The notes: generated from the letters alone by a model not told the origin. A stretch of DNA of 64,000 bases from Methanobrevibacter sp. (GCF_017431965.1 NZ_JAFRKB010000005.1:1-64000); one strand, 5' to 3'; counted from the first letter of the stretch, positions 1 through 64,000 are shown. Numbers and translations are program-made.

Positions 1-116
1 ACAGACAAACCAATCCCGAAATAATAAAGAAATTATACAAAACTAAAAATGGAATTCTGACATTTTTAGACTTCCAAATGCAAAATTGGACACAAAATCA
101 CATAAAAATCAAATAA
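1..116 (+). CDS. C-terminal end of an unidentified protein (partial)
   Basis: An open frame enters from the left edge (first full codon at base 3) and ends at TAA 114-116, giving about 37 residues that end in QNHIKIK. The composition is typical of coding sequence here (Asn/Lys/Ile-rich with two aromatic-containing stretches), and no gene opposes it. There is too little sequence to name a family. It would be convergent with the methyltransferase gene that ends at 168. Inference only. Confidence 0.4.
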   Translation, partial: RQTNPEIIKKLYKTKNGILTFLDFQMQNWTQNHIKIK

Positions 117-167
117 GCCTATAAAATTTTACAGACTCAAAAAAAAGAGAAATGTTTGAGTTAAAAA

Positions 168-770
168 TTATTCTTTTTCAAACATTATCAAATAATGGGA
201 TTTTCCTTCAGGAATATCTTCACCTATTTCCTCATTCAAATAAGTCATCTTAAGACCATGGCTGTTAAACAATTCTTCCAAGTCTTGAGGTGAACTTCTG
301 ACAGGTGTTGGCGGACCTTTTGGAACGTCCCATGCCTTATAATCCATGATGGCTATTTTTCCATCATTTTTAACTATTCTTGCCAATTCATCTACAGCCT
401 CATCCATTTTTCTTGAAGCCTTGAATCCGTGGAATACGTTAACCATTAAAATGACATCAACAGAGCAATCTTCAACACCAGGAATGCCTTCAGTAATGTC
501 CGCTTCAATATTAATTAAATTTTCAACATTGTTTTCATTTTTATATTTTTCCATATCTTCAATAGAAGCATCATATATATCCACTGCATAAACAGTTCCT
601 TTATGATTATAATCTTCAAGAACCTTGATTGCATTGTGACCATCACCACAACCAGCATCCATAAAAGTCTCATCGCCCTTTAAATTCAATTCTTGAATAA
701 TCTCATCTGAATCCAGGAAATGTGCACTTGAAAATCCATGAGCCCTATGTCCATTTGCAGGTAACATCAT
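168..770 (-). CDS. Class I SAM-dependent methyltransferase
   Basis: A 200-residue protein with a Rossmann-type methyltransferase core. Motif I (DAGCGDGHN) lies near residues 38-46, the acidic end of beta-2 is AVDIYD near 63-68, and a motif IV-like stretch (DVILMVNVFHG) near 104-114. This is the family layout for binding S-adenosylmethionine. The N-terminal segment before motif I is short, and there is no substrate-recognition domain that names a target. It is a soluble protein, the last gene of a minus-strand series, and convergent with the fragment at 1-116. The substrate (small molecule, RNA or protein) cannot be read from the sequence. Confidence 0.85.
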   Translation of the reverse strand: MMLPANGHRAHGFSSAHFLDSDEIIQELNLKGDETFMDAGCGDGHNAIKVLEDYNHKGTVYAVDIYDASIEDMEKYKNENNVENLINIEADITEGIPGVEDCSVDVILMVNVFHGFKASRKMDEAVDELARIVKNDGKIAIMDYKAWDVPKGPPTPVRSSPQDLEELFNSHGLKMTYLNEEIGEDIPEGKSHYLIMFEKE

Positions 771-882
771 AATTTCACCTAAGTTATAATCTTTAAAAAA
801 TAGTATTTAATTATTATCAATATGACGTGAAATGAATATCAGTTAAAAATAGTTAAAATAAATAAAAAAAGTTATAAGAGGA

Positions 883-987
883 TTATTTTTTCCAAGTTTG
901 TTTTACTCCTCTTCCTCTTTTACTACCAGGTTTAGTATAACTTCTTTTTGGTCTGGTTCTTCTGTTAGTTCCTTTAACTTTAGCCAT
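883..987 (-). CDS. 34-residue highly basic small protein
   Basis: A short frame begins at ATG 987 and ends at TAA 883. The product is 34 residues, begins MAKVKGTNRRTRPKR, and has about 15 Lys/Arg and no acidic residue. A near-perfect ribosome binding site (AAGGAGGG) lies 7 nt upstream of the ATG, which is stronger than most genes here, so I judge it translated. Composition suggests binding to RNA or DNA, perhaps the ribosome, but it is not the eL41, eL39 or eS30 sequence I know. It stands alone between the methyltransferase and argJ with its own AT-rich upstream gap. Function unknown. Confidence 0.75.
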   Translation of the reverse strand: MAKVKGTNRRTRPKRSYTKPGSKRGRGVKQTWKK

Positions 988-1075
988 AATCTTCCCTCCT
1001 TAAAATCAATAATTATAAAATTAGAATTATATATAACAAAAAAATATTTGTTTTTAATATATTTAAAGCTTTTCT

Positions 1076-2299
1076 TTAAGTGGTGTATTCTGCATTAATT
1101 TTAACATAATCATAAGTTAAATCACAACCCCATGCAGTAGCTTCGCCATCACCCAAATCCATGTCAATATTTACAATCACATTTTTGGATTGCATAATCT
1201 TTTCAGCTCGCTCAAGGTAAGGTGTGTCTTCAAATGCCAAGATTTCACCTTTTCTTACAAGATCAACCTCATCTTCATCATCAGCTATGGCAATAGTGAC
1301 AATGTCAGGATTTAAATCACATCCGGAATATCCGATTGCTGAAACGATTCTTCCCCAATTTGGATCACCACCAAAAACAGCTGATTTGAATAAGCTTGAT
1401 GAAACAATTGATTTTGCAGCAAGCTTTGCATCTTCCAAGTTTTTAGCGCCGCATACATTAGCTTCTATGAATTTGGTAGCCCCTTCTCCATCACGGGCCA
1501 TTTTTTTAGCCAAATCAATGCATAGATAATTTAGAGCTTCCTGGAAATTAGAATCAATTTCCCCATCGCGAACAACTTCAATGCCTGATGCGCCATTTGC
1601 CATCATCAGACAGGTATCGTTGGTGCTTTCATCACCATCGACAACAATCATGTTGAAACTTATGTCTGCTGCCTTCTTTAATGCTTCATTAATGCTTTTG
1701 GCTGGAATAACCGCATCACTAACAATGAATGACAGCATTGTCCCCATATTTGGAGCAATCATTCCGCTGCCTTTTGTAATTCCTGCAATTTTAACTGTTT
1801 CCCCAGTGGTCAAAGTTACTTCAACGGCACATTCCTTCGGAAATGTATCGGTTGTCATGATTGCACGAGCAGCCGCAAGGGAATCTTCAGGTTTATTTCC
1901 CAATTTAGAAAGAGAATCATAAGCCACTTTAGAAATGGTGTCAATTGGCATTTCACGGCCTATAACACCTGTTGATGCGATAGCTATTTCATCCTTTGGT
2001 ATTTCCAAATCACGGGAAACAAGTTCCACCAAAGTTTCACAATCTTTGAAACCCTGACTTCCTGTAAAACAATTAGCATTTCCACTATTTACAAAAACCG
2101 CTGATAAAAATCCGTTTTTTATAGCTTTTTTTGTATATGTTACTGGAGCTGCAACAACTTTATTTGAAGTGAAAACTGCAGATGCAGTACTGTTTGGAGA
2201 TACGATAATGGTAACACCATATTTGCCTTCACGCGCCCCTGATACTTCAAGATTTTCAATATTTGAAAATCCTCCATCAATATTTCTAATAAAATCCAT
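1076..2299 (-). CDS. argJ: Bifunctional ornithine acetyltransferase / N-acetylglutamate synthase
   Basis: ArgJ transfers the acetyl group of N-acetylornithine to glutamate in the cyclic arginine pathway, in the cytoplasm. The 407-residue product has the family length and the self-cleavage region KGSGMIAPNMGTMLSF. The Thr of GTML (about residue 187) is the expected N-terminal nucleophile of the beta chain after autoproteolysis; most relatives have Ala rather than Gly before it. Downstream motifs such as GDPNWGRI also fit. I chose ATG 2299 rather than GTG 2308 because a GTGAT ribosome binding site sits 5 nt before it. It follows a small membrane-protein gene by 21 nt. Whether it uses acetyl-CoA as well cannot be seen. 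Confidence 0.95.
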   Translation of the reverse strand: MDFIRNIDGGFSNIENLEVSGAREGKYGVTIIVSPNSTASAVFTSNKVVAAPVTYTKKAIKNGFLSAVFVNSGNANCFTGSQGFKDCETLVELVSRDLEIPKDEIAIASTGVIGREMPIDTISKVAYDSLSKLGNKPEDSLAAARAIMTTDTFPKECAVEVTLTTGETVKIAGITKGSGMIAPNMGTMLSFIVSDAVIPAKSINEALKKAADISFNMIVVDGDESTNDTCLMMANGASGIEVVRDGEIDSNFQEALNYLCIDLAKKMARDGEGATKFIEANVCGAKNLEDAKLAAKSIVSSSLFKSAVFGGDPNWGRIVSAIGYSGCDLNPDIVTIAIADDEDEVDLVRKGEILAFEDTPYLERAEKIMQSKNVIVNIDMDLGDGEATAWGCDLTYDYVKINAEYTT

Positions 2300-2320
2300 A
2301 AAAATCACATATGAAATAAG

Positions 2321-2704
2321 TTAATAATCTGGATGACCCTTATACGTAATATTAAATTCTTCCCTGTCGCTAATATTATTATAATCAATTGCATCATATA
2401 CGTAATCGAAATCTGTGCTATTTTTGGTTACATTATTGGTCATCTCTACAGTTACATTTTCATACTGTGGTCCGTCATCCTCACCAATACCAAGAGCTAG
2501 TGAAACGCCAATGCCTGCACCAACAACAAATGCAACCAACACAAGAATGATAAAAAGCATAGTAGTTTTACTAGTTTTCCTAGGTTTTCTAGTTTTTTTA
2601 GGGATATTATTTTGTCTTTTTCTACCTCTTCTCCTATTTTGCGGAGGGGGAGAATTATACCTAGATTTTAACACCCTCTTATCATCTTTCTTTCGTCTCG
2701 CCAT
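2321..2704 (-). CDS. Small single-pass membrane protein, unknown
   Basis: A 127-residue protein not recognised as a named family. Residues 1-48 are strongly basic (many Arg/Lys with a PPPQNRRRGRKR stretch), 49-73 form one hydrophobic helix (start MLFIILVLVAFVVGAG), and the last 50 residues are acidic with several N-x-S/T sequons. The expected topology is a cytoplasmic basic tail, one membrane span and a short outer domain. It lies between argJ (21 nt downstream) and the cyclase-like gene (21 nt upstream), so it is probably cotranscribed with both. The basic tail could touch nucleic acid or lipid; this is inference. Confidence 0.7.
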   Translation of the reverse strand: MARRKKDDKRVLKSRYNSPPPQNRRRGRKRQNNIPKKTRKPRKTSKTTMLFIILVLVAFVVGAGIGVSLALGIGEDDGPQYENVTVEMTNNVTKNSTDFDYVYDAIDYNNISDREEFNITYKGHPDY

Positions 2705-2725
2705 ATTATTTCTCTTTTTAATTGA

Positions 2726-3928
2726 TTAAACAACAAATGCATAAACTAAAGCTAAAATAACTCCAACAAATCCGAATAATCCAAGCCCTAAAATATGCAT
2801 CAAATAAACGAAAATAAACACGAATGCAAATACTCCAATTAATTTCGGCTTTTCGTTTTCGACCAAATTGATTAAAGTTCTTGTAAATTCGGATGGAATA
2901 TTATAAGCGTATAATCCATTAGCCAGTTCAAAAACAACTAATGATAACGGGGATGTAGTTGGCAAATCATCAACCAATTGAGCTCTCTCGCCAGCTTCCC
3001 TCCTGCTTCTTCCAATACCTGCCCTTATTTTTGCACCATTATCAAGCGCAAACCAAGCAGCGTCAAGTCCTGCCCTTATGGCCAAATCTTTTGATGGGAA
3101 TCTTGCAATAAAGTCATCTCCACCTTCCCTATAACCTTCAAGTTCACCTTCACATTCACTTTCTATGAAATTTTTAATTCCATTCATTAGCTCTACAAGC
3201 TGGTTTCTACCATGTTTGCTAATAAATTTTGTAGAATCTATTAAATCAATGAACAAATAATTTTCCAAATCAATAGGGTGTGATTCCCTAAGTAAAAATG
3301 GAGAATCAAATACTAATGCATATTCGCCACCCAATTTAGTGAATGCAATTCCAGGAAACATTCCAACATTCTGAGTGTAATGAATAGCTCTTTCAATAGC
3401 TGCTGCACCTGTCATTCCAACAGCAGATATCACTTGAATCCCTTCAGATAAACCAATTCCGATAAGTTCAATTGCGACTCTGATTGCATCATTTTTACTT
3501 AACATTTTTGCAACAAGTTCTGTGTCGGTTTTTTCAATAATTTCTCCAGCTTCATTTTCAATGATTTTAACAAAAATGTTAATCATGTTGGAAGGATGAG
3601 GAATCTCAATATAAAAATAACGGTCACTTCCCATGATTATATTACTGACTAAAGCATATTCCTCTATTTTATTCTCCGCAGGAGACAACTCATGGAAAGT
3701 ATATTCATTAGGAATATTTTCTGCACCCACGTCACGAATAAGATTCTGCAAAATAGTATCTGAAGTAATTTCTGCCTTTTCAAGCTCGAAAAGAATAGTC
3801 TGAGTATAGTTGAATAACTCTACATATTCCGTTTCAAGAGAATTTGTTGGAAAAAATTTAGTCCCAACAGCAATAGGATTAAGCTTGGTAGTAAGCTTAA
3901 TAAAAGACTTGGTCAAACTATTAGCCAT
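2726..3928 (-). CDS. Membrane-anchored class III nucleotidyl cyclase-like protein
   Basis: A 400-residue protein. An N-terminal region (about 1-215) is of unknown fold. Then comes a cyclase-type domain (about 220-345): FIDLIDSTKF at 226-235 matches the first metal-binding strand of class III cyclases (F-x-D). EGGDDFIARF at 268-277 matches the beta-hairpin carrying the second metal Asp and also resembles GGDEF. It is followed by an amphipathic helix and an AGIG strand. Two hydrophobic helices (about 363-400) end the protein. I chose ATG 3928 over 3949 because GGTGGAGG lies just upstream; this start overlaps the preceding gene by 8 nt, so the two are translationally coupled. The product could be a cyclic nucleotide or oligonucleotide, or the domain could be catalytically dead. 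Confidence 0.65.
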   Translation of the reverse strand: MANSLTKSFIKLTTKLNPIAVGTKFFPTNSLETEYVELFNYTQTILFELEKAEITSDTILQNLIRDVGAENIPNEYTFHELSPAENKIEEYALVSNIIMGSDRYFYIEIPHPSNMINIFVKIIENEAGEIIEKTDTELVAKMLSKNDAIRVAIELIGIGLSEGIQVISAVGMTGAAAIERAIHYTQNVGMFPGIAFTKLGGEYALVFDSPFLLRESHPIDLENYLFIDLIDSTKFISKHGRNQLVELMNGIKNFIESECEGELEGYREGGDDFIARFPSKDLAIRAGLDAAWFALDNGAKIRAGIGRSRREAGERAQLVDDLPTTSPLSLVVFELANGLYAYNIPSEFTRTLINLVENEKPKLIGVFAFVFIFVYLMHILGLGLFGFVGVILALVYAFVV

Positions 3929-4946
3929 CCAAACCTCCACCTTTCTCAAGTTCTATTTCAAACTCTCCAGGATTTTCTAAAAGCATATCAGGTTTAACTG
4001 AAACAAATGGAAATTTCCAAGACCCCAATCTACCTGCAATAGTGCTTGCAATGTTTCTGGAGTTTCTTTTGATGAAAATTTCATCATGTTCACTTACACG
4101 AATTAAAATATTATATGGGGCATTTTCAGTCACTTCATCAGCCAATAGGATATTCAACTCAAAGGTGCCCGGTCTTGTAAACAAGTCATTGCGCACAGCA
4201 ATCAACGGTTTTTTCTCAAGGCCCAGCCTATCTGCAACAGTGACAGAAATATTGCCTGCATTTTTAACAGCAATTTTATAATCTTTAGGATGCACCAATA
4301 CAAAAATAACATAAGGCGCTGCGACTTCAACATCATCTACCATTTCTACAATCTTGTTAAACATTGGAATTTTGGAAAAGACACTTTCAAGTTTAGAACC
4401 CGCATTGTTTTCATTATCAATACGTATAATAGCTTGTTTGGCTATATTTAATGGTGAAATTTCCAGACCTTCTTTTCCAGTATAGATTTCCCATTTTTTG
4501 AAGTTTAATTCTTTAATAATCTCATCACAGATATGTTGCAAGATATTTTTATCTTTTTTTGGCTTTTTAGGTTTTCCAAAGGTTAATCTTCCATTTTCTA
4601 TAACGAATGGAATTCTCATAGATGATATATTTCTAAATTCAGCAGCATAATCTCTGAATTTATCATTAGATAATATTTTTGCTCTTTCAGTTGTGGCAAT
4701 ATCAAGAATAAAATGATCCGCATCATTGCCTGCCGGAACTTCTTCTACATTTTCACTTTCCAGCAATCTTTCAAATTTTTCTTTATCGTCAATATCATGG
4801 CGAAGTGATGCGTCAGCAATAATTACAAACTCATCCTCACTTTCTTCCAAAGCTTTAACGGCAGCAAGGATATTGGACATTTGAGGTTGTCCGTTTTCAT
4901 TTTTTATATAGTGTGCTACATTTGAAGCATCTACAACAACTTTCAC
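3921..4946 (-). CDS. NYN/PIN-type (Zc3h12a-like) ribonuclease with duplicated C-terminal domain
   Basis: A 341-residue protein. Residues 1-120 form a PIN-like nuclease fold: VVVDASNVAH at 3-12 gives the first catalytic Asp (D6) with the N9 typical of NYN/Zc3h12a domains. ADAS at 44-47, GNDADHFI at 73-80 and SNDKF at 93-97 supply further acidic residues. A KPKKPKKDK linker follows. Residues about 211-268 and 277-334 are two related units (PYVIFVLV... and PYNILIRV..., each with a GRLG/DRLG and a PGxFE end), presumably a sensing or binding module. The start is GTG 4946 with AGGTGAT 4 nt upstream. It overlaps the cyclase-like gene by 8 nt. Target RNA unknown. Confidence 0.7.
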   Translation of the reverse strand: MKVVVDASNVAHYIKNENGQPQMSNILAAVKALEESEDEFVIIADASLRHDIDDKEKFERLLESENVEEVPAGNDADHFILDIATTERAKILSNDKFRDYAAEFRNISSMRIPFVIENGRLTFGKPKKPKKDKNILQHICDEIIKELNFKKWEIYTGKEGLEISPLNIAKQAIIRIDNENNAGSKLESVFSKIPMFNKIVEMVDDVEVAAPYVIFVLVHPKDYKIAVKNAGNISVTVADRLGLEKKPLIAVRNDLFTRPGTFELNILLADEVTENAPYNILIRVSEHDEIFIKRNSRNIASTIAGRLGSWKFPFVSVKPDMLLENPGEFEIELEKGGGLDG

Positions 4947-5038
4947 AATATCACCTAAAAAAATCTATTATTATAAAGTTTGTTCAGTATATTATATAAG
5001 TATAATTCTAATATTTAAAGTTAATTTTTAAAGAAAAA

Positions 5039-5782
5039 TTAGATTTTATTTCTTGGGTATTTTCCAAATAAAAACCTTTCTCCACCAACATTATTAAGAT
5101 AAATCTCTATTTCATCTTCAGAAATAATATAAACAATGTAAGAATTCAAGTTTTTTCCTCTGAGTTTATAGGAAGAGAAAGATCCCGCATTGACAATAAT
5201 TGTCTCATTTATTTTCCAAATATTGGGAACATGTTTATGCCCACATAAGACTAAATCGACTTCATGTGTTGTTAATGTGTTTAGAATATCACCGGAATCT
5301 GATAAAATATTGCGTTCACGTCCTGTTTGAGGAATAGGAATAAGATGATGGTGAAAAGCGACAATGGAAAAATTTTCATTAATTACGCAATCATCCAATT
5401 GGTGTTCCAGCCACATGTGCTGAGGCCTTCCGATATGGCCCCTATTTTCATCAGGTGTGCTGCTGTCAAGTCCAATGACAGTTAAATCATCCCCCATAGT
5501 TAATTTCCAACTTCTCTCACCAATCAACTCTTCAAAAGTTTGATATCCCAAATTACGGGCATCATGGTTACCTGGAACTGCAAACAAAGGTGCATCGAAC
5601 ACTTCCAAATATTTTGCAACTTGTTCGAATTCTTTATAATATCCATTATCGGTCAAATCGCCTGTCAATATAATCATGTCTGGATTTAACTGATTAACTT
5701 CAGCTGCTGCTTGCATGAATGTTTCCTCATCGAAATCAGACCTGGAAACATGCAAATCGGAGATATGGGCAATGACTGTCAT
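5039..5782 (-). CDS. Calcineurin-like metallophosphoesterase (CpdA/Icc type)
   Basis: A 247-residue protein with all metal-binding motifs of the class III cyclic-nucleotide phosphodiesterase-like family: D9-x-H11 (SDLHV), GDLTD at 41-45, GNHD at 71-74, HHH at 144-146 and GHKH at 181-184. The GNHD motif and length fit CpdA (cAMP phosphodiesterase) better than DNA-repair Mre11. It is encoded 92 nt upstream of the NYN RNase/cyclase pair on the same strand and 5 nt after the NAC gene. That position next to a cyclase-like gene makes nucleotide second-messenger hydrolysis a reasonable guess, but general phosphodiesterase activity is all the sequence guarantees. Confidence 0.85.
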   Translation of the reverse strand: MTVIAHISDLHVSRSDFDEETFMQAAAEVNQLNPDMIILTGDLTDNGYYKEFEQVAKYLEVFDAPLFAVPGNHDARNLGYQTFEELIGERSWKLTMGDDLTVIGLDSSTPDENRGHIGRPQHMWLEHQLDDCVINENFSIVAFHHHLIPIPQTGRERNILSDSGDILNTLTTHEVDLVLCGHKHVPNIWKINETIIVNAGSFSSYKLRGKNLNSYIVYIISEDEIEIYLNNVGGERFLFGKYPRNKI

Positions 5783-5787
5783 AGTAT

Positions 5788-6138
5788 CTATTGGCTTAAT
5801 TTCATGATAGCTTCTGCCAAATCACCTTTACATTCTTCTAAAGCTGCTCTTGCTTCATCTTGTGAAACGTTCGCACTGTTAGCCACCATTTCCACATCTT
5901 CATCAGGAATTTCAATTTCATATTCAAGCTCTACTTCACGTGCTTTACCATCAATTTGATAAGTTTCCTGACCCATCACATTCATTAAACTTACACTAGG
6001 ATTATCGATAATTAACTCTTTATCATCGAAACGGATAATTACTTCACGGACGCCTTCAAGCTCTTCCATTTTCATTCCCATCTTTTTCATTTGTCTTTCC
6101 ATTTGTTTCATTTGTTTCTTATTCATTCCAGGCATCAT
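5788..6138 (-). CDS. nac: Nascent polypeptide-associated complex protein
   Basis: A 116-residue archaeal NAC, which forms homodimers at the ribosomal exit tunnel and contacts emerging chains. A Met/Lys-rich N-terminal ribosome-binding helix (MNKKQMKQMERQMKKMGMK) is followed by the NAC beta domain (VIIRFDDKELIIDNPSV, about 29-60) and a C-terminal UBA domain (about 78-116, ending EAIMKLSQ). The start at 6138 is supported by GAGG 7 nt before the ATG. The phosphoesterase gene follows after only 5 nt, so the two are probably cotranscribed. Confidence 0.95.
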   Translation of the reverse strand: MMPGMNKKQMKQMERQMKKMGMKMEELEGVREVIIRFDDKELIIDNPSVSLMNVMGQETYQIDGKAREVELEYEIEIPDEDVEMVANSANVSQDEARAALEECKGDLAEAIMKLSQ

Positions 6139-6225
6139 AAAAAATCCTCAATAAAATAACTATTTATAAATATATTTTTAATTATTATTAAAACTTGCTT
6201 AATTTTTTAAAAAAAATAATATGGA

Positions 6226-7365
6226 TTACTTTTCAAATCCATATATCTCTGTTTCAAATGTTTTCGCAACATCCTTTAACACTTCAGGAATATTAATCTC
6301 CTGCGGACACTCTTCAATGCAGTTTTCACATTCAATACAGTCTGATGCTATTCCAACATCGGGAAGCTTTGAATAGTTCAAATAAGCATTTCCGAACTGT
6401 GTCCAATCATCTCTGCCAAGAATCTTATGTTTGTTATATAAATCAAAGAGTTTTGAAATGTTTATTTCTTCAGAGCAAACATCAACACAGTATCTGCATT
6501 TTGTACAGTCCACAGTAATGTTGCTGTTAATGATTTGTGAAACCTCTTCAAGCAGCTTCAGTTCCTCATCATTCAACGGATCTGCATTGTTAAATTCATC
6601 AATATTATCTTGAAGTTGTTCCAAACTGCTTGCTCCTGTAAGTACAACACAAACATCCAAATTGGCTACAAATCTCATTGCCCAGGAAACCACTGATCTA
6701 TCAGGATTATACTCTTTCATGATATTTTCAGCTTCTTCAGGCACATCTGCAAGAAAACCTCCTTTATAGGGTTCCATAACCATTACGGGCTTATTGTATT
6801 TTTTTGCAATCTCAAAACATTTTCTGGATTCTATGCCTTCATCTTCCCAATCAAGATAGTTGATTTGCAATAATACAAACTCTATTTCAGGATGGTCAAA
6901 CAGCAATTCCTCCAAAAATTCTGCATTGCCGTGGGTTGATAAACCAATGTGTTTAATAAATCCTTCCTCTTTTTTCTTTTGAATGAATGAATACAAATCA
7001 ACATTTTTCCAGGCGGTTTCAGTATATCCGCTTACATTATGCAACATATAATAATCAAAGTACTCGACACCACAATTTTCAAGCTGTTCGGAAAATATAG
7101 GTTCAAGTTGTGATTCTTCACTAATCACAAACAATGGCATTTTAGTTGCAATTTTAAATGATTCTCGAGGGTATCTTTCAACAACAGACTTTCTGAAAGC
7201 TATCTCTCCTAATCCATCATGATAAATATATGCAGTGTCAAAATGGTTATATCCGCTTTCCATATATAAGTCAACCATCTTGTTTACCTGTTCATAATCA
7301 ATGCTTTTAAAATCATCCTCATTTAAAAGAGGTAACCTCATCATCCCCATTCCTAATTCAACCAT
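6226..7365 (-). CDS. Aldo/keto reductase with C-terminal [4Fe-4S] motifs
   Basis: A 379-residue protein. An AKR TIM-barrel fills about 1-275, with FDTAYIYHDG near 42-51 holding the catalytic Asp/Tyr pair and KIATKMP supplying the Lys. A ferredoxin-like tail follows, with CTKCRYCVDVC and CIECENCIEEC clusters. This is the common anaerobe-type AKR, expected to reduce or oxidise a carbonyl/alcohol with electrons passing through two iron-sulfur clusters. The substrate is unknown. It has its own upstream gap (7366-7569) and is a probable single-gene unit. Confidence 0.9.
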   Translation of the reverse strand: MVELGMGMMRLPLLNEDDFKSIDYEQVNKMVDLYMESGYNHFDTAYIYHDGLGEIAFRKSVVERYPRESFKIATKMPLFVISEESQLEPIFSEQLENCGVEYFDYYMLHNVSGYTETAWKNVDLYSFIQKKKEEGFIKHIGLSTHGNAEFLEELLFDHPEIEFVLLQINYLDWEDEGIESRKCFEIAKKYNKPVMVMEPYKGGFLADVPEEAENIMKEYNPDRSVVSWAMRFVANLDVCVVLTGASSLEQLQDNIDEFNNADPLNDEELKLLEEVSQIINSNITVDCTKCRYCVDVCSEEINISKLFDLYNKHKILGRDDWTQFGNAYLNYSKLPDVGIASDCIECENCIEECPQEINIPEVLKDVAKTFETEIYGFEK

Positions 7366-7569
7366 GTTATCTCATCCTTAATCTTTTTTTGTCAAACGAA
7401 CACATTAAATAGCCATGATATAATCAATGAATTTTTTCTAACGTTTAAAATATCATCAACATTATTATTTTTATCAATGATTATTATTAAATTATCTTTT
7501 TAACATCTACATCTTGAACCGAATTAATGCAAATTTCACCATTATGACTTAAATCATTCTTGACTATAA

Positions 7570-8628
7570 TTATTTCACACCACTGCCTACTTTTAAAATT
7601 GGAATTTTGCTCATGGCTAAAATTAACGCCCAACAAAATCCGATAATAATTACGCAGGACAATGGGAAATTATAAAAGTTTCTTGTCCATGAATGCATAA
7701 ATCCAAACTTGAATAAATACAATGTCAGTATATAATGTGAGAAGTATATCCCGAAACTGCAACTGCTGAATAACAATACCAGTTCGCCTAATTTCTGCTC
7801 TTTAATAGGTTTAATTTTAGATGAAATCATGTTAACATTAGCATATTTAAATGCAATGAACAAACCAACAGTTTCGGCTAAAACAAATATATTGAAGAAA
7901 TCCACAGGAGCTAAAGTAGTTCCGCCCAATCCAAGATAGTATATTTGAATGAAGTGACCTGTAATTCCAATTGCAAACAAAGCAACACCAAATAAAAAGG
8001 ATTTGACTTTTGACCAGCGAAATTCATAGTTGTGGACATAGGACCCTAATATAAAGTATCCCATAACAGAAAAGAAATTATAGATTACTCTGAATTCATA
8101 TTTGGCCTGCTCGATTTTGAAAAATCCGACAGTTGAAAATAAAGACAAAACAATTGTTATTACAATCAGATATTTAAATGCAAAATCGCCATATTCACGA
8201 ATAAAACTGCTGAGCATTGGAATTAACAAATAGATTCCAATTAAAGACCATATAAACCAAAATGGGGATGCCAAACCATGAGATCCTAAAATTATTCCCA
8301 AACAATATTCACCAGTAAAAGTGCAATTCCAGATTAATACACCCAATAGCATATAGACAAATATCCAAAAAGCGAATGGCAGCACTACACGTTTAAAACG
8401 TTTTTCTAAAAATTGCATTATATCATGTTTTCTAGTTAAAAGCAGTGCTCCACTTACAGTGAAAAATAAAGGAACACCTATACGGGTTAAACTAAAGATT
8501 CCGGAACCTATTAGCCAGGTTGTGAAATCTTTTGAATACATTCTTATGATATGTCCTAAAACAACCAGGATAATAGCAAGGGATCTTATTTCGTCTAAAT
8601 ATAAAATTCGTTTAGGACTGATTTTCAT
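7570..8628 (-). CDS. Acyltransferase 3 family membrane O-acyltransferase
   Basis: About 352 residues with roughly ten hydrophobic helices. The N-terminal motif (ILYLDEIRSLAIILVVLGHI) is the family start, including the His of the first helix, and PLFFTVSGALLL follows. These enzymes move acyl (often acetyl) groups onto cell-surface or lipid-linked sugars. I trimmed the start from 8751 to ATG 8628: the longer frame adds 41 non-conserved residues and would overlap the divergent tag gene. No clear ribosome binding site is visible. The target is probably a surface polysaccharide, pseudomurein or exported glycan (inference). Confidence 0.85.
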   Translation of the reverse strand: MKISPKRILYLDEIRSLAIILVVLGHIIRMYSKDFTTWLIGSGIFSLTRIGVPLFFTVSGALLLTRKHDIMQFLEKRFKRVVLPFAFWIFVYMLLGVLIWNCTFTGEYCLGIILGSHGLASPFWFIWSLIGIYLLIPMLSSFIREYGDFAFKYLIVITIVLSLFSTVGFFKIEQAKYEFRVIYNFFSVMGYFILGSYVHNYEFRWSKVKSFLFGVALFAIGITGHFIQIYYLGLGGTTLAPVDFFNIFVLAETVGLFIAFKYANVNMISSKIKPIKEQKLGELVLLFSSCSFGIYFSHYILTLYLFKFGFMHSWTRNFYNFPLSCVIIIGFCWALILAMSKIPILKVGSGVK

Positions 8629-8667
8629 TAAAAATATATTTAAATTAAGTTCATAATAACTATTTTT

Positions 8668-9204
8668 ATGAAAAAAAATAGATGTAGCTGGGTTAGCGAT
8701 GATGAAATCTATATTAAATACCACGACAATGAATGGGGAATTCCAACACATGATGATGCAGAATTATTTGAAATGCTTGTTTTAGAATCATTTCAGGCAG
8801 GCCTTTCATGGATTACAATTTTAAAAAAGCGTGAAAACTTCAAAAAGGCATTTGACAATTTTGATGTTGAGAAAGTGGCTACCTATGATGAAGACAAAGT
8901 TAGTGAACTTTTGGAAAATGAGGGAATCATTCGCCACAAAGGAAAGATTACTTCAGCCATTAACAACGCAAAGATATTTATTGAAATTCAAAATGAATTT
9001 GACAGCTTTGATAAATATATTTGGTCGTTTACAGATGGAAAAATTATAAAAGGAGAATTTTTAACCGAATCATATTTATCTAAAGAAATTTCTAAAGACT
9101 TAAAAAAGCGAGGAATGAAATTCGTGGGCCCGACAATCATTTATTCATACCTCGAGTCCATTGGTGTGATTGACAATCATGAGAAAAATTGTTTTAAATA
9201 TTAA
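8668..9204 (+). CDS. tag: DNA-3-methyladenine glycosylase I
   Basis: A 178-residue Tag-family enzyme that excises 3-methyladenine from alkylated DNA. The zinc-binding set characteristic of the family is present: C6, H19, H171 and C175. The core YHDNEWGIPTHDD, FQAGLSW and GMKFVGPTIIYSYLESIG stretches match the helix-hairpin glycosylase fold. A TATA-like TTTAAATTAA lies about 20-28 nt upstream of the ATG with no ribosome binding site, so the transcript may be leaderless. Divergent from the acyltransferase gene. Confidence 0.95.
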   Translation: MKKNRCSWVSDDEIYIKYHDNEWGIPTHDDAELFEMLVLESFQAGLSWITILKKRENFKKAFDNFDVEKVATYDEDKVSELLENEGIIRHKGKITSAINNAKIFIEIQNEFDSFDKYIWSFTDGKIIKGEFLTESYLSKEISKDLKKRGMKFVGPTIIYSYLESIGVIDNHEKNCFKY

Positions 9205-9245
9205 CCTTAACTCATAAATTACAGTTTAATTCGAAAAATGCTTTA

Positions 9246-10358
9246 TTATAATTTGAAGGTATTATAACTATCCAAGATATTAACATTTACAGATTTAAAA
9301 ATTAAATAAACTTCACGATTTAATTTTAAATCTAGATTTTCAAATGAATTTCTAGTTAAAATTCCTTTAAAAATAATTCCTTCAACATCTGTTTCAACAT
9401 TAACAATAGGTCCAGATTCTTCTATTTTAATTATTTTACCTTTAAGCTGATTTCTTGCAGAAGATTCGAATGTGGATTTTGCAAAGATAATGTTTTCAGG
9501 CCTTATTGCAACCAAAACATTCTCCCCAATAACTTCATGAGATGCAAGGTTGCAATATTCGTCATCAGTACTCTGTATCTGAATATTTTCATTTAGTTTA
9601 ACTGTTACGGAGTTTTGCTTTGTATTTACGATTTCACCATCAAAAATATTGTTTACACCTACAAAACTGGCTACAAAATCATTTGCCGGTTTTGAAAATA
9701 CTTTATTGATATAGTCCAACTGATGCAAAACACCATTTTTCATAACACCCACTTTATCTGCTAGGTTCCAAACATCATTAAAGTTATGAGTTACATGTAG
9801 AAATGTTGTTTTATACTCCACACCTATCTCTTTAATCAAAGAGGTTAATTTAGCTTGTGTTGTTACATCTAATGCTGAGAAAGGTTCATCCATTAGAATT
9901 ATATCTGGTCCAACAATAATTGCGCGAGCAAGAGCAGTGCGCTGAGATTCCCCACCACTTAACGTTAAAACATCCCTATGCAAAATATGTGAAATATTCA
10001 TGGTTTCTGCTATATTTCTAACTTTTTTATCAATTTCCTCTTTTGAGAGCGATTTATCTCTTTTTAAACCATATGCTATATTATCATAAACATTCATATT
10101 TGGGAACAACACATGATCCTGATAGACAATTCCAATATTTCTTTCTTCAGGAGCAACATCATTTAAAACTTTCCCATCTAGCTTAATTGTTCCTGAATTT
10201 GGTTGATAAAAACCAATAATAGTTTCTAGTAAAACTGATTTACCGGAACCTGTTGGGCCTATTAAAACAACATATTCCCCCCTTTCTATTTCAAGACTAA
10301 TATCTTTTAGATGAAATTCGCCAAGATTAACATTTAAATTTTTAACTTCCAGATACAT
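9246..10358 (-). CDS. Molybdate/tungstate-type ABC transporter, ATP-binding subunit (system 1)
   Basis: A 370-residue ABC ATPase: Walker A GPTGSGKS at 34-41, signature LSGGESQR, Walker B IILMDEPF and the switch His (HVTH). A C-terminal TOBE-like regulatory domain (about 270-370) is typical of WtpC/ModC/CysA. It follows the permease gene after 8 nt, with AGGTGA before its ATG. With the two upstream genes it forms an oxyanion importer. Molybdate versus tungstate (or sulfate) cannot be settled by eye. Confidence 0.88.
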   Translation of the reverse strand: MYLEVKNLNVNLGEFHLKDISLEIERGEYVVLIGPTGSGKSVLLETIIGFYQPNSGTIKLDGKVLNDVAPEERNIGIVYQDHVLFPNMNVYDNIAYGLKRDKSLSKEEIDKKVRNIAETMNISHILHRDVLTLSGGESQRTALARAIIVGPDIILMDEPFSALDVTTQAKLTSLIKEIGVEYKTTFLHVTHNFNDVWNLADKVGVMKNGVLHQLDYINKVFSKPANDFVASFVGVNNIFDGEIVNTKQNSVTVKLNENIQIQSTDDEYCNLASHEVIGENVLVAIRPENIIFAKSTFESSARNQLKGKIIKIEESGPIVNVETDVEGIIFKGILTRNSFENLDLKLNREVYLIFKSVNVNILDSYNTFKL

Positions 10359-10366
10359 GATTTCAC

Positions 10367-11152
10367 CTATTGATTATAAGTTTTGGGAGCGTATTTCTCC
10401 ATAATGGTTATCGTGATTATAGATATTAAGACTAATACTATACCCGCCGTAATTGCCATGTCCATATTCCCAGTGGATAAATGTAAATACATTGTGATTG
10501 ATAATGTATCTGTTTTATGTAAAATTCCTCCACCCACAAACAGTACGGCAGCAAATGTGCCCATACAGCGTGCTAAAGTAATAATAATTGTTGCAAATAA
10601 ACCTTGTTTTGATAATGGAAGAGTAATATTAAAAAATGTTGCAACATCACTATAACCCAAACTTCTTGAAACAAATTCATATCTTGTGTCAATGTAATTA
10701 AATGTTGAATGCAACATTTTAATAGCATACGGAAGAGCAATAAAAAATTCGGCAATTATAATTCCTAAAGTATTAAAAACAAAGTTTATTCCAATTGAAT
10801 CCAAAATTCCACCAAGGCCATAATTTCCTAAAAACATTAAAAGAGCAATGCCCACTACGATTTCAGGCAGTGCCATTGGAATATCTAAAATTACTCTAAA
10901 AAACCATTTTCCAGGAAATTCCAAGCGTGACAAACTATATGCCATTGGAATGCAACAGAGAACAACTAAAGTTGAAGAAATTAATGAAGTGTAAATGGTC
11001 AACCAAATAGAATATGCAAATTCAGAAGAGAAAATGGATTCTAAGAAACCTTCAGGTGTTGTCACGAATACCATGCTTCCAATTACTAAAAATAATATTA
11101 AAGTAATAATAACAGTTATAGAAATAAACAAAATTTCGAATTTAGAACGCAT
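10367..11152 (-). CDS. Molybdate/tungstate-type ABC transporter, permease (system 1)
   Basis: A 261-residue inner-membrane permease with about six helices. A BPD-transporter loop (SRSLGYSDVATFFNITLPLSKQ, compare E-A-A-x3-G) near 160-182 contacts the ATPase. The family is WtpB/ModB/CysT-like. It is the middle gene of the SBP-permease-ATPase operon, 46 nt after the binding-protein gene. Confidence 0.88.
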   Translation of the reverse strand: MRSKFEILFISITVIITLILFLVIGSMVFVTTPEGFLESIFSSEFAYSIWLTIYTSLISSTLVVLCCIPMAYSLSRLEFPGKWFFRVILDIPMALPEIVVGIALLMFLGNYGLGGILDSIGINFVFNTLGIIIAEFFIALPYAIKMLHSTFNYIDTRYEFVSRSLGYSDVATFFNITLPLSKQGLFATIIITLARCMGTFAAVLFVGGGILHKTDTLSITMYLHLSTGNMDMAITAGIVLVLISIITITIMEKYAPKTYNQ

Positions 11153-11198
11153 TATCTCATTTCCCTTGTTAAAATAAAAAAAAGAAAAAAGGAATTAT

Positions 11199-11990
11199 TT
11201 ATAATAATTCATATCCCCATTTTTCAAATAATTTGTGTGCATCATCATCTTCCGTGACAAAGTTTACGAATGTTTGTGCTGAGTCGCTGTCCTCAGTAAA
11301 TGTAGTAACAGCAATTGGAATAGTGCTTATTTTATTTTGATTGTCCGGAATTTCAATTACATCAAACTTACCTTGATTATCTGCCCAGGAAGTCATCGCT
11401 TTCCATATAATAGTTGCATCAATTTCACCAGAAATAAGATAAGTAACTAATTGATTTACAGTTGTAGTTGTAACAATTGGGTTTACAGTTACATTACTTT
11501 TGTTTAATATTTCCTGAGAAGATTTACCAATAGCAGGTCCTTTTGATTCTCCTAAACCTACTTTAACATCATCCCGTGCTAAATCTTCTACACCTGTGAT
11601 ATTTTTAGGGTTTCCCGGCTGTACAATAATAACCGGAATATTTTTTGTTACATTTTTAACTGTATCATTTTTAACATATCCATTTTCAATAGCATCACCC
11701 ATATATTTATAAGCTGCAGGGAAGAAAACATCACCTTTCTTTTGAGTTTCCATTGTGGTGAAAAGCTCTCCACTTCCACCATATCTCATATTGACTTCAA
11801 TATTGGGATATTTCTCATTAAAAGTTTTTACCAAGTCATCACCTAACTCAGAAAATCCTGCTCCAGCATAAACAATGATAGATCCAGATTTGTCTTTATT
11901 AACACTATCAGACGCAGATGTAAATGACATGCATAATATTGCCATGATTAAAACAATTATTGCAATTGCAAACAAAGTTTTATTTTTCAT
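11199..11990 (-). CDS. Oxyanion-binding protein of ABC system 1 (ModA/WtpA-like)
   Basis: A 263-residue exported binding protein. A signal/anchor segment (residues about 5-27, hydrophobic, ending SFTSAS) precedes a type-II periplasmic fold. Motifs VYAGAGFSELGDDLV, YGGSGEL, GDVFFPA and TIIWKAM resemble ModA/WtpA contact regions for molybdate or tungstate. GGAGT precedes the ATG. It heads the operon with permease and ATPase. The related importer at 12.2-14.8 kb suggests the two differ in preference, for example one for tungstate; which is which is unknown. Confidence 0.88.
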   Translation of the reverse strand: MKNKTLFAIAIIVLIMAILCMSFTSASDSVNKDKSGSIIVYAGAGFSELGDDLVKTFNEKYPNIEVNMRYGGSGELFTTMETQKKGDVFFPAAYKYMGDAIENGYVKNDTVKNVTKNIPVIIVQPGNPKNITGVEDLARDDVKVGLGESKGPAIGKSSQEILNKSNVTVNPIVTTTTVNQLVTYLISGEIDATIIWKAMTSWADNQGKFDVIEIPDNQNKISTIPIAVTTFTEDSDSAQTFVNFVTEDDDAHKLFEKWGYELL

Positions 11991-12001
11991 TAAAATTACT
12001 C

Positions 12002-12120
12002 CAAAATTTAAAAAAAACGTTATGAATTGATATTCAAATGTGTTATAAACTTTAAAATAGAAAATATAAAAGCTTTGTTATGAAAACAAACCTAATAAAT
12101 TATATCGAAAAATAAAATAT
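12002..12120. promoter_or_regulatory. Upstream region of ABC system 1 with ModE-like half-sites
   Basis: The 220-nt gap before the binding-protein gene holds CGTTATGAATTG at 12018-12029, an inverted repeat TTTGTT-n5-AACAAA at about 12075-12090 containing GTTATGAAAA, and TATCGAAAAATA near 12103-12114. CGTTAT resembles half of the bacterial ModE operator, and the same words recur upstream of the second importer (15.13-15.20 kb). A role in molybdate or tungstate control is inference. Confidence 0.3.
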
Positions 12121-12210
12121 CAAGTATAAAGCTTGAAAATTAAAAATTAAAAATAATAGGTAACTTTACGATTGTTAATGTAATTCTTATCAATACCTAA
12201 AAAAATAGAA

Positions 12211-13248
12211 TTAATCTTCCAATAAAATTATGTCTTTAGGGTCTATTTTTATATATTCCGGAACTACAAATTCATGCTCATCAATCTGTTTATCGCATTT
12301 CCACCACAAACCATTTTCCAAAGTTATTTCCCATTCAAAAGGCATTTCCATTACTGTTGAATTTTGTGTGTCAATCGCATTGACATCATCCTTTTCGGCG
12401 GCGGCAAAATCATGTGCCCTTATTCCTATATGGTTAATATTGGCCGAAATCTTTTCAGACACTTCAAATGTAACTCCCCAATCCAAAGATTTGAGATGAG
12501 AATCATCTATGATTTCAACTTTAGAAATATTTTTACAACCTGTAAGTCTGGCGACCTGAACTCTTCTTGGATTTTCAAAAATATCATAAGTGTCTCCCTT
12601 TGCTATAATTTTACCTTTATCCAATACTATAAGTTCGTCACAGAACTGGAATGCCTCATCACGATCATGAGTAACCATGATAGAAAATCCCTTAAAGTCC
12701 TTTAGCGAATTGGCAAGTTCAATACGCAATTGCTCTTTTAAAAAAGTATCCATAGCACTGAACGGTTCATCCAACAATATAACGTCAGGACCATATGCCA
12801 TTATCCTGGCTAAGGCTACTCTTTGTTGTTGACCTCCAGACAATTGCCGAGGATATCTTTTTTCCAAACCATCCAAATGAAAACGTTTAATCATTTGAGC
12901 CACTATTGATTCCTCATAATCTTTAGGCAAACCAATAGCAATATTCTCTTCAACTGTCATATTAGGGAATAGAGCATAATTTTGAAATAAGTAACCTACA
13001 TTTCTTTTTTGAGGTTTTAAATTAATTTTTTTACTTGAATCAAAATAAGTATCATTCACATCTGTTTTTACACTAACAATACCTTCATCTGGAGTTACAA
13101 TACCTGCAATGGATTTCAATGTCATACTTTTACCGCAACCTGAAGGACCAAGAATACCCAAACGTCCACTTTTCAATTCAAAATCAACATCCAAGTCAAA
13201 TTCTTTAAGTTCCATTTGGATATCTACTTTCAATAACTTATCACTCAT
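12211..13248 (-). CDS. modC: Molybdate ABC transporter ATP-binding protein (system 2)
   Basis: A 345-residue ABC ATPase: Walker A GPSGCGKS at 34-41, signature LSGGQQQR, Walker B VILLDEPFSAMD and MVTHDRDEA with the switch His. The C-terminal 110 residues form the TOBE-type domain usual in ModC, although its end (WEITLENGLWWKCDKQ) is divergent. The start has GGGGGAGA upstream. It is the last gene of modA-modB-modC, 36 nt after modB. Confidence 0.9.
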   Translation of the reverse strand: MSDKLLKVDIQMELKEFDLDVDFELKSGRLGILGPSGCGKSMTLKSIAGIVTPDEGIVSVKTDVNDTYFDSSKKINLKPQKRNVGYLFQNYALFPNMTVEENIAIGLPKDYEESIVAQMIKRFHLDGLEKRYPRQLSGGQQQRVALARIMAYGPDVILLDEPFSAMDTFLKEQLRIELANSLKDFKGFSIMVTHDRDEAFQFCDELIVLDKGKIIAKGDTYDIFENPRRVQVARLTGCKNISKVEIIDDSHLKSLDWGVTFEVSEKISANINHIGIRAHDFAAAEKDDVNAIDTQNSTVMEMPFEWEITLENGLWWKCDKQIDEHEFVVPEYIKIDPKDIILLED

Positions 13249-13284
13249 AATTTTCTCCCCCTCAACTATAAAAGCATATTTCCA

Positions 13285-13965
13285 TTATCTTTTCCATTGT
13301 TTTTCCTTGCGTATAGAAATATAATCCATGATAAAAATAGCTATAAACGATATGACAACAATTACTATTACATAATTAAAAGCTTCTCCCATATTACCAG
13401 CAGCCACTTCTGAGTAAACCGCCATTGGGAGAGTTCTTGTTTGTCCGGCAATATTACCTGCAAGCATAGCTGTAGCACCGAATTCTCCTAAACCACGAGC
13501 ATAAGCAAGAATTCCTCCACTAATAATTCCAGGCAATGCATTTGCAAATAAGACTTTCCAGAAAATTCTCCATTCGGACATGCCTAAGGTACGGCCGGCA
13601 TCCAATAAATTTGAATCAACTTGTTCAAATGCGCCCCTAGCGGAACGATACATTAAAGGAAAAGACATGACAACTGCAGCAATAACTGTTGCAGGCCATG
13701 AGAAAGCTATTTTCATAGCGAAAAAGTCTATAAAAAAGCTACCGATTGGTCCCCTAACACCAAAAATATATAATAAAAAGAACCCTACTACAGTAGGAGG
13801 CAATACAATTGGGAGTGTAAAAATACCATCTAAAATAATTTTTAGCGTGTCATTTTTAATCTTAACAAGACCGTATGCAACAAACAAACCTACAAAAAAG
13901 GTTATGAAAATTGACAAACTTGCGGTTTTCATAGAAATGAAAACAGGTGACCAATCAACCGCCAT
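13285..13965 (-). CDS. modB: Molybdate ABC transporter permease (system 2)
   Basis: A 226-residue ModB-like permease with five to six helices, shorter than the system 1 permease, as is usual for ModB. LPIVLPPTVVGFFLL, DAGRTLGMSEWRIFWKV (the ATPase coupling loop) and ARGLGEFGATAMLAGN are strongly family-like. AAAGGAGAT precedes the ATG. It lies between modA (47 nt upstream) and modC. Confidence 0.93.
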   Translation of the reverse strand: MAVDWSPVFISMKTASLSIFITFFVGLFVAYGLVKIKNDTLKIILDGIFTLPIVLPPTVVGFFLLYIFGVRGPIGSFFIDFFAMKIAFSWPATVIAAVVMSFPLMYRSARGAFEQVDSNLLDAGRTLGMSEWRIFWKVLFANALPGIISGGILAYARGLGEFGATAMLAGNIAGQTRTLPMAVYSEVAAGNMGEAFNYVIVIVVISFIAIFIMDYISIRKEKQWKR

Positions 13966-14012
13966 GTCTTTATCTCCTTTAATCTTAATTATTAATTCAC
14001 ATATTAGAAAAT

Positions 14013-14843
14013 CTATTTTTCATTAATGGTAAAACCATATTCAACGAATATGTCTTTAGCTTCTTGAGTTTGTAAGAATTCTAAGAATGCTTTTGCACCA
14101 TCTGGGTTAGTAGCGTTTTTAGTAATAGCTACAGGGTAAATAACAGGGGTTTTTAAAGCATCATCAGGAGCTTCACAAACTACTTTAACACCATCATTGG
14201 ATTTTGCATCAGTAGCATATACAATACCACAGTCAGCAGATCCTTGAGCTACTTGGTTTAATACAGCAGTTACGTCAGTACCTAAGGATAATTTAGATTC
14301 AATGGAATCCCAAATACCAGTGTTGTTTAATGCTTCTTGAGCGTATTGGCCTGCAGGTACGGATTCAGGATCACCGATAGCAATGGTACCATTTACATCT
14401 TTCAAATCATCAAATGAAGTTATATTGAGAGTTGAATCTTTAGGTACAATTAAAACAACTTTGTTTTCTAAAAGTTGAACATTGGTATCATTGTCAATTA
14501 AACTTTCATTGATTAATTTGTTCATTTGTTTATTAGCAGCAGACATGAATACATCTGTTTCCAATCCGTTTTCAATTTGGGTTTGTAAATCTCCACTTGA
14601 AGCGTAAGTAGGAACTACTTTTACACCAGGATATTTTTCTTCAAACATTGGGATTAACTTATCATCATAAGCATTTTTTAAACTTGCTGCAGCAGCTAAA
14701 TGAACTTCTGTACCGTTTAAACTATCATCGGTAGAGCTGCCGCCTAAAAAATCAAACCATCCAGCACTAACTGCTGAACTTGCACAAACAATTGCTATCA
14801 TTGCTATAACGGCAATAATTAACACCTTTTTCATAGATTTCAT
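14013..14843 (-). CDS. modA: Molybdate-binding protein (system 2)
   Basis: A 276-residue ModA. A signal sequence (MKSMKKVLIIAVIAMIAI...SSAVSAG) precedes the mature binding domain, with HLAAAASLKNAYDDKLIPMF, YASSGDLQTQI and DVFMSAANKQM as the oxyanion-contact segments. The end (YPVAITKNA, AFLEFLQTQEAKDIF) is also classic. The start is set at ATG 14843 by AAAGGAGG 6 nt upstream; the frame extends 10 codons further without support. Molybdate is favoured by similarity, but ModA-type proteins may also carry tungstate. Confidence 0.93.
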   Translation of the reverse strand: MKSMKKVLIIAVIAMIAIVCASSAVSAGWFDFLGGSSTDDSLNGTEVHLAAAASLKNAYDDKLIPMFEEKYPGVKVVPTYASSGDLQTQIENGLETDVFMSAANKQMNKLINESLIDNDTNVQLLENKVVLIVPKDSTLNITSFDDLKDVNGTIAIGDPESVPAGQYAQEALNNTGIWDSIESKLSLGTDVTAVLNQVAQGSADCGIVYATDAKSNDGVKVVCEAPDDALKTPVIYPVAITKNATNPDGAKAFLEFLQTQEAKDIFVEYGFTINEK

Positions 14844-15356
14844 GGTTTTCCTCCTTTGAAATAATATATACAAAAATACCTATCAGACATCAAATACAAT
14901 AATCAAAGATTAACAAAAATTACGATAAAGTTTATTGCACATCCAATTAATCAAATGCATTGTGCCATAAGACCTCAACCAATAAACTTACACAAATAAA
15001 AAAATAACATTAATAAACTGAATATAAATTCAAGTTCATGATATTTTTTTCACACCCTAATTTTCCAACCTTAAATTACAATTCAATTATCATGATTAGT
15101 AATTATAATTAAGTTAACAATGACATATATATTTTTTCATAACGATACACCATAATTAGAAAAAATTTGTATTAGTGAACGTAATATCGAAAAATATATT
15201 TTTGTTAGAAATCCGTTAAAATTAAAAAAAATAAATAATTTTAACTAATTACAAAAGTAAATAACCTTACAATCATTAGTTCAAAAACGAAATGAAGATA
15301 AATAACATACAACATTTAAATATAAATTGAACAAATAGATTAAATTGAGGTGTAAC
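14844..15356. promoter_or_regulatory. 513-nt divergent intergenic region (modA / PNPOx gene)
   Basis: AT-rich and without a credible gene. It contains a CGTTATGAAAAAA word on the minus strand (15132-15145) and TATCGAAAAATATATTTTT (about 15185-15203), both related to words upstream of system 1, plus several TATA-like stretches. The downstream part supplies the promoter of the plus-strand gene at 15357 (TTTAAATATAAATTG at 15316-15330). Operator function is a guess. Confidence 0.35.
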
Positions 15357-15764
15357 ATGTCAGATATTGCAAAAATAGATGAAATTTTAACAAAAGCAGA
15401 AGTATTTTACCTTGCAACTGTAAATGGCGATAAACCAAAAGTAAGACCTCTCGGTTTTCATTTGCTATTTGAAGACAAAATATACTTTGGAGTAGGAACT
15501 TTTAAAGAAGTATATAAACAATTGGAAGCTAATCAGAATGTTGAGATAGCTGCATGGGATGGGGAACACTTTTTAAGGTATTATGGTGTTGCAGACCTAA
15601 GCAAAAATGAAGCGGTTGTTCAAAAAGCATTTGAACTCATGCCTGAAATAAAAGAAGCTTACGAAGCTAATGGATGGGAAATGGGTGTTTTCTACCTTAA
15701 CAATGCAACTGCAGAAATTAGAAATATGTTTGCGATTGAAGAATCATATGAATTTAAGTATTAA
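15357..15764 (+). CDS. Pyridoxamine 5'-phosphate oxidase family protein
   Basis: A 135-residue split-barrel flavin-binding protein. EVFYLATVNGDKPKVRPLG near 17-35 is the family hallmark (the phosphate-contacting R-P-x-G), followed by VEIAAWDGEHFLRYYG. Such small proteins bind FMN or F420 and are often called general stress or nitroimidazole-resistance-like; the true substrate is not known. I start at ATG 15357, which has GAGGTG 4 nt upstream, rather than the in-frame TTG four codons earlier. A 9-bp hairpin terminator follows. Confidence 0.88.
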   Translation: MSDIAKIDEILTKAEVFYLATVNGDKPKVRPLGFHLLFEDKIYFGVGTFKEVYKQLEANQNVEIAAWDGEHFLRYYGVADLSKNEAVVQKAFELMPEIKEAYEANGWEMGVFYLNNATAEIRNMFAIEESYEFKY

Positions 15765-15790
15765 TGTTAAAAACATTAATACTCTAACTT
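15760..15790 (+). terminator. Hairpin plus T-tract
   Basis: A 9-bp perfect stem ATTAATGTT / AACATTAAT (15760-15768 with 15772-15780, loop AAA), followed by CTTTTTTT. It overlaps the stop codon of the PNPOx-type gene and separates it from the convergent glutamate-synthase-like gene. Confidence 0.6.
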
Positions 15791-15793
15791 TTT

Positions 15794-17179
15794 TTAAACA
15801 TGCCTAATATCAGTATAATCAGATATTTCCGAGTTGACTGTGCACAAATCATTGATGTTTAAGTCATGCACATCATCATGTCCTGTGATTCTTGCGAATG
15901 TTTTCAACTCTTCTGTTGAAACTTTTAAGTAATTTTCTACTCTTTTTGCTGCAGTCTCGATTTTAAGTCTTTTTCTTAACTCTTCATCTTGAGTTGCAAC
16001 ACCAACAGGACAGTCCCCCGTATCACAAATCTTATATTGCTGACAGGCTGTTGCAATCATTGCGGCAGTTCCAATAGCTACTGCATTTGCACCCATTGCC
16101 AATGCCTTTGCAAAATCAGATGAAACCCTTAAACCGCCGGTAATTGTTAAATCAATATCGCTATCATGTTCATCCAAAAACTTGCGAGCTCTTGCAAGAG
16201 CATATATTGTTGGAACAGATGTTGAATCCCTGATTAATTTCGGACTTGCTCCGGTTGATCCACCGCGCCCGTCAATTGTAATGAAATCAGGTCCGGCATA
16301 TAAAACATATTCCAAGTCATCTTCAATTCGCCCAGCGGCAAATTTAAGTCCTATCGGCCTACCGTCAGATTTTTCTCTCAGCTCATCGACTAAGGCTTTC
16401 AAATCTTCTTTTGAATTGACCTCAGGTATTGTTGCAGGGGAGTGAATGCTCTCACCAACCGGTTTTCCCCTAACCTGTGCAATTTCATCAGTTACCTTTT
16501 CGCCTTGAAGTTGCCCTCCAAGACCCGGCTTTGTAGACTGGCCAATCTTGATTTCAATTGCATCGGCATTTTTTAGATTCTCATCTGTTACAGAATACTT
16601 GTTTGGAACATATTCGAAAATGTATTTGTATGCATTTTCCATCTCATCTGCCAATATTCCTCCTTCACCACTACACTGGGCGGTTTTAATGGCTGCACTG
16701 CCTTTAGCTAGAGCTATTTTTGTCTCTCTTGACAATGCTCCGAAGGACATGTGAGTTATGTAAATCGGAGACTCAATGACTAACGGTTTTTTTGCATTCC
16801 TGCCGATGACTGTTTGAGTGCTGACTTCAACATCGCCTTCCAAAGGTTGTGGATTTAACTGGTTTCCTAATATTAAAATATCATCCCAATCAGGCATTGG
16901 GAGCTCTGTATACATCGCCGCGACAATAGATTCACCGGTAATCGCCATTTGATGAATTGCATCCATCTGCCTTATGTCCTTATCGCTTTTAGCATAATCT
17001 TTATCATAAGCCAAATCAGTATTTTTAATTTCTTTAGCTTCTGTTGATTTAGAGTTTTCGACCTCTACAAAATTTGAGATATCCTGCTTACAGATTGGAC
17101 ACACATCCAATTCATTCAATAAAATTCCTGTTGCTTCTTCATTATGAATATGGCCACAAATAGTGCATTTGTAAATCAT
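15794..17179 (-). CDS. Archaeal glutamate synthase-like protein (rubredoxin + FMN/3Fe-4S domain)
   Basis: A 461-residue protein. Residues 1-40 form a rubredoxin-like knuckle pair (CTICG and CPICK). The rest is the FMN-binding TIM barrel of glutamate synthase: THMSFGALS, KTAQCSGEGG, EIKIGQSTKPGLGGQL, IDGRGGSTGASP and the cluster motif CQQYKICDTGDCPVGVAT, which should hold a [3Fe-4S]. No glutaminase domain is present, so ammonia or a partner subunit would provide nitrogen. It has AAGGTGATT before the ATG. Electron donation through the rubredoxin-like head fits a ferredoxin-dependent enzyme. True GOGAT activity is not proven for this archaeal subgroup. Confidence 0.9.
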   Translation of the reverse strand: MIYKCTICGHIHNEEATGILLNELDVCPICKQDISNFVEVENSKSTEAKEIKNTDLAYDKDYAKSDKDIRQMDAIHQMAITGESIVAAMYTELPMPDWDDILILGNQLNPQPLEGDVEVSTQTVIGRNAKKPLVIESPIYITHMSFGALSRETKIALAKGSAAIKTAQCSGEGGILADEMENAYKYIFEYVPNKYSVTDENLKNADAIEIKIGQSTKPGLGGQLQGEKVTDEIAQVRGKPVGESIHSPATIPEVNSKEDLKALVDELREKSDGRPIGLKFAAGRIEDDLEYVLYAGPDFITIDGRGGSTGASPKLIRDSTSVPTIYALARARKFLDEHDSDIDLTITGGLRVSSDFAKALAMGANAVAIGTAAMIATACQQYKICDTGDCPVGVATQDEELRKRLKIETAAKRVENYLKVSTEELKTFARITGHDDVHDLNINDLCTVNSEISDYTDIRHV

Positions 17180-17232
17180 ACAATCACCTTTATTATTAAT
17201 ATAAATTAGGACATTAAATACTTTGATTCAAT

Positions 17233-17952
17233 CTATTCACAAATTTCATTGATAATGGCTAATGCATTAAGAGCCCTTGGAAAACCAATATAAGGCACAA
17301 TCAGGGTAACGGCTGAAATTAATTTTTCCTTTGTATTTCCTACCGCCAGATTTCCTTGAGTGTGACCTCTCAGCTGATTTTCACAACCTCCTAAAGTTGT
17401 AATGAATGTAAATGTTATTAGTTCCCTCTGTTGGTCATCCAAACCATCTCTTGTGTAAAAATCGCCAAAGCAAAAGCCTTCAAGGAAAGTGTTAAAATGC
17501 TTTTGGCCATCAGGAGTTTGGTTTCTCATCATTTCTATATTTTCAAAACCGAAATAGCTTTCCTGAATTTCACGGCCTTTGTCATATCGGGTCTCAGGAT
17601 TGGTGTTGGACCTATTTTCCAAAGGTGATTCTATTCCTTTTTTGTCAAAAACTTTAATGACTACTCCAAAAAAATTATGCGCCCTTGCAAATCCGACATA
17701 AGGAACAGATTGATACAGAAGTTCCTTGACTTCTTCAGGTGCAATATCCTTATCTAAAGCTGACATTAAGATTTTTTTAAATGCCTTAGGAGATTGAGCT
17801 GCTATTAGAGAAGCCAATATCACCAAAATGGAGTCCTTTTCACTTAAAGAGGAATATTCGAACACTTCACTAAAGGCAAAGTTTTTAAAGATTTCATGAA
17901 ATTCCGGGTCGTTTTTTTGAATTCTTCCAAAATTGCTAAACAAATCATTCAT
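17233..17952 (-). CDS. Carboxymuconolactone decarboxylase family protein (two-domain)
   Basis: A 239-residue protein made of two CMD/AhpD-like all-helical repeats: residues about 35-100 (DSILVILASLIAAQSP... YVGFARAHNFFG) and about 150-235 (LITFTFITTLGGCENQLRGHTQGNLAVG... YIGFPRALNAL). The AhpD CxxC thiol pair is not present; one Cys followed by ENQLRGH is. Family members are decarboxylases or alkylhydroperoxidase-like redox proteins; no substrate can be assigned. Confidence 0.85.
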   Translation of the reverse strand: MNDLFSNFGRIQKNDPEFHEIFKNFAFSEVFEYSSLSEKDSILVILASLIAAQSPKAFKKILMSALDKDIAPEEVKELLYQSVPYVGFARAHNFFGVVIKVFDKKGIESPLENRSNTNPETRYDKGREIQESYFGFENIEMMRNQTPDGQKHFNTFLEGFCFGDFYTRDGLDDQQRELITFTFITTLGGCENQLRGHTQGNLAVGNTKEKLISAVTLIVPYIGFPRALNALAIINEICE

Positions 17953-18142
17953 AAGGTAGTTTATGTTTTTATTATAAAAAAAACTTATTTACAAATATTT
18001 TCCCCGTACAACTTTTTTCATTGATTGAAACTAAATTATCAAAATTAAAATGAATATATACATTTTTATATTAATAATTTTAAAAATAAATATTAGTTAA
18101 ACTTTAAAGTTATTTTTAAATATTTGAAAGGTGGATTTAAAG

Positions 18143-19948
18143 ATGGTTGATTTAATTAACCGAATATTGAACAGTAGACATAATATACGGGAAATAATAC
18201 AAAATGACGCCAAATCAGCATTTGTTAATCCAATTGCAATTCTTCTTTTAATAGCAATCATCATATTGCCTTCATTATATGGACTAATTAACATTTATGC
18301 ATGTTGGGATCCTTATGAAAATACAGACCACGTCCAATTTGCAATAGCTAATGAAGATGAAGGAGCAACCTACGAAAATGTGACTATAAATGCTGGTGCC
18401 GATTTGGTTGAAATGCTTAAAAATAATACTGATTTTGATTGGGTATTCGTCAGCTCGGATGAACTGCGGCAGGGCGTGCATGATGGAAAATATTATGCGG
18501 GGATGATAGTTCCCGCCAATTTTAGTGAATCGATTGTATCCATAACAACGGATGATCCTCATTCAGCCAGATTAGAGTATATTGTTAATGAAAAATATCC
18601 TGTAGCGGCCAAATTGTCAGATGCTGCTGCAAAGGCAGTGTACAATAATATCAATGCTGAAATCGTTACTTTTATTAACTTAGCAGCTTATGATAAACTT
18701 GGAGAATTGGAATCCGGACTGGCTTCCGGAGCAGCACAAATGTCAAGCGGAGCAGTTCTATTATCTAACGGAGCTGGACAAGTGGGCAGTGGTGCGAGTC
18801 AGGTTTCAAGCGGTGCAGCACAATTATCCGATGGTGCAGGCCAATTGGCTGATGGTGCCAATCAATTGGCTGATGGTGCAAGTCAAGTGGCTGGAGGTAC
18901 CCAACAGGCGTATGATAAAGTAAATACTTATAACGGTGCCGTTCATGAGGTTACTAACTTTGTTAGAGAAAACCACCCTGAATCTGAGCTTATTAATGAA
19001 TGGATGGATGATGTTGACAATAAAGCAGATAATGTTACAGGAAAAGTTCAGCAGTTGAATGATGGTGCAGGCCAGGTAGCAAGCGGTTCCGCATCTTTAG
19101 CAACAAATACCGGCAAGCTTAAAGGAGGCGTAGATGAATTATCTCAAGGATCAATAAGTTTGGCTGCGGGTGCACAATTACTTGCAAATTCTGCTGCCTC
19201 AGCATTATTTACCGCATCCAGTTCATTGGCTTCTGCTGCAGGTTCACTGGCTGACGTAACCGGATTGAACGATACTCAGGTAGGAGACTATTTCTATGCA
19301 CCTGTGAAATTGGACAGACATGCGGAATTTGAAACCAACAATTTCGGTTCCCAAGTTGCAGCATTTTATCTAGTTTTATCAATGTGGGTTGGTGGATTGA
19401 TTACTACTGTAATTTTATCTGTTGGAACAAGCATCGGTACCCCATATAAACCTCATGAAATGTATTTCGGTAAAATGCTGTTATTCAACATAATGGCAAT
19501 ATTGCAGACTACAGTAACCTTAATCGGAGCATTCTTCCTTGGAATTGATGTTCATAATCCAGTAATGTTCATCTTTTCGTGTTATTTTGTTGCAATAATA
19601 TTCATGACAATAATATACTCCTTAATATCATTATTCGGAAAGGTGGGAGATGGTATTGCAATAATCTTGCTGGTATTCCAAATATCAGGTACAGGAGGAA
19701 TATATCCTGTTGAAATCATGCACAAAATCTTTGCAGTAATGTCACCTTATCTGCCGATGACTCATGCAATAAACATAGTGCGTGAATCACAGCTCGGTTT
19801 AATCTGGAGCAATTATATCCCTTCATTCATATTCCTATTGGCAGCAGGAGTAATTGTAACTCTGGTATCAATTATTCTAAAACAGAGATTTGACAAACGT
19901 ACAAAATATTTCGAAGAAAAATTAGAAGAATCCGACATTTTTAACTAA
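18143..19948 (+). CDS. YhgE/Pip family membrane protein
   Basis: A 601-residue protein. One N-terminal helix (FVNPIAILLLIAIIILPSLYG) is followed by a large extracytoplasmic region. This includes a heptad-like stretch of S-G-A / D-G-A repeats (about 185-255, e.g. LSDGAGQLADGANQLADGA), a second such block and about five C-terminal helices of the ABC-2 permease type. YhgE/Pip proteins include phage receptors and secretion-associated factors in Gram-positives; their role in methanogens is unknown. I chose ATG 18143 because AGGTGG lies 8 nt upstream; a GTG four codons earlier lacks a site. Confidence 0.88.
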   Translation: MVDLINRILNSRHNIREIIQNDAKSAFVNPIAILLLIAIIILPSLYGLINIYACWDPYENTDHVQFAIANEDEGATYENVTINAGADLVEMLKNNTDFDWVFVSSDELRQGVHDGKYYAGMIVPANFSESIVSITTDDPHSARLEYIVNEKYPVAAKLSDAAAKAVYNNINAEIVTFINLAAYDKLGELESGLASGAAQMSSGAVLLSNGAGQVGSGASQVSSGAAQLSDGAGQLADGANQLADGASQVAGGTQQAYDKVNTYNGAVHEVTNFVRENHPESELINEWMDDVDNKADNVTGKVQQLNDGAGQVASGSASLATNTGKLKGGVDELSQGSISLAAGAQLLANSAASALFTASSSLASAAGSLADVTGLNDTQVGDYFYAPVKLDRHAEFETNNFGSQVAAFYLVLSMWVGGLITTVILSVGTSIGTPYKPHEMYFGKMLLFNIMAILQTTVTLIGAFFLGIDVHNPVMFIFSCYFVAIIFMTIIYSLISLFGKVGDGIAIILLVFQISGTGGIYPVEIMHKIFAVMSPYLPMTHAINIVRESQLGLIWSNYIPSFIFLLAAGVIVTLVSIILKQRFDKRTKYFEEKLEESDIFN

Positions 19949-20174
19949 ATGTTTGCGATTCCATTTTTTTATTTTTTTAAATCAACATAATTTAAATAAC
20001 CTTCTATTTTTCGTGATGAATACTTTCACAAAGCCAGAAAATTAAACATGACAAAAAACATTACCATCAATATAATTAAACATCCCAACTAATTAAAGAA
20101 AGATTAATCGAAAAATCACCTATCAAAAAAGTAACATGCATATCAAAAAATCAACACATAAAAAAATAGTCATA

Positions 20175-20211
20175 TCTAAAAAAAGAAAAGGTTAAGGAGA
20201 TTAATCTCCTT
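20175..20211 (-). terminator. Palindromic terminator of the symporter operon
   Basis: A perfect palindrome AAGGAGATTAATCTCCTT (20194-20211) overlaps the stop codon of the 37-residue gene. On the minus strand it is followed by CCTTTTCTTTTTTT. It looks like an intrinsic-type terminator. Confidence 0.6.
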
Positions 20212-20314
20212 TATTCCAGTTTACAATACCATACACAATACATAAAAGTGTGGATAAAATAATTCCAAGATATACTCCCCAAATCCATGGGTCCTCAATT
20301 CCTAAAATCATCAT
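20201..20314 (-). CDS. Symporter small accessory protein
   Basis: A 37-residue, one-helix membrane protein that begins MMILGIEDPWIWGVY and ends NWNKGD. I recognise the conserved IEDPWIW head and YGI(V)NWN tail of the small proteins found next to sodium:solute symporters. Its ATG (20314) overlaps the symporter stop as TAATG, so translation is coupled. It probably binds or stabilises the transporter. Confidence 0.85.
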   Translation of the reverse strand: MMILGIEDPWIWGVYLGIILSTLLCIVYGIVNWNKGD

Positions 20315-21924
20315 TATGCATCACTTCCTTTTGTATCTATGTTTTCAAATGCCTTATCGATTACCTCTTGAGCTGGAGGTTTGGTAAGTAAACTTACGAC
20401 AATTGTAAATATTGCTGAGACCGGAACTGCTATCAGCATCACATCAATAAACGGCCATGGCGCTGCGGGCAATATTGTCTCAACGCCAAGAAGGAATTTG
20501 CATATTCCAAGACCGACTGCAGTCTTTTTGAATACGAACATTAACCAGAACAGACTCACGAATGTTCCGGATAGAATTCCTGCAATAGCTCCAAGCCTTG
20601 TGATTCCCTTCCAATAAAGGGCACCTAAGAAAACAGGAAGGAATGCTGCTGCACAGATTTCAAAGAATAAGCTGGTACCTAAAGCAACCACACTTCCAGG
20701 AAGGGAAAATGCCATTATCAAAGCTAAAATGATAGCTATCAGAATACCCACTCTTGAAATAGAAACTTCATCCAATCTTCTTTTTGATTTTTCCCTTAAT
20801 GTTGAATAAATATCTACACCGAATGCAGTTCCTTGAGTGTGAAGCTGTGAAGATATTGTAGACATTGCCGCTGCAATCAATGAAAGCAGGAAAATATATA
20901 CAAACCATTCGGGAAGAGCCATTGTAATGAATGTCGGAATAATCTTATCGATGTTTCCGCCAACCACATCCACTGCAATCTTACCTAGTGTATCCATGAA
21001 ATATACATTTGAAAGGGATCCCACGATATATGCAGTGGTCGGCATGATTGCAATGAAAATACCTCCAATCAGAACTGACCTGTTTAATTCCTTATCGGAT
21101 TTGACTGTCATGAATCTTACAATCAGGGAAGGTTGTGCCAACACTCCAATACCCACACCGATTAAAGTGGATGAAACTAAAGACCACCAGAACGGAGTTC
21201 CAAATTCCGGAAATGAAGTCCAACCCGTACCGCCCGTTGCTATCGCATCGGCAGGGTATAGGTTAACCATACCTGAAAGTGCACTGTTTGCAGTGCTTAC
21301 GCCTCCAAGCAACCAGTATACAAATACAAGCAGGAATACCATTGCAACAACCATGATTGTTCCTTGAAGCGCATCGGTATACATTACTCCACGAATTCCA
21401 CCAAACAGTACATAAAATGTAATAATTATTGATAAGATTAAAAGTGCAATACTGAAGTCAATCAACAGTGAAGATTCCAAAAATCTTGCAGCCCCAATCA
21501 ATACAACCGCCGCATAGATAGGCATTGCACAGAAAATAATTAAACCGGAAGCATATTGAATAAACTTACTGTCAAAACGTTTTCCTAAAAACTCAGGGAA
21601 TGTTAATGATCCTAAAGAGTGACCCATCCTACGAGTTCTTTTTCCCAAGAATACGAATGCTATGAACACACCGATAATAATATTTAAGAATGCGAGCCAT
21701 AAAACACTCATACCATATTCACCAGCAACTCCTCCAAATCCAACGATAGCTGCTGTCGAAATAAATGTTGCCCCATAACTCATTGCCATAATGAACGGGT
21801 GCGTATCTTTCCCAGCAATCATAAAGTCTTCAGAGGAATTAGTTTTCTTATATGCATAATAACCTACAAATACTAACGCAAATATGTAGACTATAAATAC
21901 AATCGCTAAAATCATTACGTCCAT
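20314..21924 (-). CDS. Sodium:solute symporter family transporter
   Basis: A 536-residue SSS/SLC5-fold permease with about 13 membrane helices. N-terminal VGYYAYKKTNSSEDFMIAGKD and SYGATFISTAAIVGFGG are the family signature (helix 1 and the sodium-site loop), and GGIRGVMYTDALQGTIM is also characteristic. A solute (amino acid, carboxylate or pantothenate type) would enter with sodium. Substrate not readable. AGAGGTAATT precedes the ATG. It is followed with overlap by its small accessory gene. Confidence 0.92.
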   Translation of the reverse strand: MDVMILAIVFIVYIFALVFVGYYAYKKTNSSEDFMIAGKDTHPFIMAMSYGATFISTAAIVGFGGVAGEYGMSVLWLAFLNIIIGVFIAFVFLGKRTRRMGHSLGSLTFPEFLGKRFDSKFIQYASGLIIFCAMPIYAAVVLIGAARFLESSLLIDFSIALLILSIIITFYVLFGGIRGVMYTDALQGTIMVVAMVFLLVFVYWLLGGVSTANSALSGMVNLYPADAIATGGTGWTSFPEFGTPFWWSLVSSTLIGVGIGVLAQPSLIVRFMTVKSDKELNRSVLIGGIFIAIMPTTAYIVGSLSNVYFMDTLGKIAVDVVGGNIDKIIPTFITMALPEWFVYIFLLSLIAAAMSTISSQLHTQGTAFGVDIYSTLREKSKRRLDEVSISRVGILIAIILALIMAFSLPGSVVALGTSLFFEICAAAFLPVFLGALYWKGITRLGAIAGILSGTFVSLFWLMFVFKKTAVGLGICKFLLGVETILPAAPWPFIDVMLIAVPVSAIFTIVVSLLTKPPAQEVIDKAFENIDTKGSDA

Positions 21925-22162
21925 AAATAATTACCTCTAAATATTAAAGAATTAATATTACAATTAAATTTATTAATGAATAAATATATAAATATTAGCA
22001 TAAATATACATTGATGTACAATAAAGTACATTCAGTATATTTTTAAAATCAATATTAATAATTTACTCCAGTACATATTTTAGTTAAACAAAATTATAAA
22101 CTTTTATATGAAAAAACAGAAATAACTAAACACATTAAGAAAAAGTATGAAATAGGGATACT

Positions 22163-23464
22163 ATGTTTTGGAATGAAGAAGCAGAATGTATGGAAAAAGA
22201 AGAAAAAGAGGCTTTACAGCTTAAAAGGCTTCAGGAAACTGTAAAACTGGCATATGAAAATGTTGAGTTTTACAAAAAAAGATTTGATGAAGCAGGAATA
22301 AAACCCGAAGACATTAAAACTTTAAAAGATATTGAAAAAATACCATTTACAACAAAAAGTGATTTGAGAGAAGCTTATCCGTTAGGATTGCTTGCGGTTC
22401 CCCGTGAAGAGATTGTAGAAGTTCATGCATCTTCTGGAACAACCGGAAAACCGACTGTAACCGCATACACACAAAATGACTTAGACATATGGGGAGAATG
22501 TATTGCGCGCGGACTAAAAATGGCTGGCGCTGAAAAAGAATACATTATCCAAAATGCCTACGGTTATGGCTTGTTCACAGGAGGATTCGGTATTCACCAC
22601 GGCGGAAATAAGATGGGCGCAATTACAATACCTATTTCAGCAGGAAACACCAAAAGACAGCTCGATACAATGGTAGATTTCCAAAGTGAAATCTTAACCT
22701 GTACTCCATCTTATGCAATGTATTTGGGAGAATCAAGAGAAAAGGCAGGAATTCCGCTAGAGGACATCAACTTAAAAATAGGAATTCATGGAGCCGAAAT
22801 GTGGACTGACGAAATGAGAAAAAGAATCGAATCCTCACTTGGTATCAAAACACATAACATTTATGGATTAACAGAAGTGATGGGTCCAGGCGTTGCTCAA
22901 GAATGCGCTCAACAAAACGGAATGCACATTCAGGATGACCACTTCTATCCGGAAATCATCAACTCGCAAACAGGTGAAACCCTGGAATATGGTGAAAAAG
23001 GAGAGCTTGTTCTAACATCCCTTACCAAAACTGGAATGCCTATTTTAAGATTCAGAACAAAAGATTTAACTTCACTCATCGGGGAAAAATGTGAATGTGG
23101 AAGAACAACCGTTAGAATGACTAGAATCACCGGAAGAAGCGATGATATGCTAAAAATCAAAGGAGTTATGGTATTCCCATCACAAATTGAAAAGGCATTG
23201 CTTAAAATCGAGGGCATTAGCCCTAATTACATGATTCATGTAACAAGACCGGATATTTTAGATGAAGTCGAAGTTAAGGTAGAAGCATCAAAAGAGCTGT
23301 TCTCAGATGAAATGAAAGAAATGGAAAAAGTAGAAAAACAAATTCAAGCATCAATTAGATCAGAAACCGGTTTGAGAGTGGATGTAACAATATGTGAACC
23401 GGAATCCCTACCGAGAAGTGAAGGTAAAGCTGTTCGTGTAATCGATGAAAGGAAATTTGAATAG
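22163..23464 (+). CDS. Phenylacetate-CoA ligase family protein
   Basis: A 433-residue adenylate-forming enzyme of the PaaK type. [10 protein letters not shown] at about 90-99 is the P-loop-like phosphate motif, [10 protein letters not shown] the adenine-contact motif, and the C-terminal [20 protein letters not shown] region holds the mobile domain. It would activate phenylacetate or another arylacetate to its CoA ester. The ACT-domain gene 8 nt downstream and iorBA nearby suggest salvage of aryl acids to aromatic amino acids, as known for methanogens (IorAB carboxylates arylacetyl-CoA reductively). Confidence 0.93.
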
Positions 23465-23472
23465 GTGATAAA

Positions 23473-23904
23473 ATGGCAGTAAAACAAATTTCAATTTTTG
23501 TAGAAAACAAAGAAGGAAGAATTAAAAAAGCTATTGACACATTAGCTAAAGAAAACATTAATATTCGTGCTCTTTCAATAGCAGATACTGCAAAATACGG
23601 AATATTAAGATTAATTGTCTCAGACAATGAAAAAGCAATTGAAGCACTTGAAAAGGACGGTTTTATTGTAAAAGAAAACGAAGTAATCATTTTAGCTATT
23701 CCAGATGAACCTAATGGATTGAATTCCGCATTGTCTATTTTTGAAGAGAAAAAAATTAATTTAGAATATGTGTACGCATTTGTAAGCTCTAAAGTGGATG
23801 AAGCCATAGTGGTTATGAAATTTGAAAATATGGAAGATGCTATTGCTGCTTTAAATGAAAGAAATATTAAAATTTTAGATGAAGAAGACATTAAAGATTT
23901 ATAG
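23473..23904 (+). CDS. ACT domain-containing protein
   Basis: A 143-residue protein of two ACT domains in tandem (about 3-66 and 70-140). Each begins with a beta strand and the N-x-x-G-R-I / N-G-L-x-x-A pattern (IFVENKEGRIKKAIDTL; IPDEPNGLNSALSIFEEKK). ACT pairs bind amino acids, so it may sense an aromatic amino acid for the ligase encoded 8 nt upstream. AGGTGAT precedes the ATG. Confidence 0.92.
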   Translation: MAVKQISIFVENKEGRIKKAIDTLAKENINIRALSIADTAKYGILRLIVSDNEKAIEALEKDGFIVKENEVIILAIPDEPNGLNSALSIFEEKKINLEYVYAFVSSKVDEAIVVMKFENMEDAIAALNERNIKILDEEDIKDL

Positions 23905-23925
23905 AAAAGATTAACCTCTTTTCTA
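23902..23925. terminator. Perfect bidirectional hairpin
   Basis: TAGAAAAGA / TCTTTTCTA (9 bp, 6-nt loop). The outer TAG on each strand is the stop codon of the ACT gene and of the convergent Rpn-like gene. A T-rich run follows on the plus strand. One hairpin likely serves both transcripts. Confidence 0.6.
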
Positions 23926-24780
23926 CAAATTATTTTTATTTTTAATTTCAATTATTTTTTCTAATGAAACAGAAGTTTTCTCAGCAATTTCTTCGGGTTT
24001 ATCTCCAGATTTCAACAAATCTAAAATTATTTTCTCAATACCTTGCTCAATACCTTGCTCAATACCTTCATCTTTGCCATCTTTATACTTGTTTTCACCG
24101 TATTCATGAATTAAACTCATTCTACCACCCAACAAATCACAAATAATATTTCTTTCTAAAGAATCCTCAACGAATTTATCTGTTGTTAACAACATTATCC
24201 CAAATGCCAAGTCTTTTTGAGATATTGTTAAGTCTTTCAATTTGAATAGAATTCTTATGACTCGGTAGATATATTCAACAATATTATTACCTTTATTACT
24301 TAATGGAACCAGAGACAACAAAATAATATCTTTACCATTAGGTTTTTTCCTGTTTTTAAGTTTATTTTTTACATTGTTTATAATTTCTTCACCGTTTAAA
24401 TTATTCAATCCCTCAATTTCATAACTAAATACATTTAATTTATTATATTTATATTGAACAATTTTCGAATTCTCAGCAGTGCTTAAAACCGATAAATTTA
24501 CTTCCTTATCATTATTTTTGTTTTGGTCAGTGATTGCAACATAAGAATGAGCCCTTCGTGAAAAGTTATCATTAACAACAGTACTTTGAAATTCAAGAAT
24601 TAGATTTTCATCATCCAATTCTAAAATCAAATCTGGTTTGTAGTTAGTAGGGTCAATATGCCTTAGCTCTTTAGTCCATACCTTTGTCTTTTTGGACTTT
24701 TTACCAATTATATCCAAAAGAATACCCGCATCTTCATCAGAAACATTTTTAAAAAGCATGTCTTCTTGAAATTCTGCCAT
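23923..24780 (-). CDS. Rpn family nuclease / PD-(D/E)XK protein
   Basis: A 285-residue protein. D50 in KPDLILEL and the E-x-Q of LILEFQS (E63, Q65) make the PD-(D/E)XQ core seen in Rpn (recombination-promoting nuclease/putative transposase) proteins. A helical middle and a tail with tandem EQGI repeats follow (GIEQGIEQGIEKII), then a small HTH-like end (KPEEIAEKTSVSLEKIIEI). The repeats come from a 12-bp microsatellite (24034-24068). These genes are often mobile and variable. It sits between the ACT gene and iorB and breaks up the aryl-acid cluster. AGAGGTGT precedes its ATG. Confidence 0.8.
   Translation of the reverse strand: MAEFQEDMLFKNVSDEDAGILLDIIGKKSKKTKVWTKELRHIDPTNYKPDLILELDDENLILEFQSTVVNDNFSRRAHSYVAITDQNKNNDKEVNLSVLSTAENSKIVQYKYNKLNVFSYEIEGLNNLNGEEIINNVKNKLKNRKKPNGKDIILLSLVPLSNKGNNIVEYIYRVIRILFKLKDLTISQKDLAFGIMLLTTDKFVEDSLERNIICDLLGGRMSLIHEYGENKYKDGKDEGIEQGIEQGIEKIILDLLKSGDKPEEIAEKTSVSLEKIIEIKNKNNL
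24034..24068. repeat. 12-bp tandem repeat inside the Rpn-like gene
   Basis: Nearly three copies of CTCAATACCTTG in a row on the plus strand; in the coding strand they encode EQGI units. A change in copy number would stay in frame. Confidence 0.8.
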
Positions 24781-24963
24781 AATAGGACACCTCTTAATAT
24801 GGTTAATAATCTTTAAAATATAATTTAAAAGGATTTACATTTGATTTAAAACATATTAACTTAAATAATTTGGTTTTTTCAAATAAATATTCCAAAATTA
24901 GAGCAATATTGAAAAATAAGAGCAATTTATAAAAATTTTTAAAAAAAAAGTAAAAAAAATTAA

Positions 24964-25242
24964 CTAGAATTCCTTAATCATTCTAGCTATATCTTCTCTG
25001 GAATATCCTAAGCGAACGAAAAGAGTTTTAAGAGGTTCATTATCCGGAATAACACCCAATTCCTTCCAATTTTTAAAATCGTTTTTCATTATTCCATTGA
25101 TTAAAAGTTGAATAGTAATTAAATCATCACTTTTAATAGCAATAAATGCATCTTCATCAGCGAAAACATTATCTGGATCGATTAGGGAAATTTTCCCACT
25201 TATCTCTTTTTTAACAATTGCATTTTCTATTTTGTAAGCCAT
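24964..25242 (-). CDS. Small protein, unknown
   Basis: A 92-residue acidic soluble protein from ATG 25242, beginning MAYKIENAIVKKEISGK. A GTGGT stretch precedes it, and five extra codons upstream lack support. I do not recognise the family. Visible features are a central FADEDAFIAIKSDDL strand pattern and a C-terminal helix (YSREDIARMIKEF). Codon use resembles its neighbours, so it is probably a real gene. It lies between the Rpn-like gene and iorB on the same strand and may belong with the Rpn insertion. Confidence 0.6.
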   Translation of the reverse strand: MAYKIENAIVKKEISGKISLIDPDNVFADEDAFIAIKSDDLITIQLLINGIMKNDFKNWKELGVIPDNEPLKTLFVRLGYSREDIARMIKEF

Positions 25243-25296
25243 AATACCACAACTCATTATCTATTTAAAAGTTTATTCGAAATACTATTTAAATTT

Positions 25297-25881
25297 TTAA
25301 CCTTTGATTGATTTATATCCACTTTCGATAGCTTTTAAATTCATGTCATGGAATTTAGGTTTCAGATTATTTTTCATTGCATCAATGACAGATTCCTTTG
25401 ACAATGGAAAGTTATCATCTGCAGTAACCGCACCCAATAAAACCATGTTTAAAGCCAAAACGCTTCCTGCTTCAATGGCGAGCTTGGTTCCATCAATTGG
25501 AAGAACATGCTTGAAATTTTCCTTCAATATATTAGTTATACTATCAACACTCGGGTAAGCCTTATCGGAAGAAGATGGAATGATAGGTTGAGTATTGTAA
25601 ACTATTTTAGTTTCGCCGTTTACTTTATCCAATCCCCTTATTGTTTCAATCGGTTCAAAAGAAAGTAACATGTCTGCCCCCTTATTCGGGATGATTGAAG
25701 AGTTATATCCTCCAATTTTTAATTCAGTAGAAACAGATCCACCTCTTTGAGACATTCCATGAATTTCACTCATTACCACATCCAAACCTTGGTTCATTGC
25801 AGCTTCACCAATGATAGTTGAGGTTTTAATAATTCCTTGACCCCCAACACCACAAATATAAATATTATAATGATTATCCAT
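25297..25881 (-). CDS. iorB: Indolepyruvate:ferredoxin oxidoreductase, beta subunit
   Basis: A 194-residue gamma-type domain of the 2-oxoacid:ferredoxin oxidoreductases, beginning MDNHYNIYICGVGGQGIIKTS, with GVGGQG the hallmark. SEIHGMSQRGGSV also fits. The complex interconverts aryl pyruvates and arylacetyl-CoA with ferredoxin. I trimmed the frame from 26013 to ATG 25881 because the upstream part overlaps iorA in another frame. iorA ends 4 nt before. Confidence 0.95.
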   Translation of the reverse strand: MDNHYNIYICGVGGQGIIKTSTIIGEAAMNQGLDVVMSEIHGMSQRGGSVSTELKIGGYNSSIIPNKGADMLLSFEPIETIRGLDKVNGETKIVYNTQPIIPSSSDKAYPSVDSITNILKENFKHVLPIDGTKLAIEAGSVLALNMVLLGAVTADDNFPLSKESVIDAMKNNLKPKFHDMNLKAIESGYKSIKG

Positions 25882-25885
25882 TTTC

Positions 25886-27781
25886 TCACTCCCTACCTGC
25901 CTGTAAAGCTCCATATTTACAAACCTGAATACATACGTTGCATCCGTCACATTGAGCCTCATCAATTGTAATTTTTCCGTCAATCTTTGAAATTGCAGGA
26001 CATGCAAGTTCATTTACACATTTATCACAATAATTACAGTTTGATTCAATGAATTTGACAGGAGGCTTTTTAGCCAAGCCTTTAATTAAAGTACATGGCG
26101 CTTTTGATATAATTACTGCAGTATCATCTCTTTCAAACGCTTCTTTATAAGTTTTAACAACCTGTTCCAAGTTAAACGGATTGATTACACGCACATAATC
26201 GCATCCGCAAGCCAAAGCAAGTTTGCGAATAGAGACTTCAGGAGCGTCATCGCCCATACCATCAACCGGAATGCCCGGGTTTGGCTGACCTCCAGTCATT
26301 GCAGTGATTCTGTTATCAAGAACTGTCAGGACAAAATTATGTTTGTTGTGAACGGCATTGATTAAAGGTGAAACACCGCTATGGAAAAATGTTGAATCCC
26401 CAATGAAGCTTGCTACCTTCTGGTCAGTGGAAACTGAAAATCCGCATCCGTCACCGACACTGGAACCCATTGACAATAAGTAATCTGCAGCATTGTATGG
26501 CGGATTAATCCCTAAAGTATAACATCCGATATCAGATGCAAACACTACATCTTCAGCTTTCAATCCAAGCTCTTCAATAGCCTTGTTTATTCCATAATAC
26601 ATTGCTCTGTGAGGGCATCCCGCACATAAAACAGGTGCTCTTGAAGGGATATCCTCAGACAGTTTTTCCAAGCTTGAGGAATAGGAAGTAAGTTTATCCT
26701 CCTTAAAGTTTAAAACTTTATTAAATCCATCTGCGACAACATCTGAATTGAACTCATGATAAAGCGGGAATGTGCCATCCAATTTACCGTGAACGATAAC
26801 GTCCAAGTTTTTAGCTCCGACAGTGGCCAGAGTATCCCTTTCCATAATCGGGTCAACTTCCTCAACAATGAACACTTCATCCAAATCGCTTAAAAATTCA
26901 GCGACCTTTTCGCGTGGAAACGGATATGAAAATCCTAATTTTAAAATGTCTGCATCCAAACCATTGAATTTGACAACGTCATGAGCATAATTATAGGCAC
27001 TGCTTGAAGCTATTACACCATACTTCTTATCACTTGAAAACTCAATTTCAGTATTTAAATCGCTTTTATTTGTAATCTCTTCGATTTTATGTATCTTATC
27101 CCATAACCTAACATGCATGTCACCGGCAAAAGCGGGAACCGGAACAAATTTGGATGGGTCTTTATCGAAATGCCCTCTCTTCCAATGGTTATCGTTGTTT
27201 GAAGAGTTATCTTTTATATCTCCAAATTCAACAACTCCTCTCATATGAGATACGCGAGTGGTTGTTCTGACGATTACCGGAAGACCGAATTGCTCAGACA
27301 GTTCAAATGCATATTTAACCATATCCTTTACTTCTTGACAATTTGATGGTTCCAAAACAGGAACATTGGCCAATCTTGCATAATTACGTGTGTCCTGTTC
27401 ATTTTGAGATGAGAAAAGTGAAGGATCATCAGCGGATAGAATAACCATACCTCCTTTAACGCCTGAATATGCAGTTGTCATGAATGAGTCGCTGGCCACA
27501 TTCATACCCACATGCTTCATAAAAGTAAATGAACGTAAGCCTGATGCGGCAGCAGTAGCTGCAACTTCCATGGCCACCTTTTCATTTGTAGAAAACTCAA
27601 AATAAATATTGGCTTCTTTAGCCAGCAGCGATAATACATTTCCAATTTCTGATGAAGGAGTTCCTGGATAAGTGGCTGCAATAGAAACTCCTGCCTCTAT
27701 TACTCCCCTTACAGCAGCTTCATTACCAAGTAAAAATTGTTTTTCACCTTGAACCCCTGTAACTAATTCTTTTAAATTCAT
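25886..27781 (-). CDS. iorA: Indolepyruvate:ferredoxin oxidoreductase, alpha subunit
   Basis: A 631-residue thiamine-diphosphate subunit. The N-terminal pyrimidine-binding part (LLGNEAAVRG... TYPGTPSSEIG) is followed by CAGCPHRAMYYGI and the TPP-binding GDSTFFHSG...VLDNRITAMTGGQ segment. A C-terminal 2x[4Fe-4S] ferredoxin domain carries CNYCDKC and CDGCNVCIQVC motifs. It passes electrons to ferredoxin. TTGAGGAAAAT precedes the ATG. Upstream of iorB in an operon; divergent from tfrB. Confidence 0.96.
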   Translation of the reverse strand: MNLKELVTGVQGEKQFLLGNEAAVRGVIEAGVSIAATYPGTPSSEIGNVLSLLAKEANIYFEFSTNEKVAMEVAATAAASGLRSFTFMKHVGMNVASDSFMTTAYSGVKGGMVILSADDPSLFSSQNEQDTRNYARLANVPVLEPSNCQEVKDMVKYAFELSEQFGLPVIVRTTTRVSHMRGVVEFGDIKDNSSNNDNHWKRGHFDKDPSKFVPVPAFAGDMHVRLWDKIHKIEEITNKSDLNTEIEFSSDKKYGVIASSSAYNYAHDVVKFNGLDADILKLGFSYPFPREKVAEFLSDLDEVFIVEEVDPIMERDTLATVGAKNLDVIVHGKLDGTFPLYHEFNSDVVADGFNKVLNFKEDKLTSYSSSLEKLSEDIPSRAPVLCAGCPHRAMYYGINKAIEELGLKAEDVVFASDIGCYTLGINPPYNAADYLLSMGSSVGDGCGFSVSTDQKVASFIGDSTFFHSGVSPLINAVHNKHNFVLTVLDNRITAMTGGQPNPGIPVDGMGDDAPEVSIRKLALACGCDYVRVINPFNLEQVVKTYKEAFERDDTAVIISKAPCTLIKGLAKKPPVKFIESNCNYCDKCVNELACPAISKIDGKITIDEAQCDGCNVCIQVCKYGALQAGRE

Positions 27782-27884
27782 TATATTTTCCTCAAAATAA
27801 TCATTAATACTAATTATTATATAATAGTTTGATGTATAAATATTATATTATAATATTTTATAAGCTTTTAGAAATTGGAGGGGA

Positions 27885-29363
27885 ATGATGATTAAAGTTT
27901 ATGTTTCAAGGTTTGACAGTGAAAAAGATGCAGAGCCTCATTTGGAGTGTTATGAAATTGAAAAAACACCTCAAATGAAGGTATTGGATGCGCTTCAAGC
28001 CATCAACGAAAAATATGATGCGAATATCAGTTTTAGAAGCTCATGCAGAGCTGGACAATGCGGATCATGCGGAATTCTATTTAAAGGAAATGGAGCTCTC
28101 GCATGTCAAAAAGAAATTAAGGACGGAGCAATTATCGAACCGCTTAATTTCCCTGTTATCAAAGACCTTATTGTCGACAAATCAAGTATCGAAGCCAAAG
28201 TGAAAGATTTAGAATTATCCCTCCAATGTGACCATGAATGCAGCGAGCTTGATACTTCCATTACAAAAGAAGACACAAAAGATACCAAAAAGGTAAGAAG
28301 CTGTATAGAATGTTATTCCTGTCTTTCAACTTGCCCTGTTGTCAATATTGCAACAGAAGAATTCGGCGGACCATACCTTATGAGATACATCAATAAGTTT
28401 GAAACTGATCCAAGAGAGAACTTCGACAGGTTAAAAGAGGCCTTGGACGAAGGACTTTACAATTGTACCAGCTGCGGCAAATGTTTAGCTGTTTGTCCTA
28501 AAAACATCAACACCTTCGGAGATGCAATTGAAAAAATGAGAGCCCTTGCTGTTGCAAACGGTTCAGGCCCACTTCCAGAACATGTGGCGTTTAAAGAGAA
28601 TATCTTAAAAACAGGAAGATCCATAAAAACCGATAAAACACCATTTATCGAGGAAGCTGAAAATTATACCGGATCCAAAGTTGCCTTCTTTACTGGATGT
28701 ATGGTTGATTATAAATTCCCTGAAATTGGACATATGCTGGTAAATGTTTTAAAAGAAAACGGCATTGATGTTGATGTTCCTGAAGGTCAAGTATGTTGCG
28801 GTTCTCCGCTTTTGAGAACCGGCCAAACTGACATTGTGCAGGAGCTTGTTGATAAAAACAAAGAAGTCTTTAAAGATTATGACACTGTAATTACAGTCTG
28901 TTCAGGCTGCGGATCCACTTTAAAAAATAATCATCCGGAATTCGGTTCCAGATTGCACGTAATGGACATAAGCGAATTTTTAGTGGATAAGCTTGATGAA
29001 AGCAAACTAAAAGAAGTTGACATGACCGTTACATATCACGACCCATGTCATTTGGGAAGAGGCCAGGGCATTAAAGATGCTCCGCGTGACATTATTGAAA
29101 AGATTCCGGGCATTAAATTTGAAGAAATGAAGTATCCTTGCCAATGCTGCGGAGCTGGTGGAGGAATAAAATCCGGAAAACCTGAAATCGCACTAGACCT
29201 GTCCAAATCAAAAGCAGAAATGATTAAGGATACTGGATCCGATGCAGTGGTTACAATCTGTCCGTTTTGTGAACTGAACTTGCAGGATGGTTTGAATGAG
29301 ATAGGTTGTGGAAATATCAAATCTATGCATTTACTTGAATTATTGACAAAAGCTTATGAATAA
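27885..29363 (+). CDS. tfrB: Fumarate reductase (CoM/CoB) subunit B-like protein
   Basis: A 492-residue protein. A plant-type [2Fe-2S] domain (CRAGQCGSCG near 55-64) is followed by two [4Fe-4S] motifs (CIECYSCLSTCP; CTSCGKCLAVCP) and two CCG domains (CCGSPLL...; CCGAGGG with CPFC) like heterodisulfide reductase HdrB. TfrB oxidises CoM-SH and CoB-SH to the heterodisulfide while TfrA reduces fumarate. TfrA is not in this window, as is common. GGAGGGGA precedes ATGATG; either ATG may be used. It is divergent from iorA, 103 nt away. Confidence 0.93.
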   Translation: MMIKVYVSRFDSEKDAEPHLECYEIEKTPQMKVLDALQAINEKYDANISFRSSCRAGQCGSCGILFKGNGALACQKEIKDGAIIEPLNFPVIKDLIVDKSSIEAKVKDLELSLQCDHECSELDTSITKEDTKDTKKVRSCIECYSCLSTCPVVNIATEEFGGPYLMRYINKFETDPRENFDRLKEALDEGLYNCTSCGKCLAVCPKNINTFGDAIEKMRALAVANGSGPLPEHVAFKENILKTGRSIKTDKTPFIEEAENYTGSKVAFFTGCMVDYKFPEIGHMLVNVLKENGIDVDVPEGQVCCGSPLLRTGQTDIVQELVDKNKEVFKDYDTVITVCSGCGSTLKNNHPEFGSRLHVMDISEFLVDKLDESKLKEVDMTVTYHDPCHLGRGQGIKDAPRDIIEKIPGIKFEEMKYPCQCCGAGGGIKSGKPEIALDLSKSKAEMIKDTGSDAVVTICPFCELNLQDGLNEIGCGNIKSMHLLELLTKAYE

Positions 29364-29375
29364 ATAGATTAGGAG

Positions 29376-30284
29376 TTGATTGAGATAGGAGATACTGCCG
29401 TAAGTGAACAACAGGTTGTGGATACAGCAGCAATGAGTTCACCGAAAAACGAGGAAAAACCCGAAGCAGAAAAAAAATCAACCTCCACAAAAAAATCAAA
29501 ACCTAAAACTCAATCCAGAGGCACCGGCAGAGTTAAGCTTACAAGAGAACAAGAAGAAAATGAAGTAAATCACTTTAAAGAAAATATATACATTGTTTTT
29601 GTTGAGTGCGAGACTCCGGGAAACGTTGGTTTTCTTGCAAGAACAATGGCCAACTTCGGATTGAAAAATTTAATACTTATAAATCCTCCGAAATTGACTA
29701 ACGAGGCATATTATCAGGCCACACATGGAAAATACATAGTTGAAAATGCAAAAATCTATGGCTCTTTAGATGAATTCTATCAGTCTCAAAGAATTGACTT
29801 TAAAGTTGCCTCAACAGGCATGGCCGGAGGAAGTTATAATCTATCAAGAATTCCTGTCACTCCCGACGAGTTAGGAAAACGCTTGAATGCTTCAAATAAA
29901 ATAGCCATTTTATTTGGACGGGAAGGCAATGGACTTACAAATAAAGAGATTGAAGAATCTGATATTTGCGTTTCCATTCCAACAGACCCCACATATCCAA
30001 TCATGAACATATCTCATGCAGCCGCAATAATATTCTATGAATTATTCAAGAATAAACACGATTTCAGTGTTATAGGCCTAGAAGAAAGTACTGCTTTGGA
30101 AAAGGAATATCTATTAAAGGACATGCATGATTTGATTGAAAGCTTGGATATACCTGACCATAAAAAGAAGAATGGTCTGAAAGCATTTAAAAATATTATT
30201 AATAGGGCTTTTATTACAGGTAGGGAAGCACATACCCTGAAAGGGATATTAAGAAGATTGAAAGTGAAAATTGGTGAAGAATGA
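29376..30284 (+). CDS. SPOUT-class tRNA/rRNA methyltransferase (TrmJ-like)
   Basis: A 302-residue frame. A low-complexity Lys/Glu/Ser N-terminus (to about residue 65) precedes a TrmH/TrmJ SPOUT domain: VFVECETPGNVGFLARTMANFGL (N-x-G-x-x-A-R), LFGREGNGLTN and IPTDPTYPIMNISHAAAI. This suggests 2'-O-methylation of tRNA position 32. The start is doubtful: TTG 29376 directly follows AGGAG with no spacing, and an in-frame ATG appears only at 29433. Conserved sequence starts well after both. It overlaps the next gene by 4 nt (ATGA). Confidence 0.85.
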   Translation: MIEIGDTAVSEQQVVDTAAMSSPKNEEKPEAEKKSTSTKKSKPKTQSRGTGRVKLTREQEENEVNHFKENIYIVFVECETPGNVGFLARTMANFGLKNLILINPPKLTNEAYYQATHGKYIVENAKIYGSLDEFYQSQRIDFKVASTGMAGGSYNLSRIPVTPDELGKRLNASNKIAILFGREGNGLTNKEIEESDICVSIPTDPTYPIMNISHAAAIIFYELFKNKHDFSVIGLEESTALEKEYLLKDMHDLIESLDIPDHKKKNGLKAFKNIINRAFITGREAHTLKGILRRLKVKIGEE

Positions 30285-31105
30285 GAAAAATTAGCTTTGC
30301 AGAAATCAGTACATTCATAGTTAACAGAATCTTCAATTGGAGATTTTGGATAGCTGGATTAACAAAAAAATCAAAAGTAGCCAAAAAAGTAATTGATAAA
30401 CTGCTTTTTGAAAATGATGAGATTGTTGTTGTTCCAAATACCATCAATGTTAACAAGAAAATAGAATCTGCAGGCTCCGAATTCCTGCCTACCGATGTTA
30501 TTAAAGAAGTGATAAAAAGAACTCCTGACATTGTTATAATGAATACATGTCTTTGCAGAACTTCAAACGATTGTAAGGATTACCCTCATGACATAGGATG
30601 CATTTTCCTGGGGCCGACTTCCAAAAAGATTCCAAGAGCAATATGCCATGAAGCAACAGTTGAAGAAGCTTTGGCTCAAGTGGACCAAGCCGATGCTGCA
30701 GGTTTAAGCCACATTATTGGGCGCAATAAGATTGATACAGTGTGGATGAATGTTAGACCAGGAAAAGGATTGCTTACAATCTGTCATTGCTGTCCTTGCT
30801 GCTGTTTATGGAAAGTTTATCCTAACTTAGACAACGAAATCAGTGATAAGCTAGAAAAATTAGATGGAATTGAAGTCAGATTGCATAAAGATAACTGTAA
30901 AAAATGTCGCAAATGTCTTGAAGCATGCATGTTTGATGCCATTTCTATGAAAGATGGCAAAATCCACATTGATGCTGATAACTGTAAAGGCTGCGGACTT
31001 TGTGTAAATGCCTGTAAATTTAATGCAATTACAATCGATTATACTGATAAAACTATTAATAACGTGATTAATAGGATTGACAATTTATTTGAAAAAGAAT
31101 TATAA
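30281..31105 (+). CDS. Cysteine-rich 4Fe-4S ferredoxin-like protein
   Basis: A 274-residue protein with about 19 cysteines. The C-terminal 75 residues hold two 4Fe-4S ferredoxin motifs (CKKCRKCLEAC; CKGCGLCVNAC). Upstream is an unusual cluster (CLCRTSNDC near 87-95, then CHCCPCCCLW near 166-175) that could bind an extra cluster or metal. No catalytic domain is recognised. The ATG overlaps the trmJ-like stop, so it is translationally coupled; dcd follows after 18 nt. Probably an electron carrier or an iron-sulfur enzyme subunit. Confidence 0.75.
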   Translation: MRKISFAEISTFIVNRIFNWRFWIAGLTKKSKVAKKVIDKLLFENDEIVVVPNTINVNKKIESAGSEFLPTDVIKEVIKRTPDIVIMNTCLCRTSNDCKDYPHDIGCIFLGPTSKKIPRAICHEATVEEALAQVDQADAAGLSHIIGRNKIDTVWMNVRPGKGLLTICHCCPCCCLWKVYPNLDNEISDKLEKLDGIEVRLHKDNCKKCRKCLEACMFDAISMKDGKIHIDADNCKGCGLCVNACKFNAITIDYTDKTINNVINRIDNLFEKEL

Positions 31106-31123
31106 ATAATTTTGCGTGAAAAT

Positions 31124-31711
31124 ATGGCAATTTTGAGTGATAAAGATATTAAAGCATACTTGAAAGATGGGAAGATAGTAATCGAACCCATTAAAGATGA
31201 AAAACAAATACAGCCATCTTCTGTTGATATGAGATTGGGAGATGAATTTAAAGTATTTAAAGTTATTAGAAAACCTTATATTGACCCGAAAGATGAGGAA
31301 GACATAGCCTCCTACATGGAATCAACTATTGTCGAGGAAGGTGAAGCATTTATCATACACCCCAATGAATTTGCACTTGCCACCACATTAGAATATGTTA
31401 AATTACCTGATAATCTAGTGGCAAGAGTGGAAGGCCGTTCAAGTATGGGGCGTTTAGGTGTAACAATGCATGTTACCGCAGGTTTTATCGATCCCGGTTT
31501 TGAAGGAAAAATTACTTTAGAAATATCTAACATCGGCGCAATGCCTGTTGCGCTTTATCCAGGTCAAAGAGTATGCCAGATTGTATTTGAAACCATGACC
31601 ACACCTGCAGAAGTGCCATACGGACACCCCGATAGAAATAGTAAATACATGGGTCAAACTCGCCCTGAAAGCAGTAGAGTTAAACTGGACTATGAATTAA
31701 AAAAAGATTAG
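31124..31711 (+). CDS. dcd: dCTP deaminase (probably bifunctional dCTP deaminase/dUTPase)
   Basis: A 195-residue protein with the family core: IQPSSVDMRLGDEF, ARVEGRSSMGRLGV, GFIDPGFEGKITLEISN and PGQRVCQIVF. It deaminates dCTP (and, in methanogen enzymes, cleaves dUTP to dUMP and diphosphate), feeding dTMP synthesis. The first Met with a fit to the family start is ATG 31124 (MAILSDKDI); an in-frame TTG four codons earlier is unlikely. Followed by glyS after 12 nt. Confidence 0.93.
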   Translation: MAILSDKDIKAYLKDGKIVIEPIKDEKQIQPSSVDMRLGDEFKVFKVIRKPYIDPKDEEDIASYMESTIVEEGEAFIIHPNEFALATTLEYVKLPDNLVARVEGRSSMGRLGVTMHVTAGFIDPGFEGKITLEISNIGAMPVALYPGQRVCQIVFETMTTPAEVPYGHPDRNSKYMGQTRPESSRVKLDYELKKD

Positions 31712-31723
31712 GAGTTAGTGTTT

Positions 31724-33418
31724 ATGAATCATGATAAAATGACAAATATTAGTGCAAAAAGAGGATTTTTATGGCCATCTTTTGAAATTTACTCAGGAGT
31801 TTCCGGTTTTACCGATTATGGTCCTCTAGGAGCAAGCTTAAAAAATAACATCATGCAGAAATGGAGAAAACAGTACGTTTCCGGTGAAGGATTTTACGAA
31901 ATTGAAGGCCCTACCGTAATGCCAAAAGAAGTTCTGAAAGCATCAGGACATGTCGACAACTTTACCGACCCAATGTGTAAATGTGAAAAATGTGGTGAAG
32001 TGTTCAGAGCTGACCATATCATTGAAGAAGTGATTGGCGAAGATGTGGAAAGTTTAGAAAACGAAGAGCTAGACCAGATTGTCATTGATAATAATATCGT
32101 ATGTCCCGAATGTGGCGGAAAATTGTCAAACATCTGGAACTACAATTTAATGTTTAAAACAGAAATTGGAGCAAAAGGAGACAAAGTAGGTTATATGAGA
32201 CCTGAAACCGCTCAAGGAATCTTCATTTTATTCAAACGTTTGGAAAGATTTTTCAGAGGAAAACTTCCATTCGGAGTGGTTCAACTTGGAAAAGCCTACA
32301 GAAACGAAATATCTCCAAGGCAAGGTGTTATCAGACTTAGAGAATTCACACAAGCAGAAGCGGAAATTTTCTTAAACCCTAAAGATAAGACCCATCCAAA
32401 ATTCGCACAGATTGAAAATGAAATCCTGCGCTTAAATTCACAGGAAGTTCAGGAAAATAATACTGAACCATTAGAAATTACTGCACGTGAAGCTCTGGAT
32501 AAAGGAATTGTAGCTAATGAAATGCTTATTTATCAATTATACTTAGCACGTAAGTTTTTAACAGAAATTGGAATTCCTGAAGATGCATTGAGATTCAGAC
32601 AACACCTGGCTGGAGAAATGGCCCACTATGCACTTGACTGTTGGGACGTTGAAGCGAAAACCGACAAATATGGATGGATTGAAATCATCGGAATTGCCGA
32701 TAGGGGAGATTATGACCTAAGTTCACATTCCGAATTCAGTAATGATGAATTAAATGTATTCGTTGAATACGATGAACCTAAAAAAGTTCAAAAAACCGTT
32801 GTCAAACCTAATCTATCCAAATTTGGACCAATATTTAAAGGAGATTCCCCTAAAGTTAAACAAGCAATCGAAGATGCCGACCCTGAAGACATCAAAGCTG
32901 CACTTGAAAGTGATGGAAAATTCACTGTTGAACTGGACAAGGTTTATGAAGTAGACAAGGAATTGCTCCTCTTTGAAGATGTTGAAGAGGAAATTACAGG
33001 TGAAAAAATCATTCCTCATGTAATTGAGCCTTCATTCGGTATTGACCGTATTCTATATACAGTTTTATTGCATTCATTTACAGAAACTGATGAAAAGGAC
33101 TACTTTAAATTTGACAAATCAGTAGCCCCCGTACAAGTTGGAGTTTTCCCGCTCGTCAATAAAGAAGGCCCTCGTGAAATCGCTCAGGATTTAACTGAAA
33201 CCTTGAGAATAGCTGGATTTAAAGTAGAATACGATGCAACTGGAACAATCGGGAAAAGATATGCTAGAGCTGATGAAATCGGCATTCCTCTTGCCGTAAC
33301 AGTTGACTTTGACAGTCTTGAAGACAAACAAGTAACCGTGAGAGACAGAGACACCGAAAATCAGGAAAGAATTCCGATTGATGAGTTGAATGACTACCTG
33401 GAAAAATATTATAAATGA
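31724..33418 (+). CDS. glyS: Glycyl-tRNA synthetase
   Basis: A 564-residue class II synthetase of the alpha-2 eukaryote/archaeal type. Motif 1 region GFLWPSFEIYSGVSGFTDYGPLG, motif 2 FGVVQLGKAYRNEISPRQGVIRLREF and motif 3 EPSFGIDRILYTVL are intact. A CPECGG/CEKCG zinc-binding insertion lies near residues 85-140. A C-terminal anticodon-binding domain covers the last 100 residues. ATG 31724 is preceded by TTAGGAG 9 nt upstream; GTG 31718 is less likely. Confidence 0.97.
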   Translation: MNHDKMTNISAKRGFLWPSFEIYSGVSGFTDYGPLGASLKNNIMQKWRKQYVSGEGFYEIEGPTVMPKEVLKASGHVDNFTDPMCKCEKCGEVFRADHIIEEVIGEDVESLENEELDQIVIDNNIVCPECGGKLSNIWNYNLMFKTEIGAKGDKVGYMRPETAQGIFILFKRLERFFRGKLPFGVVQLGKAYRNEISPRQGVIRLREFTQAEAEIFLNPKDKTHPKFAQIENEILRLNSQEVQENNTEPLEITAREALDKGIVANEMLIYQLYLARKFLTEIGIPEDALRFRQHLAGEMAHYALDCWDVEAKTDKYGWIEIIGIADRGDYDLSSHSEFSNDELNVFVEYDEPKKVQKTVVKPNLSKFGPIFKGDSPKVKQAIEDADPEDIKAALESDGKFTVELDKVYEVDKELLLFEDVEEEITGEKIIPHVIEPSFGIDRILYTVLLHSFTETDEKDYFKFDKSVAPVQVGVFPLVNKEGPREIAQDLTETLRIAGFKVEYDATGTIGKRYARADEIGIPLAVTVDFDSLEDKQVTVRDRDTENQERIPIDELNDYLEKYYK

Positions 33419-33434
33419 GTTAAAAAACTCATTT
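33413..33434. terminator. Bidirectional hairpin after glyS
   Basis: AAATGAGT / ACTCATTT, 8-bp stem (33413-33420 with 33427-33434), loop TAAAAA, overlapping the glyS stop and the end of the convergent regulator gene. AT-rich tracts follow on both strands. Confidence 0.5.
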
Positions 33435-34208
33435 ATTTAAATTTTTAAAATTTTCAAACAGATTAACCGCCCATTTTAATGAATTGCTATTTTTTGAGAT
33501 CAATAACCTGTTCTGATCGAAACTGCCATCTTCCTTAAATAATCCCAGAATCATCACTTTATCGGTGACTATCAGCAGGAGATTATCTTCCTTTTTAAAA
33601 GAGGATAAATTTTTAATTTCTGACTTTTCTTCGAAAATATGTAAAATCTCTTTGGAAACCATCATTTCAACAGGATTATTGCTTTTAACCAGATTATCCA
33701 ATTGATTAGTGAAGCTTTCATAATAAAATGGCAAAATGCATTTCACACAGTTAGCTTCCATCAATGCATTTTCAATGTAATTGTAAGTCCTGTATGCATC
33801 GATATCCCCTGATTCTATCAGGCTCGCTTGTCCTATCAGATATATCTCAGCAATTGATTGGTTTGGAATCATGTCAACCAAATGCTTATCCAAAATATTG
33901 AAAAACTTATTTATCACATCAATGGTTTTATTTAACTCCAAAACATTTTCTATTTGCATCCTCATGGAATTGGTTAAATGATATTTGCTTGATTGTCTGT
34001 AAACAAAATTTTCCAATTCCAATTTATGCATGGTGCTTGATACAGAGCTGTAACTTAATCCAGTATCTTCAGTTAAACCTTTCATGCTTTTAGGACCATC
34101 ATATAGTGTCGCTATAATTTTCAACCTAGACAATGAGTTTGTTACATATTTTAAATCCTTTGAAATAGATTCATAACTTTTTAAATAGTTTTCTTTTTCT
34201 TCAACCAC
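33429..34208 (-). CDS. Transcriptional regulator, FilR1-like (HTH + DUF1724)
   Basis: A 259-residue protein. The N-terminal winged-helix HTH (about 10-75: SLSRLKIIATLYDGPKSMKGLTEDTGLSYSSVSSTMHKLE) is ArsR-like. The rest matches the DUF1724/FilR1 regulatory region of methanogen regulators. The start is GTG 34208 with AGGTGG 6 nt upstream; the longer frame to 34304 has no conserved extra sequence. Divergent from a TatD-like gene at 34395; the 186-nt gap is the likely shared control region. Ligand unknown. Confidence 0.85.
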   Translation of the reverse strand: MVEEKENYLKSYESISKDLKYVTNSLSRLKIIATLYDGPKSMKGLTEDTGLSYSSVSSTMHKLELENFVYRQSSKYHLTNSMRMQIENVLELNKTIDVINKFFNILDKHLVDMIPNQSIAEIYLIGQASLIESGDIDAYRTYNYIENALMEANCVKCILPFYYESFTNQLDNLVKSNNPVEMMVSKEILHIFEEKSEIKNLSSFKKEDNLLLIVTDKVMILGLFKEDGSFDQNRLLISKNSNSLKWAVNLFENFKNLNK

Positions 34209-34394
34209 AGTAGACCACCTATTAGTATTACTTATTCTATTATTTTTATTACTAAAAATATAAAATCTCTTGAAGTGAACAACCGCAGAAAATAACACTT
34301 GCAAAAAGTATAAAAGTAGCTAAACATTTTAGATAATTTTTTAAAATAAGATAAACAAACTAAACATGAAGAAATAAAATTTAACGGGATAAAT

Positions 34395-35159
34395 ATGATT
34401 GATACACATATACATGCAGATTCAAGAAGTGGTGAAGACTTTAAGGAAATGTATCTTGCAGGAATAAACACTGCAATTACATGCAGTTTCTATCCTTATA
34501 AAATAGAACATGAAATGATTCTTTTAAATCATTTAAATAGGATATTGGAGCTGGACACCGCAAGAGCAAACGAATACGGACTTGATTTGAAAGTAGCCTT
34601 AGGCATTCATCCTGCAAATTCCAATATAAATCCGGAAATAATCTTTGAAAATCTATACGAATGGATTGAAACTAAACAGATTGTTGCTATTGGCGAAATT
34701 GGTCTTGAAGACTTAACTGAAAATGAAATTGCCATCTTCAAAAAGCAATTGGATATTGCCGATGAGACAAAATCAAAAGTGATAATACACACCCCTCGAA
34801 AAAACAAAAAAGAGGTTCTAAAAGAGATAATTGAAATAATACCCCAACATTTGGATGAATCTCAAGCAGTTATCGACCACATTAATCCCCACGTTATTGA
34901 AGATGCAGTCAATACCGATTGCATGCTGGGCTTAACTGTGCAACCTCAAAAAATGGAAAAGGAAGATGCAATAGCAATTTTGGATGAATACGGGTTTGAA
35001 AGATTCTTATTAAACAGTGACATAAGCAACAAAGCATCCGATCCCCTTTCAGTGCCAAAAACCGTGCGTGAACTTGAAAGGTTAGGATATGACAAGAACA
35101 ATATTAACAAAGTATCCCATGAAAATGGAGAGAAGTTTTTCAGATTAAACACATTTTAA
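34395..35159 (+). CDS. TatD-related metal-dependent hydrolase
   Basis: A 254-residue TIM-barrel hydrolase of the archaeal TatD-like group. MIDTHIHADSRSG (H-x-H) at the start, ALGIHPAN, AIGEIGLED, VIIHTPRKNK and VIDHINP give the metal-site pattern. Compared with the true TatD gene at 50.3 kb it lacks the usual IGECGLDY form. Nuclease or amidohydrolase activity is possible. Divergent from the FilR1-like regulator, which may control it. Confidence 0.85.
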   Translation: MIDTHIHADSRSGEDFKEMYLAGINTAITCSFYPYKIEHEMILLNHLNRILELDTARANEYGLDLKVALGIHPANSNINPEIIFENLYEWIETKQIVAIGEIGLEDLTENEIAIFKKQLDIADETKSKVIIHTPRKNKKEVLKEIIEIIPQHLDESQAVIDHINPHVIEDAVNTDCMLGLTVQPQKMEKEDAIAILDEYGFERFLLNSDISNKASDPLSVPKTVRELERLGYDKNNINKVSHENGEKFFRLNTF

Positions 35160-35184
35160 ATACTATTAATTACTAAATAATACT

Positions 35185-35823
35185 ATGGAAAACAACAAAT
35201 TAATTATAGTGGCATTAATTGCAATCATTGCCATTTTACTTATTTTGATTGGAGCTACCGTTTTTCCAACAATGATGAAAGAAAATTGCCAGTTAGAAAT
35301 AACAAACCCAGAATCTCTAAATGAAGGCGACAATATCACCGTCAAACTATCTGATTCAAAAAATAACCCTATTTCTGATAAAAACATTAAAGTTGTCCTT
35401 AAAAGTCCCAATAACACACAGGAATATGTGATTAAAACAGATTCTAACGGAATTGCAACTTTAACATTAACTGAAGAAAACAACGGAACCCATAATCTGA
35501 CATGCAGTTTTGAAGGTGATGATACATACAATGCGGCTTCCGCTACAAAGGAAATTACTGTAAAAAGTGCCGCCGAAACAACTTCAAGTTCATCAAGTAG
35601 TTCTGAAAATTCAATTGAAGCAAACAGGCCTAAAAATGATCCGAATTACAAAGGGTACACACCAAATCATGAAAGTGAAGTTGTTAACGGGTGGAATCCT
35701 AGTGAACACGAACAATCTCGCCAGTCCCTGAGTGATGGAAACCAGAGAATTCAATATGATGACGGTTACTTTAGGATTGTTGATTCAAACGGATATGTAA
35801 TTACTTACGGCTATGGCGGTTAA
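35185..35823 (+). CDS. Membrane-anchored Ig-like domain protein
   Basis: A 212-residue protein. One N-terminal anchor helix (LIIVALIAIIAILLILIGATVF) precedes a bacterial-Ig-like/invasin-type beta sandwich (about 40-130: INPESL-type start, DSNGIATLTL). A Ser-rich spacer (TSSSSSSSENS) and a Tyr/Gly-rich C-terminal segment (YFRIVDSNGYVITYGYGG) follow. It is on the cell surface and probably binds or lies along pseudomurein. A TATA-like TTTTAAATACT about 25-30 nt before the ATG suggests a leaderless transcript. Confidence 0.75.
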   Translation: MENNKLIIVALIAIIAILLILIGATVFPTMMKENCQLEITNPESLNEGDNITVKLSDSKNNPISDKNIKVVLKSPNNTQEYVIKTDSNGIATLTLTEENNGTHNLTCSFEGDDTYNAASATKEITVKSAAETTSSSSSSSENSIEANRPKNDPNYKGYTPNHESEVVNGWNPSEHEQSRQSLSDGNQRIQYDDGYFRIVDSNGYVITYGYGG

Positions 35824-35842
35824 ACCATAGCTTTTTTTATTT
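35810..35842 (+). terminator. Hairpin plus T-tract
   Basis: GCTATGG / CCATAGC (35810-35816 with 35825-35831) followed by TTTTTTTATTTTT. It overlaps the stop codon of the Ig-like protein gene. Confidence 0.65.
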
Positions 35843-35862
35843 TTAAAAACCAATATAAAACC

Positions 35863-36768
35863 ATGATTGAAAAAATACCTATTCCAATTTGTGGTTTAAT
35901 TCTTGCATTATTATCACTTGGAAATCTTTTAAATGATGTGCATCCTCATTTAAGAGTGATTTGTGCTGCAATAGGTATAATATTAATGATTTCAATAATT
36001 TTAAAACTTATTTTATACCCAAAAAATATTAAAGAAGATTTTAAAAATCCGATTATTGCAAGTAATTCAGGTACTTTTTCGATGAGTTTGATGCTTTTAT
36101 CTACATACCTCCAACCATTCATGCCAAATATTGCATATGGTGTGTGGATATTTGGTGTAGCTTTGCATATTTTACTAATGATTTACTTCACCCATCATTT
36201 CATCATACGTAACTTTGATATTTCGACAGTCTATCCAAGCTACTGGATAGTGTTTATCGGAATTACAATGGGAGCAATTACAGCTAATGCACATGGTCTT
36301 GATGGACTAGGTTTCATATTCTTTTTAGTCGGATTCATTGCTATGATTATAACCCTGCCTCTTGTAGTATACAGATACTTGAAATATAGTGATATTCCGG
36401 ATGCAAACAAGCCATTGATATGTATCTTCAATGCAGTCTTAAGCATATTGATTGTGGGATACATCAATTCATATAACCACATATCCCTTGGGTTTTTAGG
36501 AATAATGTATTTATTTGCATGCATATTCTACATATTTGCACTAGCTAAATTCATAGAATATAGAAACTTAGACTTTTATCCAAGCTTTTCAGCATTTACA
36601 TTTCCATTTGTAATAAGCACACTTGCAACAAAAGGAGTGATTTCAAAAATAGGATCAAAGATCATTTTAAATGGTGTTTTAAGCATTGAAACTGTCATAG
36701 CTACAGCTATTGTATTGTATGTTCTAACAAAATATATAAAATTTTTAAGTAGAAATGAATCTACTTAA
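35863..36768 (+). CDS. TDT family (SLAC1/TehA-like) transporter
   Basis: A 301-residue protein with about ten helices, fitting the tellurite-resistance/dicarboxylate/anion transporter (TDT) family. PSYWIVFIGITMGAITANAH and LDFYPSFSAFTFPFVISTLAT resemble the family core. The transported anion is unknown. Convergent with sepF: the two genes overlap by 4 nt at their 3' ends. Confidence 0.8.
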   Translation: MIEKIPIPICGLILALLSLGNLLNDVHPHLRVICAAIGIILMISIILKLILYPKNIKEDFKNPIIASNSGTFSMSLMLLSTYLQPFMPNIAYGVWIFGVALHILLMIYFTHHFIIRNFDISTVYPSYWIVFIGITMGAITANAHGLDGLGFIFFLVGFIAMIITLPLVVYRYLKYSDIPDANKPLICIFNAVLSILIVGYINSYNHISLGFLGIMYLFACIFYIFALAKFIEYRNLDFYPSFSAFTFPFVISTLATKGVISKIGSKIILNGVLSIETVIATAIVLYVLTKYIKFLSRNEST

Positions 36769-37346
36769 CTTTTATTGATTAATCTAACTTTATTAGGAGA
36801 GATGATAATCAGATTCTTTTCTTCAGAGCGTGCAAGCAATAAAGCTTGAGCACCGTATTTTGCCCTCATCTGTTTAATTTTTTCTCCAGCCAATTTGAAG
36901 TTAGCGGGACTATCCTTTTCTAAGAAAGATAAATCCAATATCACAGGATTTCTCTCTTCAACAATTTGGTCAATAACATAGTTAACGTCATCGATTGATT
37001 TCGGCCTAATGAGAACAATCTCATAATATGACTGTTCAGGAGTGATTACATAATCATCATAATCATCTTGAATCGGAGTAGGTCTTGGCATTTGCTCAGA
37101 ACTTTGAGTAGGATTAGGATTAAAAGTAGGATTAGTATTGTAGGTAGGATTAGGATTTTGAGTAGGTCTGGAAGATTGGGAATCATCTTGTTGTATCATT
37201 CCTCGCAAATTGCTGACTCCAGCCTTCACATCATTAGTCAACTCATCCAATATTTCATAAAAGCTTGACTCATCATTTGTCTTATCGTTACTTGTATTTG
37301 TTTCTTCGAAGCCTAAACTTCTTTTTAATGTGTCCATAAAGCTCAT
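36765..37346 (-). CDS. sepF: Archaeal cell-division protein SepF
   Basis: A 193-residue protein. The N-terminal amphipathic membrane-targeting helix (MSFMDTLKRSLGFEE) is followed by an Asn/Pro/Thr-rich linker (about 60-85, with TNPTFNPNPT) and the SepF core (about 105-190: YYEIVLIRPKSIDDVNYVIDQI...RNPVILDLSFLE... KVRLINK). Archaeal SepF anchors FtsZ at the division site. AGGAGTAATTT precedes the ATG. The DUF1611 gene lies upstream by 5 nt, so the pair is probably cotranscribed. Confidence 0.92.
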   Translation of the reverse strand: MSFMDTLKRSLGFEETNTSNDKTNDESSFYEILDELTNDVKAGVSNLRGMIQQDDSQSSRPTQNPNPTYNTNPTFNPNPTQSSEQMPRPTPIQDDYDDYVITPEQSYYEIVLIRPKSIDDVNYVIDQIVEERNPVILDLSFLEKDSPANFKLAGEKIKQMRAKYGAQALLLARSEEKNLIIISPNKVRLINKS

Positions 37347-37351
37347 TTAAA

Positions 37352-38404
37352 TTACTCCTCTAAATATTCAATAATAGCATCCAACAGTTTAGCTGCTCCA
37401 TTATTATAAACATCTTCAACAGGCAATCCAAATTCAGATTCGAAAGATTCAATTGTCATATCGTCGTCAGCATTTTTAAGATTGATAGATAAACCAACAA
37501 CTTTTGTAGGTTCAACAGCCTCAATAGCTTTAATTTCTTCTTCGATGCCTTTTGGTTCTCTGTAAGGGTGATTTGGTCTGTGTCCAACAATAACCGCATC
37601 AGGAGCGGCACCAATTAAAATAGCTGCAGACAATCCTCTTGGGTGAGGATTTCCATCTTCAGTTAAGCTAGACTGACCTTCAATAAAAATAATATCAGGG
37701 TTTTTTGTTTCTTCCACGTATTTAATAGCAGATAATACGGCTGCCGGAACATCCATTGCGGATAAACTTCCAGCCCTAAAATTAAAATCAGTCGGTTCTT
37801 CCAATCCCATTTCATCAGTTGAAATTATTGCAGGGGTCAAATCTCTTTCCATACAGGCCAGGCCTAATTTTTTTGTTGTGGTTCTTTTACCGCATTCCTG
37901 GGAAGTTCCTCCAACGAAAATTACAGGAGCTTTAGGAACATAAGATATTTTCGGCAAAACTTCGCAAGATTTTTCAGGAGCTATGCCAGCTATCATTTCA
38001 ACAACGTCCAATCTAGGGCCAATTTCTTTTATTACAACATTTTTTGAGTCTGCAAATTTCTTTAGAGACAAGTTTTCACTTATTGACAATGATCTAAATG
38101 AAGTAACAACATTCAATCCAGCATCAATAGCTTGGACCGCATATTTTAGCGCAGCACCTTCAGCGCCAATCGGCAGCATTATGACAAGAGATTTTGCTTC
38201 AGGCGCATCTTTTAAACATTCCTCAAGACTGCCTGTAACTTTATATTTACAAAACTCTTTTCCTTGTTTGTTAACATTATCATCAATGAATCCTATAGCT
38301 TCAACACCTTCAAGGTTGGAGAATTTTTCTCCACCGCCGCCACAACCAACTACAATGAATGGATTTAACTCTTGAATCTCTTTAACTGATTTTATTGAAT
38401 ACAA
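37352..38404 (-). CDS. DUF1611 family protein (P-loop + Rossmann)
   Basis: About 350 residues. An N-terminal Rossmann-like part ([27 protein letters not shown]) is followed by a P-loop domain ([20 protein letters not shown] near 163-182) and a conserved [19 protein letters not shown]1611 includes proteins involved in D-amino-acid acetylation (DgcN), but I would not transfer that function here. The start is unsure: GTG 38413 lies inside the GGGGTG ribosome-binding sequence, so TTG 38404 (6 nt spacing) or 38407 is likelier. It precedes sepF. Confidence 0.75.
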
Positions 38405-38594
38405 CAATTTCACCCCTATAACTTATAATTTATAATTATCCCTGTAATTTATTATCCTACCATTTTTGAAAAAAATCATAAAAATAATATTATATTATTA
38501 AATATAATTTTTCATATTAATAAATGTAAATGTTTAAAGACTAATAATTAATAAATATAATATTAATTAAAAAAAATTAAAAGGAGAATCAAGC

Positions 38595-39539
38595 ATGAGA
38601 AAACCCTATGTTATATTGATAGGAAGTGCATCCGGAATTGGAAAATCAACAATAGCCGCAGAACTTGCCAAACAACTCAACATTAAACATTTAATTGAAA
38701 GTGACTTCATTAGAGCTGTTGTCCGAGGAATTATTGGTAAGGAATATGCGCCAGCACTCCATAGCTCATCCTATGATGCCTATAAACATCTGAGAAACAA
38801 AAATCGATATGAAGATTATGCTGATTTGGTTTCAGCAGGGTTTGATGAACATGCATCCTATGTAATTCCGGCTTTGGAAAAAATAATTCAGCGAGCCATA
38901 ACCGACTATGACGATATCGTTATTGAAGGGGTTCACCTAGTTCCGGGATTAATCGATATTGAACAGTTCAGAGAATATGCAAACATCTACTTCTTTGTTT
39001 TAAGTTCAGATGAGGAATCCCACAAAGAAAGATTTGTCAAAAGGGCCATTCAAATTCAACGTGGCGGAAAACAGCTTGATTTCTTTAAAGAGAATAGGAT
39101 TATCCATGACCACTTATTAAGGCAAGCTGAAAAAAATGATGTGGAAATCGTAAAAGCCGAAACCATTGAAAAGACTCTGGATAAGATTTTATCAATTATC
39201 AATAAGGCTTGCAGCACAATTAAGTTAACTAATTCTGTTGAAGAGCTTGAGGATGTGATAAACATCATCATTAAGCAAAACAACGGATCACTTGAAAAAG
39301 TGACATACAATATTCCTGGCTTTAAGGAGCCGCTGGTTCGAAACATTAACGTTTCAGATGTGAACTCCGCCGAAAAATTTATAAGAAATATCAATGAAAG
39401 TGAAGACAAAAAGGAATACCTGAATAAATTATATGGCCTGTCAGATTACAGGAATACAACAATCTGTGCTTCAAACCAGGAAAAATTGGATAAGATTATA
39501 ACTGAATTAAAAGATAAAGGATATGTTTTAAATGAATGA
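38595..39539 (+). CDS. pgk2: 2-phosphoglycerate kinase
   Basis: A 314-residue P-loop kinase: GSASGIGKST at 10-19, ESDFIRAVVRGI substrate region, and a lid with KERFVKRAIQIQRGGK. It phosphorylates 2-phosphoglycerate toward cyclic 2,3-diphosphoglycerate, a thermoprotective and phosphate-storage solute in Methanobacteriales. No cDPG synthetase is in the window. The last 100 residues (VEELEDVINIIIKQNNGS...) look like an added domain. AAAGGAGAATCAAGC precedes the ATG. It overlaps the ZPR1 gene by 8 nt. Confidence 0.82.
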   Translation: MRKPYVILIGSASGIGKSTIAAELAKQLNIKHLIESDFIRAVVRGIIGKEYAPALHSSSYDAYKHLRNKNRYEDYADLVSAGFDEHASYVIPALEKIIQRAITDYDDIVIEGVHLVPGLIDIEQFREYANIYFFVLSSDEESHKERFVKRAIQIQRGGKQLDFFKENRIIHDHLLRQAEKNDVEIVKAETIEKTLDKILSIINKACSTIKLTNSVEELEDVINIIIKQNNGSLEKVTYNIPGFKEPLVRNINVSDVNSAEKFIRNINESEDKKEYLNKLYGLSDYRNTTICASNQEKLDKIITELKDKGYVLNE

Positions 39540-40113
39540 TGAAACTCTTACTGAAATGATTATTAAATGCCCAGCATGCGGAATTGAAGGTGTCGCCAAA
39601 TCCATAATGAAGGAAATCGAAATTCCCCATTTTGGAAATGTATTAGAGACAAGCATACAATGCCCATCATGCGGATTTAAACATAATGACATTATAGCAC
39701 TTGAACAGAACGACCCTGCAAAATATGTTCTTGAAATAAATAGAAACAACTTGTCCATCCGTGTTGTTAGATCACAATCCGCAACCGTTTCAATCCCCGA
39801 AATCGGTGTTAAAGTGGAACCAGGTCCAAAATCAGAAGGTTATGTAACCAATGTGGAAGGCATGCTGACACGATTTGAAGACGCTGTAAAAAAAGCGTTG
39901 AATCTGTTTGATGATGTTGAATCACAAACTAATGCTAAAAAAACTTTAGATGAAATTCATGAGCTAAAAAAAGGAAACGGAACTGCTACATTAATAATTT
40001 TGGATCCATTCGGACAAAGCAATATCGTTAGTGAAAAAGCAGAAATTCTGGAAATTCCAGAAGAGGAATTAAAAAATTTAAAAACAGGTTTTACACATAT
40101 TGAAGATAATTAG
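39532..40113 (+). CDS. ZPR1-type zinc finger protein
   Basis: A 193-residue archaeal ZPR1: a four-cysteine zinc finger (CPACG...CPSCGFKHND, about residues 13-52), then the conserved beta domain with RVVRSQSATVSIPEIG and VEGMLTRFEDAV. Eukaryotic ZPR1 assists folding of translation factor EF-1A, and the archaeal form may do so too. Overlaps the 2-phosphoglycerate kinase gene by 8 nt, so translation is coupled. A hairpin (40113-40134) lies at its end. Confidence 0.9.
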   Translation: MNDETLTEMIIKCPACGIEGVAKSIMKEIEIPHFGNVLETSIQCPSCGFKHNDIIALEQNDPAKYVLEINRNNLSIRVVRSQSATVSIPEIGVKVEPGPKSEGYVTNVEGMLTRFEDAVKKALNLFDDVESQTNAKKTLDEIHELKKGNGTATLIILDPFGQSNIVSEKAEILEIPEEELKNLKTGFTHIEDN

Positions 40114-40134
40114 AAGGAAGAATTATTCTCCTTC
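40113..40134. terminator. Imperfect hairpin between convergent genes
   Basis: GAAGG-A-AGAAT / ATTCT-C-CCTTC, about 10 pairs with one mismatch, across the ends of the ZPR1 gene and the histone-like gene. Confidence 0.4.
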
Positions 40135-40557
40135 CTCTTCATCATCAAGACTTGCTGAGAAATTGGTGAAAGTATCTTCTTCAACAACATCTTTTAATTT
40201 TAAGGTTTTTTGAACATCCATAGCTAATGCATTACAATCAGCTTTAATAGCTTCTAAATGTAATAAAATTCTTTCTTTTTCTTGATTAATCCTTTCGATG
40301 TTAGTGTATGGGTAAGTGGATTCCTTAAGCATTTCGTATTCTATTGTAGTGTAAGGATAATCATTCAATTGTTTACATACATTTTTTAAAACATCACCTA
40401 AAAATTTGTTCATTTCGACTTTTACTCTTTCCCTAATCATTTTGTCATCGTCTAGATTTTCTTTCATCAAACGAACAACTTCAGCCTTAGCGAAAGGTAA
40501 CTTTTCATCATCTTCGTCTACGATTTCTTCTTCATCAAAAATTTCATCTTCAGGCAT
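40123..40557 (-). CDS. Histone-fold protein with acidic tails and coiled-coil extension
   Basis: A 144-residue protein. Residues 19-80 align by eye with archaeal histones: LPFA (HMf LPIA), a long central helix [20 protein letters not shown] (41-60), then [12 protein letters not shown] (69-80) matching the KTI-x-x-x-D-I loop 2/helix 3. An acidic 18-residue head and an acidic tail flank it, and a helical stretch (86-121, [20 protein letters not shown]) probably forms a coiled coil. Typical DNA-contact Arg/Lys positions are only partly kept. It may bind DNA differently from canonical histones or act as a histone partner. Methanobacteriales variants called coiled-coil histones have been described, as I recall. 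Confidence 0.7.
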
Positions 40558-40782
40558 AATAACATCTCATTCGATTTTTTAATAATATTGACCATACCTG
40601 CAATCTTTTAGAAAAAATTGGCGGTACATCAATATCTAAGTAAACATTTATTGAAAGTTATATATAAATGTATTGATTTAATTAGAGAATTGAAGCAGTA
40701 TTCGAGTAGTTTTCATGCCAACATATAAAATAATCAATCGGAAAATTAATAATTTTGATACTTGTAAAATTTTGAAAAATCG

Positions 40783-40818
40783 TTTTAAAAAATAAAAAAT
40801 AGTAGCATTGAAGCTACT
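40783..40818 (-). terminator. Terminator of the adhesin gene
   Basis: On the minus strand, AGTAGC / GCTACT (6 bp, 6-nt loop, 40801-40818) is followed by ATTTTTTATTTTTT. It lies 6 nt beyond the adhesin stop codon. Confidence 0.65.
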
Positions 40819-40823
40819 TTAAA

Positions 40824-43800
40824 TTATCTTTTCTTTGAGAAATTGCGACCCAAAAATATCATCAAGAACACTATTGAAATCAGCAAAACTGCAAACGGAT
40901 TGGCAGTAATGTGATTTTCATCAATTAAAACATCAAGTGCAGATGAATTTGGAGTTGAATTTGCTTTATCTAGATGTTTTTCGGGAATTTCATCATTTTC
41001 ACTGACATTGACCAAAACTTCATCCTGATTGTTATCGCTGTCATAATCAAATGTATCGCTTATTGCAACAACCATGTTTTTGGCAATGTCCGCACCTGCA
41101 GCCATTGCTTTTATGTAGAGTTCGGCATGCTCCCCATTATCCAGACAATCGATATTCCATACCTGGTTTGAATCATCATAACTTCCTTTTGAAGCCCTTG
41201 CTGATTTAAAAGTCAATGATTTATCCGGAATTTCATTAACTTTAACGTTTCTGGCTTCATCAGGTCCGTTATTGACAATTTTAATGGAATAATCTACAAT
41301 ATCACCAACTTTATAATAATATTTTGAGACCGTTTTTGTTATTGACAAATCGCAGGCCGGTGGAACATCAATCTCTTCAACATCCCTATTGTTAACCGGA
41401 TTTGGATCATGTTCATCACCTGAAATTATAGCAATATTTTCAAAAACACCAGTGGATATCACTTTGCAAATAATATCTAACTGTTTAACTTCATTTAAGG
41501 CCAAATCACCAATATGCCAGGTACCATCAGCAGTTATGTTGTCGCTTGAGCTGACGAATTCAACACCGTTAGGCATTATGTCCCTGACAGTGACATTTGT
41601 TGCATCATTAGGACCGTTATTGCGAGCGATGATGCTCCATTTGATTAAATCACCGTAATTAGGATTTGAATTATTGACAATTTTTTCAACTGACAAATCA
41701 GTCACTGGACTAACATTGATTTTTTCACTAGCTTTATTGTTGGATTCATTCCGGTCAACCTGTGAACATCTGGCTATTGCCTCATTTAGAATCTCACCCA
41801 ATTTATTCACACTGCAAGTGATATTAATGTATGCAATATCACCATTATCCAATCTAGGAATGCTCCATTTGTTATTCTTGAATGTTCCGACAGTACTTGA
41901 ATAACCCCTTAAAATTAAACCGCTATCCAACACATCAGAAACTACAACATTGGTAGCCCTATCCGGACCGTTGTTTCTAATGGATATAAACCATGTGATA
42001 TTATCTCCGAAATAAGGTGTTTTATCGGATACCTGTTTGGTTACCTCCAAGTCAACGGTTGATGGGACTTTGATTGATTCATTATCCTTGTTGTTGGATT
42101 TGTTTAAGTCAACTTCATCAGCAGAAATTGAAGCGAAATTGGTAATTGTACCTGTCTTATTGACTTTACAAGTGATTTCCAATATTTGCTCTTCACCATT
42201 TTCCAAACAACACAATCCCCAGACGCCGTTATCATAAAGACCTTTGCTTAGAGTAACATTCATCACTATCAATCCATCAGGCAAAACATCATCTACAAAA
42301 ACGGATGTGGCCTTATCGGGACCATTGTTTTTAGCGATTACTGTCCATTTAATGATATCACCATATTTTGGTTTTGAATTATTGACCAATTTGGATACAC
42401 TTACATCGGCTGTTTTTGAAACGTTTATATAGGAATCATCCTTATTGTTGGATAAATCAGGATCGAATTTGCTTCCGTTTACAGAAACATTATTCTGAGT
42501 GAAACCGGTAGCAACTACACGAGTAATGATATTTAACCGGACAGATGCATTAGGAATTAAGTTGCCTATTGTCCATCTGCCGTTAGCACGGTTATATTTT
42601 CCACGGCCATCATCACTAACCCAAGCCAGTGAATCCGGAAGTAAATCGGAAACTACAACACCACTTGCTTCATCAGGCCCATTGTTTCGAACAGTGATAG
42701 TCCAACATATTTCCTCACCGTAATTAGGATTGGTAACATTCACTGTTTTTATAACTTCCAAATCAGCAGCAGAATTAATGAAAACTGACGCTTCATCCCT
42801 ATTGTTGGATTTATCAGGGTCATATTGCTTTCCACTGACATTAGCTACATTAGTGAATAATCCTGTTTTGTTGACTTTGCAAATAAATTCATAGGTCAAA
42901 TTTTCACCAATTCCTAAAGATCCTACATTAATGACCCCATTTGAGTATGATCCCCTTGGTAAAATTGAGCGAACCAAAATAAGTCCATCAGGCAATTTAT
43001 CGGATACTTTAACACCATATGCATTGCTCGGACCGTTATTGGAAATAACTATTTTCCAAGTGATTTCATCACCGAAATTAGCAGATGAAACATTTATTGA
43101 CTTTTCAATAACCAGATCTGCAGAGTTATTGACTTTAATACTGCAAGAGTCCTTATTATTTGATTCATTCCTGTCACGTTCATCTCCTTTAACGGAAACA
43201 TCGTTTTTAATGGTTCCAGTTCCATTTACCTGGCAGAATATGTCCAATGTGACTTCTTCATTAACATCTAAAGTTCCAATGACCCATTTTCCAGTATTTT
43301 TATTGTAATTTGCACTGTTATCAATGTAAATCATAGATTTTGGAAGGATATCAGTCATTACAACATTATGCGCCGGGTCAGGACCATTATTTCGAACGAC
43401 GATTGTCCATTTAATATAGTCACGATAATTCGGATTAGAATTGTTAACTGATTTAACGACTTCCAAATCACAGGTTTTCGGAACAGTGATTGACGCTTCA
43501 TCCCTATTGTTGGATTTATCAGGATCGTATTGCTTTCCACTGACATTAGCTACATTAGTGAATAATCCTGTTTTGTTAATTTTGCAAATAAATTCATAGG
43601 TCAAATTTTCACCAATTCCTAAAGACCCTACATTAATGACCCCATTTGAGTATGTTCCCCTTGGTAAAATTGGGCGAACAAGAATTAGTCCATCAGGCAA
43701 TACATCAGATACTTTAACACCATATGCATTGCTTGGACCGTTATTGGAAATAACTATTTTCCAAGTGATTTCATCACCGAAATTAGCAGATGAGACATTT

Positions 43801-46487
43801 ATTGACTTTTCAATAGCCAAATCTGCAGAGTTATTGACTTTTATACTGCAGGAGTCATAATTATTTGATTCATTCCTGTCACGTTCATCTCCTTTAACGG
43901 AAACGTCATTTTTGATGGTTCCTGTTGCATTTACCTGGCAGAATATGTCCAATGTGACTTCTTCATTAACACCTAAAGTCCCAATGACCCATTTTCCATT
44001 ATTTTTATTGTAATTTGCACTGTTGCTAATGTAAATCATAGATTTTGGAAGGATATCAGTCATTACAACATTATGTGCCGGATCAGGACCATTATTCCGA
44101 ACGACAATTGTCCATTTAATATAGTCGCGATAACTTGGATTAGAATTGTTGACTAATTTAACGACTTCCAAATCACAGGTTTTCGGAACTGTAATCGATG
44201 CCTCATCATGGTTGTTAGACAAATTTACATCAAATTCATTGGAGGTGACATTTGCTTCATTAACTATATCACCGGTTTTATTGATTCTGGCATAGATATT
44301 GACAATTATAGTCTGATTGACTTCAACATCCCCAATATACAAACTGCCTGTCTGATGATTATATGAACCGTTACTATCATCATTAATATAAACCAATCCG
44401 ATAGGAAGAATATCATGAACTGTGACATTTGTTGCTTTGTTAGGACCATGGTTTGTAATATTCAATGTCCATACAACGACATCATCATAGTTGTAAGATT
44501 CTGAAGCGGACAATTTTCTAACCTGACTGTCAATTTTTGGAATAACATTGAATGTTGTAGTGTTAATAATAGCTTTGTAGTAGGTATCTTCTGTATGTCT
44601 TGCAGTCACATAATATTTTCCCGGCTGCAAACCATCCAATTCGTCTGAAACCTCACCAAGATAGTTGGAAGTTAATGTTTCATTATAAATTAAAAGACCA
44701 TCCTCCCTTTCGACAGTGAGTAAGATTTTCATGTTATATTCACGGTCATCCTGATATAACCTGCCATTATTTGTGGCACCATCTAAAGGGGATTCGCCGT
44801 CAATTGACAAATGGGAATAATCCGCAGCATTGTAGATTGCATTTGAAACCGCAAGATTATTATATCTGGCAATGTTGTTTCCACCATGAATGACAGATTT
44901 TAACTCTTCTGTTTGTCCATAGAAGATGTCATTTGCATAAATCGGCAATAAATAAACCCAAGCCTGATTTTCAAATAATGTATTATTATTTAGGATTAAT
45001 TCATTTCCATATTTGTCATAATAAATTGCACTGCCGTTTCTGGCAGTATTATAATAGAACTCTGAATTACACACATTAGCTTTGGTACTGTTTATATAAA
45101 TTGCACCACCTAATCCGTCGTTTAATTTATTATAATCCGGGCGAGCCTCATTAGAGATAAATAATGAATTATCTACAAGAGTATTTTCCCCTTTGGAATA
45201 AATTGCTCCGCCATCCACTTCAGCAAGATTCAAAGTAAAATTTGAATTGTGGATTTCAACATTTTGTGCTTCAATATTTAAAGCACCACCATAAACATCC
45301 GCATAATTATCATAGAAAGTAGAATTGAAAATATTTATATTCACACCTGCTACCTGAATAGCTCCTCCTTTAGGGGCAATATTGCATTCAAAATAACAGT
45401 TAACTATTTCAAAATCCATAATATCATATTGATATCCTGTGGAAACCGCACCTCCATACAGCTTATTTGCATAGTTATCCCTAAAAGTACAGTTCTCAAG
45501 TTTACCGGATGCATGGAATGTTAAAGCTCCGCCTTGGTCAGCATGGTTATTGGTGAATACGCAATTCACATATTCTACTCCATTACGAACACAACCTGCA
45601 CCGCCATGGGAATTTCTATTGATGCTGATTGCATAATTATTGTTGAAAGTACAATTATAAACTAAAGCTTTATAGTTATTTACATCCAAACCAATCTGTA
45701 TTGCACCGCCATATACTGAACCACTGCCTTTAACCCAATTTGAGTCAAAAAGACAATTAATTACTTTCGAATTCATTCCGTAAACTCCAACGGCACCTGC
45801 TGTGGAGAAGTTTTGAAGACTTTTGAAGTATCCCGAATTGTTCCTGAATTCGCAATTCTGAATTGTTAAATTTTCAGCAGTGTATAAGTCATATAATGAT
45901 GATAATACGCCACCGTGATTGGCATGATTATTCTCGAAAATACAATTGTCAACAATGACATTTTTCGTCAATATATAAACTGCCGATCCAACATCCCCTT
46001 CAGCATGTATAAATCTTAAATTGGATATTACACTTCCATGGGCATCACCCGTAATGTTAAAAATACTGGATACATCTTCACCATCCAAAGTCGCAGAAGA
46101 TGCGGATGTGATTGTTAGCCTTTTATCAATATTTATTGTTGATTCATTTCCATTTGCACTATAATCACCAGTTAAATATATTGTATCTCCAGCCCGTGCA
46201 TTATTTATTACATTTTGAATATCCTGAAATGTTCTTCCATTAACAGAATAATCTGTAGCCAAAATATTCCCACTACTCTTATCTACCTCCAGAATTTCAT
46301 TTGCTTGAGAATTTCCTAGTTTATCTTTAATATCCAATTCCATTATTGGCCCATTGCCTTTTTCATTTAACTCTGCCGCATAAGAATCTTCAATATTTAA
46401 TCCAACTGCTGCAAATATTAAACAAATAAATAGCATGGAAATAATGAAATTTTTGCTAATTGCTATCTTTTGAGTTTTATTTAACAT
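40824..46487 (-). CDS. Adhesin-like surface protein (beta-helix + ten DUF11 repeats)
   Basis: A 1887-residue protein. A signal sequence (IISMLFICLIFAAVGLN, about 14-38) precedes a right-handed parallel beta-helix (about 90-560; many N-x-F-x-x-N-x-A and GGA turns such as HGGVL, YGGAI). An Ig-like domain follows (about 590-650), then ten DUF11-type repeats (about 650-1810, each with NNGPDxAxNVxVxDxLP and NESNN). A C-terminal membrane anchor (FAVLLISIVFLMIFLG) ends in FSKKR. It is a typical methanogen adhesin-like protein held at the cell surface, probably for contact with host or other microbes. AGGTGATTAA precedes the ATG. Repeat pairs 2-3 and 4-5 are a recent duplication. Confidence 0.92.
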   Translation of the reverse strand: MLNKTQKIAISKNFIISMLFICLIFAAVGLNIEDSYAAELNEKGNGPIMELDIKDKLGNSQANEILEVDKSSGNILATDYSVNGRTFQDIQNVINNARAGDTIYLTGDYSANGNESTINIDKRLTITSASSATLDGEDVSSIFNITGDAHGSVISNLRFIHAEGDVGSAVYILTKNVIVDNCIFENNHANHGGVLSSLYDLYTAENLTIQNCEFRNNSGYFKSLQNFSTAGAVGVYGMNSKVINCLFDSNWVKGSGSVYGGAIQIGLDVNNYKALVYNCTFNNNYAISINRNSHGGAGCVRNGVEYVNCVFTNNHADQGGALTFHASGKLENCTFRDNYANKLYGGAVSTGYQYDIMDFEIVNCYFECNIAPKGGAIQVAGVNINIFNSTFYDNYADVYGGALNIEAQNVEIHNSNFTLNLAEVDGGAIYSKGENTLVDNSLFISNEARPDYNKLNDGLGGAIYINSTKANVCNSEFYYNTARNGSAIYYDKYGNELILNNNTLFENQAWVYLLPIYANDIFYGQTEELKSVIHGGNNIARYNNLAVSNAIYNAADYSHLSIDGESPLDGATNNGRLYQDDREYNMKILLTVEREDGLLIYNETLTSNYLGEVSDELDGLQPGKYYVTARHTEDTYYKAIINTTTFNVIPKIDSQVRKLSASESYNYDDVVVWTLNITNHGPNKATNVTVHDILPIGLVYINDDSNGSYNHQTGSLYIGDVEVNQTIIVNIYARINKTGDIVNEANVTSNEFDVNLSNNHDEASITVPKTCDLEVVKLVNNSNPSYRDYIKWTIVVRNNGPDPAHNVVMTDILPKSMIYISNSANYNKNNGKWVIGTLGVNEEVTLDIFCQVNATGTIKNDVSVKGDERDRNESNNYDSCSIKVNNSADLAIEKSINVSSANFGDEITWKIVISNNGPSNAYGVKVSDVLPDGLILVRPILPRGTYSNGVINVGSLGIGENLTYEFICKINKTGLFTNVANVSGKQYDPDKSNNRDEASITVPKTCDLEVVKSVNNSNPNYRDYIKWTIVVRNNGPDPAHNVVMTDILPKSMIYIDNSANYNKNTGKWVIGTLDVNEEVTLDIFCQVNGTGTIKNDVSVKGDERDRNESNNKDSCSIKVNNSADLVIEKSINVSSANFGDEITWKIVISNNGPSNAYGVKVSDKLPDGLILVRSILPRGSYSNGVINVGSLGIGENLTYEFICKVNKTGLFTNVANVSGKQYDPDKSNNRDEASVFINSAADLEVIKTVNVTNPNYGEEICWTITVRNNGPDEASGVVVSDLLPDSLAWVSDDGRGKYNRANGRWTIGNLIPNASVRLNIITRVVATGFTQNNVSVNGSKFDPDLSNNKDDSYINVSKTADVSVSKLVNNSKPKYGDIIKWTVIAKNNGPDKATSVFVDDVLPDGLIVMNVTLSKGLYDNGVWGLCCLENGEEQILEITCKVNKTGTITNFASISADEVDLNKSNNKDNESIKVPSTVDLEVTKQVSDKTPYFGDNITWFISIRNNGPDRATNVVVSDVLDSGLILRGYSSTVGTFKNNKWSIPRLDNGDIAYINITCSVNKLGEILNEAIARCSQVDRNESNNKASEKINVSPVTDLSVEKIVNNSNPNYGDLIKWSIIARNNGPNDATNVTVRDIMPNGVEFVSSSDNITADGTWHIGDLALNEVKQLDIICKVISTGVFENIAIISGDEHDPNPVNNRDVEEIDVPPACDLSITKTVSKYYYKVGDIVDYSIKIVNNGPDEARNVKVNEIPDKSLTFKSARASKGSYDDSNQVWNIDCLDNGEHAELYIKAMAAGADIAKNMVVAISDTFDYDSDNNQDEVLVNVSENDEIPEKHLDKANSTPNSSALDVLIDENHITANPFAVLLISIVFLMIFLGRNFSKKR
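42787..44196. repeat. 705-bp tandem duplication inside the adhesin gene
   Basis: Copy 1 (about 42787-43491) and copy 2 (about 43492-44196) differ at few positions. Each encodes 235 residues, i.e. two DUF11 units. For example GACGCTTCATCCCTATTG recurs at exactly 705 bp. The frame is kept. Confidence 0.85.
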
Positions 46488-46946
46488 TTAATCACCTTTT
46501 GAGGACGATGATAACCACTATTAATTAGCAAAAGCTATTAACTAGCAATTAAACTTTTTACTTTAGTTAAAACTTTAAAAAGAATAGATTATAATTATAA
46601 AATTTAAAAAATAACTTTCGAATCATCAGAAATGCTATTTTTTAGCCTTCTACCACAAGATATTTTTAACAAATACTGCACAAATTCGTAGGTTATTTTA
46701 ATTTTACAACATAAACTAAACTTTCTTAAATTCTTGCTAAATTTAACTTAAAATAAAAGATAACCTTTTTAAATCCTCAAAATCAGTATTTAGCCTCAAT
46801 TTATTTAAATTTTTTCTTATATATAACTAAAATTTAATATTATCAAAAAATATTCTATTTAAAAATAAAATTAATTAATTGAAATGAATAAAATATTTTA
46901 ATCATGAAATAATAAAGTAATATTAATAAAAGTTAAGGTAAGATAT
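46488..46946. promoter_or_regulatory. 459-nt divergent control region of two surface-protein genes
   Basis: No gene is seen. It is very AT-rich with several TATA-like boxes (e.g. TTTAAAAATAAAATT near 46858, on the side of the plus-strand gene). An imperfect inverted repeat TTAATTAGC...GCTATTAA (46521-46541) lies 34 nt before the adhesin ATG and could be an operator. Inference only. Confidence 0.3.
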
Positions 46947-48080
46947 ATGAAAAAACAAATTGCGATACTAATTATGGCATTATTAATAATTGCACCAGTT
47001 ATCCAGGATGTATCTGCAACCAAAACTGTTTTCATTACAACAGACAATATTGTAGACCATGATTTTGATGTGAATTTATTAAATTCCATTAAAAAATATA
47101 TACAGGAAATTAGCGGAGGGGAACTTCAAGTCATCATCGATAATCAGGCCCCTGCACCTGGAGAAGGTTCACGGTCAATGCAGGTAACAAGTGATGTGAG
47201 CATAAATTTGGCGGCAGCTGATGCTGGAAACTTCCAATTATTAAGTAATTATAGTACAAATAATGATAAACAGATTATTTTTGTTAATATAGGTGATTAT
47301 GATTTAGACAATCATTCAGACTATCTTAGAAGAGCATGGGACGACAATTATTCCAATGAAAGTCTGGCAGGTTTACGCGCGCCAGGAACATTCCTGAAAA
47401 ATGCGGGAATATATTACATCCAGCCTGCAAAGGAATATCCCGACAACTACCATGATGGCATTTTAAGCCACTACGATGATGAAATGTGTAAAAATATTGC
47501 TCAGGAAATTGTTGATATCATTAATACCCATGGAAACGATACAAGAGTATATAGTGATGAGTTAGTTGTTAAAAATCACATTTCTCCAGAAGGAATGGCA
47601 AATGCAAGTAAAGCTCTAATAAACAGCAATGATACTGAATTTACCGGAAAATACGGTGCTTACACCGGTCCCGAATTATTATACCAAACAAGCGCATATC
47701 TAAATGGTGATGGAATTGACATTCCAAAGAAATATGGCGAACCTGAAGATCCTATGGGCATTTCATTTATGACAAGAGATTCTTATTCAATTTATGATTA
47801 TTTCAAAATGGCTGGAATTGTTAAAGAGTATATGGATGAGAACGGACGTGCGCCGGATTCAATTGAATATGAAGGAGCTCATATCGGATATTATGATTTA
47901 TTGTACAACTTTGCAAAAATAACTCAAAACCATACTGATGCCAAACATATGAACTTTGAAAATGAATATCATTTCGATAAGGTGAATGACTCAGTATTAC
48001 TGCACGTATTCCCATTTGTTTTAATATTTTTCGTATTATTTGTTGCATATTGGGGATATAAGAAAATAAAAAGATTTTAA
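46947..48080 (+). CDS. Surface protein with pseudomurein-binding-like repeat
   Basis: A 377-residue protein. A signal sequence (IAILIMALLIIAPVIQDVSA, 4-23) precedes a domain of unknown fold (TKTVFITTDNIVDHDFDVN..., to about 230). A segment near 275-330 (YFKMAGIVKEYMDENGRAPDS...GYYDLLYNFAKIT) resembles the pseudomurein-binding repeat. A C-terminal helix (FPFVLIFFVLFVAYWGY) has a basic end. It is probably a wall-attached protein acting on or anchoring to pseudomurein; no catalytic motif is recognised. AAGGTAAGAT precedes the ATG. Divergent from the giant adhesin. Confidence 0.72.
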   Translation: MKKQIAILIMALLIIAPVIQDVSATKTVFITTDNIVDHDFDVNLLNSIKKYIQEISGGELQVIIDNQAPAPGEGSRSMQVTSDVSINLAAADAGNFQLLSNYSTNNDKQIIFVNIGDYDLDNHSDYLRRAWDDNYSNESLAGLRAPGTFLKNAGIYYIQPAKEYPDNYHDGILSHYDDEMCKNIAQEIVDIINTHGNDTRVYSDELVVKNHISPEGMANASKALINSNDTEFTGKYGAYTGPELLYQTSAYLNGDGIDIPKKYGEPEDPMGISFMTRDSYSIYDYFKMAGIVKEYMDENGRAPDSIEYEGAHIGYYDLLYNFAKITQNHTDAKHMNFENEYHFDKVNDSVLLHVFPFVLIFFVLFVAYWGYKKIKRF

Positions 48081-48136
48081 GTATTTTAAATAATGTATTG
48101 TTTACTATTTAACTGAATAGATATGGAAGGAAAATT

Positions 48137-48820
48137 ATGAAGAGATATATTTCAGAATTAATAGGAACTATGGTTTTAGTTCTATTCGGATGCGGAAGTG
48201 CTGCAATAGCCGGTGCGGCCTTAGGCAACCTCGGCATTGCAATGGCCTTCGGCTTATCAATTGTGGCAATGGCTTATGTAATTGGTGACATCTCAGGATG
48301 CCACATCAATCCGGCTGTTTCAATAGGCATGTGGATTGATGGGAGAATGGAAGAAAAAGACTTAATAATGTACATCATATTCCAATGCATCGGTGCAATT
48401 ATAGGTATTGCATTGCTTGTAGCAATCATCAACTCTGCTCCTGATCTTGGCGGATACTTGGCAACAGGATTAGGTCAAAACGGATTTGGATCTGCATCAA
48501 GTGTTGGCCTTGATGTTGTAGGTGCAATAATTGTAGAAATTATCTTAACTTTTGTATTTGTATTCACCGTTCTAGGAGTTACCAAAAAAACAGAAAATGC
48601 AACAATCGCAGGAATTGTAATCGGTTTAACTTTAGCATTCGTACACATAATGGGAATCCCATTAACCGGTACTTCAGTTAACCCTGCTCGTAGTTTAGCA
48701 CCTGCATTATTCATGGGAGGACAAGCCCTCCAACAAGTTTGGGTATTTATATTGGCCCCAATCGTCGGTGCTGTAATTGCAGGTTTATTGTTCAAAGCTT
48801 TAGCTTCAGAGGATATTTAA
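48137..48820 (+). CDS. aqpM: Aquaporin
   Basis: A 227-residue MIP channel with six helices and two NPA half-helices: HINPAVS (NPA 58-60) and VNPARS (NPA 182-184, followed by Arg). It should pass water and possibly glycerol or hydrogen sulfide, as known for methanogen AqpM. GGAAGGAAAATT precedes the ATG. An intrinsic-type terminator follows (48808-48845). Confidence 0.96.
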   Translation: MKRYISELIGTMVLVLFGCGSAAIAGAALGNLGIAMAFGLSIVAMAYVIGDISGCHINPAVSIGMWIDGRMEEKDLIMYIIFQCIGAIIGIALLVAIINSAPDLGGYLATGLGQNGFGSASSVGLDVVGAIIVEIILTFVFVFTVLGVTKKTENATIAGIVIGLTLAFVHIMGIPLTGTSVNPARSLAPALFMGGQALQQVWVFILAPIVGAVIAGLLFKALASEDI

Positions 48821-48845
48821 ATCCTCTAACTTTTTTTATTTTTAA
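48808..48845 (+). terminator. Terminator of aqpM
   Basis: AGAGGAT / ATCCTCT (48808-48814 with 48821-48827), then AACTTTTTTTATTTTT. Confidence 0.65.
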
Positions 48846-49534
48846 ATTTTAATGCTTCCAACGTAATTATAACCTCTAATATCTTCAAAATCGTCATTTA
48901 TTTCAAATTCAAATGTTTTCTCATTGGCAACATACATATGGGCTAAACTGATTCCAATATCAATCGGATTCCATTTTTTAAGAATTTGGCGCTTAATGAT
49001 GTTTTGTTTTATTTGATAAACATCAAATCCGTCGCTAGAATGTTTATAAAACCAAGGCTGTGAATTAATAGCTGAAGGCGCAAGCTGTGCCGGTTTTAAT
49101 CTATCATCTTCAAAATCACTAATGTTTGCCAGACTTTTTCTTTTAAACTTGGATATGTCCCTTGTTAAATCATTAGATTTTCCAAAAGCGATTGCAATTA
49201 TAAATTCAGGGTCTTTATTTTTAACTGAAGCCATACCAACCCAACAACTGCCAATACCCCTGCTTTGTAAAAAAAGAGAAACTTGCTGAAAAATAAACCC
49301 AATATTTTCAAGATAATTTTCTTTTTTCTCACTATATAATGCCAGATAGTAAGGTGCACTCCAACGGGTTTTTAAATTTAATCTATCTTTTGTTAAAATC
49401 TCATATCTATAATTTATACCATCATTTAAAGACTTTGCATTTGAAATGAATTCATGAACTGGAGTCATATCCATCGTATCCTCAACATACTTGCGACAAG
49501 ATTTTCTAACATATATCTGATTAGCCAAATTCAT
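48842..49534 (-). CDS. Nitroreductase family protein (TM1586-like)
   Basis: A 230-residue flavin-binding nitroreductase-fold protein, beginning MNLANQIYVRKSCRKY. The flavin-contact segments YVRKSCRKY, GSCWVGMA and APSAINSQPW (in the second half) fit the TM1586-type group, which consists of two halves of the fold. FMN-dependent reductase of unknown substrate. The longer frame to 49810 overlaps the divergent pyrH gene and is rejected; ATG 49534 has GGTGG 6 nt upstream. Confidence 0.85.
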   Translation of the reverse strand: MNLANQIYVRKSCRKYVEDTMDMTPVHEFISNAKSLNDGINYRYEILTKDRLNLKTRWSAPYYLALYSEKKENYLENIGFIFQQVSLFLQSRGIGSCWVGMASVKNKDPEFIIAIAFGKSNDLTRDISKFKRKSLANISDFEDDRLKPAQLAPSAINSQPWFYKHSSDGFDVYQIKQNIIKRQILKKWNPIDIGISLAHMYVANEKTFEFEINDDFEDIRGYNYVGSIKI

Positions 49535-49623
49535 TGAAAACCACCATATGAATACTAGATTTATTTTTCGATTATATAAAATATAAATAATATTGAAAGG
49601 ATATTTATATATAAGGTGAATAT

Positions 49624-50301
49624 ATGAAAATTGTTGTAGCAATTGGAGGATCAATTTTATTGAAAGAATATGACTGTAAAAAATTCCAAGAATACAGTGC
49701 CATCTTAAAAGATTTATCCAAAGAACATGATTTGTTTGTTGTAATCGGCGGCGGAAAACCAGCAAGAGAATACATTGGAGTAGTACGTGACTTGGGCGCT
49801 GGAGAGGCACAATGCGACGATATTGGAATTGAAGTTACAAGAATCAATGCAAAATTAATGTTGTCTGCTCTTGGTGATACAGCATATCAAAGGGTCCCTC
49901 ATAATTTCCAGGAAGCTTTAGAATTCTCAGCCAGTGGAAAAATAATAGTTATGGGAGGAACTGAACCTGCACACAGTACTGATGCCGTTTCAGCGATTCT
50001 CGCAGAATATATCAATGCTGATAAATTAATCAACTTGACTTCCGTTGACGGAATGTATACAAAAGACCCTAACAAATTTGAAGATGCTGAACTTGTCCCT
50101 GAAATCACAGCGACTGATTTGCTTGACTTTTTAAGCGGTAAGGATGTCAAAGCCGGAACCTATGAATTCTTTGACACAACAGCAGTTCAAATGATAAAAA
50201 GATCCAACTTGGAAACTGTTATAACTAACGGTTTTGAACCTGAAAACCTAATTAAAGCCGTCAATGGCGAAAAAATAGGTACTAAAATCATAAACGAATA
50301 G
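49624..50301 (+). CDS. pyrH: UMP kinase (archaeal type)
   Basis: A 225-residue amino-acid-kinase-fold enzyme: AIGGSILL at the start, [14 protein letters not shown], a [14 protein letters not shown] nucleotide site and [12 protein letters not shown]. It makes UDP from UMP with ATP. Archaeal PyrH lacks the bacterial GTP regulation. AGGTGAATAT precedes the ATG. A TatD gene follows 8 nt after. Confidence 0.96.
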
Positions 50302-50309
50302 GTGGTTTG

Positions 50310-51095
50310 GTGGATAATCTCATCGATATCGGTTTAAACCTAATGCACAAATCATTTAGAAAGGACCGAGTAGAAATTATCGAAGAAGCGAAAAAAGTTG
50401 GAGTCAATCAATTCATCATCACAGGAACCAATGTGCATTCAAGCCAAATGGCAGCGGAATATGCATCAAAATATCCCGAAACACTATTTTCAACATCAGG
50501 AGTGCATCCCCATGATGCAAAGACATGCAATGGCCATACCATTAATGAATTGGAAAAAATGTCTAAAAACGGCTCCGTGGTAGCAATTGGAGAATGTGGT
50601 CTTGACTATAACCGAAACTTTTCACCGCAGGATTTGCAAAGAAAATGGTTTGAAGCACAGGTAGAACTTGCACAAAGACTAGATATGCCGTTGTTTTTGC
50701 ATGAAAGGGAAGCACACAAAGATTTGTACAACATACTTGAAAAATATGATGTAGGCGAGAAATCCGTTGTCCATTGCTTTACCGGAACCAAAAGTGAAGC
50801 TGAAAATTATGTTGATTTAGGATGTTACATTGGAGTTACCGGATGGATTTGTGATATGAAAAGAGGAAGAGACTTGCAAGAAGCTGTGAGTGCGATTCCG
50901 CCCGAAAAATTAATGATTGAAACTGATGCACCATTCTTGATACCAAAAAACTTTGATGTAAAACCTAAAAAAAATAGGAACGAACCGAAATATTTACCTC
51001 ATATCCTCGAAACAATTGCACTCTGCATGGGTCTTGATAAGGAAGAACTTGCAGTTCAGGTTACTAAAAATACTAAAGAATTTTTTAAAATATAG
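50310..51095 (+). CDS. tatD: TatD family hydrolase (metal-dependent DNase)
   Basis: A 261-residue TIM-barrel with the TatD pattern: SGVHPHDAKT, VAIGECGLDYNRN, LFLHEREAH, VHCFTGTKSEA and IETDAPFL. Expected metal-dependent 3'-5' exonuclease or deoxyribonuclease. The start is taken as GTG 50310 because GGTGGT (50301-50306) leaves only 3 nt to it and none to TTG 50307. In a run with pyrH and the zinc-ribbon gene. Confidence 0.92.
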   Translation: MDNLIDIGLNLMHKSFRKDRVEIIEEAKKVGVNQFIITGTNVHSSQMAAEYASKYPETLFSTSGVHPHDAKTCNGHTINELEKMSKNGSVVAIGECGLDYNRNFSPQDLQRKWFEAQVELAQRLDMPLFLHEREAHKDLYNILEKYDVGEKSVVHCFTGTKSEAENYVDLGCYIGVTGWICDMKRGRDLQEAVSAIPPEKLMIETDAPFLIPKNFDVKPKKNRNEPKYLPHILETIALCMGLDKEELAVQVTKNTKEFFKI

Positions 51096-51106
51096 GAGAT
51101 GAAAAA

Positions 51107-51298
51107 ATGGCAGTAGAACCTCACAAACATTGCCCAATATGTGGAACCCCAATACCTTTAAACGAACTTGTATGCTCACCAGATTGCCAAAAAGTCTGGG
51201 ATGCAAGATTAGCACAAACTAAAAGAACCAGATTAATATTATATGTGGTTATAGCAATATTCCTAATTATCTGGGCAATAATGACTTTTATGAAATAG
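51107..51298 (+). CDS. DUF2116-type zinc-ribbon membrane protein
   Basis: A 63-residue protein. An N-terminal zinc ribbon (CPICG at 10-14, CSPDCQ at 28-33) and one C-terminal helix ([19 protein letters not shown]). It resembles the small DUF2116 Zn-ribbon proteins of euryarchaea. The next gene's GTGAT ribosome-binding sequence overlaps its stop. Function unknown. Confidence 0.88.
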
Positions 51299-51306
51299 TG
51301 ATATTA

Positions 51307-51630
51307 ATGATTCTAACCTCATCAAATACCTTGGCTGATAAAAAGATAATCGATTATAAAGGATTGGTTACCGGAGAGTCACTCATCGGCGCCAATATCT
51401 ACAAAGATTTATTTTCAGGAGTTCGTGATGTTGTAGGCGGAAGAACCTCCAAATATGAAGAAGAGCTTAAAAAAGCAAGAGACATTGCTTTAGAGAGTAT
51501 GGAAGAAAAAGCTGAAGCTTTAGGTGCAAATGCAATTATCGGACTTAAAATATCTTATGACAATCTTGGCGGCACTATGGGAAATACAATCCTTGTAACG
51601 GCTTATGGTACTGCCGTTCATTTTGAATAA
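51307..51630 (+). CDS. YbjQ family protein
   Basis: A 107-residue protein with the YbjQ fold: [15 protein letters not shown] start, [26 protein letters not shown] and [12 protein letters not shown]. Homologues form pentamers and are labelled heavy-metal-binding, without clear function. I took ATG 51307 (GTGAT 4 nt upstream) rather than GTG 51298. A membrane protein with a related C-terminal domain follows after 1 nt. Confidence 0.88.
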
Positions 51631-51631
51631 C

Positions 51632-52483
51632 ATGAAAATTAGAAATACTGAAATTGACATCAGACATGCTCTGAGAGTACTTTTCTGTATCGGCGCAGGT
51701 ACTGCAATAGGACTTTTAGTTTATGGTATTTTTTTATATTTCCATATCGACATTTTCGGTTGGAATCTAGGTTTGATTTTCGCCCCATTGGCTGCAGGTT
51801 ATGTTGAAACTGTTCTTGCAAATAGGATTATCGGTGAAAATACAGGTGCAATAAGTGCATTCATTCTTTTTATAGATACAACATTTTACAGTTTTATCCT
51901 AAAAAATCCAACATTAGGAGTTAATTTAATAACTGCCGGATCAATAATTGTTATCTTACAAGCGGCATTTCCAACATTGATAAACTATATTCTTCTAGTT
52001 GTACTTGGAGGAATTTTTTCAAATTTCCTAAAAGGCTTGAAAAACTTTGTTAAAAAAATTGAAGATGCATATGCAAACCGACACCTGTTTTTTTGGGACA
52101 GTCCTCCTGAAAAAATCGAAGATGAAGAAATAACTTTATTTGACGAAGTTGAAAGTAACAATAAACTGAATAGCCTTGATTTTTACTTTATAACCAGTAC
52201 AGATATAGTCGATAGAAAACATGAAATTATTGGAGTTTTCCAAAGTCAGGTGATTTTAAAAAGGGATACACATTTGGTTCATGCGGACATTGGAGAATTT
52301 GAGCTTAAAACACTAAATTATATTAAACAGGGAAAAGACGAATGTTTAATAAAACTATCTGAAAAGATTAAATCCCATGGTGGAAACGGGATTCTGAATT
52401 TGGAAATTCATTATAGCCTTGTTGGACTTGGTGGAGATGACTTCCATATAAGCGCTACTGGAATCGGACTTTATATCCCTTAA
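51632..52483 (+). CDS. Membrane protein with C-terminal YbjQ-like domain
   Basis: A 283-residue protein. About four hydrophobic helices fill residues 10-130. A charged linker and a C-terminal segment (185-283, FYFITSTDIVDRKHEIIGVFQSQVI...HGGNGILNLEIHYSL) then echo the YbjQ fold of the preceding gene. Start ATG 51632, one base after the YbjQ stop (TAACATG). The pair probably works together at the membrane. Function unknown. Confidence 0.7.
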   Translation: MKIRNTEIDIRHALRVLFCIGAGTAIGLLVYGIFLYFHIDIFGWNLGLIFAPLAAGYVETVLANRIIGENTGAISAFILFIDTTFYSFILKNPTLGVNLITAGSIIVILQAAFPTLINYILLVVLGGIFSNFLKGLKNFVKKIEDAYANRHLFFWDSPPEKIEDEEITLFDEVESNNKLNSLDFYFITSTDIVDRKHEIIGVFQSQVILKRDTHLVHADIGEFELKTLNYIKQGKDECLIKLSEKIKSHGGNGILNLEIHYSLVGLGGDDFHISATGIGLYIP

Positions 52484-52499
52484 AAAATTCTGAACTGAA

Positions 52500-53318
52500 T
52501 TAAGGTAGAATACCCAACATCTTTAATGCCATGTACACCACTAAAACAGAAAATACTATTTTTAATTTCTTTTGAGGAACTTTATGAGCCATTTTAGCTC
52601 CAAATGATGCGAACGGTACTGAAAAACAAGCTATCAAAATAAAATTAATAATGCTTACATATCCAATTGAATATGGGAATGTGCTAACGCCCCAACCGGA
52701 TACTATATATGACAAAAATCCTCCGATGGCAGTTAGACTAATGAATATTGAGGATGTTCCAATAGCTTCTATTAATGAAAAACCTAAAAGCGCTGTTAAA
52801 ATAACTATTAGGAATACTCCGCCTCCGATGCCTAAAAGACCAGATGCGAATCCAACCAAAATTCCGATGACAGCACAGGAAATCAGATTGAATGGAATTT
52901 TTGCTTCTTCCCTTTCCTTGTTCAAATCAACAATATTCTTAATTGCAACAAATAACAGCAAACACCCGAATATTATTTCCAAAGTTCGTGACGGAAGTCC
53001 TGAAGCTACAAAACCTCCAACAGCACCACCAACTATTCCGAATATCCCCAACTGCAAACCTGGTTTTACAATTCCATCTAAAGATTTTGTGTGTCTGTAT
53101 GCTCCGCTAAATGCGGTCGGAATAATAATGGCCAGACTTGTTCCTATTGATATGAGCATTGCAAGATTAGGTTCAACTCCAATGTATTTTAACAGGAAAT
53201 ACTGTAAAGGAACTATTAAAAACCCACCGCCTACACCCAAAAGTCCAGATGCAAAACCGGCGCAGATACCTATTAAAATCAAGCCTATGAAATATTCAAT
53301 TGGAAACATAATCATCAT
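52500..53318 (-). CDS. TauE/SafE family permease
   Basis: A 272-residue protein with eight helices in two homologous halves, each with the family motif: GLLGVGGGFLIVPLQ near 22-36 and GLLGIGGGVFLIVIL near 160-174. Sulfite, sulfoacetate or organosulfur export is known for some members; substrate here unknown. ATG at 53318, 53315 or 53309 all possible. Confidence 0.9.
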   Translation of the reverse strand: MMIMFPIEYFIGLILIGICAGFASGLLGVGGGFLIVPLQYFLLKYIGVEPNLAMLISIGTSLAIIIPTAFSGAYRHTKSLDGIVKPGLQLGIFGIVGGAVGGFVASGLPSRTLEIIFGCLLLFVAIKNIVDLNKEREEAKIPFNLISCAVIGILVGFASGLLGIGGGVFLIVILTALLGFSLIEAIGTSSIFISLTAIGGFLSYIVSGWGVSTFPYSIGYVSIINFILIACFSVPFASFGAKMAHKVPQKKLKIVFSVLVVYMALKMLGILP

Positions 53319-53351
53319 TTATTTAAACTATTAATACTTAAATTATTGTTA

Positions 53352-54422
53352 ATGAGAGTTAATAAAACTATCATAATTGGATTAATATTTATGCTCCTTG
53401 CGGGAGTGATATTTGTAAGCGACATTCTTAACCCAATTATAAGACCAATTACTTATCAATTCTTAATGGGATCATCTAAAGGGAAAGACATAATATTTTT
53501 TGGTCTTTTAGGATTATTCTTAATATTGTCTCAGGTAATTGACAGAGATATTGACACCACCAAATATTTGAAAATCTCAATGATTATCGGTTTTGCCACA
53601 TTGGTATTGGGAATTCTTTTGGAAGTTGTGTTTAGATTGCAAATGGGAATCAAACTCAACACCATTTTTGCATCCATGTCAAACACAATGAGTACTACAA
53701 GCATCTTGCATACTCACCTGTTAAAGTCCATTTTAGGAGCAGTTTTGACCCAGATTATTGGGCCATTCATTCAAAGTGACATCAACACAGGAGTTGGTCT
53801 ATACAAATATCTTCCAGATTTTAGTTTTTTAGTAATCTTGCTAATCCCAATATTGTTTGTAACACTTGTTCTAGCAATGCAAAAATGTCCATGGCTTACA
53901 AATCTTTTGATTGCATTCTTTTCAAGCTGTCTAATAATTGGAGCCATTGACGGAGGAATGTTTGCAACACCATCATACGTAGGATTATTAGGATTATATT
54001 TAGTTTATAGAAATGGTTATTATCTAAACTACATTGTCGGAAAAGCATTGGGCGATGAAACATTACTTAATGAAAATGAAGCTATCCAACCGGTTTATAG
54101 GAATCGTGACTTTAGCAAAATCAGATATTTATTTAATCGATTTTTAATTTACTTTGTCGTGATTGTTATGATAATTTTAAGATTCACCATCGCATTTGCT
54201 GGAGCCGAACCGGATTACTATACTGTAAATATCGCAAATTCCGCTGATGACATTGATTTTGGCAACATTCCAATGGAAAAAATCAGTCAAAACAATAACA
54301 TCACCACATATCATGTCAACTCACAGTACAATGAGATGACATTGTTAAATGATTTGAAAGTTCCTTTAAACAATTCGTGCGAGTACTATACTGTAAGCTG
54401 GAATGCCTATTCTTATTTGTGA
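53352..54422 (+). CDS. Multi-pass membrane protein, unknown
   Basis: A 356-residue protein not recognised as a family. About eight helices run to residue 290. A short outer domain of about 70 residues follows at the C-terminus (PDYYTVNIANSADDIDFGNIP...), with several N-x-S/T sequons. ATG 53352; a TTG two codons earlier is unlikely. Stands between the TauE-like gene (divergent) and the EamA gene on the same strand. Confidence 0.7.
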   Translation: MRVNKTIIIGLIFMLLAGVIFVSDILNPIIRPITYQFLMGSSKGKDIIFFGLLGLFLILSQVIDRDIDTTKYLKISMIIGFATLVLGILLEVVFRLQMGIKLNTIFASMSNTMSTTSILHTHLLKSILGAVLTQIIGPFIQSDINTGVGLYKYLPDFSFLVILLIPILFVTLVLAMQKCPWLTNLLIAFFSSCLIIGAIDGGMFATPSYVGLLGLYLVYRNGYYLNYIVGKALGDETLLNENEAIQPVYRNRDFSKIRYLFNRFLIYFVVIVMIILRFTIAFAGAEPDYYTVNIANSADDIDFGNIPMEKISQNNNITTYHVNSQYNEMTLLNDLKVPLNNSCEYYTVSWNAYSYL

Positions 54423-54474
54423 AAAATAGATTTTTATAGAAATCATTATATTTTTTTAAACCAAACTTTAACTA

Positions 54475-55356
54475 ATGAAAAAAATCTACCTAATTTTACC
54501 AATCCTTGCAGGAATCATGTTTGGGTCAACCGGAATATTTGTGCGCACATTGACTCAAAATGGAATTGATTCGACAACCCTCCTGTTTTTAAGGTTTTCA
54601 ATAGCCACCATCCCAATCCTGCTGGCCATCATATTGACCGATAAAGAATTGTTTAAAATAGATTTATCGGATTTTCCGCTATTTTTAGTATGTGCAATTT
54701 GCATTATTGGGCTTAACTTATGCTATAACGAATCCATGAATATGATACCATTATCTCTTGCAGCAGTATTGCTGTCTCTAGCCCCGATTTATGTATTAAT
54801 TTTTGCATATATATTATTTGGAGAAAAAATTACCTCAAAAAAGTTAGTTTGTATGTTTTTGGCCATTTTTGGATGTTTATTAATGACTGGAATTTTAGAA
54901 GATATTATGACATCCATCCCATTATTCGGAATCCTATTGGGCATCGGTGCAGGCTTATTTTGGGCAATTTACCTAATGGCTTCCAAAAAATCAATTGAAA
55001 CTGGAAAACATACATATACCATTTTATTTTACTCAATAATCTTTATTTCAATTTCATTGATTCCATTTACTAATTTTGGCCAGATTACAAGTTTTGTTTC
55101 AATTAATCCAATTTTAACAATAATATTTTTAACAATACACTCCACATTTTCATTCGCACTACCCTACATCCTCTCAACAGTAAGTTTGAACTATATTGAT
55201 TCTGGGGTTTCATCAATATTCTTATCAGGTTCAGAACCTCTTGCAGCATTAATTTTTGGATTAATATTATACTCTGAAATTCCATCAATTCTGATGTTTT
55301 TTGGATTATTGTTATCAATAATCGCAATGATATTTCTCAGCAAAACAAATACCTAA
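54475..55356 (+). CDS. EamA/DMT family transporter
   Basis: A 293-residue drug/metabolite transporter with ten helices and two EamA halves (FGSTGIFVRTL...; GAGLFWAIYLMASKKS...). The second half ends SGSEPLAALIFGLILYSEIPS, as in the family. Exports or imports small metabolites; not specified. Confidence 0.9.
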   Translation: MKKIYLILPILAGIMFGSTGIFVRTLTQNGIDSTTLLFLRFSIATIPILLAIILTDKELFKIDLSDFPLFLVCAICIIGLNLCYNESMNMIPLSLAAVLLSLAPIYVLIFAYILFGEKITSKKLVCMFLAIFGCLLMTGILEDIMTSIPLFGILLGIGAGLFWAIYLMASKKSIETGKHTYTILFYSIIFISISLIPFTNFGQITSFVSINPILTIIFLTIHSTFSFALPYILSTVSLNYIDSGVSSIFLSGSEPLAALIFGLILYSEIPSILMFFGLLLSIIAMIFLSKTNT

Positions 55357-55464
55357 TACAACAAATTATACACGAAATTCATTAAAATTATCTAAAACTA
55401 CCAAAGTATTTATTACTAACTTCTATTATAATTAATAACAACTAGTTAAATGGAGGTAAACAAT

Positions 55465-55683
55465 ATGGTAAACGCTATACTTGCAGCAATATTGTCCTTT
55501 TTTATCCCAGGTTTAGGTCAAGCTTTAGCTGGAGACATTAAAAAAGGTGTAATATTCTTCGTAATTGCAATAGTATTAGGTTTCATTTTAGGATGGATAT
55601 TCGGAATGGGAATCATTACATACATTGTTGCTCTTATTTACGATTTATATGCTGCTTATGATGCATATAACATGGCAAAATAA
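55465..55683 (+). CDS. Small two-helix membrane protein
   Basis: A 72-residue protein with a short amphipathic start (ILAAILSFFIPGLGQALAGDIKKG) and two helices. The IPGLGQ-x-x-x-G-x-x-x-x-G motif is like TM2/TIGR-type small membrane proteins widespread in archaea. ATG 55465 is supported by GGAGG 8 nt upstream; ATG 55450 overlaps that site. A stem-loop terminator follows. Confidence 0.85.
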   Translation: MVNAILAAILSFFIPGLGQALAGDIKKGVIFFVIAIVLGFILGWIFGMGIITYIVALIYDLYAAYDAYNMAK

Positions 55684-55725
55684 GGTTAAAATATTTTATT
55701 TTAACCAATTTTTTCTTTTTTTAAA
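55684..55725 (+). terminator. Hairpin plus T-tract
   Basis: GGTTAAAAT / ATTTTAACC (55684-55706, loop ATTTT), then AATTTTTTCTTTTTTT. Confidence 0.65.
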
Positions 55726-55767
55726 ATTTTACAAAAACTTATTAATTCTAAAATTAAATTTTAACAT

Positions 55768-57660
55768 ATGATTTTAAGCATTATCATACCCACCTATAAT
55801 GAGGAAGAATACCTGCCAGTTCTTTTAGATAGTATTCAAAAACAAAGTTTTACTGACTATGAAGTTATTGTAGCCGATGCTAACTCAACCGACAACACCA
55901 GAGAAATCGCTGAAGAATATGGCTGTATTGTTGTTGATGGCGGTCTTCCGGGCGTAGGTAGGAACAATGGTGCCAGAGTTGCCAAAGGAGAATATTTGCT
56001 GTTTCTGGATTCTGATTTGGAACTTACTGATGATTACCTGAGGGATGTCTTATACGAATTCAGAATGGAACATCTCGGAATAGCCATTACCCAAATGCTT
56101 CCGATGTCAAATAAAGTTGAAGACAAACTGTTCCACGATTTCGCCAATTACTTCATGATTAGCGTTGAAAATATAAAGCCTCACGGTGCCGGTTGTTATG
56201 GAATAATCTCCAGGAAAGAACTGCACGATGAATGCGGAGGCTTTGACGAATCTTTAACCTTCGGTGAAGATACCGACTATATTGAAAGACTGGCCAAAAA
56301 GGAAAGGTTTAAAGTCCTAAGAAATGCAAAAATCGGTGTTTCAACTAGGCGGCTTGAAGAGGAAGGTATTGCAACATTGATTAGGCAATACGGTAAAAGT
56401 ACCGTCAATGACTTTTTAGGAATAAGGACAGATGCCAGTGAACTTGACTATAATTTTGATCACGGCCATGAAAGAATCACGCCTAAAAGATTTGAAAATC
56501 TGGAAAAAAGAGTGGAACAGATTAATGACATAAAAGAAGGTTACGACAAATCCATTGAACGCATTAACAATACCCGCTCCCAAATTAAATCACGCCACAG
56601 AAAAAGAGATAGGAAAGTAGTATTTTACTGTGTTTGCGGCGAAGGAATGGGTCATGCAATAAGGACCGGCGTAATCGTAGATAAAATCAAAGAAAAATAT
56701 GATGTGTACCTTTTCTCAAGCGACAGAGCATATGAATACTTAAAATCCAAATTCGATAATGTTTACGAAATAGGAGGATTTAACACAGTCTATATCAACA
56801 ATAAAGTAAACAACTTAAAAACATTATCAGACGCCTTAAAAAGAAATCCTACCAATATCAAGGTAGGATATGAAAACTTATATAAAAAAGCGGCGCAACT
56901 AAAACCAGATATCATAGTAACTGATTTTGAAATATATGCCACAATGCTTTCCAAAATACGCAATATTCCATTAATCAGCTTAGACAATATCCACATGATT
57001 ACACAGACCAAAATTGACTATCCGAAAAGCCATTATATTGAAATGCTTAAGGCAAAAGGAGTCATTAAAACATATGTTGTAAATCCTAGATTCCACATTT
57101 TAACAAGCTTCTTTTATCCAAAAGTCAGATCCAATAAAAATGCCGTGATATACCCACCAATCATCCGTGAAGAGATATTGAAATTGGAACCTAAAGATGG
57201 AGATCATATCATTGTATACCAGACAAGTCGTGAAAGTGAAAAACTTGTTGGTAGGCTTAAAGCTCTTAAAAATGAGAAATTTATTGTTTACGGATTCGAC
57301 AAAGATGAAACTGATGGCAATTTGTCTTTTAAACACTTTAATGAAGATGAATTTTATGACGATTTAGCCTCTGCAAAAGCAGTAATCTGCAACGGAGGAT
57401 TTACTTTTATATCCGAAGCAATTCATCTTAAAAAACCAATATATTCCGTTCCGGCAATTGGAAACTTTGAGCAAACATTGAACGGATTTTATGTGCAAAA
57501 ATTAGGTTATGGAGAATATCATGAAGTTATGAGTGCTAAAAGAGTATCTAATTTCTTAAAAAGACTTCCAAAATATCAGCAAAAACTTTCAAAAGTCAAA
57601 AAGACAAATAATGATGGAATTGTACGTGAACTGATTTATAGAATCGAAAAGTATTCCTGA
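55768..57660 (+). CDS. Two-domain glycosyltransferase (GT2 + MurG/GT-B-like)
   Basis: A 630-residue protein. Residues 1-230 form a GT-A family 2 transferase (SIIIPTYNEEEYLP, VADANSTDNT, LFLDSDLEL as the DxD-type motif, and GEDTDYIERL). A linker of charged repeats (about 240-290) follows, then a GT-B-type domain (about 290-620) with GEGMGHAIRTG and the nucleotide-sugar site NGGFTFISEAIHLKKPI. The two together could add two sugars in sequence to a lipid- or protein-linked acceptor. No membrane helix is evident. Confidence 0.85.
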   Translation: MILSIIIPTYNEEEYLPVLLDSIQKQSFTDYEVIVADANSTDNTREIAEEYGCIVVDGGLPGVGRNNGARVAKGEYLLFLDSDLELTDDYLRDVLYEFRMEHLGIAITQMLPMSNKVEDKLFHDFANYFMISVENIKPHGAGCYGIISRKELHDECGGFDESLTFGEDTDYIERLAKKERFKVLRNAKIGVSTRRLEEEGIATLIRQYGKSTVNDFLGIRTDASELDYNFDHGHERITPKRFENLEKRVEQINDIKEGYDKSIERINNTRSQIKSRHRKRDRKVVFYCVCGEGMGHAIRTGVIVDKIKEKYDVYLFSSDRAYEYLKSKFDNVYEIGGFNTVYINNKVNNLKTLSDALKRNPTNIKVGYENLYKKAAQLKPDIIVTDFEIYATMLSKIRNIPLISLDNIHMITQTKIDYPKSHYIEMLKAKGVIKTYVVNPRFHILTSFFYPKVRSNKNAVIYPPIIREEILKLEPKDGDHIIVYQTSRESEKLVGRLKALKNEKFIVYGFDKDETDGNLSFKHFNEDEFYDDLASAKAVICNGGFTFISEAIHLKKPIYSVPAIGNFEQTLNGFYVQKLGYGEYHEVMSAKRVSNFLKRLPKYQQKLSKVKKTNNDGIVRELIYRIEKYS

Positions 57661-57685
57661 ATAAAAAAAAGATAAAAAAGAGTGT

Positions 57686-58678
57686 TTATAAAGTAACACC
57701 CATTTCCAATTGTTCTGTTAATTCTTTGTACCTGTTACGGATGGTAACTTCAGTTACGCCTGCAATGTCTGCAACATCCCTTTGTGTTTTCCTCTCACCG
57801 AGCAAAACGGATGCGATGTATAATGCAGCGGCAGCCACACCAGTAGGCCCCCTTCCTGATGTTAAACCTTTTTCCATTGCTTTTTCAATAATTTCAATAG
57901 CTTTGGATTGAGCTTCACCAGACAATCCGAGTTCTGAAGCAAATCTTGGAACGTAATCTACAGGAGAAGTTGGCGGCAATTTGATGTTCAGCTCACGGGT
58001 CAAGAACCTGTAAGTCCTTCCTACTTCTTTTTTTGTTACTCTAGATACTTCAGCAATTTCATCCAAGGTACGTGGTACATTACAACGACGACATGCAGCA
58101 TATAAAGAAGCGGCAACTACACCTTCAATACTTCTTCCTCTAATTAGCTTGTTATCCACTGCACTTCTATAAACAACAGATGCGGCTTCCCTTACACTTC
58201 TTGGAAGACCCAATCTTGAAGAGTCACGGTCAAGTTCACTTAAAGCAAATGCCAAGTTCCTTTCTGTAGCACCTGAAATTCTGATTTTCCTTTGCCATTT
58301 TCTTAACCTGTACCATTGAGCACGGTTTCTAGCAGGAATATCACGACCGTAGATATCCTTATTTCTCCAGTCGATCATTGTACTTAAACCTTTATCGTGA
58401 ATAGTGTAAGTAATTGGAGCTCCAACTCTTGTACGTTTATCTCTTTGTTCGTGATCGAATGCCCTCCATTCAGGACCCATATCTACAAGATTTTCATCAA
58501 TAACCAATCCACAACGAGCACAGACGACTTCTGCTCTTTCGTAGTCTCCGATTAATTCTTCTGAACCACATTCCGGACAAACTGTTTGTTTATTATCATC
58601 AAATACTCTTTCTTGAACTGGTTCATTTCTAGTTCTCCTACGTTGTCTACTAGGAGTTTCTTTTACTTCTTGTGTCGT
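57686..58678 (-). CDS. tfb: Transcription initiation factor IIB
   Basis: A 330-residue TFB: zinc ribbon CPEC...CARC (Cys 34, 37, 53, 56), B-finger/linker with [14 protein letters not shown], then two cyclin folds (about 130-230, 240-325) ending in MGVTL. It recruits RNA polymerase to TBP-bound promoters. No ATG, GTG or TTG is in frame between the upstream stop (58697) and the zinc ribbon. The ACG at 58678 sits 8 nt after AAAGGAGG, the ideal spacing, and I use it. The single-base alternatives (an indel in AAAA, or a T read as C) are discussed in findings. Overlaps the 3' end of gar1. Confidence 0.93.
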
Positions 58679-58950
58679 GTTTTCATCCTCCTTTTTTTAG
58701 GTTTTTTGGATTTTGGTTTTGATACAAATAGTTTTTCACCATAATTTTTTGCAATCATATCCCTATCTGCTGATTTAAACAATCGAATAGAGATATATGG
58801 TTTTTTTGTTGGTCCAAAAACATAACTGACCTTCCCAATCTTATTTTTATTACTATCAAAAACAATTCCACCGGCAGTCGGTGTTTTAGAAGATCTAGCT
58901 ATTAATTTACCAGAGTTTGCAATATGCAAACTATTTCCTAAGAATTTCAT
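58663..58950 (-). CDS. gar1: H/ACA RNA-protein component Gar1
   Basis: A 95-residue Gar1: beta-barrel core ([43 protein letters not shown]) and a basic Lys/Arg tail ([18 protein letters not shown]). It acts with Cbf5, Nop10 and L7Ae in pseudouridylation guided by H/ACA RNAs. I use ATG 58950 (MKFLGNSLH); a TTG seven codons earlier is unlikely. Upstream of tfb, with a 16-nt overlap if TFB starts at ACG. Confidence 0.93.
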
Positions 58951-59061
58951 ATAATCAAACTTAAAAATCAAATCTGTATCGTTTATATATTAAAAGAAAG
59001 TAGTATATAAATATATCGGTAATATTTATATATAAATTAAGTTACTTATTTAAATGTTTTT

Positions 59062-59805
59062 CTATTTTTTTCTGAGGCCAACAACCTGTCCCAGAGTGAC
59101 CCCATCGGCTAACTTTTCTACAATAGCGGATTCTTTTAATTTGACACCAAGTGCAGAAATCATGACTTTAGTGAATAACTCTTTTGGGATAACAACAATT
59201 CCACTTTCATCTCCAAAGAAAAAATCTCCAGGATTAATTTGGGTGCCTTCAACTTCAATTGGTTGGTTTAGTTTTCCCAAACCAAGTGCCATGCCTGCAT
59301 TAGGAACAAAATTTGATGCGAAAACCGGATAATCCATATCCAAAAGAGCATCTAAATCGCGGACAGATCCATATACCGCAGTTGCTTTGACGCCATTATT
59401 TTTTGCACAAGTTGATGCCAATTCACCCCAAATAGCTTTATCATCATTATCGACTTTGAAAAATAAAATATCGCCTTCACCGGCATCATCAATAGCCAGT
59501 GCAGATGTTCCCCAATCATCGCTTGTTGTCTCTGCAGTATAAATTTTTCCCCATACTTTTAGGTTGTTGATTGGTTTGATTGATTTAATTGTTCCCGGCC
59601 TATGTGATACTCCATTATACGCATCGGAAATCTGACAAGCTGAAATATTTTCAAGTAGAGATAAAAGATTGATGTGTTCCTTATAGTTATTGCCACTGAA
59701 TGTTAAATCATCAACAGTGACATTGTTTAAATCAATATCCTCAACTTTAACTCTTTTTTCTAAATTCTTATTTTTATTCAAAATATCTTTTGGAGTTACA
59801 CTCAT
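59062..59805 (-). CDS. RraA-like family protein
   Basis: A 247-residue protein. An N-terminal 40-residue addition, then the RraA/HMG-aldolase fold: ISACQISDAYNGVSHRPGTI, GELASTCAKNNGVKATAVYGSVRD (G-E-x-x-A, R-D) and GDFFFGDESGIVVIP. Enzymes with this fold are 4-hydroxy-4-methyl-2-oxoglutarate/oxaloacetate aldolases or, in bacteria, RNase E regulators; archaeal function is unclear. GGTGAG precedes the ATG. Confidence 0.88.
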   Translation of the reverse strand: MSVTPKDILNKNKNLEKRVKVEDIDLNNVTVDDLTFSGNNYKEHINLLSLLENISACQISDAYNGVSHRPGTIKSIKPINNLKVWGKIYTAETTSDDWGTSALAIDDAGEGDILFFKVDNDDKAIWGELASTCAKNNGVKATAVYGSVRDLDALLDMDYPVFASNFVPNAGMALGLGKLNQPIEVEGTQINPGDFFFGDESGIVVIPKELFTKVMISALGVKLKESAIVEKLADGVTLGQVVGLRKK

Positions 59806-60253
59806 TAGCTCACCGTTTCATCTTTTGTATAATTATATTATATCAAAACTTTGTTAAAAAATTTTTGAAATATAAAATATTTTATATATTAGTTATGCTA
59901 AAATTATTAATTGTAGTATTGAAAAAAATACTTAATTATTATATGCTCATTAGAGAGTTTATTTACATTATCATTATTATAATTATTATTAATTAATTCA
60001 AAGACAGGAGAAAAATCAAATATTAAGGAATCAAAGATTAGCGAGTTTTATATATTTCAGAATAAAGATTAAATGTAGGAATTAGTAAACCCTTAATAGA
60101 ATGACACTCCGAATGTATTGGCTCTTTTTTTAGTGTATAATAGGCAAATATGTTTATCGTATAATTTATGCAAGTTTATTGCCTAAAAATAATTATAAAT
60201 TTTTAGTTATTACATAAATTATCCCGATTAAATTAAGCTTAGGAGGCTTAAAA
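59806..60253. promoter_or_regulatory. 448-nt region upstream of dnaG
   Basis: AT-rich, without a credible protein gene. A somewhat less AT-rich patch around 60060-60125 ends in GGCTCTTTTTTT, which could be the 3' end of a small RNA. Inverted repeat TAGGCAA / TTGCCTA (60141-60147 with 60179-60185). The dnaG ribosome binding site sits in a small hairpin (60233-60251). Confidence 0.35.
60233..60251 (+). promoter_or_regulatory. dnaG ribosome binding site in hairpin loop
   Basis: TTAAGC / GCTTAA (6 bp) flank a loop that contains AGGAG of the AGGAGG site; the ATG lies 2 nt after the stem. Possible translational control. Confidence 0.5.
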
Positions 60254-61498
60254 ATGGGAAAAGGTGAAGAATTAACTACAACAAAATATTTAATTCATGC
60301 CCAAATTACTGCCAACGGTATTGTTGAAAAACCTGATGTTGTTGGTGCTGTATTCGGGCAAACTGAAGGTTTACTTAGTAACGATTTAGATTTAAGAGAA
60401 CTTCAAAGAACTGGAAGAATTGGGAGGATTCAAGTTAACATTCATTCCAACGGCGGCAGAGCTAAAGGTGAAATCGTGATTCCATCCAGTTTAGACAGGG
60501 TTGAAACCGCCATACTCGCTGCATCTCTTGAAACAATCAATCGTGTTGGACCTTGTGAAGCCGAAATTCAAACTTTAAAAGTTGAGGATGTTAGGGCTGT
60601 CAAAAGAGAACAAGTTGTAAACCGTGCTAAAGAAATTTACAAAAACATGGTTGAAAGCGTTGGTCCGGCAAGTATGAAAATGATTGAAGAAGTAAGAGAA
60701 GCAATGAGGGTTCACGAAATCTCTGAATACGGTGATGATCGCTTACCAGCAGGCCCAAGCATTCACACATCCGATGCAATTATCGTAGTGGAAGGCCGTA
60801 GCGATGTTTTGAACTTACTTAAATACGGTATTAAAAATACTGTCGCAGTTGAAGGAGTAAGCGTTCCTCAATCAATTGGTGAGTTAAGTAAAAAAAGAAC
60901 CACAACCGCATTTGTAGATGGTGACAGAGGTGGAGAACTTATCTTGAAAGAACTCTTGCAAATCGGTGAAGTTGACTATATTACTCGTGCTCCTAAAGGA
61001 AAAGAAGTTGAAGACTTGGAAAAAGATGAAGTTTTAGTTGCACTTAGAGATAAAGTTCCTACAGCACAGTTCCTGGCCACTAACAATATCTTAAATGAAT
61101 CTAACGGCAATCATCATAAAAGGGACAATAAAAGATATCAGAACAGAAATTCCAAAAGACAGCAAAAATTCACTCCACGTGAAGAAGTTGCGCCGGAACC
61201 TGTCGTCGAAGATGATGAAGTTACCCTTATGAAAGATATGCTAAAAGAATTCGAAGGAACTGGAAGCGGAGCTATTTTGGATGAAGCATTGAATATGACC
61301 AAAGAAGTGGAAGTGGAAAACATCTATGAAGAAATTAAAAATATAGATGGAACCGCTGACAGCGTCATATTTGACGGTATTATCAGCCAAAGATTGGCTG
61401 ACGTAGCTTCCGAAAAAGGAATTAAAAAATTAGTCGCATTCAAATCAATGAACATAGTTAAAAAACCACATAATGTGAAATTAATAACTATTGACTAA
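60254..61498 (+). CDS. dnaG: Archaeal DnaG primase-like protein
   Basis: A 414-residue protein with the DnaG-type Toprim domain: IIVVEGRSDVLNLLKYG near 176-192 (E catalytic) and AFVDGDRGGELI near 218-229 (D-x-D). N-terminal KYLIHAQITANGIVEKPDVVGAVFGQTEG is characteristic of the archaeal form. A low-complexity middle follows (HHKRDNKRYQNRNSKRQQ). In archaea DnaG is mostly linked with the exosome (RNA tail binding) and possibly primer synthesis. AGGAGG precedes the ATG. Confidence 0.96.
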   Translation: MGKGEELTTTKYLIHAQITANGIVEKPDVVGAVFGQTEGLLSNDLDLRELQRTGRIGRIQVNIHSNGGRAKGEIVIPSSLDRVETAILAASLETINRVGPCEAEIQTLKVEDVRAVKREQVVNRAKEIYKNMVESVGPASMKMIEEVREAMRVHEISEYGDDRLPAGPSIHTSDAIIVVEGRSDVLNLLKYGIKNTVAVEGVSVPQSIGELSKKRTTTAFVDGDRGGELILKELLQIGEVDYITRAPKGKEVEDLEKDEVLVALRDKVPTAQFLATNNILNESNGNHHKRDNKRYQNRNSKRQQKFTPREEVAPEPVVEDDEVTLMKDMLKEFEGTGSGAILDEALNMTKEVEVENIYEEIKNIDGTADSVIFDGIISQRLADVASEKGIKKLVAFKSMNIVKKPHNVKLITID

Positions 61499-61513
61499 AA
61501 AAATTAATTTAAA

Positions 61514-61556
61514 GGAAATAGTATTCTCTATTTCCCACTTTACTTATTTTTACATT
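61514..61556 (+). terminator. Hairpin after dnaG
   Basis: GGAAATAG / CTATTTCC (61514-61521 with 61528-61535), then an AT-rich run with short T-tracts. Weak terminator candidate. Confidence 0.45.
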
Positions 61557-61683
61557 AAAAGAAATTTTTTAAAAATATTTTTTACCCTAATACACAAATT
61601 GCCAAAAAAACATCTATTTTTCATAAACAATAAATAATATAATTGACAAAGATATTATAGAATTTAGAATTTGGAGGAATAAA

Positions 61684-62295
61684 ATGAATATCAATTTGGA
61701 TAATTATTATAGTACTAGAAAAAATGTTTTTGAAAGAATTCAAGACGCTAGTACCGCTACTAAAATTCTTATGTCCTTTATGATGGCATGTTTTACTGGT
61801 ATAATGGCACAAATCATTATCCCCCTACCATGGACTCCAGTACCAATCACTGCACAAACTTTCGCAGTTTTATGCTCTGGTTTATTCTTAGGTAAAAAAT
61901 ACGGATGCTTAAGCCAAATACTATATATCATTTTAGGTATTGCATTCATCCCATGGTTTGGTGGAATGACTGGTGGACTTGAAATATTTTTAGGATCAAC
62001 CTGCGGATTTTTCATAGGATTCGTTATTGCATCATACTTTATTGGAGCAATTACCGAAAAATATGCTAAGGCACGCAGCTTCACAAGAATGGCAATTGTC
62101 ATTGCTGTTGCAAACTTTGCATTGATATACATTCCAGGTCTTGCAGGATTAGCATTATGGTTCTCCTTAACACAAGGTGCAACATTAGGTGTTGTTAATC
62201 TTTTAATGATGGGTCTTGTTCCATTTATTATAGGAGATATTGTTAAAATCTTAGGTGCTGCATCAGTATCTAAAGTATTTTTACCAAAAGACTAA
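61684..62295 (+). CDS. bioY: Biotin transporter BioY
   Basis: A 203-residue S-component of the biotin ECF transporter: about six helices, IPLPWTPVPITAQTFAVLCSGLFLG (the substrate-proximal stretch) and GFVIASYFIGAI. The ECF A/T subunits are not in the window. TTGGAGGAATAAA precedes the ATG. A strong hairpin terminator follows. Confidence 0.95.
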   Translation: MNINLDNYYSTRKNVFERIQDASTATKILMSFMMACFTGIMAQIIIPLPWTPVPITAQTFAVLCSGLFLGKKYGCLSQILYIILGIAFIPWFGGMTGGLEIFLGSTCGFFIGFVIASYFIGAITEKYAKARSFTRMAIVIAVANFALIYIPGLAGLALWFSLTQGATLGVVNLLMMGLVPFIIGDIVKILGAASVSKVFLPKD

Positions 62296-62330
62296 AAGGT
62301 TTAAAAAAAACCTTTTCTTTTTTTAATTTA
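62294..62330 (+). terminator. Terminator of bioY
   Basis: AAAAGGTT / AACCTTTT (62294-62301 with 62309-62316), then CTTTTTTTAATTTA. Confidence 0.7.
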
Positions 62331-62345
62331 TTTTTATTGATTATT

Positions 62346-62732
62346 ATGAAACTTGTTTTGAGAGGGCATCACCTGTTATGTCTTCAAGGATTTCAAGGAT
62401 ATGGATATGACGAGGATTTCGTCAAGAATATGGATGAAATTAATCAAGCCAGAAAATTAGACGACACCACTATTTCAATCACTAATGAAGCTGATGACAT
62501 TTGTAAAGCCTGTCCTAATTTAAAAAATAATTTATGTGAAAATAATGCTCAAAATGAAAGAATAATATCAATGGATAATGAGGTATTATCTAAACTAAAT
62601 CCAGTAAGGGAATATAATTCTGCTGATTTATTTAAAAAAGTAGAAAATATATTTAATTCTAAGGAAAAGGTAAATAATATATGTTCTAAGTGTAAGTGGC
62701 ATGAAGAGTGTTTATTTTACCAAAAACTATGA
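62346..62732 (+). CDS. DUF1284 domain protein
   Basis: A 128-residue protein, beginning MKLVLRGHHLLCLQGFQG. The RGHHLLC head with following Cys pairs (CKACPN, CSKCKWHEEC) matches DUF1284, an iron-sulfur-suspect family of unknown function. ATG 62346; a TTG three codons earlier is unlikely. Confidence 0.88.
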   Translation: MKLVLRGHHLLCLQGFQGYGYDEDFVKNMDEINQARKLDDTTISITNEADDICKACPNLKNNLCENNAQNERIISMDNEVLSKLNPVREYNSADLFKKVENIFNSKEKVNNICSKCKWHEECLFYQKL

Positions 62733-62742
62733 AACCGATACT

Positions 62743-62750
62743 TTTAAATA
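62743..62750 (+). promoter_or_regulatory. TATA box of tRNA-Gln
   Basis: TTTAAATA, preceded by a purine-poor CCGATAC (possible BRE), 44 nt before the tRNA 5' end, as expected with a short leader. Confidence 0.5.
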
Positions 62751-62793
62751 CTACATAATAAAGATATATTAAATGTTGTATTACAACAAACAT

Positions 62794-62865
62794 AGTCCCG
62801 TAGGGTAGTGGTAATCCTTCTAGGCTTTGGACCCGGAGACGGCGGTTCGACTCCGCTCGGGACTA
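62794..62865 (+). tRNA. tRNA-Gln (anticodon TTG)
   Basis: A 72-nt cloverleaf. Acceptor AGTCCCG pairs with CGGGACT, discriminator A, no encoded CCA. The anticodon loop CTTTGGA carries TTG at positions 34-36. The T arm GGCGG-TTCGACT-CCGCT has a TTCGA loop. One A:C mismatch lies in the anticodon stem (CTAGG/CCCGG). Archaea charge this tRNA with Glu, then amidate with GatDE. Confidence 0.92.
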
Positions 62866-62894
62866 TTTAATTAACTATTTTTTATTGATATTTT

Positions 62895-64000
62895 ATGAAA
62901 AAGCTATTGCTTATTGGAATTGATACAAGAAGTATGCTTAACAGTGCATTAAAACTAGATTACAGTATATTTTCAACCAGTTATTTTTCAACTTCAGACA
63001 CTCCAACAATCGAAAACCAGAAAATCATATTAATGGAAGAAAACGATGTAAGCTGCGGAAGCTTTGAAGATAACTTCGACAGCAAACATCTTTTGGAAAT
63101 ATCAAAAGATTATATCGATGAAGTTGACTACATCATTCCAATTTCTGGAGTTTCACCAAGTGAGTTTTCAAAAAAAGATCAAAAAAAGATTTTGGGAAAT
63201 AGGGATGTTGGAGATATTGAAGACAAGCACAAATTTTACAAAAAGATAAAAGAAGAATTCTTAAGCCCGATGACTTTTGCTATAAATGATATGGATGAAG
63301 CCTTTGAAATAGATAAAACTTACCCAGACATTCAATTTATTTTAAAACCCGTTAAAGGAAGTGGAGGGTATGACATAAATCTGCTAGATAATAATACAGA
63401 TATTGAACTTAATGAAGGGGAGTTTATCCTTCAAGAATATGTGTCTGGAATCAGCCTGAGTTCATCACTGCTATGCAGCAAATGTGATGCAAAAACAATC
63501 ATGAATACCAGGCTGCTTACAGTGAATGACTTTGAAAAAAATAACAGTTTCATTTATGTTGGAAATATTCTGCCCTTAACAAATGAATCAATTATGGCCG
63601 ATGTTGAAAATATTGATGGGTTAAATGATGAGATGAAAAATATATCCGAAAGGCTGGCTCAAAAATTTAGCTTGATTGGGTCGAACGGTGTCGATTACAT
63701 TTTAAATGAAAATGGATTATATGTGATTGAGATTAATCCGAGACTTCAAGGTACATTTGAATGTGTTGAAATGTCACTTGGAATAAACATGCTTGATGCA
63801 CATATCAAATCATGCTTCGGTGAAATTATCGAAATTCCTAAAGCTAAATATTATTCCTATAAAAAAATAATCTACTCACCAACAAGAATGAAATATGAAA
63901 AAATAGATTTAAAAAACATCTATGACCTGCCACACATAGGCTCAATAACTGAAAAATCACAACCCCTGTTAACAATCATTGATAAAGATAAAAGTTTTGA
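62895..64000 (+). CDS. ATP-grasp protein (partial)
   Basis: The frame starts at ATG 62895 (MKKLLLIGIDTRSMLNSAL) and runs past the right edge (368 residues present). ATP-grasp features: ILKPVKGSGGYDI (ATP-binding Lys and glycine loop), EFILQEYVSG, and the metal site VIEINPRLQGT. It resembles the archaeal predicted carboligase group of ATP-grasp enzymes; substrate unknown. Truncated by the window end. Follows the tRNA gene. Confidence 0.88.
   Translation, partial: MKKLLLIGIDTRSMLNSALKLDYSIFSTSYFSTSDTPTIENQKIILMEENDVSCGSFEDNFDSKHLLEISKDYIDEVDYIIPISGVSPSEFSKKDQKKILGNRDVGDIEDKHKFYKKIKEEFLSPMTFAINDMDEAFEIDKTYPDIQFILKPVKGSGGYDINLLDNNTDIELNEGEFILQEYVSGISLSSSLLCSKCDAKTIMNTRLLTVNDFEKNNSFIYVGNILPLTNESIMADVENIDGLNDEMKNISERLAQKFSLIGSNGVDYILNENGLYVIEINPRLQGTFECVEMSLGINMLDAHIKSCFGEIIEIPKAKYYSYKKIIYSPTRMKYEKIDLKNIYDLPHIGSITEKSQPLLTIIDKDKSF

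Follow-up and report, generated by a model that had tools for sequence, protein, structure and literature searches.

A conserved class III-like two-palm protein and its coupled Zc3h12a-type ribonuclease in Methanobacteria: a candidate nucleotide signalling pair

The gene pair described here has been listed before. In Table 1 of Lupo et al. (2025, PMC11915815), a "Nucleotide cyclase" and a "Zc3h12a-like ribonuclease NYN domain" make up "cluster D", which is specific to pseudomurein archaea. Its two entries (OG0001213, NYN; OG0001214, nucleotide cyclase) are the same pair as ours by annotation, membrane prediction and distribution (PMC11915815). The main text of that paper devotes two table rows and one sentence to the cluster; domain analysis, residue conservation, mechanism and any mention of a nuclease-less Methanopyrus member are absent from this main text (PMC11915815). 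The original prediction for this DNA knew of no described system of this kind in methanogens. Given the listing in cluster D, the pair is not entirely new to the literature; a search of the open-access literature returned no functional study of it.

A more distant counterpart is the type III CRISPR system of Bacteroides fragilis, in which Cas10 is accompanied by an ancillary NYN protein, the signal is SAM-AMP and the effector belongs to the CorA family (PMC11346440). The NYN protein of this system has been proposed to trim crRNA and has not been shown to be a signal-activated ribonuclease (PMC11346440), which calls for caution in assuming messenger gating for other NYN proteins.

Gene order, coupling and distribution

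We analysed a window of 64,000 nucleotides from Methanobrevibacter sp. (GCF_017431965.1, NZ_JAFRKB010000005.1:1-64000) and refer to the cyclase-like gene and its product as CYC, and to the ribonuclease gene and its product as NYN. The genes of the locus are as follows.

2321-2704, minus strand: small basic protein with a single TM segment, encoded between CYC and ArgJ and evolving fast (33-52% identity among the orthologs found)
2726-3928, minus strand: CYC (cyclase-like gene), 400-aa class III-like two-palm protein with a C-terminal membrane hairpin
3921-4946, minus strand: NYN, 341-aa Zc3h12a-type RNase with a C-terminal repeat domain; start GTG 4946
5039-5782, minus strand: CpdA-like metallophosphoesterase, facultative operon member
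5788-6138, minus strand: NAC protein (TIGR00264), first gene of the conserved string by synteny

The open reading frames, strand, coordinates and spacing of the three central genes agree with the original prediction, including the 8-nt overlap between the end of NYN (3921) and the start of CYC (ATG 3928) and the 92 nt between the phosphoesterase stop (5039) and the GTG start of NYN (4946). ATG 3928 is the best start for CYC. The Shine-Dalgarno-like sequence GGTGGAGGT lies just upstream of it, within the end of the NYN gene, and in combination with the overlap this looks like translational coupling. In a count over 171 loci, redundant species included, CYC starts at -14 to +5 nt from the NYN stop in 140, the remaining loci having larger gaps.

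CYC is present, in single copy, in 148 of the 152 Methanobacteria genomes (90 of the 91 of good quality). Among 64 archaeal genomes outside this class there were three real matches, all from one sister genus, and none in the other 61. We take this genus very probably to be Methanopyrus. A profile built on the C-terminal domain of NYN retrieved the same sister genus and no other archaea outside the class, a hit at E=0.02 being taken as chance, and the distributions of CYC and the repeat domain are identical. Matches to the nuclease family PF11977 outside Methanobacteria numbered only two among the archaea sampled.

The usual gene order in Methanobacteria is NAC, phosphoesterase, NYN and CYC, followed further on by ArgJ. 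The predicted synteny of the three genes is thus conserved across the class, and CYC with the C-terminal part of NYN extends to the sister genus. At the Methanopyrus locus, NAC and the phosphoesterase are not adjacent, and CYC is preceded, at a distance of 1 nt, by a gene for the repeat domain alone (241 aa). Since the repeat domain stands beside CYC without the nuclease in this genus, the constant unit is CYC plus the repeat domain, a conserved core that emerges from the sequence comparison and that the original prediction had missed. The nuclease is not an obligatory part, contrary to that prediction; it was either fused on in Methanobacteria or lost in Methanopyrus.

The metallophosphoesterase (Metallophos, E=1.7e-21) has all five motifs complete (DLH, GDLTD, GNHD, HHH, GHKH), as had been read from the sequence. 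It matches the NCBIfam CpdA model at E=8.6e-18 and 64.8 bits, without reaching the equivalog cut-off of 225. Its place as an obligatory member of the circuit had to be given up: it occurs in 122 of 152 Methanobacteria genomes (E<=1e-30) and not at the Methanopyrus locus. Nearly all genomes of one genus lack it, other genomes have it at a different position, and some have an interrupted copy. The fourth member that had been proposed, the basic membrane protein at 2321, is poorly conserved and restricted to the window's own genus and some near relatives, which makes such a role unlikely. As a separate observation, the phosphoesterase orthologs in genomes G108, G110 and G111 and in genus g13 carry in-frame stops or give split matches, which suggests that this gene is decaying in several lineages in which NYN and CYC remain intact. 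Elsewhere in the window, positions 40824-46487 (minus strand) contain an ORF of 1887 aa, which may encode a surface protein to judge by its great length alone.

Domain structure and kinship of CYC

CYC is composed of two tandem palm-like domains followed by a C-terminal membrane hairpin, with the following features.

3281-3646, minus strand: first CYC palm, diverged (residues 95-216), without the Asp pair; invariant K145, R180, K198, E202
2879-3277, minus strand: second CYC palm, class III-like by profile comparison and predicted fold (residues 218-350)
3245-3247, minus strand: D228, which lines up with the Asp of FTDIVGST of class III cyclases and is the predicted first metal ligand, 123/123
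3113-3124, minus strand: G269-G270-D271-D272 hairpin, D271 being the predicted second metal ligand
2732-2851, minus strand: residues 360-399 (about), two hydrophobic helices forming the membrane hairpin

The internal duplication of the palm-type domain, which the original prediction had missed, was detected by hhalign at E=6.6e-9, and at E=4.4e-13 once the sister-genus members were added (score 76.7 versus a permuted maximum of 19.8). The motifs that had drawn attention to this membrane protein were located at residues 226-231 (FIDLID) and 268-272 (EGGDD). Loss of the metal aspartates in relatives would have spoken against a cyclase; instead D228 and D271, which align with the metal ligands of class III enzymes, are invariant in all 123 distinct CYC sequences. 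The same holds for G269, G270 and D272, and at position 267, four residues ahead of D271, 119 sequences have R and the other 4 have K. The first palm has its own set of residues invariant in 123/123 (K145, G171, T173, A175, A176, E179, R180, K198, G200 and E202).

Searches with single CYC sequences against Pfam, NCBIfam and the PDB yielded only noise, and an alignment was required. With a profile of 23 orthologs, class III cyclases were the top PDB match (Rv1900c, E=0.0025); adding sister-genus members gave E=9.5e-6 for Rv1900c and 0.003-0.006 for Ma1120, the sole other match up to E=10 being a chance hit at E=1.6. When residues 218-350 were compared by hhalign with nine class III domains from bacteria, the match had E=1.4e-8 and a score of 54.9, as against at most 17.7 for 60 column permutations and 11.7 for a reversed control. 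A template-free AlphaFold model (48 sequences, pLDDT 86, pTM 0.76) was compared with known structures by Foldseek, and adenylyl cyclases were the best matches (E 1e-6 to 1e-4), a single CYC domain superposing on cyclases with an rmsd of 3.9 Å and a TM of 0.56 by target. The predicted fold, on which the original prediction could have failed, is therefore that of class III adenylyl cyclases. Two defining features of this class, the cyclase homology domain fold and the two metal-binding Asp residues on beta1 and the beta2-beta3 hairpin, were identified in CYC, the former in the template-free model by Foldseek. Sequence profiles and predicted fold thus agree in marking the second palm as class III-like, and on these two lines of evidence we regard it as distantly related to the class III cyclases.

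The likeness has limits. PF00211 gave no match up to E=1 in the 23 members, and none in the sister-genus members. The transition-state Asn/Arg motif in the segment after strand 4 was sought, and the C-terminal halves were unalignable, with scores within those of permuted controls. Because this segment aligns with neither half of CYC and the modelled arrangement differs from that of C1/C2, CYC should be named a class III-like family and not a class III cyclase. We also considered the first palm as an adenylyl cyclase C2-type domain, with K198 as the "LKG" lysine and R180 as the transition-state Arg, but do not advance this, the C-terminal halves scoring no higher than permuted controls and the modelled arrangement not fitting C1/C2. 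The asymmetric two-domain layout would be in keeping with a site shared between the domains, of the C1/C2 adenylyl cyclase kind. Neither the alignment nor the model supports such a site: in the model the two palms are not jointly superposable on the C1/C2 pair (rmsd 15-21 Å, TM about 0.2).

The original prediction had named class III cyclases, GGDEF proteins and Cas10 as the families to compare; only the first was borne out by profiles. In eight genomes PF00990 (GGDEF) did not match the CYC gene, and Cas10 gave no match in Pfam or PADLOC, the gene having NAC, phosphoesterase and ArgJ as neighbours and no CRISPR genes. With no profile match to either family, membership in both was ruled out. 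GTP cyclohydrolase III (2qv6) is among the fold matches (Foldseek, 1e-4). Searches for PF05165 or for profile similarity to this enzyme found nothing above controls, and with a true GTP cyclohydrolase III encoded elsewhere in the genome, kinship by sequence was rejected. Finally, assuming that genes are numbered along the chromosome, CYC is not the archaeal GGDEF relative "MK0296" (PMC2904730): its own position is 101-102 kb, and another palm-like ORF is found at 285 kb. The latter, a 306-aa ORF in a probable Methanopyrus kandleri genome (G181:C1, about 285.2-286.1 kb, minus strand), has a palm-like GGDA ... LGVGVG motif and may be the MK0296-type relative of PMC2904730.

The ribonuclease partner and a possible signalling circuit

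NYN is a two-part protein.

4575-4946, minus strand: nuclease domain (about residues 1-124), D6, D77 and D95 conserved
4131-4334, minus strand: first C-terminal repeat (residues 205-272) by hhalign; kept without the nuclease in the sister genus
3942-4139, minus strand: second C-terminal repeat (residues 270-335) by hhalign; kept in the sister genus

The reading of the overlapping gene as a Zc3h12a/NYN-type nuclease was confirmed by Pfam (RNase_Zc3h12a, PF11977, E=4.6e-17, 62.6 bits versus a cut-off of 23), with matches in 23/23 members, and by Foldseek (1e-6); the acidic residues D6, D77 and D95 are conserved across members. The predicted duplication in the C-terminal domain is also real, the two repeats being related at hhalign E=4e-13. 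Searches of Pfam, PHROGs, PDB sequences and two fold libraries brought up no match to this two-repeat domain, which is the natural candidate for a receptor or adaptor.

In Methanothermobacter thermautotrophicus, 3',5'-cAMP has been reported (Leichtling 1986, as cited in PMC8646023). The literature consulted assigns to it neither a synthase nor a receptor. PF00211 was absent in 49 of the 50 Methanobacteria tested for canonical class III cyclases, and given the reported cAMP, CYC is thus a candidate source in this class. Its competitor is a CYTH (class IV-like) protein present in nearly all Methanobacteria tested, the CYTH protein of Sulfolobus acidocaldarius having been shown, according to the same source, not to be a cyclase (PMC8646023). 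CRP-type cNMP receptors were not found in the Methanobacteria tested. The sole PF00211 match (G094:C19:6098-6571) belongs to a 243-aa ORF with a Pycsar-like canonical class III domain in a Methanobrevibacter-type genome and may stem from contamination or from a mobile defence gene. For CYC itself, Pycsar/CBASS-type membership was not found: it is single copy in 148/152 genomes and not patchy, and in PADLOC the sole hit was at 0.03, of one sister-genus CYC homolog to PycC. A defence-system reading of the pair was rejected on its near-universal single-copy occurrence and the lack of PADLOC profile matches.

Based on the profiles, the model and the coupling of the genes, CYC would be a membrane-tethered class III-like nucleotidyl cyclase whose second palm holds a two-metal site (D228/D271), and it would make a nucleotide signal, at first guess a cyclic mononucleotide. 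The partner in translational coupling would be cytoplasmic, the two-repeat domain being its constant part. As the likeliest mechanism, the repeat domain would bind CYC or its product, and this binding would gate RNA cleavage near the membrane in Methanobacteria; in genomes that have it, the CpdA-like phosphoesterase may clear the product. In this scheme catalysis, the nature of the product, its sensing, the gating and the resetting are steps that we infer. It is probable that CYC is an active nucleotide-converting enzyme of some kind, and the case for linking a cyclase-type enzyme to an RNase has become stronger; the circuit as a whole, from membrane signal through repeat domain to RNase gating and removal by the phosphoesterase, we propose tentatively, as a reading that falls somewhat short of an even chance. 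The points against it are the class III segment after strand 4 that does not align, the modelled palms that do not jointly fit the C1/C2 pair, the absence of CRP-type receptors in the Methanobacteria tested and of the nuclease at the sister-genus locus, the loss of the phosphoesterase from many genomes, and the CYTH protein as a possible cAMP source.

These points leave room for other readings. CYC may be a palm enzyme whose product is not a cyclic mononucleotide but a cyclic or linear oligonucleotide or another NTP product, as for Cas10, GGDEF proteins or GTP cyclohydrolase III, again coupled to the RNase. The fold match to 2qv6 at 1e-4 and the missing class III motifs after strand 4 fit such an enzyme, but the sequence profiles match class III cyclases only, and not GGDEF, Cas10 or GTP cyclohydrolase III, the true form of which is separate in the genome; we consider this rather unlikely. 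CYC could also be a nucleotide-binding scaffold or sensor without a messenger, anchoring NYN via the repeats and switching it by ATP/GTP binding, as translational coupling and a membrane hairpin would befit a tethering complex, a known cNMP receptor was not found in the Methanobacteria tested and the phosphoesterase is dispensable. The metal Asp pair and GGDD turn are, however, absolute in 123 sequences across the deep split from the sister genus, which exceeds the need of binding only, and that genus retains the pair without a nuclease to tether. We judge the scaffold unlikely.

It is very unlikely, in our view, that the two genes are coincidental neighbours in a lineage-specific housekeeping or cell-envelope unit, CYC acting in pseudomurein or membrane physiology and NYN in general RNA processing. 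Genes of stable archaeal operons such as NAC and ArgJ are often functionally unrelated, and the distribution is that of pseudomurein archaea as given for cluster D (PMC11915815). But CYC and the repeat domain are adjacent in the sister genus, where every other neighbour differs, and because the two groups are related, the shared distribution may reflect a single ancestry event and does not argue that the pair acts in the cell wall.

Returning to the cyclase circuit, its boldest form would be an ancient, chromosomally fixed messenger circuit of Methanobacteria and Methanopyrus, in which a membrane-anchored two-palm cyclase makes a nucleotide that is read by a two-repeat domain representing a new receptor fold and drives an RNase in Methanobacteria; this is doubtful. 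If true, it would provide Methanothermobacter with its unassigned synthase for cAMP or another cyclic nucleotide, and Methanobacteria and Methanopyrus with a first nucleotide receptor, together with a new nucleotide-binding domain. It would also be a case, apart from CRISPR and phage defence, of a cyclase in direct control of RNA cleavage. Nearly universal, single copy and genetically coupled, the CYC/NYN pair is a testable candidate for the missing signalling system.

Comparison with known systems

Class III cyclases (PF00211; Rv1900c, 1ybt; Ma1120, 4wp8) share with CYC the fold of the second domain, the beta1 metal Asp (DIVGST in the cyclases, DLIDST in CYC), the hairpin Asp and the K/R four residues before it. 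CYC differs from them in the absence of a Pfam match, its GGDD dyad, two tandem palms per chain of which the first is without the Asp pair, an unalignable segment after strand 4 and a membrane segment that is C-terminal. GTP cyclohydrolase III (ArfA, PF05165, 2qv6) resembles CYC in its palm-type fold, two tandem domains and GGD(N) hairpin, whereas profile similarity is within controls and the genome encodes a separate true enzyme.

The nuclease domain of NYN resembles Zc3h12a/Regnase ribonucleases in sequence and fold and keeps D6, D77 and D95. Unlike Regnase, NYN has no CCCH zinc finger, carries a C-terminal two-repeat domain without known relatives and has A76 at the first Asp of the Regnase DD pair. 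The phosphoesterase shares the five motifs of CpdA/class III metallophosphoesterases, CpdA being among its NCBIfam matches, but scores 64.8 versus the cut-off of 225 and is not constant at the CYC locus. As in type III CRISPR systems with Cas10 and NYN (PMC11346440), a palm-type nucleotide synthase is encoded with an NYN RNase; the CYC/NYN pair differs in belonging to the core genome, with no CRISPR genes adjoining, and in having an NYN protein of the Zc3h12a type with a repeat domain.
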